A stretch of DNA of 46,939 nucleotides, taken from NCBI GenBank assembly GCA_011772205.1, contig WVZY01000020.1, forward strand, positions 94,441 to 141,379, given 5' to 3'. Both the position numbers and the translations under genes were made by a program. Below, piece after piece: positions 1 to 46,939 of this stretch (position 1 is its first letter; the number at the start of each line of letters is the position of its first letter). The notes under the pieces are model-generated. The model made no database searches, was not told the DNA's origin, and worked only from the letters and a program-made list of their open reading frames with translations. This DNA comes from Candidatus Latescibacterota bacterium (GTDB lineage Bacteria > Krumholzibacteriota > Krumholzibacteriia > WVZY01).

Positions 1-248
1 ATATCTCCGCCAACGTCATCCACACCGAACCGGAATATAAACGCCTCGTCTAGAAGAATCTCATAATGGAAGTAATCCATTCCCTCATAGGTTCTCTTGA
101 GGTAAGGGAAGACGTCTTCCTTCTCTCTTAAGTCCGGCCATGGATTTGGATCGGGGGGTTTAAACGGCCTGTCTCTATCGTTGCAGGATCCAAACAGCAG
201 GATACAAGAGAACACCGCAGCGAAAAAAAAAGTGCCGCGCGCGTTCAT
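1..248 (-). CDS. Putative lipoprotein, paralogue of the next gene (3' end cut by window edge)
   Basis: This minus-strand frame opens with ATG at 246-248 and reads off the left edge, so only about 82 N-terminal residues are seen. A short basic start is followed by a hydrophobic stretch and the lipobox LFGSC, so it should be lipidated and carried to the outer or inner membrane. Positions 1-115 are identical to 637-751 in the neighbouring gene, covering the segment from DVFPYLKRTY to FRFGVDDVGGD. The two genes are therefore recent tandem copies, or were made alike by gene conversion. The signal peptide and the residues just after it differ between the copies. Function is unknown; the family resembles small NTF2-like secreted domains only in general shape. 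Confidence 0.7.
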   Translation of the reverse strand, partial: MNARGTFFFAAVFSCILLFGSCNDRDRPFKPPDPNPWPDLREKEDVFPYLKRTYEGMDYFHYEILLDEAFIFRFGVDDVGGD

Positions 249-320
249 GGGAGGAATCTCTCTGAAAACTCTAAAACTTCGCTATGCGAATCCCTTACTG
301 GCTGAAGGAATCCCCTATTA

Positions 321-887
321 CTAGATGTCATCGTTCCACTGAACGATCCGCCAGATTTCCTCGTTGTCATCGTAACGGACAATGAAGAGCGCTCTCAAAT
401 CCAAACCCTGAAGTGTATAGTCCTTGGTCGTCGTGACGATCAATGTGTATTCAACTGTTCTCTGGTACCAGATCTCACCTTCATAGGGCGGCTCGGTTTT
501 CGGCACCTCGATCCAGGGGCCTTCGGGAGTCAGGATTAGGGTGAAATTGGTGATCGCACCATATTCCGGGACAGAGAAACCTGTTAACATGTTCTTCGTC
601 GAGGCTAAGTCCTTTGTCCTGTCCCATGATTCGGGTATATCTCCGCCAACGTCATCCACACCGAACCGGAATATAAACGCCTCGTCTAGAAGAATCTCAT
701 AATGGAAGTAATCCATTCCCTCATAGGTTCTCTTGAGGTAAGGGAAGACGTTGTCCTTCTCTTTTAGACTCGGCCACGGGGTATCCGGAGGAGGCGGGCC
801 TCCCTTCTCTCTCGGATCCAGAATACAGCCGGAGAATACTGGAACCAATAGAAGTAGAAATGCGATGATTGCGACGTACGTTCTCAT
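321..887 (-). CDS. Putative lipoprotein of unknown function (tandem paralogue 2)
   Basis: The protein is 188 residues from the ATG at 885-887. That start is preferred over an upstream in-frame start (953) because it puts MRTYVAIIAF at the beginning of a proper signal peptide ending in the lipobox VFSGC. The mature part is acidic and aromatic-rich and ends in a W-x-I-V-x-W-N-D pattern. The third lipoprotein, at 1039-1656, ends its domain with a similar W-E-L-I-R-W-E-D pattern. This suggests one shared small alpha/beta (possibly NTF2-like) fold, which is inference. It lies downstream of the 1039-1656 lipoprotein and a large outer-membrane barrel on the same strand, so an envelope role is likely. 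No known family was recognised. Confidence 0.75.
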   Translation of the reverse strand: MRTYVAIIAFLLLLVPVFSGCILDPREKGGPPPPDTPWPSLKEKDNVFPYLKRTYEGMDYFHYEILLDEAFIFRFGVDDVGGDIPESWDRTKDLASTKNMLTGFSVPEYGAITNFTLILTPEGPWIEVPKTEPPYEGEIWYQRTVEYTLIVTTTKDYTLQGLDLRALFIVRYDDNEEIWRIVQWNDDI

Positions 888-1038
888 GGCCAAACAGCTT
901 CCTTTCTCAAACCTCTGAACCTGAGGCTGCGGGGATATGATATCACCTCTCACTCAAAAAGTCAAGCACAAACATCTTTTATCTTGTTTTTTCACAATAA
1001 GTTAAGTTGCAAAAGGCCTCGGCGTTTCTCATACTATC

Positions 1039-1656
1039 CTATAAATCTCTGAGCTCGCCCCGAAGACGCCCCCATGTCGGATCGGGTGGGGAAGCCTCGA
1101 TATCCTCCCATCTGATGAGCTCCCAACCTCTCCCGCCTCGCCTGAAGTCAAAGCGTGATTTGCCCCTGTACGTTATGGTGGCGGGAGGGACGGAAATAAA
1201 GATTACTTCCAGGACATACGTTGCATCGAATTGTGAAAAATCTCCTTGGCCGGTAACCTCCGTGACAACGGGAAATTCCACTTCGATCTTGGAGGCTTGC
1301 CCCACGAGCTTTTGGACCACGGCCACTTCCACTTCCCGGGTCCAGCCTTCATACACTTCCTGACCCAATTCCGTCCTATCTCCTGAGAGAGCGATAAATG
1401 TGAACTGATCGCCCAGGCTTCTCTCGTAATTGGCGCCCGTGAGTTCTTCGAGACCGGACTCGAGGTTCGTAAACACCTTGGTTGGAAGATCGGGGACCAC
1501 CCAGCTGGATCCCTGGCCCGGCGGTTCCGCCTCCCTCGGCTCGAACAGGCACCCTGGGGTGAACAGAACCGCAACGAAGCAAATTCGGAGCCACATGGTA
1601 AAAGCAGAAGAACGACACTTATGCACAATACCTGCTTGCATCACTCGCGTTCCCAT
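1039..1656 (-). CDS. Putative lipoprotein of unknown function (tandem paralogue 3, diverged)
   Basis: The protein is 205 residues with the lipobox LFTPGC near residue 35. The start at 1656 is supported by a GGAG six bases upstream, close to the TGA of the preceding barrel gene, so the two are probably translated from one message. A start at 1596 (MWLRICFVAV) would give a more usual signal-peptide length but lacks a visible ribosome binding site. The mature domain is a single compact unit of about 150 residues whose end resembles the paralogue at 321-887. Membrane anchoring is supported by sequence; the function is unknown. Being directly after an outer-membrane barrel gene hints at a shared envelope complex. 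Confidence 0.72.
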   Translation of the reverse strand: MGTRVMQAGIVHKCRSSAFTMWLRICFVAVLFTPGCLFEPREAEPPGQGSSWVVPDLPTKVFTNLESGLEELTGANYERSLGDQFTFIALSGDRTELGQEVYEGWTREVEVAVVQKLVGQASKIEVEFPVVTEVTGQGDFSQFDATYVLEVIFISVPPATITYRGKSRFDFRRGGRGWELIRWEDIEASPPDPTWGRLRGELRDL

Positions 1657-1677
1657 TCGACGCTCCGTTACTCCTCA

Positions 1678-3621
1678 TCAAAAGGCATAATTGATCCGCG
1701 ACCACATTTCCCAGAAGTCGTTCTGGGCCTCGGTATTGAAGCGGCCGAAACGGTTTGCCTTCAATAGAGCAAAGTCGACCGACCTGCCATTGCCCAAGTT
1801 ATAGGTCCCTTCCAGCCCCCCTTTGATCCCTCCATCGGTAAATTCCGTTTCCCTTCCAGTTGCCACGGTTCGGTCCACCCTGCGGCTGTAGTCGTGCTCA
1901 CCGATAACAGAGAGATGGTCATTGACCCTGTATTTGAACTTGATCCGGGTCGCATCCTTCCGGTCTTCTGAATCGATGGACAGCAACCGCTCGGCTCCCG
2001 GACCCTCACGGAGATAGCTCCCTCCGTCATGGAGATGGAGGGCATAAAAAAACTCGACATCGAGCGCATCCAATAGCCTCGCCTGTACCGTATTGGAAAA
2101 CCGGATGTTTCTATCGAGGAAGTTCTGGTCTTCCGTAAAATCGAAGTCCGTGAACTCGATGTTCAGATTATACTCCTGCCGGATTTGAATCCTATCGTTC
2201 AGCCTGTATGTGATGTTCGGGCGCAGATCATACGCTATCTCCCTCCGATTACTGCTGGACAGATTCCCATTGATATTGACGTAGTCTATGCTCGTGATGG
2301 CAACCCCGATGGTCGCATCGATCTTGGAGAACGGCTTCGAGGAAATAGTGAGTCTCAGGTCCTGGTTTAGCTGGTCCTTGTCCTTCGGATTGTTTTCGAA
2401 ATCCAGAAAGAACAACTGGCCCAGCGAAGTGCCTGCCTGCAAAAAGAACGATAATGTAGGGGTGAAGGAATGCCGTAAGCTGGCTTGAAAACTTTGCTGC
2501 AGTTCATCGAAGCTGCTCACTATCTCCGGCCCCAAGTGGAGGATTTCCTTTCTCGCCAGCATGACATTTGCCGTGGTATTTTGAGCAATGGTATATGATA
2601 ATGCGCCTTCCAGAATGTCGCTGACCGTCTCACTGGCGCGCCGCTTCTCCACGGCGAAAGCCCTGCTATCCTCGCTGTGCCTCGCGCTTATTTGCAGCTT
2701 CAGGCTGCTAAAAGGCTTTGCTTCTGCCTTTACTCCAAGGACTCTGCTTCGCCGGATTTCCCTTTCACGATTCAGCTCATCCGGATCGAGATCCTCCTGA
2801 AGGAACGTACCACGGGGAAGGTCCATTCTATCCAGGGAGCTGTTGAACCGGATATACTCAAACGCCACAGTTGAACTGTCCGTTACCTGAAGAGACACAT
2901 TAGAGGTGAGGCTGTCCTCCGACAGCCCCAGTCCTTTGAATTCGAAAGAACCTGCTTCCGCTCTGCCTTCGCCCTTTTTTACAAAACCCCGCGTTGTGGC
3001 CGAGATGCGATCTTCGAAGAACTTATAATTGAGTCCAGCGCCGATTGCGCCTTCCAGGGATTTATCCACCTTGAAATCTCTTTCCTCGTTGGCGGCGCGG
3101 ACATTTGTCCAACTGCTGAGTTTGATGCCCTCCGCAACAGCGTTGTTATACTCCGCCCTCATCGTGGCCTGGCGCGTGTTCTGTATGAAATCCTGCAGGG
3201 CCCCGGTAAAACTGACGATCCGGTTGTTAATACGGCTCTCGGAGAGAGATCCAGAAATGAACAGCTGAGGATTCACCATCATCATCACATTGTGTGAAAG
3301 TTTTTTGTTGTTGTCTTCTCTGTCCTGATCCCGATAGCGCTTCTCGAGCACTTGTATCAGCGTGTTCATTTTGAGTCCGTTCGTAAAGTCGAGGAGATTC
3401 GTAAACCTATTGTCCATCGCAACGCTACTGGCATCCCCCTTGATTTCATTCGCATAAGCAGGGGTAATCTTTTGAAACAGGCCGGCTTTTTCAGCTAAGG
3501 AATCTGCGGGTTCGCCCTCTCCCCAAGCTGTCGCTACTCTGGTTAGGGGGAGAACAACCATAAGTGACCATACGATGTTTCTCCGAAACATCGCCGACAT
3601 GCGCTGGGGAGAGGGTTCCAC
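1678..3621 (-). CDS. Large outer-membrane beta-barrel protein (putative)
   Basis: The protein is 647 residues, with a hydrophobic signal segment near residues 14-33 (IVWSLMVVLPLTRVATAWG). A long run of alternating polar and hydrophobic strands follows, and the C-terminus ends in an aromatic residue (RINYAF), as expected for barrels inserted by the BAM complex. No TonB box or plug domain is visible, so it is not an ordinary TonB receptor. The first codon after the rsmA stop is GTG at 3621; ATG at 3600 is an alternative start that leaves the signal peptide intact. It follows rsmA with no gap and is followed by lipoprotein genes. Transport or surface function cannot be told from sequence. Confidence 0.7.
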   Translation of the reverse strand: MEPSPQRMSAMFRRNIVWSLMVVLPLTRVATAWGEGEPADSLAEKAGLFQKITPAYANEIKGDASSVAMDNRFTNLLDFTNGLKMNTLIQVLEKRYRDQDREDNNKKLSHNVMMMVNPQLFISGSLSESRINNRIVSFTGALQDFIQNTRQATMRAEYNNAVAEGIKLSSWTNVRAANEERDFKVDKSLEGAIGAGLNYKFFEDRISATTRGFVKKGEGRAEAGSFEFKGLGLSEDSLTSNVSLQVTDSSTVAFEYIRFNSSLDRMDLPRGTFLQEDLDPDELNREREIRRSRVLGVKAEAKPFSSLKLQISARHSEDSRAFAVEKRRASETVSDILEGALSYTIAQNTTANVMLARKEILHLGPEIVSSFDELQQSFQASLRHSFTPTLSFFLQAGTSLGQLFFLDFENNPKDKDQLNQDLRLTISSKPFSKIDATIGVAITSIDYVNINGNLSSSNRREIAYDLRPNITYRLNDRIQIRQEYNLNIEFTDFDFTEDQNFLDRNIRFSNTVQARLLDALDVEFFYALHLHDGGSYLREGPGAERLLSIDSEDRKDATRIKFKYRVNDHLSVIGEHDYSRRVDRTVATGRETEFTDGGIKGGLEGTYNLGNGRSVDFALLKANRFGRFNTEAQNDFWEMWSRINYAF

Positions 3622-4485
3622 TCAGACTTTTGTAACCTCCGCAAGACTCCTTGATATTTGCAAAAACGCTAGATTGCTGAGCTCTTCCGGGCGGCGTTGG
3701 AGATTGATTCCCGTCGCCGCGTGGATTTTTTTCAAAGCCATTTCAGGGAGCTCGTATGCAGTCTTCAACGTGTTGTGTATCGTCTTCCTTCTCTGCTGGA
3801 AAAGATTCTTCACCAATCCTATGAACTGCTTCAATTCCCCGGGCTCCACCAATGGTTCGGGGAGTGGCTTGAACGACAACACAACGGACGCCACCTTCGG
3901 TCTCGGGGAGAAGGATCCCGGGGCGACCTTGAGAACCGGCTGGATGCTGTAGAAACTCTGGAGGATGACGCTGGTGATTCCGTAAACACGGCTCCCCGGC
4001 GGCGACACAATCCGATCACCGACCTCCTTTTGCAGCATTAAAAATGCCGATTCGATGATTTCGTATTCATCCACGAGAAATGAGAACAACACTTCCCTCG
4101 TAAGATTGTACGGGATATTCCCCATGAGCACGCACCGCTCGAGGTTTCTCGCTGCAAGGAGACCTGTGAGCGAGATCTTGGTGAAATCAACGTTTAATAC
4201 CTCGACTTTCGCAGCCGCCCGATCATGCCCATCCCCGTTTCCCTCGAATTGCCTGGCAAGCTCCTCGCACAGCGTCCTGTCTACCTCGAGTGCGATGATC
4301 CTGGCATCCCTTTCAGAAAGGGGTTTCGTGAGAATGCCTTTTCCCGCGCCGAGCTCCACGACAGTATCTTCCTGCCCAACGCCCGAGGCGTCCACGATCT
4401 TGGCCGCAATGGCAGGATCGTAGAGGAAGTGCTGTCCGAAGCGCTTCTTAGGACGAAAGTCCTTGCGTTTCAATAGGATATACAA
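3622..4485 (-). CDS. rsmA: 16S rRNA adenine(1518/1519)-N6-dimethyltransferase RsmA (KsgA)
   Basis: This enzyme dimethylates two adjacent adenines in the 3' terminal hairpin of 16S rRNA using S-adenosylmethionine, late in small-subunit assembly. The 287-residue length is normal. The N-terminus has the family pattern RPKKRFGQHFL. The SAM-binding motif ELGAGKG is near residues 44-50, an acidic ribose-binding position lies in IALEVD, and the catalytic motif is NIPYN at residues 123-127. The C-terminal helical part contains FQQRRKT, also typical. In enterobacteria rsmA lies next to surA and pdxA; here those genes are 14 kb away. It is divergent from dinB across a 166-bp gap and runs directly into the barrel gene. 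Confidence 0.95.
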   Translation of the reverse strand: MYILLKRKDFRPKKRFGQHFLYDPAIAAKIVDASGVGQEDTVVELGAGKGILTKPLSERDARIIALEVDRTLCEELARQFEGNGDGHDRAAAKVEVLNVDFTKISLTGLLAARNLERCVLMGNIPYNLTREVLFSFLVDEYEIIESAFLMLQKEVGDRIVSPPGSRVYGITSVILQSFYSIQPVLKVAPGSFSPRPKVASVVLSFKPLPEPLVEPGELKQFIGLVKNLFQQRRKTIHNTLKTAYELPEMALKKIHAATGINLQRRPEELSNLAFLQISRSLAEVTKV

Positions 4486-4651
4486 TCCCCGCCTAAAAAA
4501 GCTATAGAGATTTTAGGAATTTAGAAGTGTTCAATGCAGAATTCGTAGCAGTTAGCTAGGTGGGAACCTCCTGCTGTATTGCGCCCATATTATAGGGCAG
4601 ATGAGCGTTGAAGTCAAGTGGTTCCGCCCGTATAGTAGGCATTATTCTGGC

Positions 4652-5842
4652 ATGTCAGAGCGCACTATTTTGCATGTGGATATGGACGCTTTCTTCGCCT
4701 CCGTCGAGGTTCTGGACCAGCCGGAGCTCCGGGGAAAGCCTGTCATCGTCGGCGGCACGCCCGAAGAGCGTGGTGTGGTCGCCGCGGCGTCCTATGAGGC
4801 CAGGAAATACGGCATCCACAGCGCAATGAGCGCCTACCGCGCCAAGAAGCTCTGCCCGCACGCCATCTTCATCAGACCACGCAGAGATCGTTACGTTGAG
4901 ATCTCGGACAGAATCTTCGACATTTTCTATGCTTATACACCCCTCGTAGAACCAATCTCGATCGACGAAGCGTTTTTGGATGTCACCGGAAGCCGGGGCC
5001 TGTTCGGGGAAGCGGCGGAGATAGGTCGAACGATCAAGCGCAGAATCCGTGAGGAAATCGGTCTTGTGGCATCGATCGGACTTGCCCCGAACAAATTTCT
5101 CGCCAAGTTGGCAAGCGATCTCGACAAGCCGGACGGTTTCAAAATCATCGAGGCCGGCGAAGCGGAAGCGCTTCTCGCCGGGCTCCCGGTGAGCCGTTTG
5201 TGGGGGGTGGGCAAGGTGACACAAAAAACACTAGCAGGGCTCGGCATCATCAAAGTGAAAGACCTGCTTGCCTATCCAAAAGACAAACTGGAATCTCATC
5301 TCGGTTCTTACACCCAAACGTTGCTCGAACTGGCCAGGGGGATCGACGACCGACCGGTTGTCACGGAAACCGAGTCCAAATCCATCGGCGCCGAGACGAC
5401 GTTTGCCAAAGATATTGCCGATGCGGAAACGCTCTGCGCAACGCTTGACCGCCTCATCGACCGTGTTGCAAAAAGCTTGAGAAAAGAAAATCTCCTCGCT
5501 CACACGGTGAATATCAAAGCCCGCTATCCCGACTTCACCACGGTAACCCGTGCAAAAACACTTCCTGCTGCCACGTGCTCGACGCGTAAAATCCAGCAGT
5601 CAGCCCGGGAGCTTTTCTTCGAGCGTCTTGGACGGAAAGGAAGAGCGCTGCGTCTTATCGGAGTATCCGTCTCCAACTTGGTCCTGCGCGGGGAAGAGTC
5701 CGACGATCTCTTTCCGGACACATCCAAGCAGCAGGCGGAACAAGTGGACCGCCTCCTCGACGAACTCCAAACGAAATATGGATCGCGAGTGATCCGGCGC
5801 GGCGCAGTTGAGCCCAAGCGGAAAAAGGACGATTCCGAATAA
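4652..5842 (+). CDS. dinB: DNA polymerase IV (Y-family translesion polymerase)
   Basis: This is a Y-family polymerase that copies past damaged bases with low fidelity. The family start pattern ILHVDMDAFFASVE carries a metal-binding aspartate, and the catalytic pair is in SIDEAFLDV (D105, E106 from this start). A helix-hairpin-helix region and the C-terminal little-finger domain follow, giving about 396 residues. The ATG at 4652 matches the family N-terminus; an upstream in-frame ATG at 4601 would add 17 atypical residues. The tail has basic residues (EPKRKKDD) and no clear beta-clamp motif was identified. I saw no convincing LexA box in the gap to rsmA, so SOS control is unproven. Confidence 0.95.
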   Translation: MSERTILHVDMDAFFASVEVLDQPELRGKPVIVGGTPEERGVVAAASYEARKYGIHSAMSAYRAKKLCPHAIFIRPRRDRYVEISDRIFDIFYAYTPLVEPISIDEAFLDVTGSRGLFGEAAEIGRTIKRRIREEIGLVASIGLAPNKFLAKLASDLDKPDGFKIIEAGEAEALLAGLPVSRLWGVGKVTQKTLAGLGIIKVKDLLAYPKDKLESHLGSYTQTLLELARGIDDRPVVTETESKSIGAETTFAKDIADAETLCATLDRLIDRVAKSLRKENLLAHTVNIKARYPDFTTVTRAKTLPAATCSTRKIQQSARELFFERLGRKGRALRLIGVSVSNLVLRGEESDDLFPDTSKQQAEQVDRLLDELQTKYGSRVIRRGAVEPKRKKDDSE

Positions 5843-5881
5843 ATCTCTGCGACCGGAGCGAGGGTTGCTGCGTGATGGGGA

Positions 5882-6008
5882 TTCCTCACCGGAGCCTGCT
5901 TCGGTCGGCTATCCGCCTCCGGCGGAGGATCCCTGTTGCGGAAGGCTCTGTGGGGGTTCCTCACCACGCTCCCGCTTCGGTCGGCTATCCGCCTCCGGCG
6001 GAGGATCC
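5882..6008. repeat. Tandem partial copies of a GC-rich repeat core
   Basis: A roughly 51-base unit at 5882-5932 is repeated at 5957-6008. Both share TTCCTCACC, a short variable stretch and the stretch CGGTCGGCTATCCGCC, then CTCCGGCGGAGGATCC. The second copy lies inside the longer palindromic element at 5940-6052; the first looks like a truncated neighbour. The unit contains the self-complementary core CCTCCGGCGGAGG, which can form a strong hairpin. It lies in the gap between dinB and the thioredoxin-TPR gene. Confidence 0.8.
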
Positions 6009-6052
6009 TCGCTCGCTCCGCGCAATGGTTCGTCACCCCCGCAAAGCCTTCC
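5940..6052. repeat. Short palindromic mobile-like element, copy A
   Basis: The element is about 113 bases long. It begins GGAAGGCTCTGTGGGGG and ends with the imperfect inverse CCCCCGCAAAGCCTTCC, so its ends are inverted repeats. It has a close relative of 114 bases at 42028-42141 in opposite orientation, sharing the core GGAGGATCCTCGCTCGCTCC and GGTTCCTCACCACGCTCC. No open reading frame of its own is credible. Terminal inverted repeats, near-equal length and intergenic position fit a miniature inverted-repeat element or a REP-like unit; no target-site duplication was established. Confidence 0.75.
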
Positions 6053-6276
6053 TCTTGCATCCGCGTAACGGTTCGTCACCCGCATCACGCAGTACTCTTG
6101 ATCGCGCCACGCATGTGCTTTCGACGGTCGCTCTGAAAAGTTGAAGTGTACATCTCGCTCTCATTATATTAGGATGGCAAACTGATACGAGCTGACATTC
6201 GCCCATTTGACCGTCGCTCAGCATGGATCGCCGGACCCTCTCTCCCGGCGCTCTCGAATACCCGGAGGTTTTCATC

Positions 6277-7362
6277 ATGGTCCGTCTTGCGAAGCTATTC
6301 GCTGTTGCCGTATTCACCGTCGGTCTAATCGCGTCGCCTATATATGCCGACGTCCAGTGGAACACACAATCATTCGCCGAGATCGTCGAAAGGGCCCAGA
6401 AAGAAGACAAACACGTTTTCATAGATTTCTACGCCGTCTGGTGTGGCCCGTGCAAGAGGCTCGAAAAAGTCACTTACAAAGATCCAAAAGTCATCGATTA
6501 CCTCAACAGTATCATCCCTGTGAAATACGACGCGGAAAAAGGCGATGGCAAAATACTCGCCGAGAAATTCCGGGTAAAAGCTTATCCGACCCTCGTGCTA
6601 TTGACCCCTGACGGCAAAGAGATCGACCGGCACTTGGGTTTTCTCGATCCCGATAAATTTCTCCTGAAAATGCAGGATTACCAAAAGGGTATCGGTACTA
6701 TCCAATATTACAAGGCGGAGCTGGAAAAGAACTCCGACGATCTCGAGCTTCTCCACACCCTTGGAATGAAATGTGCCGACGCGCTGCTCGCCGAGGAAGC
6801 AAAGGAATACCTGGGCAAAATCATCAAAATGGACCCCGCCAATGAACAAGGGTACACCGATCAAGCACTTTTCGCTCTCGGCGAGACGTTCTATTCGACC
6901 GATGCTTATGAAGAGGCAAAAAGTTATTTCGACCAATTGCTGGAGAAATTCCCCGAAAGCAAATCATTTGACTATGCGCTCGTCATGCTCGCGAGAACCC
7001 ACCACAAAATGGGGGACGAAAAGCAGTGCCTGGACACATACATGCAGTACGTCAATCGGCACCCCGATGATCCCAAAGCGATGAACTCTTTCGCTTGGTT
7101 CTGCGCGAGCCGCAAGATCGGTTTGGACATTGCGCCGCCGATCGCGAAGAAAGCTGTGAAGCTATCCAACGAGTCCCCCGGAATACTCGACACACTGGCT
7201 GAGATCTACTACGCGATGGGTGATTATGAGAAGGCCGTTGAGATCGAGGAAAAAGCCGCTGCAAAAGAGCCGGAAGACGTTTATTACAAGGATCAAATCA
7301 TTAAATTTCTCAAAGCCGCTTTGGAAGCGTCGAAAGAGGAGGGCAAGCACGCAGAGCGCTAG
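6277..7362 (+). CDS. Secreted thioredoxin-fold protein with TPR repeats
   Basis: The protein is 361 residues. ATG 6277 is chosen because GGAGG lies eight bases upstream and because it starts a clean signal peptide (cleavage expected near residue 24, PIYA/DVQW). The thioredoxin domain follows, with the redox motif WCGPC (C56, C59) and the cis-proline segment AYPTLV. From about residue 140 the protein is helical with TPR-like units (for example ETFYSTDAYEEAKSYF and AEIYYAMGDYEKAVE). The likely role is a periplasmic thiol-disulfide protein whose TPR part binds a partner; the partner is unknown. The gene stands alone between repeat elements. Confidence 0.85.
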   Translation: MVRLAKLFAVAVFTVGLIASPIYADVQWNTQSFAEIVERAQKEDKHVFIDFYAVWCGPCKRLEKVTYKDPKVIDYLNSIIPVKYDAEKGDGKILAEKFRVKAYPTLVLLTPDGKEIDRHLGFLDPDKFLLKMQDYQKGIGTIQYYKAELEKNSDDLELLHTLGMKCADALLAEEAKEYLGKIIKMDPANEQGYTDQALFALGETFYSTDAYEEAKSYFDQLLEKFPESKSFDYALVMLARTHHKMGDEKQCLDTYMQYVNRHPDDPKAMNSFAWFCASRKIGLDIAPPIAKKAVKLSNESPGILDTLAEIYYAMGDYEKAVEIEEKAAAKEPEDVYYKDQIIKFLKAALEASKEEGKHAER

Positions 7363-7392
7363 GGACTAACCTTGGTCCGTCAATAATGTACA

Positions 7393-7492
7393 TTAGGCGT
7401 GTCTCGTTTGCCCCGAGGCGATTTCCGCAGCGCGCTATAACTTTAGACGCGCGCGAGGGCCATGAGCCGAGGGGTGAACGAGACACGCCTAA
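7393..7492. repeat. Dispersed repeat unit flanked by a perfect 16-bp inverted repeat
   Basis: Positions 7393-7408 (TTAGGCGTGTCTCGTT) are exactly complementary to 7477-7492. Between them, 7412-7475 is a 64-base unit that recurs at 26856-26919 with 61 of 64 identical bases. The unit contains its own hairpin potential (GCGCGC on each side of an AT-rich loop). It lies in the convergent gap between the thioredoxin-TPR gene and the epimerase gene, where it could stop transcription from both sides. No coding function is supported. The rest of the 209-bp gap shows nothing recognisable. Confidence 0.8.
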
Positions 7493-7571
7493 CACTTTGG
7501 ATTACATTAATAATAAGGCACTTTACGAGATAAGTCGTACCAATATCTTGACGGATTAAGCCAGAGTGTCA

Positions 7572-8459
7572 TTACTCAACAATCGCTGGGAGCGCGTGTG
7601 TAAATGACACGGGGTGGATTCCAAATGTGCTCGTGTATGGTTCTATGTCACAGACATTGTCCTCACAAAGCATGGCAAGCTGATCCGAGGTGAGGGGGAA
7701 GGAGGGGAACCGTTCCATCAACCGCACTACAGGCCGCACTGCCCATGCCGGCACGCTGGCCGTTCTGATCCGCACTCCCAGTGCTGATGCAACAGCTTCG
7801 ATCATTTCACGGAATGTAATCTGCTCGGGTCCGCCGAGTTCGTATACCTGCGAATGCGTCTCGGGCATGGTGACCGCGTGGCACATACAGGTGCAGACGT
7901 CGGACAAGGCGATGGGTTGCATAAAGGTTTTACCTCCGCCGATTACCGGCACGTACCTTCTCCTTACAAGTTCTGTTAGCGTTTGGATAAACTCGCTTCC
8001 CTTTTCGAAAATCACCGAAGGCCTGAATATCGTCCACTGGAGCTGTGATCTCCTGACGACCTGCTCTGCTGCGTACTTTGTTCTATGATAAACAGAGCTG
8101 GCATTCTCCCCAGACCCAAGGGCGCTCATGTGAACAAAACGACCAGCTCCCATTCTTCTCGCAGCATCTGCGATGTTAAAGGTTGCTGCAACGTGGAGGT
8201 CTTCAAAGGTGATGCCCTCGAGTGGAAACTCCCGGATGATGCCCACGAGATGCACCACCGCATCCATCCCGTCGCATGCGCGGAGGCACGAATTGCTGTT
8301 CAGAATATCACCGGTAACGACGTCGTAGCCCTCGGAGCTGTTCAACTTCTTCTCGCTGCCCTCACGCACTAGGAGTCGTACATTATGTCCGATCTCCCTG
8401 AGGCACCGTCTTACAGCGCTTCCGACGTATCCGGTTCCACCGGTAATTAGTACTTTCAT
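7572..8459 (-). CDS. NAD(P)-dependent epimerase/dehydratase, complex I NDUFA9-like
   Basis: The protein is about 295 residues of the atypical short-chain dehydrogenase fold. The nucleotide-binding motif GGTGYVG is at the N-terminus, the middle contains VVHLVGI, and the catalytic pair appears as YHRTK. The C-terminal half lacks sugar-nucleotide epimerase hallmarks and looks like the NDUFA9/ubiquinone-biosynthesis subgroup (RPSVIFEKG, GGGKTFMQPI). The substrate cannot be assigned. ATG 8459 is taken as start; a GTG at 8465 is in frame. It is the last gene of the leftward holB-ricT-metG-tatD block, following the zinc-ribbon gene after a 23-bp gap. Confidence 0.82.
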   Translation of the reverse strand: MKVLITGGTGYVGSAVRRCLREIGHNVRLLVREGSEKKLNSSEGYDVVTGDILNSNSCLRACDGMDAVVHLVGIIREFPLEGITFEDLHVAATFNIADAARRMGAGRFVHMSALGSGENASSVYHRTKYAAEQVVRRSQLQWTIFRPSVIFEKGSEFIQTLTELVRRRYVPVIGGGKTFMQPIALSDVCTCMCHAVTMPETHSQVYELGGPEQITFREMIEAVASALGVRIRTASVPAWAVRPVVRLMERFPSFPLTSDQLAMLCEDNVCDIEPYTSTFGIHPVSFTHALPAIVE

Positions 8460-8482
8460 GGCCACCTTTCAGGAGCGCTTAT

Positions 8483-8887
8483 CTATTCCTGGCCCTGAGC
8501 ACCGCAGAGTGGGCATTCCTGCATTTCGCGAGCGTATTGGATTTGGCAGACCGGGCAATACAGGGTTTCCTCGCTCGAGGAGACGAGTGCGGCGTATGCA
8601 TCCTCTTTTTCGTCCTCGGAGACATACAGTTCGAATGTTTCATCATCCGTTTCGACATTGATGGAGGTTATTGCCTGTTCTTCGAGGTAATAGCGCCGTT
8701 CGGCAAGCGAGCCTTCGCTGGTGTACAGCCCCACGAGTTCCCACGCGGACTCATCTTCGAGGTCCGCGTGACCGTCGCAAATCACCTGGTTGAAAACAGT
8801 TCGAAAGCATTCGCTGCAGACCATTTCGCCGCATATCGAGCAGGTGCCCATCGGGCTTCCTTCTTCGTGTTCGCAACCGTTCCTCAT
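8483..8887 (-). CDS. Small protein with two zinc-binding motifs flanking a DUF2007-like domain
   Basis: The protein is 134 residues. The N-terminal part has CSIC and CSEC (C16, C19, C24, C27), a treble-clef or B-box-like zinc site with a downstream CDGH. The C-terminus has CPVC and CPLC (C111, C114, C125, C128), a zinc ribbon. The middle (AERRYYLEEQAITSINVETD, then a stretch ending VSEDEKEDAYAAL) resembles the small DUF2007 putative signal-transducing domain; this resemblance is from memory, not from a search. It is probably cytoplasmic, as no signal peptide is visible. It lies between the TatD-radical SAM gene and the epimerase gene on the same strand. Function is unknown. Confidence 0.75.
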   Translation of the reverse strand: MRNGCEHEEGSPMGTCSICGEMVCSECFRTVFNQVICDGHADLEDESAWELVGLYTSEGSLAERRYYLEEQAITSINVETDDETFELYVSEDEKEDAYAALVSSSEETLYCPVCQIQYAREMQECPLCGAQGQE

Positions 8888-8917
8888 TGTAGCATCCAGA
8901 TCAGCAAGCGGGACTTG

Positions 8918-10276
8918 CTAACCGACAATGTGGTACTTTCTTGCCTTGAATTCCGCGCCGAGAGATCGGGCAAGTTTTTCGCACGCTTCGAGATCCACCT
9001 TCGGATGTTTCACCGCAGTGCAAATGGTTCGGATTCCTTCCTTCACGCACTCCCGCACGAAATCCAGAAGTGCCGGAAATGCTTTCTCCCCGAACGCCGG
9101 TTTGCACAGTGTCACGTACTCCTCGTTCGAGCTGGCATTGAGGCTGACCGAAACAACATCAACAAGCCCTTTGATTTCCGGCACGAGATTTCTCTCCCAC
9201 ACCAGGGAGGCGAGACCGTTCGTGTTGAGACGGATCCTGGTGCCCTTTTTCCTTAGCTCTTCAGCAACTTCCTTCACCTGGGCAAGTCTGAGAAGCGGTT
9301 CACCGAATCCGCAGAAAACCACTTCATCATATCCTGTCGGATCCCCGACGGCTTCGAGAATTTCCGAGCTCTCCGGATCCCTCTCCAGGCCGAGATAATA
9401 ACCCCTGACGACAGGGTCTTCCTCCCTCGGGCAGAATATACATCGATTGGTGCACTTGTTGGTCATGTTAATATAGAGGCTGTTTCGAATTTTGTAAACG
9501 ATCGCCGGTTCCCGCCTCACCTCCATTCCCATCGCCCTCGAGAAGTTCATCGTCGTCGTTCGCACCACGTCCTCGTCCGATACTCCCTGGGCATTCGCAA
9601 TCGCGCGTACGATATAAGCAAGATAGGCAGGCTCGTTGCGCTTCCCCCTGAAAGGGTGGGGCGCGAGATACGGGCAGTCCGTCTCCAAGACGATGGCCCG
9701 GGGCGGGAGCTCGGCCACTGTTCGCGACAGCCTCGAGTTCTTGAACGTCACCACACCGCCCACACCGATATGAAATCCCAGCGCAAGCACCTGCTTTGCC
9801 ATTTCGACATCCCCGGAGAAGGCGTGGAATATGCCGGTGTATGCTTCTCCCTCCGCCTCCAAAATCGCAATCACCTCATCGAAGGCGTCCCTGCAATGGA
9901 TGATGATGGGTTTGTTCTTTCTCTGTGAGAGTGCGATCTGTTTTCGGAAGACATCCAGCTGTATCGCCCGGGGAGAGAGGTCCCTGTAGAAATCCAGGCC
10001 GATTTCACCGACCCCGAGGATTCCCGGTTCTTCGAGAAGCCGCTCGATGCCCGTTTCTACGTCCGCATTATATGTTTTCGCATCATGTGGATGCACGCCG
10101 ACGACGCCGTAGATGAATGGATATTTCGCAGCGAACTCGGCCGTTTCCTGTGAAGAGGGCAGATCGAACCCCACGTTCACCATTCCGGAAACGCCGGCCT
10201 CGATGGCGCGACTCAGGACCGCTTCGAGATCTTCATTGTATGCGCTGTCGTTGAGATGGCAGTGCGAATCGATCAT
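8918..10276 (-). CDS. TatD-family metal-dependent hydrolase fused to a TatD-linked radical SAM domain
   Basis: The protein is 452 residues with two domains. Residues 1-255 form a TatD DNase-like TIM barrel with the expected metal ligands: H5 and H7 in DSHCH, E91 in GEIGLD, H127 in IIHCRD, H151 in HAFSG and D200 in ETDCPYLAP. Residues 262-452 form a radical SAM domain with the iron-sulfur motif CTNRCIFC (C275, C279, C282) and a glycine-rich FCGFGEPLL. The radical SAM domain matches the known TatD-associated radical SAM family, often a separate neighbouring gene. The reaction of the SAM part is unknown. It follows metG after about 30 bases, matching the common metG-tatD order. Confidence 0.88.
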   Translation of the reverse strand: MIDSHCHLNDSAYNEDLEAVLSRAIEAGVSGMVNVGFDLPSSQETAEFAAKYPFIYGVVGVHPHDAKTYNADVETGIERLLEEPGILGVGEIGLDFYRDLSPRAIQLDVFRKQIALSQRKNKPIIIHCRDAFDEVIAILEAEGEAYTGIFHAFSGDVEMAKQVLALGFHIGVGGVVTFKNSRLSRTVAELPPRAIVLETDCPYLAPHPFRGKRNEPAYLAYIVRAIANAQGVSDEDVVRTTTMNFSRAMGMEVRREPAIVYKIRNSLYINMTNKCTNRCIFCPREEDPVVRGYYLGLERDPESSEILEAVGDPTGYDEVVFCGFGEPLLRLAQVKEVAEELRKKGTRIRLNTNGLASLVWERNLVPEIKGLVDVVSVSLNASSNEEYVTLCKPAFGEKAFPALLDFVRECVKEGIRTICTAVKHPKVDLEACEKLARSLGAEFKARKYHIVG

Positions 10277-10307
10277 TGCAGGAGCCGGTTATCATTGGCT
10301 TCGATCG

Positions 10308-11840
10308 TCATTCTTCAGCGGGGCTCTCCAGCTTGGGAAAAAGTGGGGTAATTGCCCCGATTTTTTTCCAGCCGGTATCACCGGGATTCCGTGCCTCTTC
10401 GAGCTTCATCGCCGATATATCATCGGGGAGTCCGAGCTGCCCCCGCATTTCAGCCGCTTTGACCGGCATGAAGGGAACACAGAGGACCGACACGGTGCGA
10501 AGTACTTCGAGGAGCGCGCGGAGAGTGTTCCACAATGCGGCTTTGTCATCGGCGCGGGCGAGTTCCCATGGTTTCTTCTCTTCGACATACCGGTTTGCTG
10601 CCTGAATGCTTTTCCACATAGCATCCAAGGCCTCATCGAATGCTAACCGGTCCATGAATACCTGGTACTGGTCCACCATCCCTTCAGTGAGGCGGTTGTA
10701 ATCCGCCCCTGCCTCCGATGTCCACTCCGGGATCTCCCCCTTCCGATAGCGCTGCACCATGGAGAGCGTACGCGAAAAAAGGTTGCCGAGCTCGTTTGCG
10801 AGCTCTGCATTGTACCTCGTGATCGACTGCTCGACGGTGAAATCACCATCTCGGTTGAAAGCGATCCCCCGGAGGAGGATGTACCTCAAAACATCCGCTC
10901 CGAAAAACGAAGCCATCTCGTTGGGGTCCACGATGTTCCCGAGCGTCTTGCTCATCTTTGTTCCCCGGGAGTAGACGAAGCCATGCCCAAACACGCACTT
11001 TGGCAGCGTGATGTCTGCCGCCATCAGCATTGCCGGCCAGATGAGACAATGAAAACGGGTGATGTCCTTTCCAATGATATGGCAGTCCGCCGGCCAGTAA
11101 CGCAGGAATTTCTCGTTAGATCCTCCGGCGTAGCCAAGGGCTGAAACATAGTTGATCAAAGCGTCGAACCAGACGTACACCACCTGATTCTCGGCCATAG
11201 GAAGCGGTACTCCCCATTTTTTGCCGGTTCTCGAAATGCTGACGTCCTCGAGTCCCAGTTTGATCACGTTCAGAATCTCATTCCTGCGGATATCCGGCTG
11301 GATGAACTCGGGGTGGGTCTCGATGTGGTTTCTCAAGCGATCGCTGAATTTCGAGAGGGCGAAGAAATAGTTGGTCTCTTCGATCCACTCCGGCTCCTGC
11401 TGGTGGCGGGGGCACTTACCATCGACCAGATCTTTTTCCCCAACGAACTCTTCGCAGGACACACAGTAGAGTCCTTTGTAAAGACCGGTGTAAATATAAC
11501 CGTTGTCATAAATCTTTTGGAAAATATCTTGGACGGCGTTGGCGTGCGATGGATCTGTCGTCCGGATAAACTGATCGTAGGAAATATGAAGCTTCGCCCA
11601 AACGGCCTCGAACTCCTCCGCCATACGATCGCAGTAAGCCTGCGCGTCCTCTCCTAGCTGGGCCGCTTCCTTCTCCACATTCGTGCTATGCTCGTCCGTG
11701 CCCATCAAAAAGTACGTGTCGAAGCCCGCCAACCGCTTGTATCTTGCCAAACAGTCGGCGCCGATCTTTTCGTACGCCGTCCCCAGGTGAGGCTTGGCGT
11801 TCACATAATCGATCGCCGTTGTGACGTAGTACTTACTCAA
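10308..11840 (-). CDS. metG: Methionyl-tRNA synthetase
   Basis: This enzyme charges tRNA-Met with methionine in the cytoplasm. The 510-residue length fits the form without the C-terminal tRNA-binding extension. The HIGH-type signature is PHLGT (residues 17-21) and the KMSKS-type loop is KMSKT (295-299). The connective domain has a zinc site with C126, C129, C143 and H145 (CVSC, CPRH). The start is TTG at 11838-11840, supported by AGGAG nine bases upstream; there is no closer ATG. It lies between ricT and the TatD fusion, as in many bacteria. The 118-bp gap to ricT shows no riboswitch I recognise. Confidence 0.95.
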   Translation of the reverse strand: MSKYYVTTAIDYVNAKPHLGTAYEKIGADCLARYKRLAGFDTYFLMGTDEHSTNVEKEAAQLGEDAQAYCDRMAEEFEAVWAKLHISYDQFIRTTDPSHANAVQDIFQKIYDNGYIYTGLYKGLYCVSCEEFVGEKDLVDGKCPRHQQEPEWIEETNYFFALSKFSDRLRNHIETHPEFIQPDIRRNEILNVIKLGLEDVSISRTGKKWGVPLPMAENQVVYVWFDALINYVSALGYAGGSNEKFLRYWPADCHIIGKDITRFHCLIWPAMLMAADITLPKCVFGHGFVYSRGTKMSKTLGNIVDPNEMASFFGADVLRYILLRGIAFNRDGDFTVEQSITRYNAELANELGNLFSRTLSMVQRYRKGEIPEWTSEAGADYNRLTEGMVDQYQVFMDRLAFDEALDAMWKSIQAANRYVEEKKPWELARADDKAALWNTLRALLEVLRTVSVLCVPFMPVKAAEMRGQLGLPDDISAMKLEEARNPGDTGWKKIGAITPLFPKLESPAEE

Positions 11841-11958
11841 ATCAGCTTTCTCCTAATGCAGCGAGGTATCGAGAAAGATTTAAGTGGCGACAAGAACTCG
11901 TGAGAGGCGCAGTCGGGCCCTCCGCGGTCCCTTAGATCGTCTCCCGAGTAGCAACATG

Positions 11959-12834
11959 CTATGAATCGGTTTCTAGAGGCAGATCATCCTCAAGGATATC
12001 CGGAAATTCCTCCATCTGTGGATGTGAGGTGCTTGGCTGATCGATTTCATTCTTCACGTCATCGAATTTCAAGGATACCGTCTGCCCCTCTTTGAAAACA
12101 AGAACGACTTCTTCCTTGAAAATATCGATTTTCTCCACCTTCGCCCTGCGTCCGCAACAGTTGACCTTGTCACCGATACAAGGCAGGCCTTCCGTCTTCG
12201 ATCGGTAGGTACCGAGCTCATAGGAGAGACAGCACATGAGCCTCCCACAAACGCCGGTGAGTTTCGAAGGTGTGAGCGGAAGGTTCTGTTCCTTCGCCAT
12301 TCGCAGTGATACCGGCTCGAATTCGCTGAGCCAGCTGGTGCAGCACATTCCGTTGCCGCAGACGCCGAACCCAGGGAAACGCTTTGCCTCATCACGAGCG
12401 CCGATTTGCCGCAGCTCGATCCGGGTCCGGAACGTCGCTGCGAGATCCTTCACCAGTTGCCTGAAATCAACCCTTTGGTCGGAAGTAAAGTAGAACGTAA
12501 TTTTGTTCCCGTCGAACTGGTATTCCACATCCACCACTTTCATTGGAAGACCGTGAACTTCCACTTTTTGACGGCAGACCTCGAAGGCGTTCCGCTCTTT
12601 GGACCGGAGTTCCTGAAGCCTGTCTACATCCCCTTCGGAAGCCAGCCGGAGGACGCTCCTGATTTTGACGTTACGTTTTGGCGTGACCCGCTCGCTGAGC
12701 CGCACGACAAAGCCGAGATCTTCCCCCCGCTCGGCCTGAACGACGCAGAAATCCCCAGGGGACAGCTTCAAGTCATCGGGACTTCTGAAAAAATCCTTTC
12801 GAGGAGTTTTGAATGCCACTTCTACAAATGCCAT
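11959..12834 (-). CDS. ricT: PSP1-domain protein RicT (YaaT-type)
   Basis: The protein is 291 residues of the PSP1 family. In Bacillus, RicT works with RicA and RicF in a complex that carries iron-sulfur clusters and influences RNase Y-dependent mRNA processing. The hallmark cysteine clusters are present: CGNGMCC and CGRLMCC, followed by CLSYE. A further cysteine pair (VNCCGRRA) lies in the next segment. The C-terminal tail is acidic (DILEDDLPLETD). No RicA or RicF partner is in the window. It lies between holB and metG, the same order as the yaaT neighbourhood in Firmicutes, which supports the assignment. Confidence 0.88.
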   Translation of the reverse strand: MAFVEVAFKTPRKDFFRSPDDLKLSPGDFCVVQAERGEDLGFVVRLSERVTPKRNVKIRSVLRLASEGDVDRLQELRSKERNAFEVCRQKVEVHGLPMKVVDVEYQFDGNKITFYFTSDQRVDFRQLVKDLAATFRTRIELRQIGARDEAKRFPGFGVCGNGMCCTSWLSEFEPVSLRMAKEQNLPLTPSKLTGVCGRLMCCLSYELGTYRSKTEGLPCIGDKVNCCGRRAKVEKIDIFKEEVVLVFKEGQTVSLKFDDVKNEIDQPSTSHPQMEEFPDILEDDLPLETDS

Positions 12835-12920
12835 CAGCTCGATATCCTATTGCGCGTTTTCCCCTGGGAATGGACTGTTGTGGAATGCCCGCCGTCCGTC
12901 GCCAACTTGCGGAAGAATAA

Positions 12921-12971
12921 GCGGGGGCACTCCAACCATCGATGCGCGATAAAGTTGCGTCGTACCCCCGC
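12921..12971. repeat. Imperfect inverted repeat in the ricT-holB gap
   Basis: GCGGGGGCAC at 12921-12930 pairs with GTACCCCCGC at 12962-12971 (nine of ten positions), with a 31-base loop. No T-run follows on either strand, so a simple intrinsic terminator is not supported. It lies in the 252-bp gap between holB and ricT, which otherwise shows no gene, tRNA or clear regulatory motif. Confidence 0.4.
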
Positions 12972-13086
12972 ATGATCTATGTAAACTCCATTTCACCCCA
13001 GGAGGGGTGCGAGCCAACTTTTCGCGATACAACCAGTTATGAACCTGGCAGGGTGCGCCTCCCCTTCGGTCGGCGTTAATCAAAGT

Positions 13087-14202
13087 CTAACACCCACTGC
13101 GCTTAATCGCAAGGAAGAGATCCACAAAGGTTGCTTCTATATTGAGGTTGCGTACGAGGATTCCCTCCCGGGCGCGTGAGACTCGTCCGAGAATCCAGGG
13201 GAGCTTTTCACGGTCCCATCGCAGGGCCTGCTTCGAGAGAAACGCCGCTTGATCGCGATTGACGAAGAGCGCTTCATCCCCGCACATGATGTCCCTGAAT
13301 GCCAGGCTCAGCTCATGGAGCAGCAGGGCCGCGCTGTCCCGACTAGCGCCTCTCGCGTACTCGACGGCGCGCTCGATCACCCGAGATTCCGGCTCGTCCA
13401 GGATGCGGGCGATCAGCTCATAAGCCGACTGTCTCTCTTCTTCGTCCTCGGCATCGGACAGCTCTCTTGCGCGCTTGATACTGCCCTGTGACAAGCCGGC
13501 CGCTTTCCGAGCAGTCTGTTGATCGACGTTGTAGTATGAAATCAGGAGGTTTTCTACAATCGAGGCTTTGAGCGGCGAAAACCGAACCTGCTGGCACCGC
13601 GAACGGATTGTATACAGGATCGCATCGGGATTTGGAGTGATCCAGATGAGCACGCACTTTTCCGGCGGTTCTTCCACGAGCTTGAGCAGGGCGTTCTGAG
13701 CTTCCTCTCGCATTGTCTGGGCGTTCGAAAGAACGAAGACATTGTGCGAGCTGCCAAATGGTTTTGTATTGGCACGCTGAATAATGGCGCGGGCCCGAGC
13801 GATGCGGATCGATACTTTTCTCGAAAACCGATAAGTGCTGAAAATGTCTTTGCGCTTTTCACCCAGCACCTTGCCGATATCGGCTGCGTCGTCGTTCTCC
13901 TTTTCCGCGCTTCCCCCACTGGGCGTGGGATACACAAGATGAAGTCCTGGGTGCTCCAAGCGAACAGCTTTCTTGCAGCTATCGCAGAGTTGGCCCAAAA
14001 TGTTGCAGGTGGCATCCGACTCGCACAGGATCCGCCTGCCGAAATCGATTGCCATATACTCCTTGCCCACGCCGTCTGGCCCTGTGAATAAAAGAGAAGG
14101 GACCCATCTTTCCAGGTAGCTATCGAGGATGGCTTTGACCCGCTCGTTTCCGAGATCGAGAGCAGGGAATCCACGGACATCTTCTCTGGCTTTCTGAGGC
14201 AT
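13087..14202 (-). CDS. holB: DNA polymerase III delta-prime subunit
   Basis: This is a subunit of the clamp loader that places the beta sliding clamp on DNA. The protein is about 371 residues. The P-loop reads GPDGVGKE, with glutamate in place of the usual Ser/Thr, fitting a subunit that need not hydrolyse ATP. A zinc module has four cysteines in the CESDATC and CDSC segments. The sensor motif is IRSRCQ, and LKLVEEPP is typical for the family. ATG 14202 is chosen; a TTG at 14208 is also in frame. It heads the leftward block holB-ricT-metG-tatD. Confidence 0.88.
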   Translation of the reverse strand: MPQKAREDVRGFPALDLGNERVKAILDSYLERWVPSLLFTGPDGVGKEYMAIDFGRRILCESDATCNILGQLCDSCKKAVRLEHPGLHLVYPTPSGGSAEKENDDAADIGKVLGEKRKDIFSTYRFSRKVSIRIARARAIIQRANTKPFGSSHNVFVLSNAQTMREEAQNALLKLVEEPPEKCVLIWITPNPDAILYTIRSRCQQVRFSPLKASIVENLLISYYNVDQQTARKAAGLSQGSIKRARELSDAEDEEERQSAYELIARILDEPESRVIERAVEYARGASRDSAALLLHELSLAFRDIMCGDEALFVNRDQAAFLSKQALRWDREKLPWILGRVSRAREGILVRNLNIEATFVDLFLAIKRSGC

Positions 14203-14361
14203 CGTCAAATTTCTCTTAATGCTGAGCGATTAAAGGATTATGCATAAAGAAGGTTCTGGATGGTCGATGATGGATCATGCGGGCGGTATGAAGCAACTTT
14301 AAAACATGAAACGTTTAGGCGCGGAGTGCCACTTGCATGATCTATTCTTCCATAAGGACTA

Positions 14362-15591
14362 CTACTTTTTCGCAAACCAATCCAGCGGGTTCAATGCTTT
14401 TTTCGCTTTCCGGATCTCGAAATGGCACGAAAAGCCTTCGAGCGACCCACTGTCGCCCACTTCCGCTATCACTTCGCCGCCCGAGACTCTCTGGTTCTGT
14501 TGAACGAATAGGTCCGAGAGGTGGGCGTAAAGAGTATAATACCCTCCGCCGTGATTGAGAATGATACATTTCCCGTATCCGGCAATCCAATCCATGAACT
14601 CCACCACTCCGTTTGCAACTGCGCGGATCGGCGTTCCGGGTTGCGCCTGAATATCTATCCCGCTGTTGAAGGTCACCGTGCCGAACTTGGGGTGCCGGTT
14701 CTTGCCGAAAGAGCGGATCACCTTCCCCGCTACCGGGCGTATCAGTCGCCCTTTGAGTTTGGCGAAATCACCGAGGTCCTCCAGATAGCTCGATTCTTCC
14801 AACCTCTTTTTCTCGAGACTCCCGATCAGGTTCTGGAGTTCGGCCTGAGCTTTTTCGAGATCTTGGATCGCTTTGGTATGTCGCGATTTTTCTCCGCGGA
14901 TGCGCTTCAACATCGAGAGGCGCGTGTTCTTTTTTCCTTTAAGCTGCTTGCTCTCTTCCGATTTCGCCGCTTTGAGCGACGCTACGTCCGCCAGCGTCTC
15001 GGTGAGTACCGCTTGTTCATGCTCAAGAGTTTCTTTGCGATTCCGAACCTCCCTTACGAGCTTTGCGTCCCACTCGGCCACCATTCTCAAGAACTTATAT
15101 CTCTGTAACATTGCATGGACGCTTTCGCTCCCCAGAAGCAATTCCCACCGGAAGTGAGGTTCTCTTTTGTACAGCTGGCGCAGGCGGGTCGCGAGCCGTT
15201 CCTCCTGCTCCACGAGTGCATCCCCCTCCCATCCCACCCGCGCTTTGAGGCTATCGATTTGCTCCGTGAGAAGCGCTTCGCGGTTCCCCAGCTCTTTGAG
15301 GAGCTTCTCCGAGAGATCGATTTCCTTTTCGATGCCGGACAGCTTTTTCAACACATTCGTTTCCGCTCTTCCCAGCTCTTTGGCCTTGGCCCGGCGCTGG
15401 TCGATCTCTTTTCGAATCTGATTGAGCTTTTTTTCTTGTGCCTTGAGACGATCCTCAAGAGAGCCGGATTTTTGCGCGTAAGCCGCGCACGGGAATGCTA
15501 TGGTGAACACGCCAAAGCACATCGCCGTTGATAACAGCAACGTTATGAGGTTTTTTCGCTTTAGCTGCTGCACGACTGTTCCCGCTCTCAT
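14362..15591 (-). CDS. EnvC-like murein hydrolase activator (coiled coil plus degenerate LytM domain)
   Basis: The protein is 409 residues: signal peptide to about residue 39 (PCAAYAQ), long coiled coil (about 45-275), then a C-terminal M23/LytM domain (about 285-405). The LytM zinc site is damaged. The usual HxxxD is N309...D313 (NSGID), and the usual HxH is S388-C389-H390, so two of four key residues are lost. This matches EnvC and relatives, which do not cut peptidoglycan but activate amidases at the septum. It directly follows ftsE and ftsX, whose complex controls such proteins across the inner membrane. Location is expected to be periplasmic. Confidence 0.85.
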   Translation of the reverse strand: MRAGTVVQQLKRKNLITLLLSTAMCFGVFTIAFPCAAYAQKSGSLEDRLKAQEKKLNQIRKEIDQRRAKAKELGRAETNVLKKLSGIEKEIDLSEKLLKELGNREALLTEQIDSLKARVGWEGDALVEQEERLATRLRQLYKREPHFRWELLLGSESVHAMLQRYKFLRMVAEWDAKLVREVRNRKETLEHEQAVLTETLADVASLKAAKSEESKQLKGKKNTRLSMLKRIRGEKSRHTKAIQDLEKAQAELQNLIGSLEKKRLEESSYLEDLGDFAKLKGRLIRPVAGKVIRSFGKNRHPKFGTVTFNSGIDIQAQPGTPIRAVANGVVEFMDWIAGYGKCIILNHGGGYYTLYAHLSDLFVQQNQRVSGGEVIAEVGDSGSLEGFSCHFEIRKAKKALNPLDWFAKK

Positions 15592-15664
15592 GAATTTCTT
15601 ACAGTGTGCCCGGCTTTACAGATCAATAACCGACGCATTCAGAGGACAATTGCCCTGGAAGCGA

Positions 15665-16534
15665 TCAGGCCCGCAAAAACCGTCTCAAAGCGGTGAAACT
15701 TCCAGCAGACCCAATGAGAACGCATAACAAAATAAAAGCGAACGCTTTCTCCGGGGAGAAGAACGACAGCTCGGGAAGAAATTTCACGCCCACGAGGAAG
15801 ATGAAGAAAAGCATCGCCATTGCAATGAAGGATGCGATACCACCTTGCAATGCACCTTCGAAGATGAATGGTGTCGTGATGAAACGATTTGTGGCGCCAA
15901 CGAGTTTCAAAATCTCTATCGACCGCTTTCTGCTGACAACGGATAACCGCACGGCGTTGGAAATAATAAAAATCGTCGATAGAATAACGACGATGCCGAT
16001 AAACGCATCGACATATAGAAAGCCTTTCATAATGGTCGAAAATTTTTCGAGAAAATCCTTCCCGTACCGAACTTCTTCAACTCCCTCGAGCCCACCGACC
16101 TTAGATGCAAACAGCTCGATCTTATTTTTATCCTTGTACGCGCTCTTCAACGCGATTCTGAATGAAGCTGGAAGGGGATTCGTGTCCAGAGCATCGAGTA
16201 GATCGCTTTCCTCCCCCAGCTCTTCGCGAAACTCGAGCAGCGCTTCCTCCTTCGAAATGAAGACAACCTGCTCGACTTCGAGCATCGAAAGGATGCGCCT
16301 GTGATAATCTTCGATAACAGACCGGTCGAGCGAATCCTCCAAATAGACGTAGATCCTCATCTCCTCCCTTGCCTGGCTCATAAACATTAGCATGTTGTCC
16401 GTCACGAGAAGAAAAACAGCAAGGATGAGGAGTGTAAGGCTCATGATAATGATGGAAATGGCCGTAACGCCCTTGTGCCGTTTGATGGTTCGGAAGGACT
16501 CCTTGATGAGGTACAGCAGCTGGTGCACGCTCAC
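15665..16534 (-). CDS. ftsX: Cell division permease-like protein FtsX
   Basis: The protein is 289 residues with the FtsX layout: cytoplasmic N-terminus, one membrane helix (about 25-47), a large extracytoplasmic domain (about 50-175) and three more C-terminal membrane helices. The segment SVVSRKRSIEILKLVGAT is the family's conserved cytoplasmic loop. With FtsE it forms an ABC-type complex that passes ATP-driven shape change to a periplasmic peptidoglycan hydrolase or activator. The start overlaps the ftsE stop by four bases (ATGA), so translation is coupled. The gene downstream encodes the EnvC-like activator, the expected partner. Confidence 0.93.
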   Translation of the reverse strand: MSVHQLLYLIKESFRTIKRHKGVTAISIIIMSLTLLILAVFLLVTDNMLMFMSQAREEMRIYVYLEDSLDRSVIEDYHRRILSMLEVEQVVFISKEEALLEFREELGEESDLLDALDTNPLPASFRIALKSAYKDKNKIELFASKVGGLEGVEEVRYGKDFLEKFSTIMKGFLYVDAFIGIVVILSTIFIISNAVRLSVVSRKRSIEILKLVGATNRFITTPFIFEGALQGGIASFIAMAMLFFIFLVGVKFLPELSFFSPEKAFAFILLCVLIGSAGSFTALRRFLRA

Positions 16535-17298
16535 CTCAACTCCCCTGTGGTTTCTTGCTTGTCAAGACGCTTTCTGTTCCACCGGTATTCGCTGAGCTTG
16601 TCGCTCGGATTACCGCCGAGTCCCGTGAGCCGGTCCTCATGGATGATGCCATCCTTCAGATGAACGATCCTCTGGCCAAAATTCTCGACGAGCGAAAGGT
16701 TATGCGTTGCCATCAAAACGGCTGTGCCGCCGGAATTGATGCGAAAGAGCAGTCGAAGTATTTCCTCCGTGACGTCGGGATCCAGATTCCCAGTTGGCTC
16801 GTCGGCTAGGAGGATTGCGGGCCTGTTGACGATTGCACGTGCAATCGCTACCCGCTGCTGCTCTCCGCCGGACAGTTTGCGGGGCAAGTCGTTCCGCTTG
16901 TGATAAAGGCCCACCTGGGTGAGAATGTGGATCACCAGTTTTTTGATCTCGTAACTTTTCTCGCCGGTCACGCGCATTGCGATGGCCACGTTTTCGAAAA
17001 CATCCCTGTCTTCGAGAAGTTTGAAATCCTGGAAAATAACTCCGATTTTTCGCCGAAGGTAAGGAATCTTTTTGCGGTCCACCGTGGTGGATACGAACGA
17101 TCCCGCCACAACCTGACCATCCGTTGGAAACTCATCCATATAAATGAGCCGGAGCAGCGTACTTTTTCCCGCTCCACTCGGGCCTACGAGAAAAACGAAC
17201 TCCCCATTGCCCACCTGGAGATTCACATCCTTGAGCGCGTACTGATCCCCGTATTTCTTTGTCAGGTGGTACACGCCGATGACGTTTCGTTCTTCCAT
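16531..17298 (-). CDS. ftsE: Cell division ATP-binding protein FtsE
   Basis: The protein is an ABC ATPase of 255 residues. Walker A is GPSGAGKST (39-47), the Q-loop glutamine is in VIFQDF (Q90), the signature is LSGGEQQR (142-149), Walker B is ILLADE (162-167) and the switch histidine is H199. ATG 17298 is preferred to the far longer frame beginning at 17520: GGAGG lies just upstream, and FtsE proteins begin close to this point. The C-terminus has an extra tail of about 30 basic residues (SEYRWNRKRLDKQ) beyond the usual end. It overlaps ftsX by four bases and precedes the EnvC-like gene. Confidence 0.94.
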   Translation of the reverse strand: MEERNVIGVYHLTKKYGDQYALKDVNLQVGNGEFVFLVGPSGAGKSTLLRLIYMDEFPTDGQVVAGSFVSTTVDRKKIPYLRRKIGVIFQDFKLLEDRDVFENVAIAMRVTGEKSYEIKKLVIHILTQVGLYHKRNDLPRKLSGGEQQRVAIARAIVNRPAILLADEPTGNLDPDVTEEILRLLFRINSGGTAVLMATHNLSLVENFGQRIVHLKDGIIHEDRLTGLGGNPSDKLSEYRWNRKRLDKQETTGELR

Positions 17299-17443
17299 TG
17301 CCCTCCTCGATGCTCGGAATCCGTTAGCGTTGGCTCGGTATTTCGCGTATGAAGAAGATGACGGGAGCCCCCCTATCATCCGCCGCTTTTTTGCCACCAA
17401 TAACCGTAAATCATTGTTTCTAGCATGAATGCTGCCAAGTTTA

Positions 17444-18502
17444 TCACCCTCCCCCGCTTCGCCTCCTCGCCTCGACCAGTTTTTCGGCGAGCTCGTAAGC
17501 CGCTTTGATGCTCGCCACATCGGCCTCCCCCTTGCCCGCGATGTCGAACGCCACGCCGTGATCCACCGAGGTCCTGATAACCGGCAGACCGATTGTTACG
17601 TTGACCCCCCTCTTCTGCGCGGCCATCTTGAACGGGATCAGTCCCTGATCGTGATACATCGTCACGAACGCATCGTAACGCCCCTCCAGCGAGGATTGAA
17701 AGAGCGAATCCGCTGCAAACGGACCTTCGGCACGGATCCCTTCCTCCCGCGCGCGGCGGAGCGCCGGGGCGATCACGTCAACCTCTTCCCTTCCCATGGC
17801 GCCACCCTCTCCCGCGTGGGGATTCAGGGCGGCAACAGCGATGCGTGGGGCGTCTATGTCGAAATCATCCCTGAGCGCCCGGTCCACCACTGCCAGGCAG
17901 GCGAGGATGCGACGTTCCGTTACATGCTCCCGAACGGCGGCAATGGCGAGGTGGCGTGTGAGCGGCACAACTCGGAGTTCACGATAAACCATCATCATCT
18001 GGCTGTCCGGGGAGTCAAAATGGGCGGCGAGCATTTCGGTATGCCCAGAATAGGCGTATCCCGCCATGTTCAAAGATTCTTTTGATATCGGAGCCGTGAC
18101 GATGGCTTCAACAAGCCCACCATCTGCTAGACGGCAGGCGAGTTCGATCGCCCGTCCGGCATGCTTCCCTCCCTCACGGCTGCTTCTTCCAGCAGGTACG
18201 GGATCCCCGCAGCCTGTGTCGAGGACGTAAGCGCCGAAAGAAACGGTTTGCTCCACCTCGTCCATTTCCTCGGGTGTGCTCAAAATCGGACAGTTCCATC
18301 CGTATCGATCGGCCCAGGGCCTTATCACTTCGGGGGAGCCAATCACGACCGCCTTGGAATGCGAGGGTTGGAATGCAGCGAAAAATGCGACGACAATCTC
18401 CGGGCCTATGCCCGCTGGATCCCCGGTAGTGACAGCGATGATCGGGGAGGTGGCTTGATCTCTCGGTGCGCCTGTTTTTGCCGGTTTGCTTCGCTTTGTC
18501 AA
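17444..18502 (-). CDS. pdxA: 4-hydroxythreonine-4-phosphate dehydrogenase PdxA
   Basis: This enzyme oxidises 4-phosphohydroxy-threonine in the DXP-dependent route to pyridoxal phosphate. Family motifs are TTGDPAGIGPE, SGHTE, LNPHAGEGG and YHDQGLIPFK. The start is taken as TTG at 18500-18502. GGAGGA lies six bases upstream, and the TTG overlaps the TGA of the preceding S4 gene (TTGA), a sign of translational coupling. An ATG at 18550 in the same frame would add 16 residues but would overlap that gene by 52 bases. The length of 352 residues is slightly above the usual 330. It lies downstream of a surA-type gene, an arrangement also seen in enterobacteria. Confidence 0.94.
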   Translation of the reverse strand: MTKRSKPAKTGAPRDQATSPIIAVTTGDPAGIGPEIVVAFFAAFQPSHSKAVVIGSPEVIRPWADRYGWNCPILSTPEEMDEVEQTVSFGAYVLDTGCGDPVPAGRSSREGGKHAGRAIELACRLADGGLVEAIVTAPISKESLNMAGYAYSGHTEMLAAHFDSPDSQMMMVYRELRVVPLTRHLAIAAVREHVTERRILACLAVVDRALRDDFDIDAPRIAVAALNPHAGEGGAMGREEVDVIAPALRRAREEGIRAEGPFAADSLFQSSLEGRYDAFVTMYHDQGLIPFKMAAQKRGVNVTIGLPVIRTSVDHGVAFDIAGKGEADVASIKAAYELAEKLVEARRRSGGG

Positions 18503-18792
18503 CGATCTTCCTCCCAGAACTCTTCGTCCATGGTACTGCGTGGGGTCCATTCAATTCGTTGATAATACTGTGGCGCTGCAGACCGGCTCAACTGCTTCTT
18601 GGGAATCTCGAGTACCTCGATGAGGAGAGAACCTCCGCGCAGTTCGAGGGTGAGCCGGTCGCCTTCTCTCACAGCAGAGGAAGGACGTGCCCGGCGTACG
18701 CCGATTCGGATGGCTCCGTTCTCACAGAGGGACTTTGCGATGGAACGGCTTTTGACGAGACACAAGTACTTGAGGAGTAAATCGATGCGCAT
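18499..18792 (-). CDS. Small S4-domain RNA-binding protein (Hsp15/RqcP-like)
   Basis: The protein is 97 residues. The S4 fold occupies the first 65 residues: MRIDLLLKYLCLVKSRSIAK begins the two-helix part, and GAIRIGVRRARPSSAVREGD follows the pattern of the loop that contacts RNA. Members of this small family (Hsp15 in proteobacteria, RqcP/YlmH-like in Firmicutes) bind stalled large ribosomal subunits. The precise subgroup cannot be fixed here. The tail is acidic (TMDEEFWEEDR). The ATG follows the TAA of the upstream parvulin gene directly with no visible ribosome binding site, so reinitiation is likely. The gene overlaps pdxA by four bases. Confidence 0.85.
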   Translation of the reverse strand: MRIDLLLKYLCLVKSRSIAKSLCENGAIRIGVRRARPSSAVREGDRLTLELRGGSLLIEVLEIPKKQLSRSAAPQYYQRIEWTPRSTMDEEFWEEDR

Positions 18793-20247
18793 TTAAGGGG
18801 GGTCGTGTATCTTGACGTAGAATTTATCCTGGAGGCTGCGGATATATTCATCATAGGTAGCAGCCAGCTTCTCCTGCTCGAGACTCCTTCTCAGCTCGTT
18901 TATCACTTCTTCAAATGTATAGTCACGCTCCGCTTCCCGCCCGAGCAGTTTTACTATCCGAAATCCGGAGCTTTCCCGAAGTATTTGGCTGATATCTCCC
19001 GGTTTCATCTCCCTAAGCACATCTTGGAAGAATCCCGGGAGATCCTGGACCTTCAGCCAGCCGAGATCTCCGCCTGAAGCTGCTGTGGCCGGATCGTCGC
19101 TATAGCGCACAGCAAGCGAATCAAAAGGCTCTCCGGCCAACAGACGATCGAGCACGGCATTGGCTCTTTCGAACACCGCTTTGATGTCCACCTCACCGGG
19201 TTTCACACGGATGAGTATGTGACGGATGCGAACTTCACCACTCTCCGGATCAACCGCTTCTGCCTTGATAATATGGTATCCGAGCGACGTGAGCACGGGG
19301 GAACTCACCTCTCCAGGTTTCAGTTTGGCAGCGGCCTGCTTGAAGCTCTCGTCTCGAAGATCCTCGAGATTCAAAAAACCGAGATCCCCGCCCATCTGTT
19401 TGCTGGGATCTTCGGAGTGCTGCATCGCCAGTGCAGCGAAGTCCTCCCCGGCCAGGATTCTTTCGTGCAGAATTTCAATTTTCTCGCGGGCAGTTTGTCT
19501 TGCGTCCTCGGACGACTCGAATGAAAACAATACAGTACTGAGATGAACTACCTCGGGTCTTTTAGGAAGTTGGCTCTTGCTCTTTTCATAGTGAGCCAGT
19601 AATTCCTCTTCGCTGACGCGAAGTTTGCTCCGATCGATCTCCGTTGCTATAACGCGATCGACGAGCAGACGCGTCCGGATTTGCTCTCGATACAATTTTT
19701 TCAGCTCGTCGAGCGTGAGCCCCTCCAAAGCAAGCTGTCGATCGAACGCTTCCTCGCCTCCCATCAACTTCCGCTTTTCTTCGATCGTTTTGGTGACCCG
19801 GTCCTCCACTTCATCGAACGACACGCTGAGCCCGAGCTTGTTCGCCTGAGCGACGATCAGTTTGTCACTAATCAAGCTGGTGAGGATCTGCTCTTGGAGC
19901 AGTTCGCGTGCGGAATCGGGTAGGCTCGTCGCGCCTTGCTCGATGAGAAACTGCTTCAATGCTTGCTCGAGATCGCTTTGGAAAATCGCCTCGTCTTCGA
20001 CGACTGCCACTACTTTGTCGACGAGCTCCTTTTCCGCATATACCGCTTGTACAAGCCACCAGGAGAAATACATCATGGCAACAACACAAATAGCTGCTGC
20101 GATCGGAGTTCGAGGGGACCCAGACACGCAGCTGCATTTTCTCGATCGGAACCATTTCCAATTCTTAGCTAGCTTCAATTTCTCACCATCTCCTCGTACC
20201 CGAGCCGGATGGTTGCCGCCTGACTCCGCTTGACTCCAGATCAGCAC
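18793..20247 (-). CDS. SurA-like periplasmic chaperone with two parvulin domains
   Basis: The protein is up to 484 residues. A membrane/signal segment lies near residues 48-70 (AAAICVVAMMYFSWWLVQAV). The SurA N-terminal helical domain follows (VVAVVEDEAIFQSDLEQAL), then two PpiC domains around 235-335 and 345-440, marked by GGDLGFLN and GGDLGWLK with HLSTVLF and IRHILIR strands. SurA helps unfolded outer-membrane proteins reach the BAM complex. The GTG at 20247 gives an unusually long N-region; a TTG at 20178 with GAGGAG eleven bases upstream is an alternative. It is the third of three consecutive parvulin genes and precedes the S4 and pdxA genes. Confidence 0.87.
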   Translation of the reverse strand: MLIWSQAESGGNHPARVRGDGEKLKLAKNWKWFRSRKCSCVSGSPRTPIAAAICVVAMMYFSWWLVQAVYAEKELVDKVVAVVEDEAIFQSDLEQALKQFLIEQGATSLPDSARELLQEQILTSLISDKLIVAQANKLGLSVSFDEVEDRVTKTIEEKRKLMGGEEAFDRQLALEGLTLDELKKLYREQIRTRLLVDRVIATEIDRSKLRVSEEELLAHYEKSKSQLPKRPEVVHLSTVLFSFESSEDARQTAREKIEILHERILAGEDFAALAMQHSEDPSKQMGGDLGFLNLEDLRDESFKQAAAKLKPGEVSSPVLTSLGYHIIKAEAVDPESGEVRIRHILIRVKPGEVDIKAVFERANAVLDRLLAGEPFDSLAVRYSDDPATAASGGDLGWLKVQDLPGFFQDVLREMKPGDISQILRESSGFRIVKLLGREAERDYTFEEVINELRRSLEQEKLAATYDEYIRSLQDKFYVKIHDPP

Positions 20248-20254
20248 CGAAGCG

Positions 20255-21190
20255 CTAGGGTGATTCGGTAAGCGTGTCGGTGGCCTGTTCCATCGTCCAT
20301 CCTAGGGCCTCATCAAGAATATCGATGGCTGCATCCTGTTTCAATTCGTTCACCACGCTGTCGTAGATGGCCTGCCTCTTTTGTCTCATGAGAATGTTGG
20401 CGATTTCGTCTTTGGCGTCTTCGTACTCCAGCTTGTTTCGGGCATCCCGGATACTCGTCAGCATGATGATGTGGTATCCGAATTCGGATTCGATGACATC
20501 GCTGGTCTCGCCCACTTCCATACCGAACACGACTTCCTCGAATTCCGGTATCATATTGCCTTTGGATAGATATCCCAGATCACCGCCTATCCCTGTATGT
20601 TTGTCGATAGACTGTCTTCTCGCGACCCAGGAAAAGCTTTTGCTTTTCAATTGCTCCAGAACATCCTGAGCATCTTCCGGAGTATTTACCAGAATATGGC
20701 TAACCCGGAATTCCTTGGTGTATTGGTACTCGTTGGCCTCGTAATACGCCTTCACTTCCGCTTCGGAAACTACCGCTCTGGCCTGTATTATTTCCTGAAG
20801 GAAGCGATCGGCTAGCAGCTCCTTTTTTTGCTGATCGAGCCGCACCTCAATATCTCTCGTCACCTTGTACCCATTCTTCAGTGCTGCCTCGTACAACAAC
20901 TCCGTCGTGATCCAACGATCGAGGTACGCTTCCTTTTCCTCTGCCGTCAAGACTCTTTCATAATCCTCCGGAAGGATGAATTCGAAGTCCCTTTTCAAAA
21001 GCGGGCGCCCGTTGACAAGGGCGACCACGGTTGCATCGGATTTTTCAGAGGGTAGCGGCCTCCGCTCGCAACCTGCTATCCCCAAGTAGAGAAGAAAAGG
21101 GAGCGGTAAGCTCCCTGCAAGCAGTAAAAGACCGAATCTGCACCCGAAGAGAAAAGTTCTTCTATGAAGGCTCTTTCGTTTTGCGCCCAT
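20255..21190 (-). CDS. Parvulin-type peptidyl-prolyl isomerase lipoprotein (PrsA/PpiC-like)
   Basis: The protein is 311 residues. The N-terminal hydrophobic segment ends in the lipobox GIAGC at about residues 36-40, so it is likely a lipid-anchored foldase. A helical domain (about 65-150) precedes one PpiC domain of about 100 residues containing FRVSHILVNT, GGDLGYLS and EFGYHIIML. Such proteins assist folding of exported proteins. It overlaps the upstream parvulin gene by 29 bases, and the next parvulin starts eight bases after its stop, so the three are almost certainly one transcript. Substrates are probably outer-membrane proteins, which is inference from family. Confidence 0.86.
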   Translation of the reverse strand: MGAKRKSLHRRTFLFGCRFGLLLLAGSLPLPFLLYLGIAGCERRPLPSEKSDATVVALVNGRPLLKRDFEFILPEDYERVLTAEEKEAYLDRWITTELLYEAALKNGYKVTRDIEVRLDQQKKELLADRFLQEIIQARAVVSEAEVKAYYEANEYQYTKEFRVSHILVNTPEDAQDVLEQLKSKSFSWVARRQSIDKHTGIGGDLGYLSKGNMIPEFEEVVFGMEVGETSDVIESEFGYHIIMLTSIRDARNKLEYEDAKDEIANILMRQKRQAIYDSVVNELKQDAAIDILDEALGWTMEQATDTLTESP

Positions 21191-22871
21191 GCACCTCCGC
21201 CTTCCTTAGATTTCCTTCGTAGATTTCGATCGATAGATCTTCTTTCCACTCCGAGATCAGCTCTTTCAGGCGGCTATCGGATTTCAAGGTTCTGATGTCC
21301 GATTCAACGGCGTCCCGTACTTCTTCAAGAGGCCGCGTTCTTCCAGGCACCATTTCTACCAGTTTCAAGACTACCCATCCTCTCGATGTCTCAAAAGGTT
21401 CCGAGATATCCCCCACCTTGGCCATTCCAAAACCCACATCGTCGATCTCTGGCTGCCCGCCTCTCGCCAGAAGGTCCGTCTCGCCGCGCATCCTGCGGGT
21501 TTGCTCATCGATCGAATACAGCAGCGCAACCTGACCGACTTGCATCCCCTCTTTGAGCTTGCTATAAGCTTCCTTCGCAGTGGTTTCATCTCCTGTGAGA
21601 ATCACACCGAACCTTCTTTGCTCGGGCATCTTGTAGAGTTCCAAATTGTCCTTGTAATAGTTATTAACCTCGTTGTTGGTTACAATTACCTTTTTCAATA
21701 TCAACTCGTCATACATCCTTGTCACCATGAGCTCTTCTTTCTTTATTCTAAGAAGGTCCTGGAGTTCGGGCTGCTCCTCGATTTTGGAACGCCGCATCTC
21801 GTCTGCAACCAGCTCATTCATGACGATTTCCATGATTCTGCCCTTGATCCCGGCTAATCGATTCGCTCTTCTCGGTCGTTCGAAAAAATTTTTTCGATCG
21901 TAGACGTCGGAGTAGTCCCTTATGGTAATGACCTTGTCTTTGTATGATACGAGCACCTTGTCCAGATCCACCTCGTCGAATTTGAGAAGCGGATAAACTT
22001 CCTCGTCTCTCCGGGGCGGGTTGGTCAACGGCCGGTCGGGGGGAAGCGCTTCGAAAAAAATCCGGATATTCTCAGGATACCATTCGACGCCGGCTCTTTG
22101 ACGTATTTCCTCCGACCTCTGATCCATAAAGCGCTTTTCCTCGAGGGCGCGCACCATGTCCTCAAGGTCCTTTTTCATCTTCTCAAACGGCTTGCGCGCC
22201 TTCGCTTTGTCTATTTTAACTACCTTGATAACGAAATATCCGTACGGGCTTTCGAGCGGTTTGGTAATGCCTCCAACAGGCTGGCTAAAGAGCTCATCTT
22301 GCATGTGGGGTGGGAAGTTGCCAAAAGAAGCGGTCATGATCTTGCCACCATCCTCGGCGTCGGGTCCCTTCGAATACTGCTTGCACACGCTCTCGAAATC
22401 GCTTCCCTCAACGAGGAGCTTTCGCACGTGCTCCCCCTCTTCTTTTGTATCGACGAGTATTTGCTTCATGGAGATCATCGTGCCCAATCTATCGTAGTAG
22501 TCACGCAACAGCTTTTCCGTAATACTAACTTTATCCGCAACGCGAAACTTGAGATATGCCGCCTGAAGACCAAGCCGCTTGAAGTGTTCCAAGCTGGTCT
22601 GCACTCCCTTGTCTTTATCGTATCCGAGTTCATCAGCCTTGATTGCCATGATTTCCTTCTCGACCAACACATCGAGGAAATTCCTCAATTTTTCGAAGCC
22701 CTCTCCTTCGGGGAGAAAGCGGGGGTCGACTTTCAGGTAGGCATCCTCGAATTTAGCGAGTGTGATCACACGATCACTGACCTTTGCCACTGGAATCTTA
22801 TCCTTACTTTTGCTGCAAGAGAAGAGCAGCAAGGCGGCAAAGCCAATCAACCATACTTTCCTCGATCTCAT
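21162..22871 (-). CDS. Parvulin-domain lipoprotein with two PpiC-like regions
   Basis: The protein is 569 residues. ATG 22871 is chosen because AAGGAG lies eight bases upstream; a TTG at 22889 is also in frame. The signal peptide ends in the lipobox LLFSC at about residues 14-18. The SurA/PrsA-like N-terminal region is followed by a PpiC domain (MKQILVDTKEE, GGKIMTASFG, SPYGYFVIKV). A second helical and PpiC-like region near the C-terminus has RRFGVILTG and TSRGWVVLKL. The double arrangement suggests a duplicated chaperone-isomerase unit anchored in the envelope. It is first in the three-parvulin run and lies 180 bases downstream of mfd. Confidence 0.85.
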   Translation of the reverse strand: MRSRKVWLIGFAALLLFSCSKSKDKIPVAKVSDRVITLAKFEDAYLKVDPRFLPEGEGFEKLRNFLDVLVEKEIMAIKADELGYDKDKGVQTSLEHFKRLGLQAAYLKFRVADKVSITEKLLRDYYDRLGTMISMKQILVDTKEEGEHVRKLLVEGSDFESVCKQYSKGPDAEDGGKIMTASFGNFPPHMQDELFSQPVGGITKPLESPYGYFVIKVVKIDKAKARKPFEKMKKDLEDMVRALEEKRFMDQRSEEIRQRAGVEWYPENIRIFFEALPPDRPLTNPPRRDEEVYPLLKFDEVDLDKVLVSYKDKVITIRDYSDVYDRKNFFERPRRANRLAGIKGRIMEIVMNELVADEMRRSKIEEQPELQDLLRIKKEELMVTRMYDELILKKVIVTNNEVNNYYKDNLELYKMPEQRRFGVILTGDETTAKEAYSKLKEGMQVGQVALLYSIDEQTRRMRGETDLLARGGQPEIDDVGFGMAKVGDISEPFETSRGWVVLKLVEMVPGRTRPLEEVRDAVESDIRTLKSDSRLKELISEWKEDLSIEIYEGNLRKAEVHGRKTKEPS

Positions 22872-23050
22872 GGAATGTGCTCCTTTCAAGATGGAGTCCG
22901 TTTAGCTGCATGTGGTTCTGAATCTTAGAAGATCTTCTGGCACCCAAAGCGTTCCGGAATACCGTCGCGCCCGTTCACATAAGCTGCATACCAAAAGCAG
23001 ATGCGTTCAGAATGGATACCACTCTCCTGCTCTATTCAATCAGCCTCGAG

Positions 23051-26000
23051 CTATCTCCGGGCAGGCGAAATTCCTTTTTTATCAAAATCATACGCCAATT
23101 TCAACAGCTTTTTCACGGCGGCCAGGGCATGTTCACTTTCCAGAGCCGGATCATCATCCTCCATTCCGCCGTAGATTGTCACGCTGAATGCCTTTCCAGA
23201 TTTAAACAATACCCTACCCTGGAAAGTTTCAGCAAGCTGTGAGCACTGTTGCGCCGACAGGTGGCGATTTTTGAGAAAGTCGAGTACCACTTCCCCACTT
23301 CCCAGCCGGATCCGCTCGATGCCGATCTCTGTCGCATGGAGCTTCGCTCTTGTAAGATCCAATAAATTAAGGGCTTCACGGGGAAAGTCGCCAAACCGAT
23401 CTTTGATCTCGGCTTGGATCGCGTCGAGTTCATCCAATGTTCCACATCCTGCAAGCCGCCTATAAAGGGCCATTCTCTCGTCCTGATCTTCCACGTACCA
23501 ATCGGGGAGGAAGCTCCTGATCGTGGCTTCGATTCGGCACTGTGGGGGGGTCGTTTCAGTCTTGCCTTGGAGCTTCTCTACCGCTTCCTTGAGCATCTTG
23601 CAGTAGAGATCGAACCCCACAGCAACTAGGTGACCGTGCTGCTCCAAGCCGAGCACATTCCCCGCGCCCCGGATCTCGAGATCACGCATGGCAAGGCGGT
23701 ATCCGCTTCCCAGCTCCTCGAATTCTTCCATCGCTCGGAGACGCTTGCGGGCATTCTCGCTCAGTGAGAAGTAGCGGGGAAGGAGGAGGTAAGCATAAGC
23801 CTGCCGCTCACGCCGTCCGACACGCCCTCTTAGCTGATAGAGCTGTGCAAGGCCAAACTTGTCCGCGCGGTTGATGATGATGGTATCGACATTTTCGAAA
23901 TCGAGCCCGGATTCGATGATCATTGTCGACACGAGCACGTCGAACTTCCTTTCCAGAAACGAAAGAATCACACCCTCGAGCTCGCGCTCTTTCATCTGAC
24001 CATGCGCAACTCCAAAACGCACTCCGGGTACGAGTTTCTCGAGAAACGCCTGCATCGGGTGAATCGAAGCGACCCGATTGTGCACGAAGAAAACCTGCCC
24101 TCCCCGGCCGATCTCGTCCATGATCGCTCTAGCAATCGTCTCCTCATCGAACGACACCACTTCTGTTTTTACCGGGTGCCTGTTCCTAGGCGGCGTGTCG
24201 ATGACGGAGATCTGCCTCAAACCAGAAAGCGCCATGTATAAGGTTCTGGGAATCGGCGTTGCCGTAAGGGACAAGACATCCACCGAGCGCTTGATCTGTT
24301 TGAGTTTTTCCTTGCTCCGGACGCCGAAACGGTGCTCCTCATCGACGACGACCAGTCCTAAGTCTTTGAAAGCAACGTCTTTCGAAAGGAGACGGTGCGT
24401 TCCGATCACCACATCCACAACACCTTGGGCAAGGTGAGCAACGATCTTTTTCTGTTCTGTCGGGGATTTGAACCGGCTCAACATTTCCACTCTCACGGGA
24501 AACGCTTCCATGCGTTCCCGAAAAGTCTTGAAGTGCTGCATTGCCAAGATCGTCGTTGGGACTAGCACGGCAACCTGTTTCCCATCATTCACCGCCTTGA
24601 ACGCAGCGCGAATAGCGACTTCCGTCTTGCCGTAACCTACATCACCGCAGATTAGCCGGTCCATTGGGGTGACAGTTTCCATCTCCCTCTTGACGTCGAT
24701 CGTCGCTTCCAGCTGGTGTGGAGTTTCTTCGAAGGGAAAAGCAGCTTCGAGCTCTTTCTGCCACTGGGTGTCCGCGCTGAATGTGTGCCCCTCGACGATT
24801 TCTCTCGCTGCGTAAATATTGAGGAGCTCGCGTGCGACATCTTCCAGCGCTCGCTTCGTCCGTTCCTTGGTCCGCTGCCACCTCGTGCTTCCCAGCCGGT
24901 CGATGGCTGGAACGATCCCTTCCTTGCCAACGTATTTCTCCACCAGATGCATCTGATCGAGCGGGACAAAGATCCTGTCGGCTCCGAGATATCTGAGAAC
25001 GAGACATTCCGTCTCCCTCCCTTCGACCTGGACTTTTTCCAGCCCCATGAATCGCCCGATACCGTAATCCACGTGGACAACGAAATCGCCCAGCCGGAGT
25101 TGCTCGTATTGCAATCCTTTGAACCTCCGGCGTTTCAACGGTTTACGCGGTCTCGGAAGTATCCGGTTGAAGATCTCGTGATCCGTCAGAACCGCCATTG
25201 CGGCTTCGTCCCATAAGAAACCGGAGGTGATCCAGCCTACGGGCAGGTGCACGAGCGCTTCGTCTTCATCGAGCATATCAGCGAGCCGCTCGCGCTGGGC
25301 GGCACTCTCAGAATAAATATAAGTGCTTAGCCCTTTGCTACTTAACCCGCGGATCGCTTTCGAAAGCGCATCGGCCTTGCCGATGATGCTGGGATGTGAA
25401 TTGGTGCTAAAGTGAACAACAGCCTCACCATGACGTATCTGGGTGAATGCAGGTTTATCGGCATCGCCCGCGATATCCCCCTCCACCGGCAATTCCCACG
25501 AGTAAACACTGCACGGGGAACCCGCCTCGTAGTAATCCGGAGGATGGAGGTATTCATTCAATTTTAGAGGCGGGAACCCATCGCCGGGCCGCTTGGAAAG
25601 AAACTCCATTTCCTTTTCGATCGCTTCCAAACTCGGATTCAATGCCTCGATATCCAGGAAGACAAGCACCGGCGGCTTCTCGAAGAAATCGAGCAGTGCC
25701 CCATTCATGCCCAGGGCGGGAGCATACTTTTGGAGGAGATGGGAATGCCTGGTATGCGTGATCTCACTTATGATCCTTTCGATATTTTCGCCATCGACAG
25801 GCAGGTGTTCGAGCCGATCACGCAGTGCCTCAATCGAAATCCGGTCGGAAGGGATTCCAGTGGCGGGCAGCACAGTGACGGTATCGAGATCGCCGGTCGA
25901 TATCTGGGAGTCGATGTCGAATGTGCGAATCGATATGACTTCGTCATCGAGCAGCTCGATGCGAGCTGGGTGCTCCCAGGATGGATCGAACAGATCAATG

Positions 26001-26575
26001 ATGGCCCCTCTTACGGCGAACTGACCGACTTCCTCGACTACGGGGTTGTGCTCGTACCCGAGTTCCACCAGCTGCTCGCGAAGATCATCCAGATCGATCG
26101 CGCTTCCAAGGTGGATCGTCCGCCTATGCGTTCTGAGCACATCTACAGGATATGTTTTCTCCAGGAAGCCGAGGATACTCGTGACCACAATCTCGACCTC
26201 GCTCTGGAGAATTTTATCCAGACAGTAGTTGCGTTCCCCTCGAACAGAGAGGTTCTCTCCCGTCTCGTGCCTCCGGGGGAAAATATCCTTCTCCGGGAAC
26301 AGCAAAGATCTTGCGCCGGAGATCGTCCGAAAATCGGAAAGCACGTCTCGCGCTCGCTCCTCGTACGGGCAGCAGATGACAACTGCTTTCTGGAGAGCGT
26401 TTCGCATTGCCTCGATTAGGAAAACTATTGATGAACCCCGAAGACCGGTGAGATGCACGCGTTTCTCGCCCGAAGCGAGCCCGCGGATCACCTCGGAGAC
26501 ATGAGGGCTCCGGCGAACATGGCTGATGAGGGTGCTCGCCCCCCAGATGCTGGAATCGTTTTGAGTTTCGGCCAT
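23051..26575 (-). CDS. mfd: Transcription-repair coupling factor Mfd
   Basis: The protein is 1174 residues, the usual size. Mfd removes RNA polymerase stalled at DNA lesions and recruits UvrA. Domains in order: UvrB-like N-terminal modules; the RNA-polymerase-interacting CarD/TRCF domain near residue 490 (LGDFVVHVDYGIGRFMGLEK); the RecG-like helicase with Walker A GDVGYGKT near 645, LVPTTILAMQH and the DEEH box (VVDEEHRFGV); the second helicase lobe (VSTMIIESGLDFENVD, QLRGRVGR); and the C-terminal TRCF domain. The 160 bases after its stop hold no gene, only the short palindrome AGAAGATCTTCT and no clear terminator. Upstream it faces the outer-membrane gene pair across a long repeat-bearing gap. 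Confidence 0.97.
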   Translation of the reverse strand: MAETQNDSSIWGASTLISHVRRSPHVSEVIRGLASGEKRVHLTGLRGSSIVFLIEAMRNALQKAVVICCPYEERARDVLSDFRTISGARSLLFPEKDIFPRRHETGENLSVRGERNYCLDKILQSEVEIVVTSILGFLEKTYPVDVLRTHRRTIHLGSAIDLDDLREQLVELGYEHNPVVEEVGQFAVRGAIIDLFDPSWEHPARIELLDDEVISIRTFDIDSQISTGDLDTVTVLPATGIPSDRISIEALRDRLEHLPVDGENIERIISEITHTRHSHLLQKYAPALGMNGALLDFFEKPPVLVFLDIEALNPSLEAIEKEMEFLSKRPGDGFPPLKLNEYLHPPDYYEAGSPCSVYSWELPVEGDIAGDADKPAFTQIRHGEAVVHFSTNSHPSIIGKADALSKAIRGLSSKGLSTYIYSESAAQRERLADMLDEDEALVHLPVGWITSGFLWDEAAMAVLTDHEIFNRILPRPRKPLKRRRFKGLQYEQLRLGDFVVHVDYGIGRFMGLEKVQVEGRETECLVLRYLGADRIFVPLDQMHLVEKYVGKEGIVPAIDRLGSTRWQRTKERTKRALEDVARELLNIYAAREIVEGHTFSADTQWQKELEAAFPFEETPHQLEATIDVKREMETVTPMDRLICGDVGYGKTEVAIRAAFKAVNDGKQVAVLVPTTILAMQHFKTFRERMEAFPVRVEMLSRFKSPTEQKKIVAHLAQGVVDVVIGTHRLLSKDVAFKDLGLVVVDEEHRFGVRSKEKLKQIKRSVDVLSLTATPIPRTLYMALSGLRQISVIDTPPRNRHPVKTEVVSFDEETIARAIMDEIGRGGQVFFVHNRVASIHPMQAFLEKLVPGVRFGVAHGQMKERELEGVILSFLERKFDVLVSTMIIESGLDFENVDTIIINRADKFGLAQLYQLRGRVGRRERQAYAYLLLPRYFSLSENARKRLRAMEEFEELGSGYRLAMRDLEIRGAGNVLGLEQHGHLVAVGFDLYCKMLKEAVEKLQGKTETTPPQCRIEATIRSFLPDWYVEDQDERMALYRRLAGCGTLDELDAIQAEIKDRFGDFPREALNLLDLTRAKLHATEIGIERIRLGSGEVVLDFLKNRHLSAQQCSQLAETFQGRVLFKSGKAFSVTIYGGMEDDDPALESEHALAAVKKLLKLAYDFDKKGISPARR

Positions 26576-26692
26576 TCTTGCAGAGCCTTTCTCCTAACCA
26601 GAAAACCTTAACAGGCTCCTCCCTGCCAGCTTCTCACCTCAGCACAAACCAAATCCTGATCACAATACATCCTAAAGATACATCAGAACAAA

Positions 26693-26708
26693 GGCGGTGT
26701 ACACCGCC
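26693..26708. promoter_or_regulatory. Perfect 16-bp palindrome, candidate operator
   Basis: GGCGGTGTACACCGCC is exactly self-complementary. It lies in the gap between the divergent mfd and outer-membrane protein genes, 117 bases upstream of the mfd start and about 357 upstream of the barrel start. Perfect dyads of this size are typical binding sites for dimeric repressors. Which regulator would bind is unknown and no convincing promoter was aligned to it, so this is a candidate only. Confidence 0.4.
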
Positions 26709-26795
26709 CCAGTACCACTTGAAGAGAGACCTGGCCGAAAACTTCGCGCGGGCCCGCTATCCCGCGATCCCTCTCGGTGGGGCGCTAGATGGCAT

Positions 26796-26933
26796 CATGA
26801 GCCGAGAGGCAACCAAGGCAGGCCTATGAAGGATCACCAGAACATGTTTTGGTCGCCCGAGGCGATTTCCGCAGCGCGCTACAACTTTAGACGCGCGCGA
26901 GGACCATGAGCCGAGAGGTAACCAAGGCAGGCC
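26796..26933. repeat. Dispersed repeat, second copy, with tandem partial duplication
   Basis: Positions 26856-26919 match 7412-7475 at 61 of 64 bases. In addition, a 29-base segment at 26796-26824 recurs at 26905-26933 with one mismatch (CATGAGCCGAGAGG, then C or T, AACCAAGG and onward). The first 29 bases look like the tail of a second, truncated unit in tandem. Unlike the 7.4-kb copy, no 16-bp flanking inverted repeat is present here. The repeat occupies the middle of the 489-bp gap between mfd and the outer-membrane gene pair. Confidence 0.8.
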
Positions 26934-27064
26934 CGCCAACCTGAAATCATGAAGCCGAGGAATGGCGCACTCCCGCACGATTCACTGGCGGTCATCGCCT
27001 CCAAAATCGGAAATCTATTCCAAGACCGACGCCCGAATGTATAATGCTCGGCAAGGAGCTTCCT

Positions 27065-27670
27065 ATGATTCGCAAGCCCCCATTTTTCATAAGCCTATTC
27101 TGCGCCATGCTCACAGCATCAGGCATGCTGCCGGGTGTGAACCCAGCACAAGCCGGAGACGCGAAAGCGTTCGATTCACTCGAAGCCGGTCTGGGCTACG
27201 TCGTTAACACCAACCGAAATGATTTTCACGCCAGGTGGAAGCCCCAGTGGGGTGCGGAAGGATTCATCCAGACGCCATTCTATTACGGGGATGTCCAGGT
27301 GGGGATTCGTGTGGTTTCGTATTCGCGAAGGATCGACGGCGTACCCGATTTTCACAGCCTCTTCGTGAGCGTCGGGTGGGGCAAAAGATGGGACCTGCCG
27401 TACAACCTCGAGGGATTCGTCGGCTTTTCCGTCGGCAGCGATCAAATGATCTTCGAAGAGGAAGACCTGTCCGGCTCTAAACTCGAAACCGAATCCGGCA
27501 CTAGCTTCAATGCCCGTCTCAGCTATCCCATTTACGGCAAATGGGCATTCAACATGTCGGGAAATTACACCGTCATCCTTACCCAGAGAAGGATCAAGCT
27601 GGCATTCCTCTCCGCCGGAATCAGCCGGTCATTCAGCCTGCCTGACTGGATAAAGGAGTTCCTTAGGTGA
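27065..27670 (+). CDS. Small outer-membrane beta-barrel protein (putative)
   Basis: The protein is 201 residues from ATG 27065, chosen because AAGGAG lies six bases upstream and the start opens a signal peptide (cleavage expected near NPAQA/GDA). The mature part is a series of short amphipathic strands with aromatic girdles (PFYYGDVQVGIRVVSYSRR, SLFVSVGWGKRWD, KLAFLSAGISRSFSL), as in small eight- to ten-strand barrels. Its stop overlaps the GTG of the next gene by four bases, so the two are translated together. A joint role with the receptor-like protein is likely; the ligand is unknown. Confidence 0.72.
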   Translation: MIRKPPFFISLFCAMLTASGMLPGVNPAQAGDAKAFDSLEAGLGYVVNTNRNDFHARWKPQWGAEGFIQTPFYYGDVQVGIRVVSYSRRIDGVPDFHSLFVSVGWGKRWDLPYNLEGFVGFSVGSDQMIFEEEDLSGSKLETESGTSFNARLSYPIYGKWAFNMSGNYTVILTQRRIKLAFLSAGISRSFSLPDWIKEFLR

Positions 27671-29733
27671 GGCTCTTTCATATCTGCCTATTTTTAACTC
27701 TAGTCCTGTCGCTTCCGTGCACGGCGTTCCCGGATGACGGCACCCCGCACGACCGTGACGTCCTCACGGCCAAGGAGATACAGCGTGCTGGTCTGACCCG
27801 ATTGGGAGACATCCTGCTTTTAGCGGACAAATGGAACATCTGCACCATCGATGGATTTTCCTGGCAAGCGAGTCCGAACGGCCTTTCCTCGTTCCGGGGG
27901 CAGACATGGGTGGTCATGGTGGACGGTCAGAGGATGAATCCGAACCTCTACGATTCGAACAATCTGAACTTGCTTCCCATAGTGCTGGATGAAGTCGATT
28001 CCGTTGAGATTGTCAGCTCTCCTCGAATCCATCACGGAGAGTTCACCGAGAGAGGGTTGATTCACATTTACACCAGGAAACCCGCACCGGGCGTTTCGTT
28101 CCGGGGAAGCGTGATGGGTGGAAATGAAACCGGCGATCCCGGCCCTTACCGCTACACCGAGTATTCATCACCAAACGTGGACTTCATCGGCCCCGATGCA
28201 ACTCTCACAATGGGTTACGGCAGTAGAAACTGGTATGTACAGGGCAACGTCGCAACGCAAGTTCACTTTTTCAGGGACCCGGCGATGGTTGCTCGCAATT
28301 CGCGTATTCTCAAAGCTCCCGATAGTAGGGCGTTGTTCGATCGTTCGGTTTCCACCACCAGGTACGAGACGCTCTCCTTTCTGGGAAGGCTCGGCTTCGA
28401 TGACGTGTGGCCCGGTATGCGAAGAGTGGCATCTTCATTCAAGGCCGGCATCACGACCTCCCGCGGAAAGCACGAGCCTTTCGTCGGTTATTCGTTCGCC
28501 CGAAGATACTTTCTGTTTTTCAAACCCTTCGGCAGGGAGATACCCGTTGACCACCGACTTGCCCACATCGGACAAAGCGGCACCGTTCTCCTTGGTGGGG
28601 ATGCGGCACTCACCTACCGCCTCACATACTCCGACAACCAGCTCGACAAATACCCAAATGCGCTCGATGTCGATTTCGATTGGCGCATAAAACTTTTCTC
28701 CGCGAACATCGAATCCGACTTCAAGCTCAAAGCGCACCGAAGCACTGCAGGCATCGAGTTCAAGAGGTTCTCTCTGGATACGAGTTATCCACTGGCTGAC
28801 GATGCGTTCGACATCTTGAAAGCATACGGATCCCTTTCACATTCTCCATTCGAAAGCGTCCGGCAGACTTACGGCGTCCTTGCCGCATCGACGGACGACG
28901 GTACGGCCGTGAAGACATTCGCTTCGAACAATTGGAACATGAACAAGCGCAATGTCCTCACGACTCATCTATCTTTTTCGCAGCGGTTGTTTGAAGAAGA
29001 CAACAGCATATGGTTCTGGACGGCGCGCGGATATGACTTGTTGAACGATCAGGGAGTCGTTTACTCGATCGCCGGCGAGTTCGACAAAAGCGAGCAATTC
29101 ACGGTCGACATTACCTGGAAGAGCCATCTCACCAGCGATATCCAGATCGAGACGGGCCCATTATACAGGCGCTTCGAGGATACATACGTCGAGCAGCAGT
29201 CATTTCAATTCGATCCGCAGGAATGTTCGTTCGATTCCCCCGTGCAAATCCTCCCGGTGAAAGAGGGTCAACTGTTCGGAGCAAACCTGTCGATACAACA
29301 TCATCTCAGCCCGAGGTTGTTCCACCAACTGCGCTATGGATACCGACACGCCTTTTCGGGAGACGAGGTCTTCAAAGGGATATGGCACTCTATCCCGAAG
29401 CACAAAGCCACTTACCGGTTCGCGTATGCTCCCGACCGTAATTTCAGGATCTGGGGAGCGCTCAGCTACACGTCGTCATCCAAATGGGAGGAATACCGGA
29501 ATATCGATGGGCAGTCCTGCGCGCTGGCCGGGGAGGCGGTAACGTATTCCTCGACCGTAAAAAGCTCGACAATCCTCGACCTGCAGATACAAAAATGGTT
29601 CTGGAAAAGAAAACTGCGAGGAGACTTTCTCTGTAGGAATGCCTGGAACGAGGAATTCCGGTATCATCCGATCGGTGCCACGTTCGATCTGAGCTTTTAT
29701 TTTCAGTTGAAGATTCTTGTCGATTCCCGGTAG
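27667..29733 (+). CDS. TonB-dependent-receptor-like outer-membrane protein
   Basis: The protein is 688 residues, starting at GTG 27667 with AAGGAG eight bases upstream. A signal peptide (about 1-20) is followed by a plug-like domain: GDILLLADKW, VVMVDGQRMN, then VDSVEIVSSPRIHHGEFTER and HIYTRKP, the usual order of plug motifs. From about residue 130 it is a long barrel of antiparallel strands. The plug is short and no obvious TonB box or carboxypeptidase-like extension was seen, so energy-coupled transport is plausible but not proven. The C-terminus runs a few residues past the last strand. It converges with the aldolase-dehydrogenase gene, leaving only four bases between stops. Confidence 0.8.
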   Translation: MRLFHICLFLTLVLSLPCTAFPDDGTPHDRDVLTAKEIQRAGLTRLGDILLLADKWNICTIDGFSWQASPNGLSSFRGQTWVVMVDGQRMNPNLYDSNNLNLLPIVLDEVDSVEIVSSPRIHHGEFTERGLIHIYTRKPAPGVSFRGSVMGGNETGDPGPYRYTEYSSPNVDFIGPDATLTMGYGSRNWYVQGNVATQVHFFRDPAMVARNSRILKAPDSRALFDRSVSTTRYETLSFLGRLGFDDVWPGMRRVASSFKAGITTSRGKHEPFVGYSFARRYFLFFKPFGREIPVDHRLAHIGQSGTVLLGGDAALTYRLTYSDNQLDKYPNALDVDFDWRIKLFSANIESDFKLKAHRSTAGIEFKRFSLDTSYPLADDAFDILKAYGSLSHSPFESVRQTYGVLAASTDDGTAVKTFASNNWNMNKRNVLTTHLSFSQRLFEEDNSIWFWTARGYDLLNDQGVVYSIAGEFDKSEQFTVDITWKSHLTSDIQIETGPLYRRFEDTYVEQQSFQFDPQECSFDSPVQILPVKEGQLFGANLSIQHHLSPRLFHQLRYGYRHAFSGDEVFKGIWHSIPKHKATYRFAYAPDRNFRIWGALSYTSSSKWEEYRNIDGQSCALAGEAVTYSSTVKSSTILDLQIQKWFWKRKLRGDFLCRNAWNEEFRYHPIGATFDLSFYFQLKILVDSR

Positions 29734-29737
29734 CGGA

Positions 29738-31843
29738 TTACCTCGGTGTTGCATCCGGAAGGCCGCCGTCCACAGGGATCGTTGCGCCCGTTGTCGGTGT
29801 TTGGCGGGTGGCAAAGTATAGAACCGCCTTGGCCACATGTGCCGCCGTGATCTTCGCCTTGAGAAGGTTCCGGTTGCGGTAGTATTCCTCGAGACCCTTC
29901 TCATCGAGGCCCCTCGATCGCATGCGATCGGGCCCAACTTCGGCCCACAAGCCCGACTTGCGAGAACCATGAGCGAAGACAGCGTCGGGTGACACCATAT
30001 TAACGCGAACACCGATTTTTGCGAGTTCCAGGCTGGCGATCCGCGCGAGCTGGTGCGCCGCCGCTTTGGTCGCACTGTAGGCGCCGAACTTTGCGCCCGG
30101 CGCAAATACGTTCTTGGTAGAGATCAATACGACATCCCCGCCGGTACTCTGTATCTCAAAATGCCGCGCGGCTTCTGACAGGACGTGGAGGGTTCCATCG
30201 ATGTTCACCTGTTCCAGCTTTCGAAAGGCTTCAGCATCCATATCGGCAAGTGAAGAGACATGCGCAAGGCCCGCATTCACCACGAGCAGATCGATGCCTC
30301 CCCATTCCTCAATGACCCGGCCGAAGCCTTCGGCCACAGACTTCGGATCCGTAACATCGAGGGGGGCACCGATGATCCTGTCATGGAAAGTCGGGCTCAA
30401 CTCGTCCACCAGCGTGGTCAGATGATCGCCGGGCAGATCCGTTGCGGCCACGTGACAACCATTATCCAGGAGCCCCTGGCAAATTCCCGTACCGATTGCG
30501 CCCGCAGCACCCGTGACCAGCGCAACAGAGCGCCGCAAAGGAAGCTCATCCGCGGCAAGCTTCGCGTGTTGAAGGCTGAAGTATTCCATGTCGAAGAGAT
30601 GATCTTCGCTCAGACCCTCATATGTGCCTCTTGCCGCGATCTTTATCTTCGTTGACAACGTCTGAACGGCGATATCCCTGACGATCCCAGCTTCCACAAC
30701 ATCGCTTCCAGCGCACACGGCACCGAGCCCCGGCATGAGGACGACGCGAGGATTTGGATCGAATCGTTCGAGCCCGGCGCTCAGTCTCGACGAATGCCGC
30801 TCGAAATAGTCATCGTATTGCCTTGCATAGTCGGCAATCGCGGTCGAGATCCGTTCTTTCATTTTATGATCATCGTCGTAAGGAGGATTGTCGATCCACA
30901 GCGGCAGCGCCTTTGTTCGAATCAGGTGATCGGCTGTCAGCGGAGCTGATATCGCGATGTCCTTTCCCCGATTCGAATCGACGAGATCGAGCACTTCATC
31001 CGTAATCAACGGCCGCAAAATGACCCGCCGGTACGGCCAATCCGCATCGTCCGTGGGAACAGCCAGCAGTCCTCTCAGGATGGGACCGATTCTCCGATAC
31101 CTTTCACAAGCCGATGATGTAGATGTGACCCTTTTGAGTTTGAGAGATTTTTTGCCTTTCCTTGCCAGGTATCCCTTCGCCCGTGTCACCAGCTCGACGG
31201 TTTTCTCATACGATGCACGGGCTTCATCACTCCAGGTTATCAATCCATGTTTCATCAAGACCATGCCGATGCAATCTGGAGAAGCATCGAAAGCGTCAGC
31301 AGCCGCTTTTGCCAGGGAGAAACCGGGCTTTGCATAGTCGAGTACGATGACCCCGCCGCCAAGGGCTTCTCTGATGATTTCGATCCCATGTTGCTGGTTG
31401 GTGAGAGCCAGTATTGCATCGGCGTGCGTGTGATCGATGTACTTCGCCGAAATGAAAGCATGCATCAGCGCTTCGATGGAGGGTCTCGCCCCTCTAGGGT
31501 TCAGCCGGTGCATAAGGAGCTCATCCACCATGGTGTCGTCCGGCAGCGTTTCAAGGGTCCGCAAGCGTTGCAGGTATTCGAGATCGAGCCCCACATGCCC
31601 ATCTGGCTCGATGGTTACCAGATCGTGCCCAGATGCTTTGACGAAGATCGCGCGGACCTGTTGGCCAAGAACGTTGGTGCATGATCCTTTGACCGACGTG
31701 TTGCCTCCTCCGTGGAGTACGAGTTCTCTTTCTTCCCCGATCAGCCTGCTCGTGTATGTCCTCAGAGCCAAATCTCTGCCCCACCGCTCTTCATATTGAG
31801 CGATGAACTCAGATGCTGTATCTTCCGACCATTTACTTTTCAT
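29738..31843 (-). CDS. Bifunctional class II aldolase / short-chain dehydrogenase (RhaD-type fusion)
   Basis: The protein is 701 residues. The N-terminal half is a zinc class II aldolase/adducin domain: GGGNTSVK, the metal histidines in HTHADA and KHGLITW. The C-terminal part is a short-chain dehydrogenase with the nucleotide motif TGAAGAIGTG near residue 447 and the catalytic YSATK. This fusion is known as rhamnulose-1-phosphate aldolase/alcohol dehydrogenase and related sugar enzymes. It would cleave a ketose phosphate and oxidise or reduce the aldehyde product; the true substrate is unproven. It overlaps the epimerase gene by four bases (ATGA) and is last in a three-gene carbohydrate operon. 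Confidence 0.88.
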   Translation of the reverse strand: MKSKWSEDTASEFIAQYEERWGRDLALRTYTSRLIGEERELVLHGGGNTSVKGSCTNVLGQQVRAIFVKASGHDLVTIEPDGHVGLDLEYLQRLRTLETLPDDTMVDELLMHRLNPRGARPSIEALMHAFISAKYIDHTHADAILALTNQQHGIEIIREALGGGVIVLDYAKPGFSLAKAAADAFDASPDCIGMVLMKHGLITWSDEARASYEKTVELVTRAKGYLARKGKKSLKLKRVTSTSSACERYRRIGPILRGLLAVPTDDADWPYRRVILRPLITDEVLDLVDSNRGKDIAISAPLTADHLIRTKALPLWIDNPPYDDDHKMKERISTAIADYARQYDDYFERHSSRLSAGLERFDPNPRVVLMPGLGAVCAGSDVVEAGIVRDIAVQTLSTKIKIAARGTYEGLSEDHLFDMEYFSLQHAKLAADELPLRRSVALVTGAAGAIGTGICQGLLDNGCHVAATDLPGDHLTTLVDELSPTFHDRIIGAPLDVTDPKSVAEGFGRVIEEWGGIDLLVVNAGLAHVSSLADMDAEAFRKLEQVNIDGTLHVLSEAARHFEIQSTGGDVVLISTKNVFAPGAKFGAYSATKAAAHQLARIASLELAKIGVRVNMVSPDAVFAHGSRKSGLWAEVGPDRMRSRGLDEKGLEEYYRNRNLLKAKITAAHVAKAVLYFATRQTPTTGATIPVDGGLPDATPR

Positions 31844-32574
31844 CGGGTTCCACGCTGGATTCGTGACCTCAACGCACCCATCATGATGCGCACGTTCTCC
31901 GCCGGGGAGTCTCCCGTGAATATTGCGCTCCCGCTTACAACAATATCAGCGCCCATCGCTGCAATTTCAGCAATGTTGTCCTTTTTCACCCCTCCATCGA
32001 TGCAGAGCAGTATCTCCCTGTTAGCGACGGATACCATCTGCTTCACCTCTGAGAATTTCTCTCCGGTGGATTCGACGAAAACCGGTTTCCTTTCCACGGG
32101 ATCAACGGCAAGCACCGTGACCATCTCGACCTCATCGAGTATGGGTTCGAGTACTTCGACCGGCGTACCGGGATTCAACGCCACTCCCCGGACGAGCCCC
32201 CTCTCCGGGTCGTTGCTGTTCTTCATTGTTCCGAGCTGTCGAAGAACAGCTCGGGTATCCGGTCCGGACTCGACGTGCACGGTGACGATGTCGGCGCCGG
32301 CTCCAACATAGTCAGCTACTTTGTCCAATGGTTCCCGGATCATCAAGTGGACGTCCTTCAACAGGCGGGTTCTCACAGCCTTGACAACCGGCGGCCCTAC
32401 CGTCAACAGGGGGACGAAACATCCATCCATGACGTCGAAATGGATTGCTTTTACATCCGCCTGCTCGAGCAAAGCCAGGTCGGACTTGAGATCCATCACA
32501 TCGGCGGCCAGGATCCCAACACTAATTGTCGGCGCGCAGCTGCGCAGAAGATCGAAGGCTCTTGGAGCCGGCAT
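31840..32574 (-). CDS. Ribulose-phosphate 3-epimerase family protein
   Basis: The protein is 244 residues, a TIM-barrel epimerase that interconverts ketopentose (or ketohexose) phosphates. Family motifs are GILAADVMDL (usually ILSAD), IHFDVMDGCFVP with the metal-binding His and Asp, DVHLMI with its histidine, and the catalytic-metal aspartate in CIDGGV. Two usual residues after FVP are changed (FVPLLTVGP), so an unusual substrate such as a ketohexose phosphate is possible. The N-terminus is about ten residues longer than usual. It sits between the LsrF-type gene (12-bp gap) and the aldolase-dehydrogenase gene (four-base overlap), so it likely serves sugar breakdown rather than the general pentose pathway. 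Confidence 0.87.
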   Translation of the reverse strand: MPAPRAFDLLRSCAPTISVGILAADVMDLKSDLALLEQADVKAIHFDVMDGCFVPLLTVGPPVVKAVRTRLLKDVHLMIREPLDKVADYVGAGADIVTVHVESGPDTRAVLRQLGTMKNSNDPERGLVRGVALNPGTPVEVLEPILDEVEMVTVLAVDPVERKPVFVESTGEKFSEVKQMVSVANREILLCIDGGVKKDNIAEIAAMGADIVVSGSAIFTGDSPAENVRIMMGALRSRIQRGTR

Positions 32575-32586
32575 TGGTGGCTGATC

Positions 32587-33471
32587 CTATTTGCTCTTGT
32601 TCCTCAGAGTCTGGTAAACGTCGTACGCTTCCTCGGGTGTTGCATTGTCATGAACCACTTTTCTCACGGCTTGAATCATCGCGGCAGGGGCTTCGGATTG
32701 GAAGATGTTCCGCCCCATATCGACGCCCGCGGCACCTTGCTGAACGGCGCTGCCAGCCATCTTCAATGCGTCCAGCTCGGGCAGCTTTTTTCCACCGGCG
32801 ATCACAATCGGTACCGGACAGGATGCCGTCACGGTATCGAATTCTTCGTCGACGTAGTAAGTCTTGACGTACGCAGCTCCCAGCTCCGCGCATATCCTCG
32901 TGGCCAAGCGCATATACTTCGCGTCCCGAACCATGTCCTTGCCGACCGCCGTTACCCCCAGGACCGGGATACCGTACCGGTTGCCAACGTCCACCAGCCT
33001 GGTCATGTTGTGCACGGACTTGGTTTCGTGCTCGCCGCCGATAAACACTTGAACGGCCATGGCGGCGACGTTCAAGCGGATGGCGTCTTCGACGTCAACG
33101 GCGATTTCCTCGTCGGAAAGTTCCTTGAGAATGCTCGGTCCTCCGCTGGATCTCAGGACGATTCCTTTCGTGAAAGTCGGTGGAATGGTGGAGCGCAATA
33201 TGCCTCGGGTGCACATCAGGGTATCGGCATGAGGAAGGAGCGGGACAATCGTGAGGTCAACGCGCTCGAGGCCCGCAGTCGGTCCCAGGAAGTAGCCGTG
33301 ATCAATGGCAAGCATCACCGTTCGGCCCGTTGCTGGATGAAATATGTTCGACAGCCTGTTTTTGAATCCCCACTCCAGCGCGTTCGACCCTCTCAGCTGG
33401 AAGATCTCGCTATTCATTGGAATGTCCACATAATAGTTGTGCGTATCTTGAACGCTCTCCTTTTCCGCCAT
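32587..33471 (-). CDS. LsrF-type DhnA-family aldolase/thiolase
   Basis: The protein is 294 residues. Along its whole length it resembles LsrF, which in enterobacteria transfers the acetyl group of 3-hydroxy-5-phosphonooxypentane-2,4-dione to CoA in autoinducer-2 breakdown. Shared blocks include [35 protein letters not shown] and [11 protein letters not shown]. The Schiff-base lysine is expected at K203 in YVKTYYV. The start has a strong AAAGGAG seven bases upstream. No lsrK kinase, lsrR regulator, transporter or lsrG is nearby, so true autoinducer-2 metabolism is doubtful; a related phospho-sugar substrate is more likely. Confidence 0.88.
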
Positions 33472-33669
33472 CGTCGATCTCCTTTCTCAACTCATTGATC
33501 AAGTGAGTCTAACATGGGTGTTTTGGTATCTCAACCTTGTGTTGGCGAGTCCTGCGGGATTCGAGAATGGTTCGAGGCACAGAGCAGCGGTTCATGTGGG
33601 GATGCCTCCTTCTCGCCAGCGCAGACGCGAAAAACCGTGCCGTATCCCCCTCGATGCCTCCCGGAAAAC

Positions 33670-33734
33670 GAGTCACGTGGGGGATGAGGCCGTATTCGCA
33701 AAGCGATAGACATGCTGAATCCCCCACGTGGCTC
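33670..33734. repeat. Inverted repeat in the gap between the vWA and LsrF-type genes
   Basis: GAGTCACGTGGGGGAT at 33670-33685 pairs with ATCCCCCACGTGGCTC at 33719-33734 (15 of 16 positions) around a 33-base loop. The gap (about 340 bp) lies downstream of the BatA-like gene stop and upstream of the LsrF-type start. It could be a long-range hairpin, an operator or a diverged dispersed repeat. No T-run follows, so it is not a standard terminator. Nothing else recognisable was seen in this gap. Confidence 0.5.
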
Positions 33735-33809
33735 ATCCAAGACTGCACGCGGGCGGCGAGTGCTCCTTGGAGGGTTTATCATATGGTTCGCACGAATAAT
33801 CCTCTGCGC

Positions 33810-35900
33810 TCAAGCGCTTCGTCCCAAGAGCGCTTCGGCAACCAGCGCCGCAGCGGCCAGGAGCAAGAAGACTGCGTACACTTCCCTTCCCTCGCGCTTT
33901 TCCCGAAGGCTTTTCAAAAATGCATCCCCCGTTTCCACGATGCTGGCATCCCTCACCACTTCTCCATCGAGGATCCGCGGATTGAGGTCGGATTCCCGGG
34001 TATCGAGGTTGACCACCACTTCCGTAACAACGGCGGTGTCGGAAAGCAGCTTGTAAAATCCCGGTGTTCCGGGGCGTTGCAGTAGGGCCATTTTTTCGCT
34101 TTGGGGAGACTCATAAACGACCGGCTTCGACCGTGAACCTTTGCCGTCCACGACTACGAGTGATTCTTCCGAACCACCGAGAATTTCAGGCAGGTTGAAG
34201 AACAGCTCCGATCCCACATAGTTCTCCCTCAAACGGCCAGCCCGCTCCGCACTGGCGAGGTAGGAAATGGACGTATGAACGAGCGGCAGAAACATTGGAG
34301 AGAGCGGGAGATCGCCGGATTTCATATCGGGCGATGCGGCATACACAAGAAGCTTCCCTTTTCCCCTCGTGCATTCCCAGATTGCTGGATCTCCGCTACT
34401 CAGATAGGCAACGATGGAATCGGAAGCTGCACCTCTGGCCGATGCGTAAATTCGAACCGAAGCCTGGGAGAGGAGCTCCAGCTCTTCCTCGCTAAAAATG
34501 TTGAATATCGGATGATCTTTCTGAAACGATGTCAGACGCTCCCCTGTCATCGTTTCCTTCTGAGCTGCTCCATGGATACCGATGAAACTCGTAAACGCCT
34601 GGTCACGGGTGATCCCTTTCGAACCATGCCCTAGAAATATCATTAGCGCGCCCCCGCCGTGCACGTATCTCTCCATGAGTCCCAGCCGCCGCCGACCACC
34701 CTGCAGCTGCGGATCCGTCCACACAGCGACGCCCCGGGCGGGCAAATCCGATACGGTGAGCGTTTTTTCATCCACGACCCGAACGACGAATTCCCCCTCA
34801 CTCGTGCGTCTAGGGTTCAGCGCCCTCTCCACATAGAAATAGCTCGCCACTTGCTTTGCATCCGCATGCTGCTTCAGACCCCGGATCAACGTCACCGGGA
34901 CGCTCTTCGACACCTCGAGCAAAAAATGCCGCTCATCGTCCAACGGGAGCCGGTCCGCGCTCTTTGCGACCGTCCCCTTGTACACTCCCCACTGGTTGAA
35001 GGCTATTGAGAAATTCGCCGAAGCGGACGCGGCTGGTTCGAGACGGACGACTTTCTCAGCTTTCCGCTTACCGTCCACCAGGAGTTCGAGAGGAAAATTT
35101 GCAGGGTTTACTCGCGAGTGATTCGACAAGGCAACGCTTACGCGCACCTCCTCGCCGGGCCGAATGAGTTTCCGCGGAATCAGAATCCTGTCAATACTTA
35201 CGTTGTCCACCGCTTCTTCATAAACGGGGAGGAAAAACACACGAACGCCTTTAGGAACCTCCGGGACCAAGGTAGAATCGGAGGAGCGCCGGAAATCGGA
35301 AATAATATATACTTCCCCGTTTTCGAGGTTGGATTGGGTGATGAGCTCGAACGCTTTCTGGATCGCCCGTTCTTCCGACGTTCCCTCCCCGGTGAGTTCG
35401 ACTTTACCGATCGCCCTTTTGATAAGTTGTTTGTTGCGCGTACCCTTTTCAAAAAGTGCTTCAGCACGATCGGAAAATGCGACCACGTTGATTAAATCTT
35501 CCTTTCCGCTCTCATCGACTACACCGGATGCTATCTCTTTCGCACGGGTAAAAGCAGTTCCCATCTCCCATTCCACGCCCATGCTGTAGCTTGCATCGAG
35601 TCCTATGATGACGTTTTTCGGAGCAGTCCCAGGAAGAATGAAAGCCGCTGCGCTGCGGAGAGTGGGTCTTGCAAACGCGATGACTATGAAAAGGACGGCC
35701 AGCGTTCTGAGTACGAGGATAAGGATTCGTCTCAAGTTCACTTTTCGCATGCGCCGTTTGCTCAACTCGTAGATAAAAGTCAGCGTGCTGAACGGCACTT
35801 TGCGCACCCTGCGGCGGCTCAGGAGATGAATGATAATCGGGAGCGCCGTCGCGGCAAGGGCGACGAGAAATGCGCTATTTAGAAATCCGAGGCCAAACAA
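33810..35900 (-). CDS. BatA-like membrane protein with von Willebrand factor A domain
   Basis: The protein is 696 residues. The N-terminal BatA-type region carries two membrane helices (about 5-27 and 57-80) around LLSRRRVRKVPFSTL, the classic short basic loop. A von Willebrand A domain begins near residue 95 with the metal-site pattern DASYS and VAFSDRA. A beta-rich middle domain follows (RPGEEVRVSVALSNHSR), then a glutamine amidotransferase-like region around VHGGGALMIFLGHG. A last membrane helix ends the protein (YAVFLLLAAAALVAEALLG). The start is TTG at 35898-35900 with GGAG six bases upstream. It closes the moxR-DUF58-vWA operon, a type of system tied to envelope stress or chaperone work. 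Confidence 0.87.
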   Translation of the reverse strand: MFGLGFLNSAFLVALAATALPIIIHLLSRRRVRKVPFSTLTFIYELSKRRMRKVNLRRILILVLRTLAVLFIVIAFARPTLRSAAAFILPGTAPKNVIIGLDASYSMGVEWEMGTAFTRAKEIASGVVDESGKEDLINVVAFSDRAEALFEKGTRNKQLIKRAIGKVELTGEGTSEERAIQKAFELITQSNLENGEVYIISDFRRSSDSTLVPEVPKGVRVFFLPVYEEAVDNVSIDRILIPRKLIRPGEEVRVSVALSNHSRVNPANFPLELLVDGKRKAEKVVRLEPAASASANFSIAFNQWGVYKGTVAKSADRLPLDDERHFLLEVSKSVPVTLIRGLKQHADAKQVASYFYVERALNPRRTSEGEFVVRVVDEKTLTVSDLPARGVAVWTDPQLQGGRRRLGLMERYVHGGGALMIFLGHGSKGITRDQAFTSFIGIHGAAQKETMTGERLTSFQKDHPIFNIFSEEELELLSQASVRIYASARGAASDSIVAYLSSGDPAIWECTRGKGKLLVYAASPDMKSGDLPLSPMFLPLVHTSISYLASAERAGRLRENYVGSELFFNLPEILGGSEESLVVVDGKGSRSKPVVYESPQSEKMALLQRPGTPGFYKLLSDTAVVTEVVVNLDTRESDLNPRILDGEVVRDASIVETGDAFLKSLREKREGREVYAVFLLLAAAALVAEALLGRSA

Positions 35901-35987
35901 ATGCGTCTCCGTTTCTCAGTGTTTGTGGCGATTGACTGTTCAGGGGGAGTTGGGACATATACCTCGCTGCTACTCCGATCCGCCGCC

Positions 35988-36926
35988 TCAAGTCATCCTC
36001 TGGCGTTTTCCGAGATAAGCGGTGAGCGCCTGGTCAAACGGCGTGTCGGTCATGAGGAGGTTGTAATCGATCTGGTGAGCCCTGCAGCCCCTGTTGAGCT
36101 TGTCGATCCAATCGCCAACCTGCTTCGAATAATGCTCTTTGATGAATGCTGGCTCCACTCGGATCTTTTTCCCCGTTTCCAAATCTCGGAATTCAACCTC
36201 ATCGCGATACTCCAGATCGAGCTCCTGGCGGTCAAGAACATGAAACACGATGACCTCGTGGTTCCGGTGGCGGAAATGCTTCAGTCCCATCAATACCTCG
36301 GCGGGATCGTCCATGAGATCGGATATCAAGATCACGAGTCCCCGGCGCGTCACCCGTTCGGCGATGTCGTGCAGTGCAGGGCTGATTCGAGTCTTTTCTC
36401 CAGGAGTAAGCCGATCGAGGTTTGTTAGGAGATAAAAGAGATGTTTGCGCACTGAACGATGCGGGATGAGTGTTCGAATCTTATCGTCGAACAAACACAG
36501 GCCGACGGCATCTTGCTGCCGCACCATGAGGTACGAAAGACTTGCGCTTAGAAGGCTTCCGTAAGTGAGCTTATCAATTTCTGGCATCCCTCCCCCACCC
36601 CGAGAAGCCGGCGAGGAAAAACCCATGGAGCCGCTCTTGTCGAGCAGGATCGTCGCGCGGAGATTCGTTTCTTCTTCATAAACCTTTATATAGAATCGGT
36701 CCGTTTTCCCGTAGGCCTTCCAATCGAAATCCCTGATACTATCCCCCTGCATGTACTGTCGGTACTCGGCGAACTCGACGGAGAAACCGTGGTAAGGACT
36801 TCGATGCAATCCGGCGATGTAGCCCTCGACGATGAGCCGGGCTTTGAGTTCCATGTTTCCCAATCGGCTGACCACAGTTGGATCGAGAAACCTCGTGATT
36901 TCGCCTTTCTGGTGAAGCTTTGGCAA
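35988..36926 (-). CDS. DUF58 domain protein (von Willebrand-like)
   Basis: The protein is 312 residues. The DUF58 signature is clear: FAEYRQYMQGDSIRDFDWKA followed by the degenerate von Willebrand segment LLDKSGSM (about residues 92-99) and LVILISDLMDD. Such proteins act together with MoxR AAA ATPases; the exact task is not settled. It is cytoplasmic, with no membrane helix. The start is TTG at 36924-36926, two bases after the moxR stop, with AAGGA six bases upstream. A glycine-rich insertion (ASRGGGGMPE) interrupts the region after the metal-site motif. The 87 bases between its stop and the BatA-like gene show nothing. Confidence 0.9.
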   Translation of the reverse strand: MPKLHQKGEITRFLDPTVVSRLGNMELKARLIVEGYIAGLHRSPYHGFSVEFAEYRQYMQGDSIRDFDWKAYGKTDRFYIKVYEEETNLRATILLDKSGSMGFSSPASRGGGGMPEIDKLTYGSLLSASLSYLMVRQQDAVGLCLFDDKIRTLIPHRSVRKHLFYLLTNLDRLTPGEKTRISPALHDIAERVTRRGLVILISDLMDDPAEVLMGLKHFRHRNHEVIVFHVLDRQELDLEYRDEVEFRDLETGKKIRVEPAFIKEHYSKQVGDWIDKLNRGCRAHQIDYNLLMTDTPFDQALTAYLGKRQRMT

Positions 36927-36928
36927 TT

Positions 36929-37924
36929 CTATTCCTTTACTTCGCCCAATAGCAACCGGATGAGTTCGTCCGTTGAAATCCCATCGGCATCGGCATTGAA
37001 GTTCGTCACGATTCTGTGCCTGAGCACAGGGTGAGCAATCGCGCGCACATCATCACAGCTTGGCGTGGGCCGCCCGTCCATTATCGCCCGCACCTTGCTT
37101 CCCAGGATGAGATGCTGCCCGGCACGCGGACCCGCGCCCCAGCTCACATATTCTTTTACCTGTCCGATCGAGCCGTCACGTGTCGCCCGCACTAACTTAA
37201 TTGCGTATCCGAGCACATGCTTCGATATGGGTACCTTTTTGATCAGCGATTGAAACTGCAGGATATCCCCTGCTCTGAGAACGACCGTCGGTTCCTCGAA
37301 CAACCTGGATGTTGTCGTTTCAACGATTTCCAGTTCTTCCGGCTCGCTTGGGTAATCCACATTGATATGAAACATAAAGCGATCCAGTTGGGCCTCGGGC
37401 AACGGATAGGTGCCTTCTTGCTCAATAGGATTTTGGGTAGCAAGAACGAAGAAAGGGAGCTCGAGATCGAATGTCCGGCCGCCCGCCGTTACCTGATGTT
37501 CCTGCATCGCCTGGAGCAGTGCAGACTGGGTTTTTGGCGGCGTGCGATTGATCTCATCGGCAAGGATTACATTGGCAAAGACGGGCCCTTTGATGAATCG
37601 AAATTCCCTTTTCCCCGTACCTGCCTCCTCTTCCAAGATGTCGGTTCCGGTGATATCGGATGGCATCAGATCCGGCGTGAACTGGATCCTCGAAAACTTG
37701 AGATCCAGTGCCTTGGCGACGGTGGAAATTAGCAGCGTCTTCGCCAAACCGGGAACTCCAACCAGAAGACAGTGGCCGCCGGAAAAAAGGGCGATCATCA
37801 GCTCCTCTATCACCTGTTGCTGCCCGACGATGACCTTTCCGATTTCCTGTTTGAGGGATTGGTACGCCTCGTGAACTCTCCTCACCTCACCAAGGGCTCC
37901 GGACGGTGTTTGCTCATTTGTCAT
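36929..37924 (-). CDS. MoxR-family AAA+ ATPase
   Basis: The protein is 331 residues. Walker A is GVPGLAKT (56-63), Walker B is VILADEINR (119-127) and the sensor motif is ATQNP (162-166). These are the standard MoxR features, along with KTQSALLQAMQE and the helical lid at the C-terminus. MoxR ATPases are thought to act as chaperones that load metal ions or cofactors or mature partner complexes, working with vWA proteins such as the two encoded downstream. It starts the operon; AAGG lies five bases before the ATG. Its upstream region is shared with the divergent selenoprotein gene. Confidence 0.94.
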   Translation of the reverse strand: MTNEQTPSGALGEVRRVHEAYQSLKQEIGKVIVGQQQVIEELMIALFSGGHCLLVGVPGLAKTLLISTVAKALDLKFSRIQFTPDLMPSDITGTDILEEEAGTGKREFRFIKGPVFANVILADEINRTPPKTQSALLQAMQEHQVTAGGRTFDLELPFFVLATQNPIEQEGTYPLPEAQLDRFMFHINVDYPSEPEELEIVETTTSRLFEEPTVVLRAGDILQFQSLIKKVPISKHVLGYAIKLVRATRDGSIGQVKEYVSWGAGPRAGQHLILGSKVRAIMDGRPTPSCDDVRAIAHPVLRHRIVTNFNADADGISTDELIRLLLGEVKE

Positions 37925-38030
37925 TGGAACCTTTCTGTTTGATTGTCAAAGGATTTGCCGGTTTCCAGCCTCGTTCCGGCGAGCTGGTCGTTTGCCATTT
38001 TCGAGGCGCTGGGGGACTATTTTTCGTCGC

Positions 38031-38059
38031 TTGATTCCCCAGTCCATATAGGATATATC
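38031..38059 (+). promoter_or_regulatory. Candidate sigma-70-type promoter for the selenoprotein gene
   Basis: TTGATT at 38031-38036 is followed after 17 bases by TATATC at 38054-38059. Each hexamer matches the vegetative consensus at four of six positions, with ideal spacing. It points toward the gene starting at 38217, leaving a leader of about 150 bases. The assignment rests on motif match alone. Confidence 0.3.
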
Positions 38060-38216
38060 CCAATCATACATTATACTACCCCAATGCCAAAAGGTTTGCT
38101 TAAATACCTGCAAGCGTGAGTTGTGCGTCTCTATGCGCCTCATACCGAACTGATGCTCGAAAAGCTTGCTGCCAAGCCACGGCGCATCCGCCATCAGCCT
38201 TGAAAGGAGGCGAACG

Positions 38217-38432
38217 ATGAGCGACAGGGTGTTGATCTTTGGAAAGGCCACTTGACCTTATACGACTGCGGCCCGTGAGGATTACGCAAAGCGAGATGTA
38301 TCTCATGAATACAAAGATGTAAAGGCCGATCCATCCGCTCTGCAGGAAATGCTCAGATTCAGCGGTGGAAAGCGCCTGGTCCCCGTTATCGTAGAAGCAG
38401 GCAAGATCACTATCGGATTTGGAGGCACCTGA
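38217..38432 (+). CDS. Glutaredoxin-like selenoprotein (UXX-star type), TGA read as selenocysteine
   Basis: ATG 38217 has AAGGAGG six bases upstream. The frame reads 12 codons to an in-frame TGA at 38253-38255, then runs open to a second TGA at 38430-38432, giving 71 residues if the first TGA is selenocysteine. The product has a thioredoxin-fold layout: strand VLIFGK, then T-U-P-Y-T in place of the glutaredoxin C-P-Y-C motif, helix TAAREDYAKR, strand YKDVKAD, the cis-proline segment RLVPVIVEAG and the end KITIGFGGT. These features match a known small family in which the first redox residue is Sec or Cys. Continued protein-like sequence after the TGA argues against a stop or pseudogene. Selenium-insertion genes (selA, selB, selC, selD) are not in the window but are predicted elsewhere. 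It is probably a cytoplasmic thiol/selenol redox protein. Confidence 0.85.
38256..38290 (+). promoter_or_regulatory. Candidate bacterial SECIS element just after the UGA
   Basis: Bacterial selenocysteine insertion needs a hairpin immediately downstream of UGA, with a GU in the apical loop bound by SelB. Here GCG(G)CC and GG(AUUA)CGC can pair around a loop CGUGA, placing GU about 20 bases after the UGA. The stem is short and imperfect, so the exact fold is tentative; position and loop content fit the known type. Confidence 0.45.
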
Positions 38433-38443
38433 GCAGTATGATA

Positions 38444-38460
38444 CCTCGCCGGGGGCGAGG
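38444..38460 (+). other. Strong GC hairpin after the selenoprotein gene
   Basis: CCTCGCC and GGCGAGG form a perfect seven-pair stem around a GGG loop, 12 bases after the selenoprotein stop. No T-run follows, so it is not a classic intrinsic terminator. It may protect the mRNA end or aid termination. Confidence 0.5.
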
Positions 38461-38490
38461 CCCGCATTTCCATTGATTTCAAAATGGACG

Positions 38491-38545
38491 CTGGAAGAGA
38501 TACAACGACACTCTAAACGGTCCAACTTAACACTATCTCTTCCAG
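38491..38545. repeat. Perfect 12-bp inverted repeat beside the DnaA-box cluster
   Basis: CTGGAAGAGATA at 38491-38502 is exactly complementary to TATCTCTTCCAG at 38534-38545, with a 31-base loop. It lies between the selenoprotein gene and the DnaA-box-like cluster and has no T-run, so a protein-binding dyad is as likely as a hairpin. Confidence 0.6.
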
Positions 38546-38573
38546 GCGGTTACGAAAAGAAATTCGCCAATTT

Positions 38574-38693
38574 TGTGGACAATAGTCGAGGGGCCCCCTG
38601 GGGAGAAGCACATAATCTATTGTTATAAAATAAAATAGGGTTTTCCACAAACGCTGGTGAGTTATTCACAATTAATCTCGCGCTTGTGGATAA
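38574..38693. other. Cluster of four DnaA-box-like 9-mers with AT-rich stretch (possible origin-type region)
   Basis: Four sites fit the DnaA-box pattern TTATCCACA. TTGTCCACA is read on the minus strand at 38574-38582; TTTTCCACA is at 38641-38649 and TTATTCACA at 38662-38670. An exact TTATCCACA is on the minus strand at 38685-38693. An AT-rich stretch (38611-38637) lies between the first and second boxes. Clustered boxes with an AT-rich segment near parAB are typical of replication origins. Against this, genes on both sides run leftward, which suggests that the main origin is to the right of the window. A secondary DnaA-binding or titration site is the main alternative. Confidence 0.55.
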
Positions 38694-38724
38694 CCTGGAC
38701 TGGCCGGCGCCTTAACATCAAGAA

Positions 38725-38762
38725 AACAGGCCTCCGACCCGGAATCGGAAGCCTGTTGTTTT
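38725..38762. terminator. Bidirectional intrinsic terminator downstream of the bactofilin gene
   Basis: AACAGGC and TCCGA pair with TCGGA and GCCTGTT (one C/A mismatch in the middle) around a seven-base loop. TTTT follows closely on the plus strand, and TTTTCTT follows on the minus strand. It sits 23 bases beyond the bactofilin stop and would end the leftward partition operon; on the plus strand it would stop transcription coming from the selenoprotein gene. Confidence 0.8.
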
Positions 38763-38784
38763 CTCCCAAACCTGTGCTGGTAAC

Positions 38785-39219
38785 CTACCGAGGAGCCACT
38801 TTTTCTTTTTCGGGTTCCTTTTTCTGCCATGGCTGCTCGGAGACGGCAACCGATGGTGCTTTTTCCTGGGTGCCCATTTTGCAGGTACCTTCGAAAAAGA
38901 CGCCTTCATCGATCACGAGGCGTGCGGTCTGGATATCCCCTTCCACGTGGGATCCCGATTGAAGCTCAATCTTATTCGATGCATGGATGTTTCCAACAAG
39001 TTTCCCGCCGATGACGGCGTTCTTGACCTTCGCCTCTGCTTTCACAAGGCCGGACTTGCCGATGATCAGCGTCTCCGGACAGTTGATTTGCCCGTCGAAG
39101 CTTCCATCGATACGGATCGTCCCCTTGAGCTCGATATCTCCTTTTACTTTGCAACCCTGACCAAGTATGGAATTCAGGCTGCCTTCACCCGCTGTGCTTC
39201 CAGGATCTTTCCCAAACAT
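38785..39219 (-). CDS. Bactofilin (polymer-forming cytoskeletal protein)
   Basis: The protein is 144 residues. The central 95 residues form the bactofilin beta-helix, built from short repeating rungs: CKVKGDIELKGTIRIDGSFD, INCPETLIIGKSGLV, then AVIGGKLVGNIHASNKIELQ and HVEGDIQTARLVIDEGVFFE. Bactofilins polymerise without nucleotide and act as scaffolds for cell-shape enzymes or for the ParABS machinery. Both tails are unstructured; the C-terminal one is charged (KKEPEKEKV). GGAGG lies six bases before the ATG. The gene is followed by a strong terminator and directly follows an M23 endopeptidase gene, a pairing known from several phyla where the bactofilin positions the enzyme. Confidence 0.92.
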   Translation of the reverse strand: MFGKDPGSTAGEGSLNSILGQGCKVKGDIELKGTIRIDGSFDGQINCPETLIIGKSGLVKAEAKVKNAVIGGKLVGNIHASNKIELQSGSHVEGDIQTARLVIDEGVFFEGTCKMGTQEKAPSVAVSEQPWQKKEPEKEKVAPR

Positions 39220-39311
39220 ATTGCTCCTCCTCTAAAGGTTTCCGGATCTCCGCACGCAACGACTCCAAATGCTAACTCAAACAATAGTAAACGAATATGG
39301 CCAGCTGAACA

Positions 39312-40121
39312 TCAGTCCAGGAGATAATTATTAGGATCCTTGGGAACGCCGTTCTCTCTGATTTCAAAATGAAGATGCGGGGCCGTGCTTTTACCAGTAT
39401 TCCCCACAAAAGCGATTATCTGGCCTCTGGCGACCCTGTCTCCATTCTTTACCAAATTTCGGGCGTTATGTCCATACAATGTATAAATTCCGAAGCCGTG
39501 ATCAATCACGACCATGTACCCATACGTATCATCCCAAGCATCGGTGACAACAATTCCTTCAGCGCTCGCTCGAATGGGGGTATTTCTTCGAGCTGCAATA
39601 TCTATGCCCGGGTGGTAATCGGCGCTTTTCTCCCCTCCGGTGGTGTGGAACCCCCGCGTCACATACCCCTTGACAGGCCATAGAGTTGGGAATGCTTTGA
39701 GCATCGCTTTTTGTTCTTCTTCTCCCACGCCTTCTTCCTCTTGGAATTCCTGGATGGCAGGAGATTTGACAATTGGTGAAAGGCTTGCCACCAGGATGCT
39801 GTCTTCAGGAGTCAGATTGATACCGAGCATCTTCTTGATTTGGATGCTCATCGCCTGAAGCCTGACAAGCTCACCGCGAAGAGAATCCACCTGAGCGCTT
39901 TGGCGGAGCAACCGCTGGTTTTGGGATTCGAGATTGGCTGCCCTTTTGGAATGCCTGAGAACGCTTCCGTATGTGACGATAAATATGGAAATGACGAGCA
40001 AAGCAATTCCAGTGAGAACCAAAAATGTATACAGCAGCCTGTAGGACAGCTGGTACTGCCTTGTTCTCGAATCGTCATGCGGGACCAATATGATGCTCAA
40101 AGTCTTTTTCATTCGTTGCAT
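39312..40121 (-). CDS. Membrane-anchored M23 (LytM) peptidoglycan endopeptidase
   Basis: The protein is 269 residues with one membrane helix at about 29-52, a short coiled coil (60-97) and a C-terminal M23 domain (about 148-266). Unlike the EnvC-like protein elsewhere in the window, all zinc residues are present: H170 and D174 in HPGID, H249 and H251 in HLHFE. It should therefore cut peptide cross-links in the periplasm. It lies between parB and the bactofilin gene on the same strand. By analogy with bactofilin-M23 pairs studied in other bacteria it may be placed by the bactofilin to shape the wall; this is inference. Confidence 0.9.
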   Translation of the reverse strand: MQRMKKTLSIILVPHDDSRTRQYQLSYRLLYTFLVLTGIALLVISIFIVTYGSVLRHSKRAANLESQNQRLLRQSAQVDSLRGELVRLQAMSIQIKKMLGINLTPEDSILVASLSPIVKSPAIQEFQEEEGVGEEEQKAMLKAFPTLWPVKGYVTRGFHTTGGEKSADYHPGIDIAARRNTPIRASAEGIVVTDAWDDTYGYMVVIDHGFGIYTLYGHNARNLVKNGDRVARGQIIAFVGNTGKSTAPHLHFEIRENGVPKDPNNYLLD

Positions 40122-40151
40122 GACTCACACATCCCACGGATTCACTGCACT

Positions 40152-41012
40152 TCACCGCGGTAATGGAATGTTCATGAGAGCACTAAGCCGTTCAAAATCT
40201 TCGTGACTGTAGAACTCAATGATCATCTTCCCCTTGCCGCCCCGTTTCTCTTCTATCTTTACGCGTGTTGCTAGATGCTGTGAGATCGCATTCTCGAGGA
40301 AGGTGATGTGAGGTGGTTTTTCCTTATTTTGTTTTTCGGTTCGCTTTCCGCCTTTTCCGATGCCCGCTCTCTTCTCCGCCTCGCGAACACTGAGCTTGGA
40401 TGCGATGATTCGCTTCGCAAGCGCCCGTCGCTCCGCAGCGCTGGGCAACGCCAGGATCGCGCGGGCGTGTCCCTCCGTGATTTTGTTCTCCGCGAGAAGC
40501 GTCTGAATATCCTCTGGAAGATTGAGAAGCCTCATTGTATTGGCAACGGAACTTCTATCCTTCCCGATCATCGCAGCAAGCTCCTCCTGAGACAGGCCGA
40601 AAGATTCTACGAGTACCTTGTAGGCGTTGGCCACATCCAGCGGATTCAAGTTCTCACGCTGGAGGTTTTCCACCAATGCAAGCCGGAGTGAGTCGGCGTC
40701 CGCTACGGCTTTGACGATTGCCGGTACCGTGGCAACGCCTGCCATACGCGCCGCCATCAACCGGCGCTCTCCCATTACAAGCTCGAATCGGGTTCCCTTT
40801 TTTCGCACGACGACCGGCTGCAAGAGCCCGTCTTTCTGGATGCTCTGAGTGAGCCCGTCGATGGCTTCCCGATCGAAGTGCTTCCTCGGTTGGAGGGGAT
40901 TGCTGCTGATTTCTCCAACGGGCACGTACACGATTTTCTCGCCGCTCACCGACTCCATAACTGATTGTGGTATAAGAGCTTCCAGCCCTTTGCCCAACGC
41001 TCTCTTAGGCAC
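40152..41012 (-). CDS. parB: Chromosome-partitioning protein ParB
   Basis: The protein is 286 residues. The N-terminus [13 protein letters not shown] is the family's ParA-stimulating segment. The CTP-binding region has LQPRKHFD and [12 protein letters not shown]. The helix-turn-helix contains [20 protein letters not shown], and the C-terminus forms the dimer domain. ParB binds parS sites and slides on DNA as a CTP-gated clamp. It starts at GTG 41010-41012, overlapping the parA stop by eight bases. Two parS-like sites are in this window downstream of rsmG. Confidence 0.95.
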
Positions 41013-41865
41013 TATGAATCACCTCTCTTGCAAGCTTCAAATAGCTCTGCGCTCCTTGGCATTGTATGTCGTACAACAAAATCGGTTTGCCGAAGCTGGG
41101 GGATTCGCTGAGTTTTACATTTCTCGGAATAATCGTGTTGTATACCTTGTCGCCGAAATAGGAGATGGTTTCCTGTGCGACCTGACTGGACAGGTTGAGG
41201 CGCCGGTCGAACATCGTGAGCAGCACGCCTTCGATATTCAGATCTGGATTCAATGTGGATTGCACGAGCCTCACCGTACCCAGAAGTTGACCGAGACCTT
41301 CGAGCGCATAATACTCGCACTGCACAGGGATGAGGACCGAATCCGCAGCCGTAAGCGTGTTCACCGTGAGTAGCCCGAGGCTGGGAGGGCAGTCGATGAC
41401 GACATACTCGTATTCAGTTCTGATCTGTTCCAGCGCCCTCTTGAGTTTTGATTCCCTCGCGATTTGCGGGACCAGTTCTATCTCTGCTCCCGTTAATCGT
41501 TCATTCGACGGGAGAAGAAAAAGATGAGGAAGAGCGGTATTGATGACCGTCTCCTCAATCAGCGTCTCATCGAGGAGCACATCATAGACAGTCAGTTCCA
41601 GCTCATTCTTGTCGATTCCAAGGCCCGAGGTTGCGTTTGCTTGAGGATCCATATCCACGAGGAGTGTCTTCTTCTCGGCGACTGCAAGACTCGCGCACAA
41701 ATTGATCGCTGTGGTGGTTTTTCCAACACCACCCTTTTGATTCGCGATGGCGATGATCTTCCCTTTGTGATTTGCCACAGGTTTTTCCTGGGTTGGCGTT
41801 TCCTCTTCCGCAGGAGAAATCACTGCAGCTGCTATCTCTGCTTTCTTCCGGGTACTCGACTCCAT
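41005..41865 (-). CDS. parA: Chromosome-partitioning ATPase ParA (Soj)
   Basis: This is a Walker-type ATPase that drives origin segregation with ParB. The deviant Walker A is KGGVGKTTT, Walker B-like segments are [12 protein letters not shown] and [10 protein letters not shown], and the C-terminal part has the usual [20 protein letters not shown] 41865 is used, giving 286 residues with a 33-residue N-terminal extension before the ATPase core (rich in Glu, Thr and Ala). ATG 41901 is in frame and would add 12 residues, but another protein-like frame runs over that stretch. It overlaps parB by eight bases. A palindromic repeat element lies upstream. Confidence 0.95.
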
Positions 41866-42027
41866 CTCCTCAACCTTTTTGCTCCGCCAAGGGGAATTCA
41901 TTCAAAAGGATCATTCCTTCATTCGTCAACAGGTATTTGTCTTTAATCCCGAACTGCCCGCTCGAGGTACATTCGATATGTCCGGCAAGCTCCTCGTGGG
42001 CGACGCCTCCTTTGCACGGAGCGCGCA

Positions 42028-42141
42028 GGGAGGCTCTGCGTGGGGGACGACCCGTTACGCGGAGCGAGCGAGGATCCTCCGCCGCAGGCGAGAAGCCCGC
42101 GCGAGGCAGGAGCGTGGTGAGGAACCCTCGCAGAGCCTCCC
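42028..42141. repeat. Short palindromic mobile-like element, copy B
   Basis: The element is 114 bases, bounded by the perfect 13-bp inverted repeat GGGAGGCTCTGCG (42028-42040) and CGCAGAGCCTCCC (42129-42141). Read on the minus strand it closely matches the 113-base copy at 5940-6052. It lies in the 347-bp gap between the beta-helix lipoprotein and parA. No reading frame in it is convincing. The rest of this gap holds a short protein-like frame on the minus strand (see findings). Confidence 0.8.
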
Positions 42142-42212
42142 CCGACCAGTCTCACCTGCCGATGGCGGGCAGCCGAGCGAAACGGATGCAGGTCGGCGTT
42201 GCATACACTATC

Positions 42213-43490
42213 TTACGGCCATGTATCGAGCCACTTCCAGAATCTCACGACCGTGTTGATCTGCGATGGCGCGTCTCGCCAGTCAAAAATCGTTTGATCG
42301 ATGATGAGCGAATCCGTAGTTAGCCAATAGTTATCTTCAGCATTGATTTCCGGCAGATTACCTATGAATCCCAATTCTAGTCGCATGTTACGGCGTCTCG
42401 CCGGATCGGCTACAAGAAGTTCATTCGCATAAATAGCATTCTGGTTGATCACCGGATATACGGCATGCACCAGGTAAATGCCGTGCGAATTATTCCAGGT
42501 GATATCGTTTCCGTTGATGCTGAACGGCACCGTCCCATCCGGATCGTTGATATCGATTTTGACCCCCGCCTGACCGTTGAACTTGATCTCGCTGTTACCG
42601 ATGTGAACGCTATCAGGTTTCGTAGCAATGCTTTCGACAGTGATGCCATTCCCCTGGTTATCGTTCACGACGCAACCCACCAGCACCAGATATCCTGCGG
42701 ACCCGTGCAGGATGCCCTCTTGCTGGCTGAACAATAGCTGGCAGTGATCGAGCCGAGCTGAAGCGCCGCTCGTTAATTTTATGTTGTTGATGCCGTGTGT
42801 AATGCGCGTATAAACCATATCTACAGATCCCGGAGTAGCATGGGAGTCCGCATCGCTCGATACAAGGAATCCTTCCCAGAAACCCCTCTCGGGCTCCCGG
42901 TGATTCGGCTTGAAAACGACTAAATCCGAAGCCGTCCCAACAGCTTCCATCGTTCCTGCAACATCAAATGTGAGATTTTCCGGGACATATATCGTCACAC
43001 CTTCTTCTATTCGAAATGTTGAGAGCCACGGCACAGCCAATCTTGGTGGGGACCCTGGAGTCGTGAGGACAACCGGGTTAAAGGATGCTTCCCATGTGCC
43101 ATTAAGGTTGATGCCGCTAAATGGAAAGCCCACCGTCATCGTTTCCATAATGGACCGAGTGGATTGCCCGTCGCTCACACTAACCCAGATCGTATCAAGC
43201 CCGACGGTGTTCGGCACCGTCCATGTCATTTGGGGATCCCCCTGGTCACCTGGATCCAGGCTGCCTCGTGACACCTGCCAAGTGACATCGAGGAGATCAT
43301 CGTCAGGATCACTGACCGACACGGTGAGTTCCTGGATGGTGCCTCTGGGTACAGCTGCTTTCGTAAAGGTGAATACAATCTCAGGGGGCTGATTGGGCCC
43401 GACGATAACTCCGTCGTCTTCCGAGCAACTCCAAAAAGAAAATAACACTATGAAAAACAACAAGATCGCTATGGAGCGGTTCTGATTCAT
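42213..43490 (-). CDS. Lipoprotein with Ig-like domain and right-handed beta-helix
   Basis: The protein is 425 residues. The signal peptide ends in the lipobox FSFWSC (cysteine near residue 22). An immunoglobulin/PKD-like domain follows (about 35-125: PPEIVFTFT, VSVSDPDDDLLDVTWQVSRG). From about residue 150 the protein has parallel beta-helix rungs (NLTFDVAGTMEAVGTASDLV, SARLDHCQLLFSQQEGILHG, GITVESIATKPDSVHIGNSE). Such helices are common in carbohydrate-active or adhesive surface proteins, but no catalytic residues can be assigned. GGAGG lies before the ATG. Its place between rsmG and parA is unusual, because these are normally adjacent. Confidence 0.8.
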   Translation of the reverse strand: MNQNRSIAILLFFIVLFSFWSCSEDDGVIVGPNQPPEIVFTFTKAAVPRGTIQELTVSVSDPDDDLLDVTWQVSRGSLDPGDQGDPQMTWTVPNTVGLDTIWVSVSDGQSTRSIMETMTVGFPFSGINLNGTWEASFNPVVLTTPGSPPRLAVPWLSTFRIEEGVTIYVPENLTFDVAGTMEAVGTASDLVVFKPNHREPERGFWEGFLVSSDADSHATPGSVDMVYTRITHGINNIKLTSGASARLDHCQLLFSQQEGILHGSAGYLVLVGCVVNDNQGNGITVESIATKPDSVHIGNSEIKFNGQAGVKIDINDPDGTVPFSINGNDITWNNSHGIYLVHAVYPVINQNAIYANELLVADPARRRNMRLELGFIGNLPEINAEDNYWLTTDSLIIDQTIFDWRDAPSQINTVVRFWKWLDTWP

Positions 43491-43667
43491 ATCCCCTCCT
43501 AATCAAGCTGGGTATCCGTGCTCCGGTGGGGCATTCAGCCTGGAGACTACTCTTAACATACAATTATGCGCAAGCTTTTTATGGGCATCTCCGATACTGC
43601 GACAGATGCCGCGTCCTTGCGTTCCGCCTCCATCAAAAATCACGCAAAACGCTACAGCTCGCTCGCC

Positions 43668-43683
43668 CGTTCCACGTGAAACT
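43668..43683. other. parS-like ParB-binding site (site 1, weaker)
   Basis: CGTTCCACGTGAAACT matches the bacterial parS consensus TGTTTCACGTGAAACA at 13 of 16 positions, with the inner CACGTGAAAC kept. It lies in the gap between rsmG and the beta-helix lipoprotein, 112 bases from a stronger site. Confidence 0.7.
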
Positions 43684-43794
43684 ACTGCGCAATTTCAGCA
43701 TAATCCGTTATTTATAAAAGAATTAAGAGCTTTTCAGACCAAGAGGGGAGGTTCTCCGCGACTCACCTTAGGAGTTAAAATCTGCGAAAGTGCC

Positions 43795-43810
43795 TGTTTC
43801 ACGTGAAACC
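43795..43810. other. parS ParB-binding site (site 2, near-perfect)
   Basis: TGTTTCACGTGAAACC matches the parS consensus at 15 of 16 positions. It lies 22 bases downstream of the rsmG stop, close to parAB, which is where parS sites are usually found. Confidence 0.9.
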
Positions 43811-43831
43811 GATAGATACGGCCGTTCGCTC

Positions 43832-44491
43832 TCATTCGTCAGACTTTTCATACAACACGAAGATCCCTTCATCAAACGAAACAGCCCGGCGAAGCCGCAG
43901 TGTTTCACCGATGATATCCGGGATGATCTTCTCATCGGCTCCCCGAACGGAGCAGAAATACCCCGGAGAGGCAAGGAGTGCTTCGATGGCTTCCGCTAGA
44001 TCCGTGGGGTGTGCGACTGCCAACATACCGATGAGCTGAAAAGAGCCCTGGTGATCGGGCAGACGGATGAGATCACGAACATCCGCGTTGATGACCTCAG
44101 CTCCGGAGAGACCCAATTGTTTGATGATCCTATCGAGAAAAAGGGCCTTCCGCTCCTTTCTCTCGATGAGAACCATGGAAAGTCTGGGATTCAGGAGCTT
44201 CCAGATAATGCCCGGAAAACCACCGCCGGGCCCAATATCAAGCACTCTGGCCGAATCCGAGAAACCTTCTAGGCTTATATCCCCCGCTAAAAAATCCCAC
44301 AGGTCCACCGAGAGCCGAATCAACTTTGCCGCTGTTCGCTCGGGATCCCGTTTCGACATCAATCCGAGCGAACGATTCCATGAGAGGAGCTCTTCGAGAT
44401 AGACTCTCAGGTGCTCGGCGTTCAATCGTGGGCTGATATCGGAGATTAGCTGCAGGATATGAGATGGATTCTGGTGATCATCTTTTCGCAT
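43832..44491 (-). CDS. rsmG: 16S rRNA guanine(527)-N7-methyltransferase RsmG (GidB)
   Basis: The enzyme methylates G527 in the 530 loop of 16S rRNA with S-adenosylmethionine. The protein is 219 residues, the usual size. The SAM motif is [12 protein letters not shown], followed by [11 protein letters not shown] and the NADVRDL segment. The family pattern around [13 protein letters not shown] is present, where the usual form is WN-x-x-x-NLT. The usual SRA/arginine segment is changed to [13 protein letters not shown]. The gene overlaps mnmG by 14 bases, the ordinary mnmG-rsmG arrangement. parS sites follow directly downstream. Confidence 0.92.
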
Positions 44492-46379
44492 GCTTCACAA
44501 TGCCGCTATCTTCTCGGCGGCTCGCCGCACGTCGTTCTAGCTGGACGACAAGGATGGAAAGATCAGAAGCTCGAACTCCATCTATTCGAGATGCCTGCGC
44601 GACGGTTTCAGGCCGCTTGAGGACGAGCTTCTGACGGGCCTCCGTGCTCAGCCCAGGGATCTCTCCGTATGGGAAGTCCTGCGGAATCGCTTTGGATTCC
44701 ATCTCCCGGATGAAACGGATATCCCGTTGCTGTCGTTCGATATAGCCCGTGTATTTCACTGCACATTCGACGTAGATCTCGGTGCCATCCACCGCCGGAA
44801 GTTTGGGATCTATGATTGGCTGGATATGCCGAAATTTGACTTCGGGACGCTTGAGAACCTGGAACATGGTCGCCGGTTTATTGACCGGCTCCAATCCATA
44901 GGATTCGAAAATCCGATTGCCCTCCGGCATGGGAAAAATCGTTCTTTCCAGGGAGCCAATGATATCCTGCACCCGCCGGGTCCTGGCCTGAACGCGCGCC
45001 CAGACTTCCGGATGGACCAGGCCGAAATCACAGCCATATTTCATCAACCGCTCATCTGCATTATCCTGCCTGAGCAGAAGCCGGAACTCTGCCCGGGATG
45101 TGAACATCCGGTAAGGCTCGTCTATTTCCTTCGTCGTGAGGTCATCGATCAACACACCAATGTATCCCTCATCCCTTCCCGGTACGAATGGTGGTGCATC
45201 TCTGAGCTTCAAAACGGCATTGATTCCCGCGACATACCCCTGGGCTGCGGCTTCTTCATAACCGGATGTGCCATTCACTTGTCCGGCAAAATACAATCCC
45301 TCGATACGCTTGGACTCCATCGTCCGGTACACTTGATCCGGAGGGAAGAAATCGTATTCGACGGCGTAACCGGGCCGAGCGATGATGGCATTCTCGAATC
45401 CCGGAATCGTTTTTACCACTTGCTGCTGAACGTCCTCGGGCAGGCTCGTCGATAAGCCGTTCAAGTAAAGTTCGGGATGATTCCGGCCCTCTGGCTCGAT
45501 GAACAGCTGATGGCGGATTTTGTCAGGGAACCGAACCACTTTGTCCTCGATAGATGGACAGTATCGGGGTCCAATCCCTTTGATTTCCCCGCAATAAAGA
45601 GGAGACCGGTCCAGGTTCTTTCTGATGATATCGTGGGTGTGCTCGTTCGTATGTGTAAGATAGCACATTACTTGGGATTGCGTGATTGCCGCTGTTCGAT
45701 GCGAGAATGGAACCGGATCCACGTCCCCAGGCTGAGGCTCGAAGACGCCCAGATCCACCGTCTGTTCGAGGAGACGAGGGGGTGTTCCGGTTTTTAGCCT
45801 GCCCACCTTAAGTCCTTTATTTTTAAGAGATTCCGACAGCCCCGTGGCGGGTGGATCTCCTTCTCTTCCGCCGGATATCTTTCGCTCGCCAATGTGCATT
45901 AATCCATTGAGGAACGTGCCGGCGGTCAGCACACACGTGCTGGCCATAATGGTGCTCTCGTCTTCCAGCACGACTCCTTTAAATCGGTAATGATCGAACA
46001 GGATATTGCATACTTCCCCCTCGAGGATTTCGAGATCTTCCTGTTTTTCAAGTGCTTCCAGCGCGATTCGATGGTGCTCCGCCTTATCCACCTGTGCCCG
46101 TGGCGACCAAACAGCAGGCCCCTTGGCTTTATTGAGCATTCGGAATTGGATGCCCGATTGGTCGGTTATCCGACCGATCTCACCGCCCAGTGCATCGATC
46201 TCTCTGACCAGGTGCCCTTTGGCCAGACCTCCAACAGCGGGATTACAAGGTGTATGGGCGATTCTATGTTTTTGTAGCGTAACCAGTAACGTCCGCAGCC
46301 CGGAACGAGCGGAGACGAGCGCTGCTTCGCACCCGGCGTGCCCGCCACCGACAACAATCATGTCATAATCAACCTGCAC
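44478..46379 (-). CDS. mnmG: tRNA uridine-5-carboxymethylaminomethyl modification enzyme MnmG (GidA)
   Basis: With MnmE this FAD enzyme adds the carboxymethylaminomethyl group to wobble uridine 34 of certain tRNAs. The protein is 633 residues. The FAD motif is [11 protein letters not shown], followed by [20 protein letters not shown], the GTPPRL segment and the C-terminal [13 protein letters not shown] helix region. The start is GTG at 46377-46379 with GGAG six bases upstream. mnmE precedes it by about 48 bases and rsmG overlaps its end, all on the minus strand. Confidence 0.96.
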
Positions 46380-46427
46380 TTGTATCTCCAGCAGTTTTAT
46401 TGATAATATGAATATCCAAAATCCTTG

Positions 46428-46939
46428 TTATTTACCAATACAAAACCTGGAAAAAATATTGTCCAGAAGATTTTCCGAGTACCTTTTGCCGGTTGCCTCC
46501 TCGTAACAAGCCAGCAGGTCCCTGATCTCAACGGCGAGGAGCTCGAGGTGCTTACCTTCTTTGAAGCTTTTGGCCAACGATTCCGTGTAATGAGACGCTT
46601 GCTCGAGCAAGGAGACGAGTCTCGAGTTCAGCACGACTCGTTCTCGTGCGATCCAGTTGAGCTGTTCACGCCCAACGGTATCCACCAAAGCTCGTTTGAG
46701 CGATTCGAGCCCTTCCCCGGTTTTCGCAGAAATCTCCAGAGTGCGAAACCGTGGAAACTCACTTTTTATACCGTCGGGCGAAACAACAACCGGCAAATCG
46801 ATTTTATTGAGAACCACAACCGTCCGATCTGGATCGAGCCTATGGATTTTTTCGACAACCTTGTCATCGAGCGCTACGGATCCATCCATAACAAACAGCA
46901 CCAGATCGGCCGCGCCTGCAGCTTCCTCCGCCTTGCCCA
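46428..46939 (-). CDS. mnmE: tRNA modification GTPase MnmE, C-terminal part (5' end beyond window)
   Basis: Only the last 170 or so residues are in the window; the frame stays open to the right edge (EEAAGADLVLFVMDG-like start). GTPase motifs include NKID (VVLNKIDLP) and the SAKTGEGL segment. The helical domain follows, and the protein ends in the diagnostic LLDNIFSRFCIGK, whose cysteine and final Gly-Lys are characteristic of MnmE. It works with MnmG, encoded just downstream. The internal GTG at 46901 is not a real start. Confidence 0.95.
   Translation of the reverse strand, partial: GKAEEAAGAADLVLFVMDGSVALDDKVVEKIHRLDPDRTVVVLNKIDLPVVVSPDGIKSEFPRFRTLEISAKTGEGLESLKRALVDTVGREQLNWIARERVVLNSRLVSLLEQASHYTESLAKSFKEGKHLELLAVEIRDLLACYEEATGKRYSENLLDNIFSRFCIGK

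Follow-up and report, generated by a model that had tools for sequence, protein, structure and literature searches.

The window (the whole 46,939-nucleotide stretch of DNA that was analysed) very probably contains a single-gene, 74-residue UXX-star family 1 selenoprotein with a glutaredoxin fold and two selenocysteines (Sec), in which both in-frame UGAs are decoded with the help of SECIS elements, codon 75 is the stop codon, and U13 and U72 would act as a pair. At the level of sequence, our comparisons establish the two Sec codons, the true stop, the Sec machinery of the genome and a conserved hairpin after U72.

A probable two-Sec gene with in-frame UGAs

The features of the gene are as follows.

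38204..38210, + strand: Shine-Dalgarno sequence AAGGAGG, seen in the sequence 6 nt before the ATG
38217..38441, + strand: CDS of a UXX-star family 1 selenoprotein, 74 residues, 2 Sec (NF041114 profile and four orthologues)
38253..38255, + strand: UGA for Sec13 (T-U-P-Y-T), at the first glutaredoxin Cys position (TGA in 5/5 genomes; Cys in a Thermus relative)
38268..38287, + strand: probable SECIS for Sec13, GCGGCCCGTGAGGATTACGC (codons 18-24), with its apical GUGA (38275-38278) 19 nt downstream of the UGA
38430..38432, + strand: UGA for Sec72 (GGT-U-A-V) (TGA in 5/5 genomes; within the NF041114 match)
38439..38441, + strand: stop codon, UGA in the window (codon 75) (TAA/TAG in relatives; profile end at residue 74; codons 76-99 unconserved)
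38444..38460, + strand: predicted SECIS hairpin for Sec72, CCTCGCC-GGG-GGCGAGG, in the 3' untranslated region, with its loop 18 nt downstream of the UGA for Sec72

The product of the CDS at 38217-38441 reads MSDRVLIFGKATUPYTTAAREDYAKRDVSHEYKDVKADPSALQEMLRFSGGKRLVPVIVEAGKITIGFGGTUAV*, a protein with U13 and U72 and without any cysteine. An earlier sequence-only reading had described a ribosome binding site followed by a 72-codon frame interrupted by one TGA. Both the AAGGAGG at 38204-38210 and the ATG at 38217 are present, as is the in-frame TGA at 38253-38255, after which the frame stays open and shows a glutaredoxin pattern; Sec at residue 13 is upheld. The end of that frame at 38430-38432, on the other hand, is the second Sec codon and not a stop; the true stop is found two codons further on (38439-38441), and V74 is the last residue matched by the profile (its position 70 of 70). 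By missing U72, the earlier reading also overlooked where the frame really ends and the hairpin located in the 3' untranslated region. Translated with TGA as Sec, the frame after U72 reads A-V-TGA75-Y and continues to the next TAA at 38514-38516. As that reading expected, standard annotation would miss the gene; no frame covering it is listed in its reading frame under table 11. Ordinary callers drop this 74-residue gene because both of its redox residues are coded by UGA.

Family membership and known relatives

The UXX-star family had already been named from the sequence, and profile searches agreed with this assignment. The NCBIfam profile NF041114, "UXX-star selenoprotein family 1," matched the protein with 118.2 bits against a cut-off of 72 (E 1.3e-34), with residues 5-74 aligned to positions 1-70 of the 70 in the profile. 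The protein has the layout of family 1: one Sec is in UxxT, and the other is the third residue from the C terminus, with two more residues before the stop. No feature separates the protein from the family. In Table 1 of the review PMC13188914, family 1 is given as "Distant Grx-like protein 1 (UXX-star selenoprotein family 1)," with the motif UxxT and 2 Sec. The name "UXX-star" appears to describe Sec, two residues and a stop; this is our own reading, and it fits the profile end. The gene is a further member of an already catalogued two-Sec family, so that the example is new and the family known. The related profiles NF041211 and NF047338 (UXX-star families 2 and 3) stayed below their cut-offs, with 62.7 bits versus 100 and 57.2 bits versus 97, respectively, and for family 2 a single Sec is recorded, unlike the two found here.

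More distant similarity extends to the glutaredoxins, with 35.6 bits for Pfam PF00462 (Glutaredoxin) over residues 5-60 and a match to PDB 7c12 (E 3.6e-8). Unlike classical glutaredoxins (PF00462; PDB 7c12 and 3grx), the protein contains two Sec and no Cys, and its chain stops just past the GG motif. A failure of homologues to align across the TGA would have spoken against the gene, and they do align, including a Cys-containing relative on a Thermus thermophilus plasmid. This Uxx-star glutaredoxin-like protein (WP_014511322.1; 35% identity) has CPYT where UPYT is found here, and its Cys aligns at U13. It has no Sec, and its tail is longer. A second Cys lies close to the GG region at its C-terminal end, but the pairing of this Cys with U72 is approximate, since the two are one residue apart in the alignment. 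The gene for the Thermus relative (NC_017273, L055 2995-3255) sits among the hydrogenase maturation genes hypD, hypE and hypF.

A search of viral contigs yielded no relative, and a search of phages yielded nothing but ordinary glutaredoxin 3. A contig scan with Cys-codon patterns returned only Vibrio and Aliivibrio matches covering residues 6-46, which were set aside.

Orthologues place the C terminus two codons past the second TGA

We searched 80 genomes of the phylum, including the genome to which the window belongs (G000). Matches to NF041114 above the cut-off were found in five, all from one taxonomic family and each with two internal TGAs. The proteins of the four relatives (G075, G076, G078 and G079) are 68-70% identical to that of the window across both TGAs, and all exceed the NF041114 cut-off. 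Every one of the five genomes carries TGA at both codon 13 and codon 72. Codon 75, by comparison, is TGA in G000, G075 and G079, TAA in G076 and TAG in G078. As codon 72 is always TGA and codon 75 is TAA or TAG in two genomes, we take codon 72 to encode Sec and codon 75 to be the stop. The true C terminus is thereby fixed by comparison, through the TAA and TAG found two codons past the second TGA.

The residues following U72 in the orthologues are A/G-V/I and are covered by the profile. Across codons 14-71, the numbers of variable columns at the three codon positions are 26, 22 and 45, with the third position varying about twice as often as the first or second. Across codons 76-99, the corresponding numbers are 23, 23 and 22 of 24, which should be read as indicative since this comparison was ungapped.

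A hairpin beyond the stop codon follows U72

In the window, the hairpin at 38444-38460 lies wholly beyond the stop codon, beginning two bases after it. A perfect 7-bp hairpin is found at the same place in four of the five genomes, with different stem sequences: CCTCGCC-GGG-GGCGAGG (G000), CCCTCCC-GGTC-GGGAGGG (G075), GCTCTTC-GGTCG-GAAGAGC (G076) and CTCTCAC-CGTGT-GTGAGAG (G078). The hairpin of G079 is weak, with 2 perfect pairs around GTGAGC or 5 pairs with one mismatch. In all five genomes, a loop G[G/U] is located 18 nt after the Sec72 UGA. Among control TGAs from the same regions (n = 2,797), 0.5% were followed by a stem of 7 or more pairs with such a loop and spacing, a proportion that serves as a guide because the loop and spacing rule of this perfect-stem test was fixed after the sequences had been seen. 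No SECIS-like hairpin suitably spaced from codon 75 has more than 3 pairs. The hairpin at 38444-38460 is not among the terminator-like sites of the window, and an Rfam scan of the window produced no match.

The bSECIS model of PMC13188914 places the loop 16-37 nt from the UGA, with G within the first two positions of the loop, in many cases preceding a G or U. The spacings of 18 nt for U72 and 19 nt for the candidate at U13 fit this model. According to the same paper, bacterial SECIS elements are located within coding regions. Here, we consider it likely that two UGAs 9 nt apart have opposite meanings (Sec72 and stop75) that are set only by their distances to one hairpin wholly outside the CDS. 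If true, this would depart from the textbook rule that the SECIS is inside the bacterial coding sequence. The gene also lends itself, as a small natural example, to testing how the distance to a SECIS determines whether a UGA is Sec or stop. In a literature search, we found no paper stating whether a SECIS past the stop has been noted for a C-terminal Sec.

A candidate SECIS for Sec13 within the coding region

Downstream of U13, 19 of the 20 bases at 38268-38287 are invariant in the five genomes, and codons 18-24 read GCG GCC CGT GAG GAY TAC GCM in all of them. Among codons for fixed residues, 5 of 7 are identical in codons 18-24 versus 3 of 28 elsewhere (P = 0.003 by Fisher's test). In only two of the five genomes, G000 and G076, does the minimum-energy fold have a CC-GUGA-GG tip enclosed by UGCG/CGCA, and the 50-nt stretch after U13 in the window folds no better than its shuffles. 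The SECIS for Sec13 is probably located within the coding region; the constraint at the DNA level fits this placement, while the hairpin itself is weakly supported.

Alternative readings of the UGAs

Translation ending at the codon 72 TGA, with only Sec13 decoded, would give the 71-residue protein of the sequence-only reading, which still scores 116.5 bits against NF041114. We regard this as very unlikely: codon 72 is TGA in 5/5 genomes and never TAA or TAG, whereas both of these occur at codon 75; the codons after 72 read A/G-V/I and fall within the profile; a hairpin is present 18 nt after codon 72; and PMC13188914 gives 2 Sec for the family. Still less probable is the opposite extension, in which the codon 75 TGA is also Sec and a 99-residue, three-Sec protein ends at the TAA at 38514-38516. 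The frame of the window is indeed open to 38516, but codon 75 is TAA and TAG in two relatives, codons 76-99 carry no conserved protein signal, and hairpins placed to act as a SECIS for codon 75 reach no more than 3 pairs.

Two in-frame TGAs, together with the lack of a table 11 frame covering the gene in its reading frame, could also be expected of a pseudogene derived from an ordinary glutaredoxin by nonsense mutations. The same two TGAs, however, are shared by five genomes whose proteins are 68-70% identical, the variation is of a synonymous type, and the genomic place is conserved, leaving hardly any likelihood for gene decay.

Proposed decoding and redox role

For the two-Sec protein with its stop at codon 75, we propose that the UGA at codon 13 would be decoded by SelB with Sec-tRNA, aided by the SECIS inside the coding region, and that the UGA at codon 72 would be decoded with the help of the hairpin that, in the window, lies entirely downstream of the stop codon. 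Codon 75, whose UGA comes 9 nt later than that of codon 72, would be at the wrong distance from this hairpin and lead to termination. By analogy with the aligned glutaredoxin Cys, U13, at the nucleophile position of the UxxT active site, may serve as the nucleophile. U72, next to the C-terminal GG, is probably its redox partner, since the protein has no Cys and U72 follows the GG. The two residues would then form a diselenide or, alternatively, jointly bind a metal or metalloid; metal binding has been suggested for UXX-star proteins in PMC13188914. A single-sequence structure prediction was uninformative (pLDDT, 40).

Selenocysteine machinery in the genome and the phylum

The Sec machinery anticipated by the sequence-only reading was found in full in the genome, with tRNA-Sec, selA, selB and selD all over their cut-offs: tRNA-Sec at C34:101730-101822 (72.6 bits), selB at C12:35536-37368 (383.7 bits), selA on C8 (474.1 bits) and two copies of selD, on C25 and C3 (405 and 360 bits, respectively). 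The selD at G000:C3:42923-43846 contains a single TGA, at its catalytic position (ATCAGUASKF), and is a second selenoprotein, or recoded gene, in the same genome. The other copy (G000:C25:13525-14448) has Cys (GLGCACK) within a 739-residue open frame, the length of which suggests a fusion protein.

Across the phylum, selB was over the cut-off in 73 of the 80 genomes and tRNA-Sec in 72. Sec decoding is thus general in the phylum, and possession of the machinery does not by itself set this gene apart. Sec decoding looks near universal, yet the family 1 gene is confined to one taxonomic family. In G076 (a single contig, 80% complete), no tRNA-Sec over the cut-off was found and the selB match was partial, despite the selenoprotein gene, perhaps as a result of assembly errors.

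Genomic neighbourhood

The gene is flanked by bactofilin and MoxR genes and has the same position and orientation in the relatives, with only the MoxR side present on the G079 contig. The gene order of the window at 33810-41901 (ParA, ParB, M23 peptidase, bactofilin, the UXX-star gene, MoxR, DUF58 and BatA-like) is kept in the relatives. The UXX-star gene alone among these lies on the + strand, and its neighbours are on the opposite one. The neighbouring genes give no pointer to a substrate. Just after the bactofilin gene, on the - strand, there is a terminator-like 15-pair hairpin with a T-rich tail (38725-38757).
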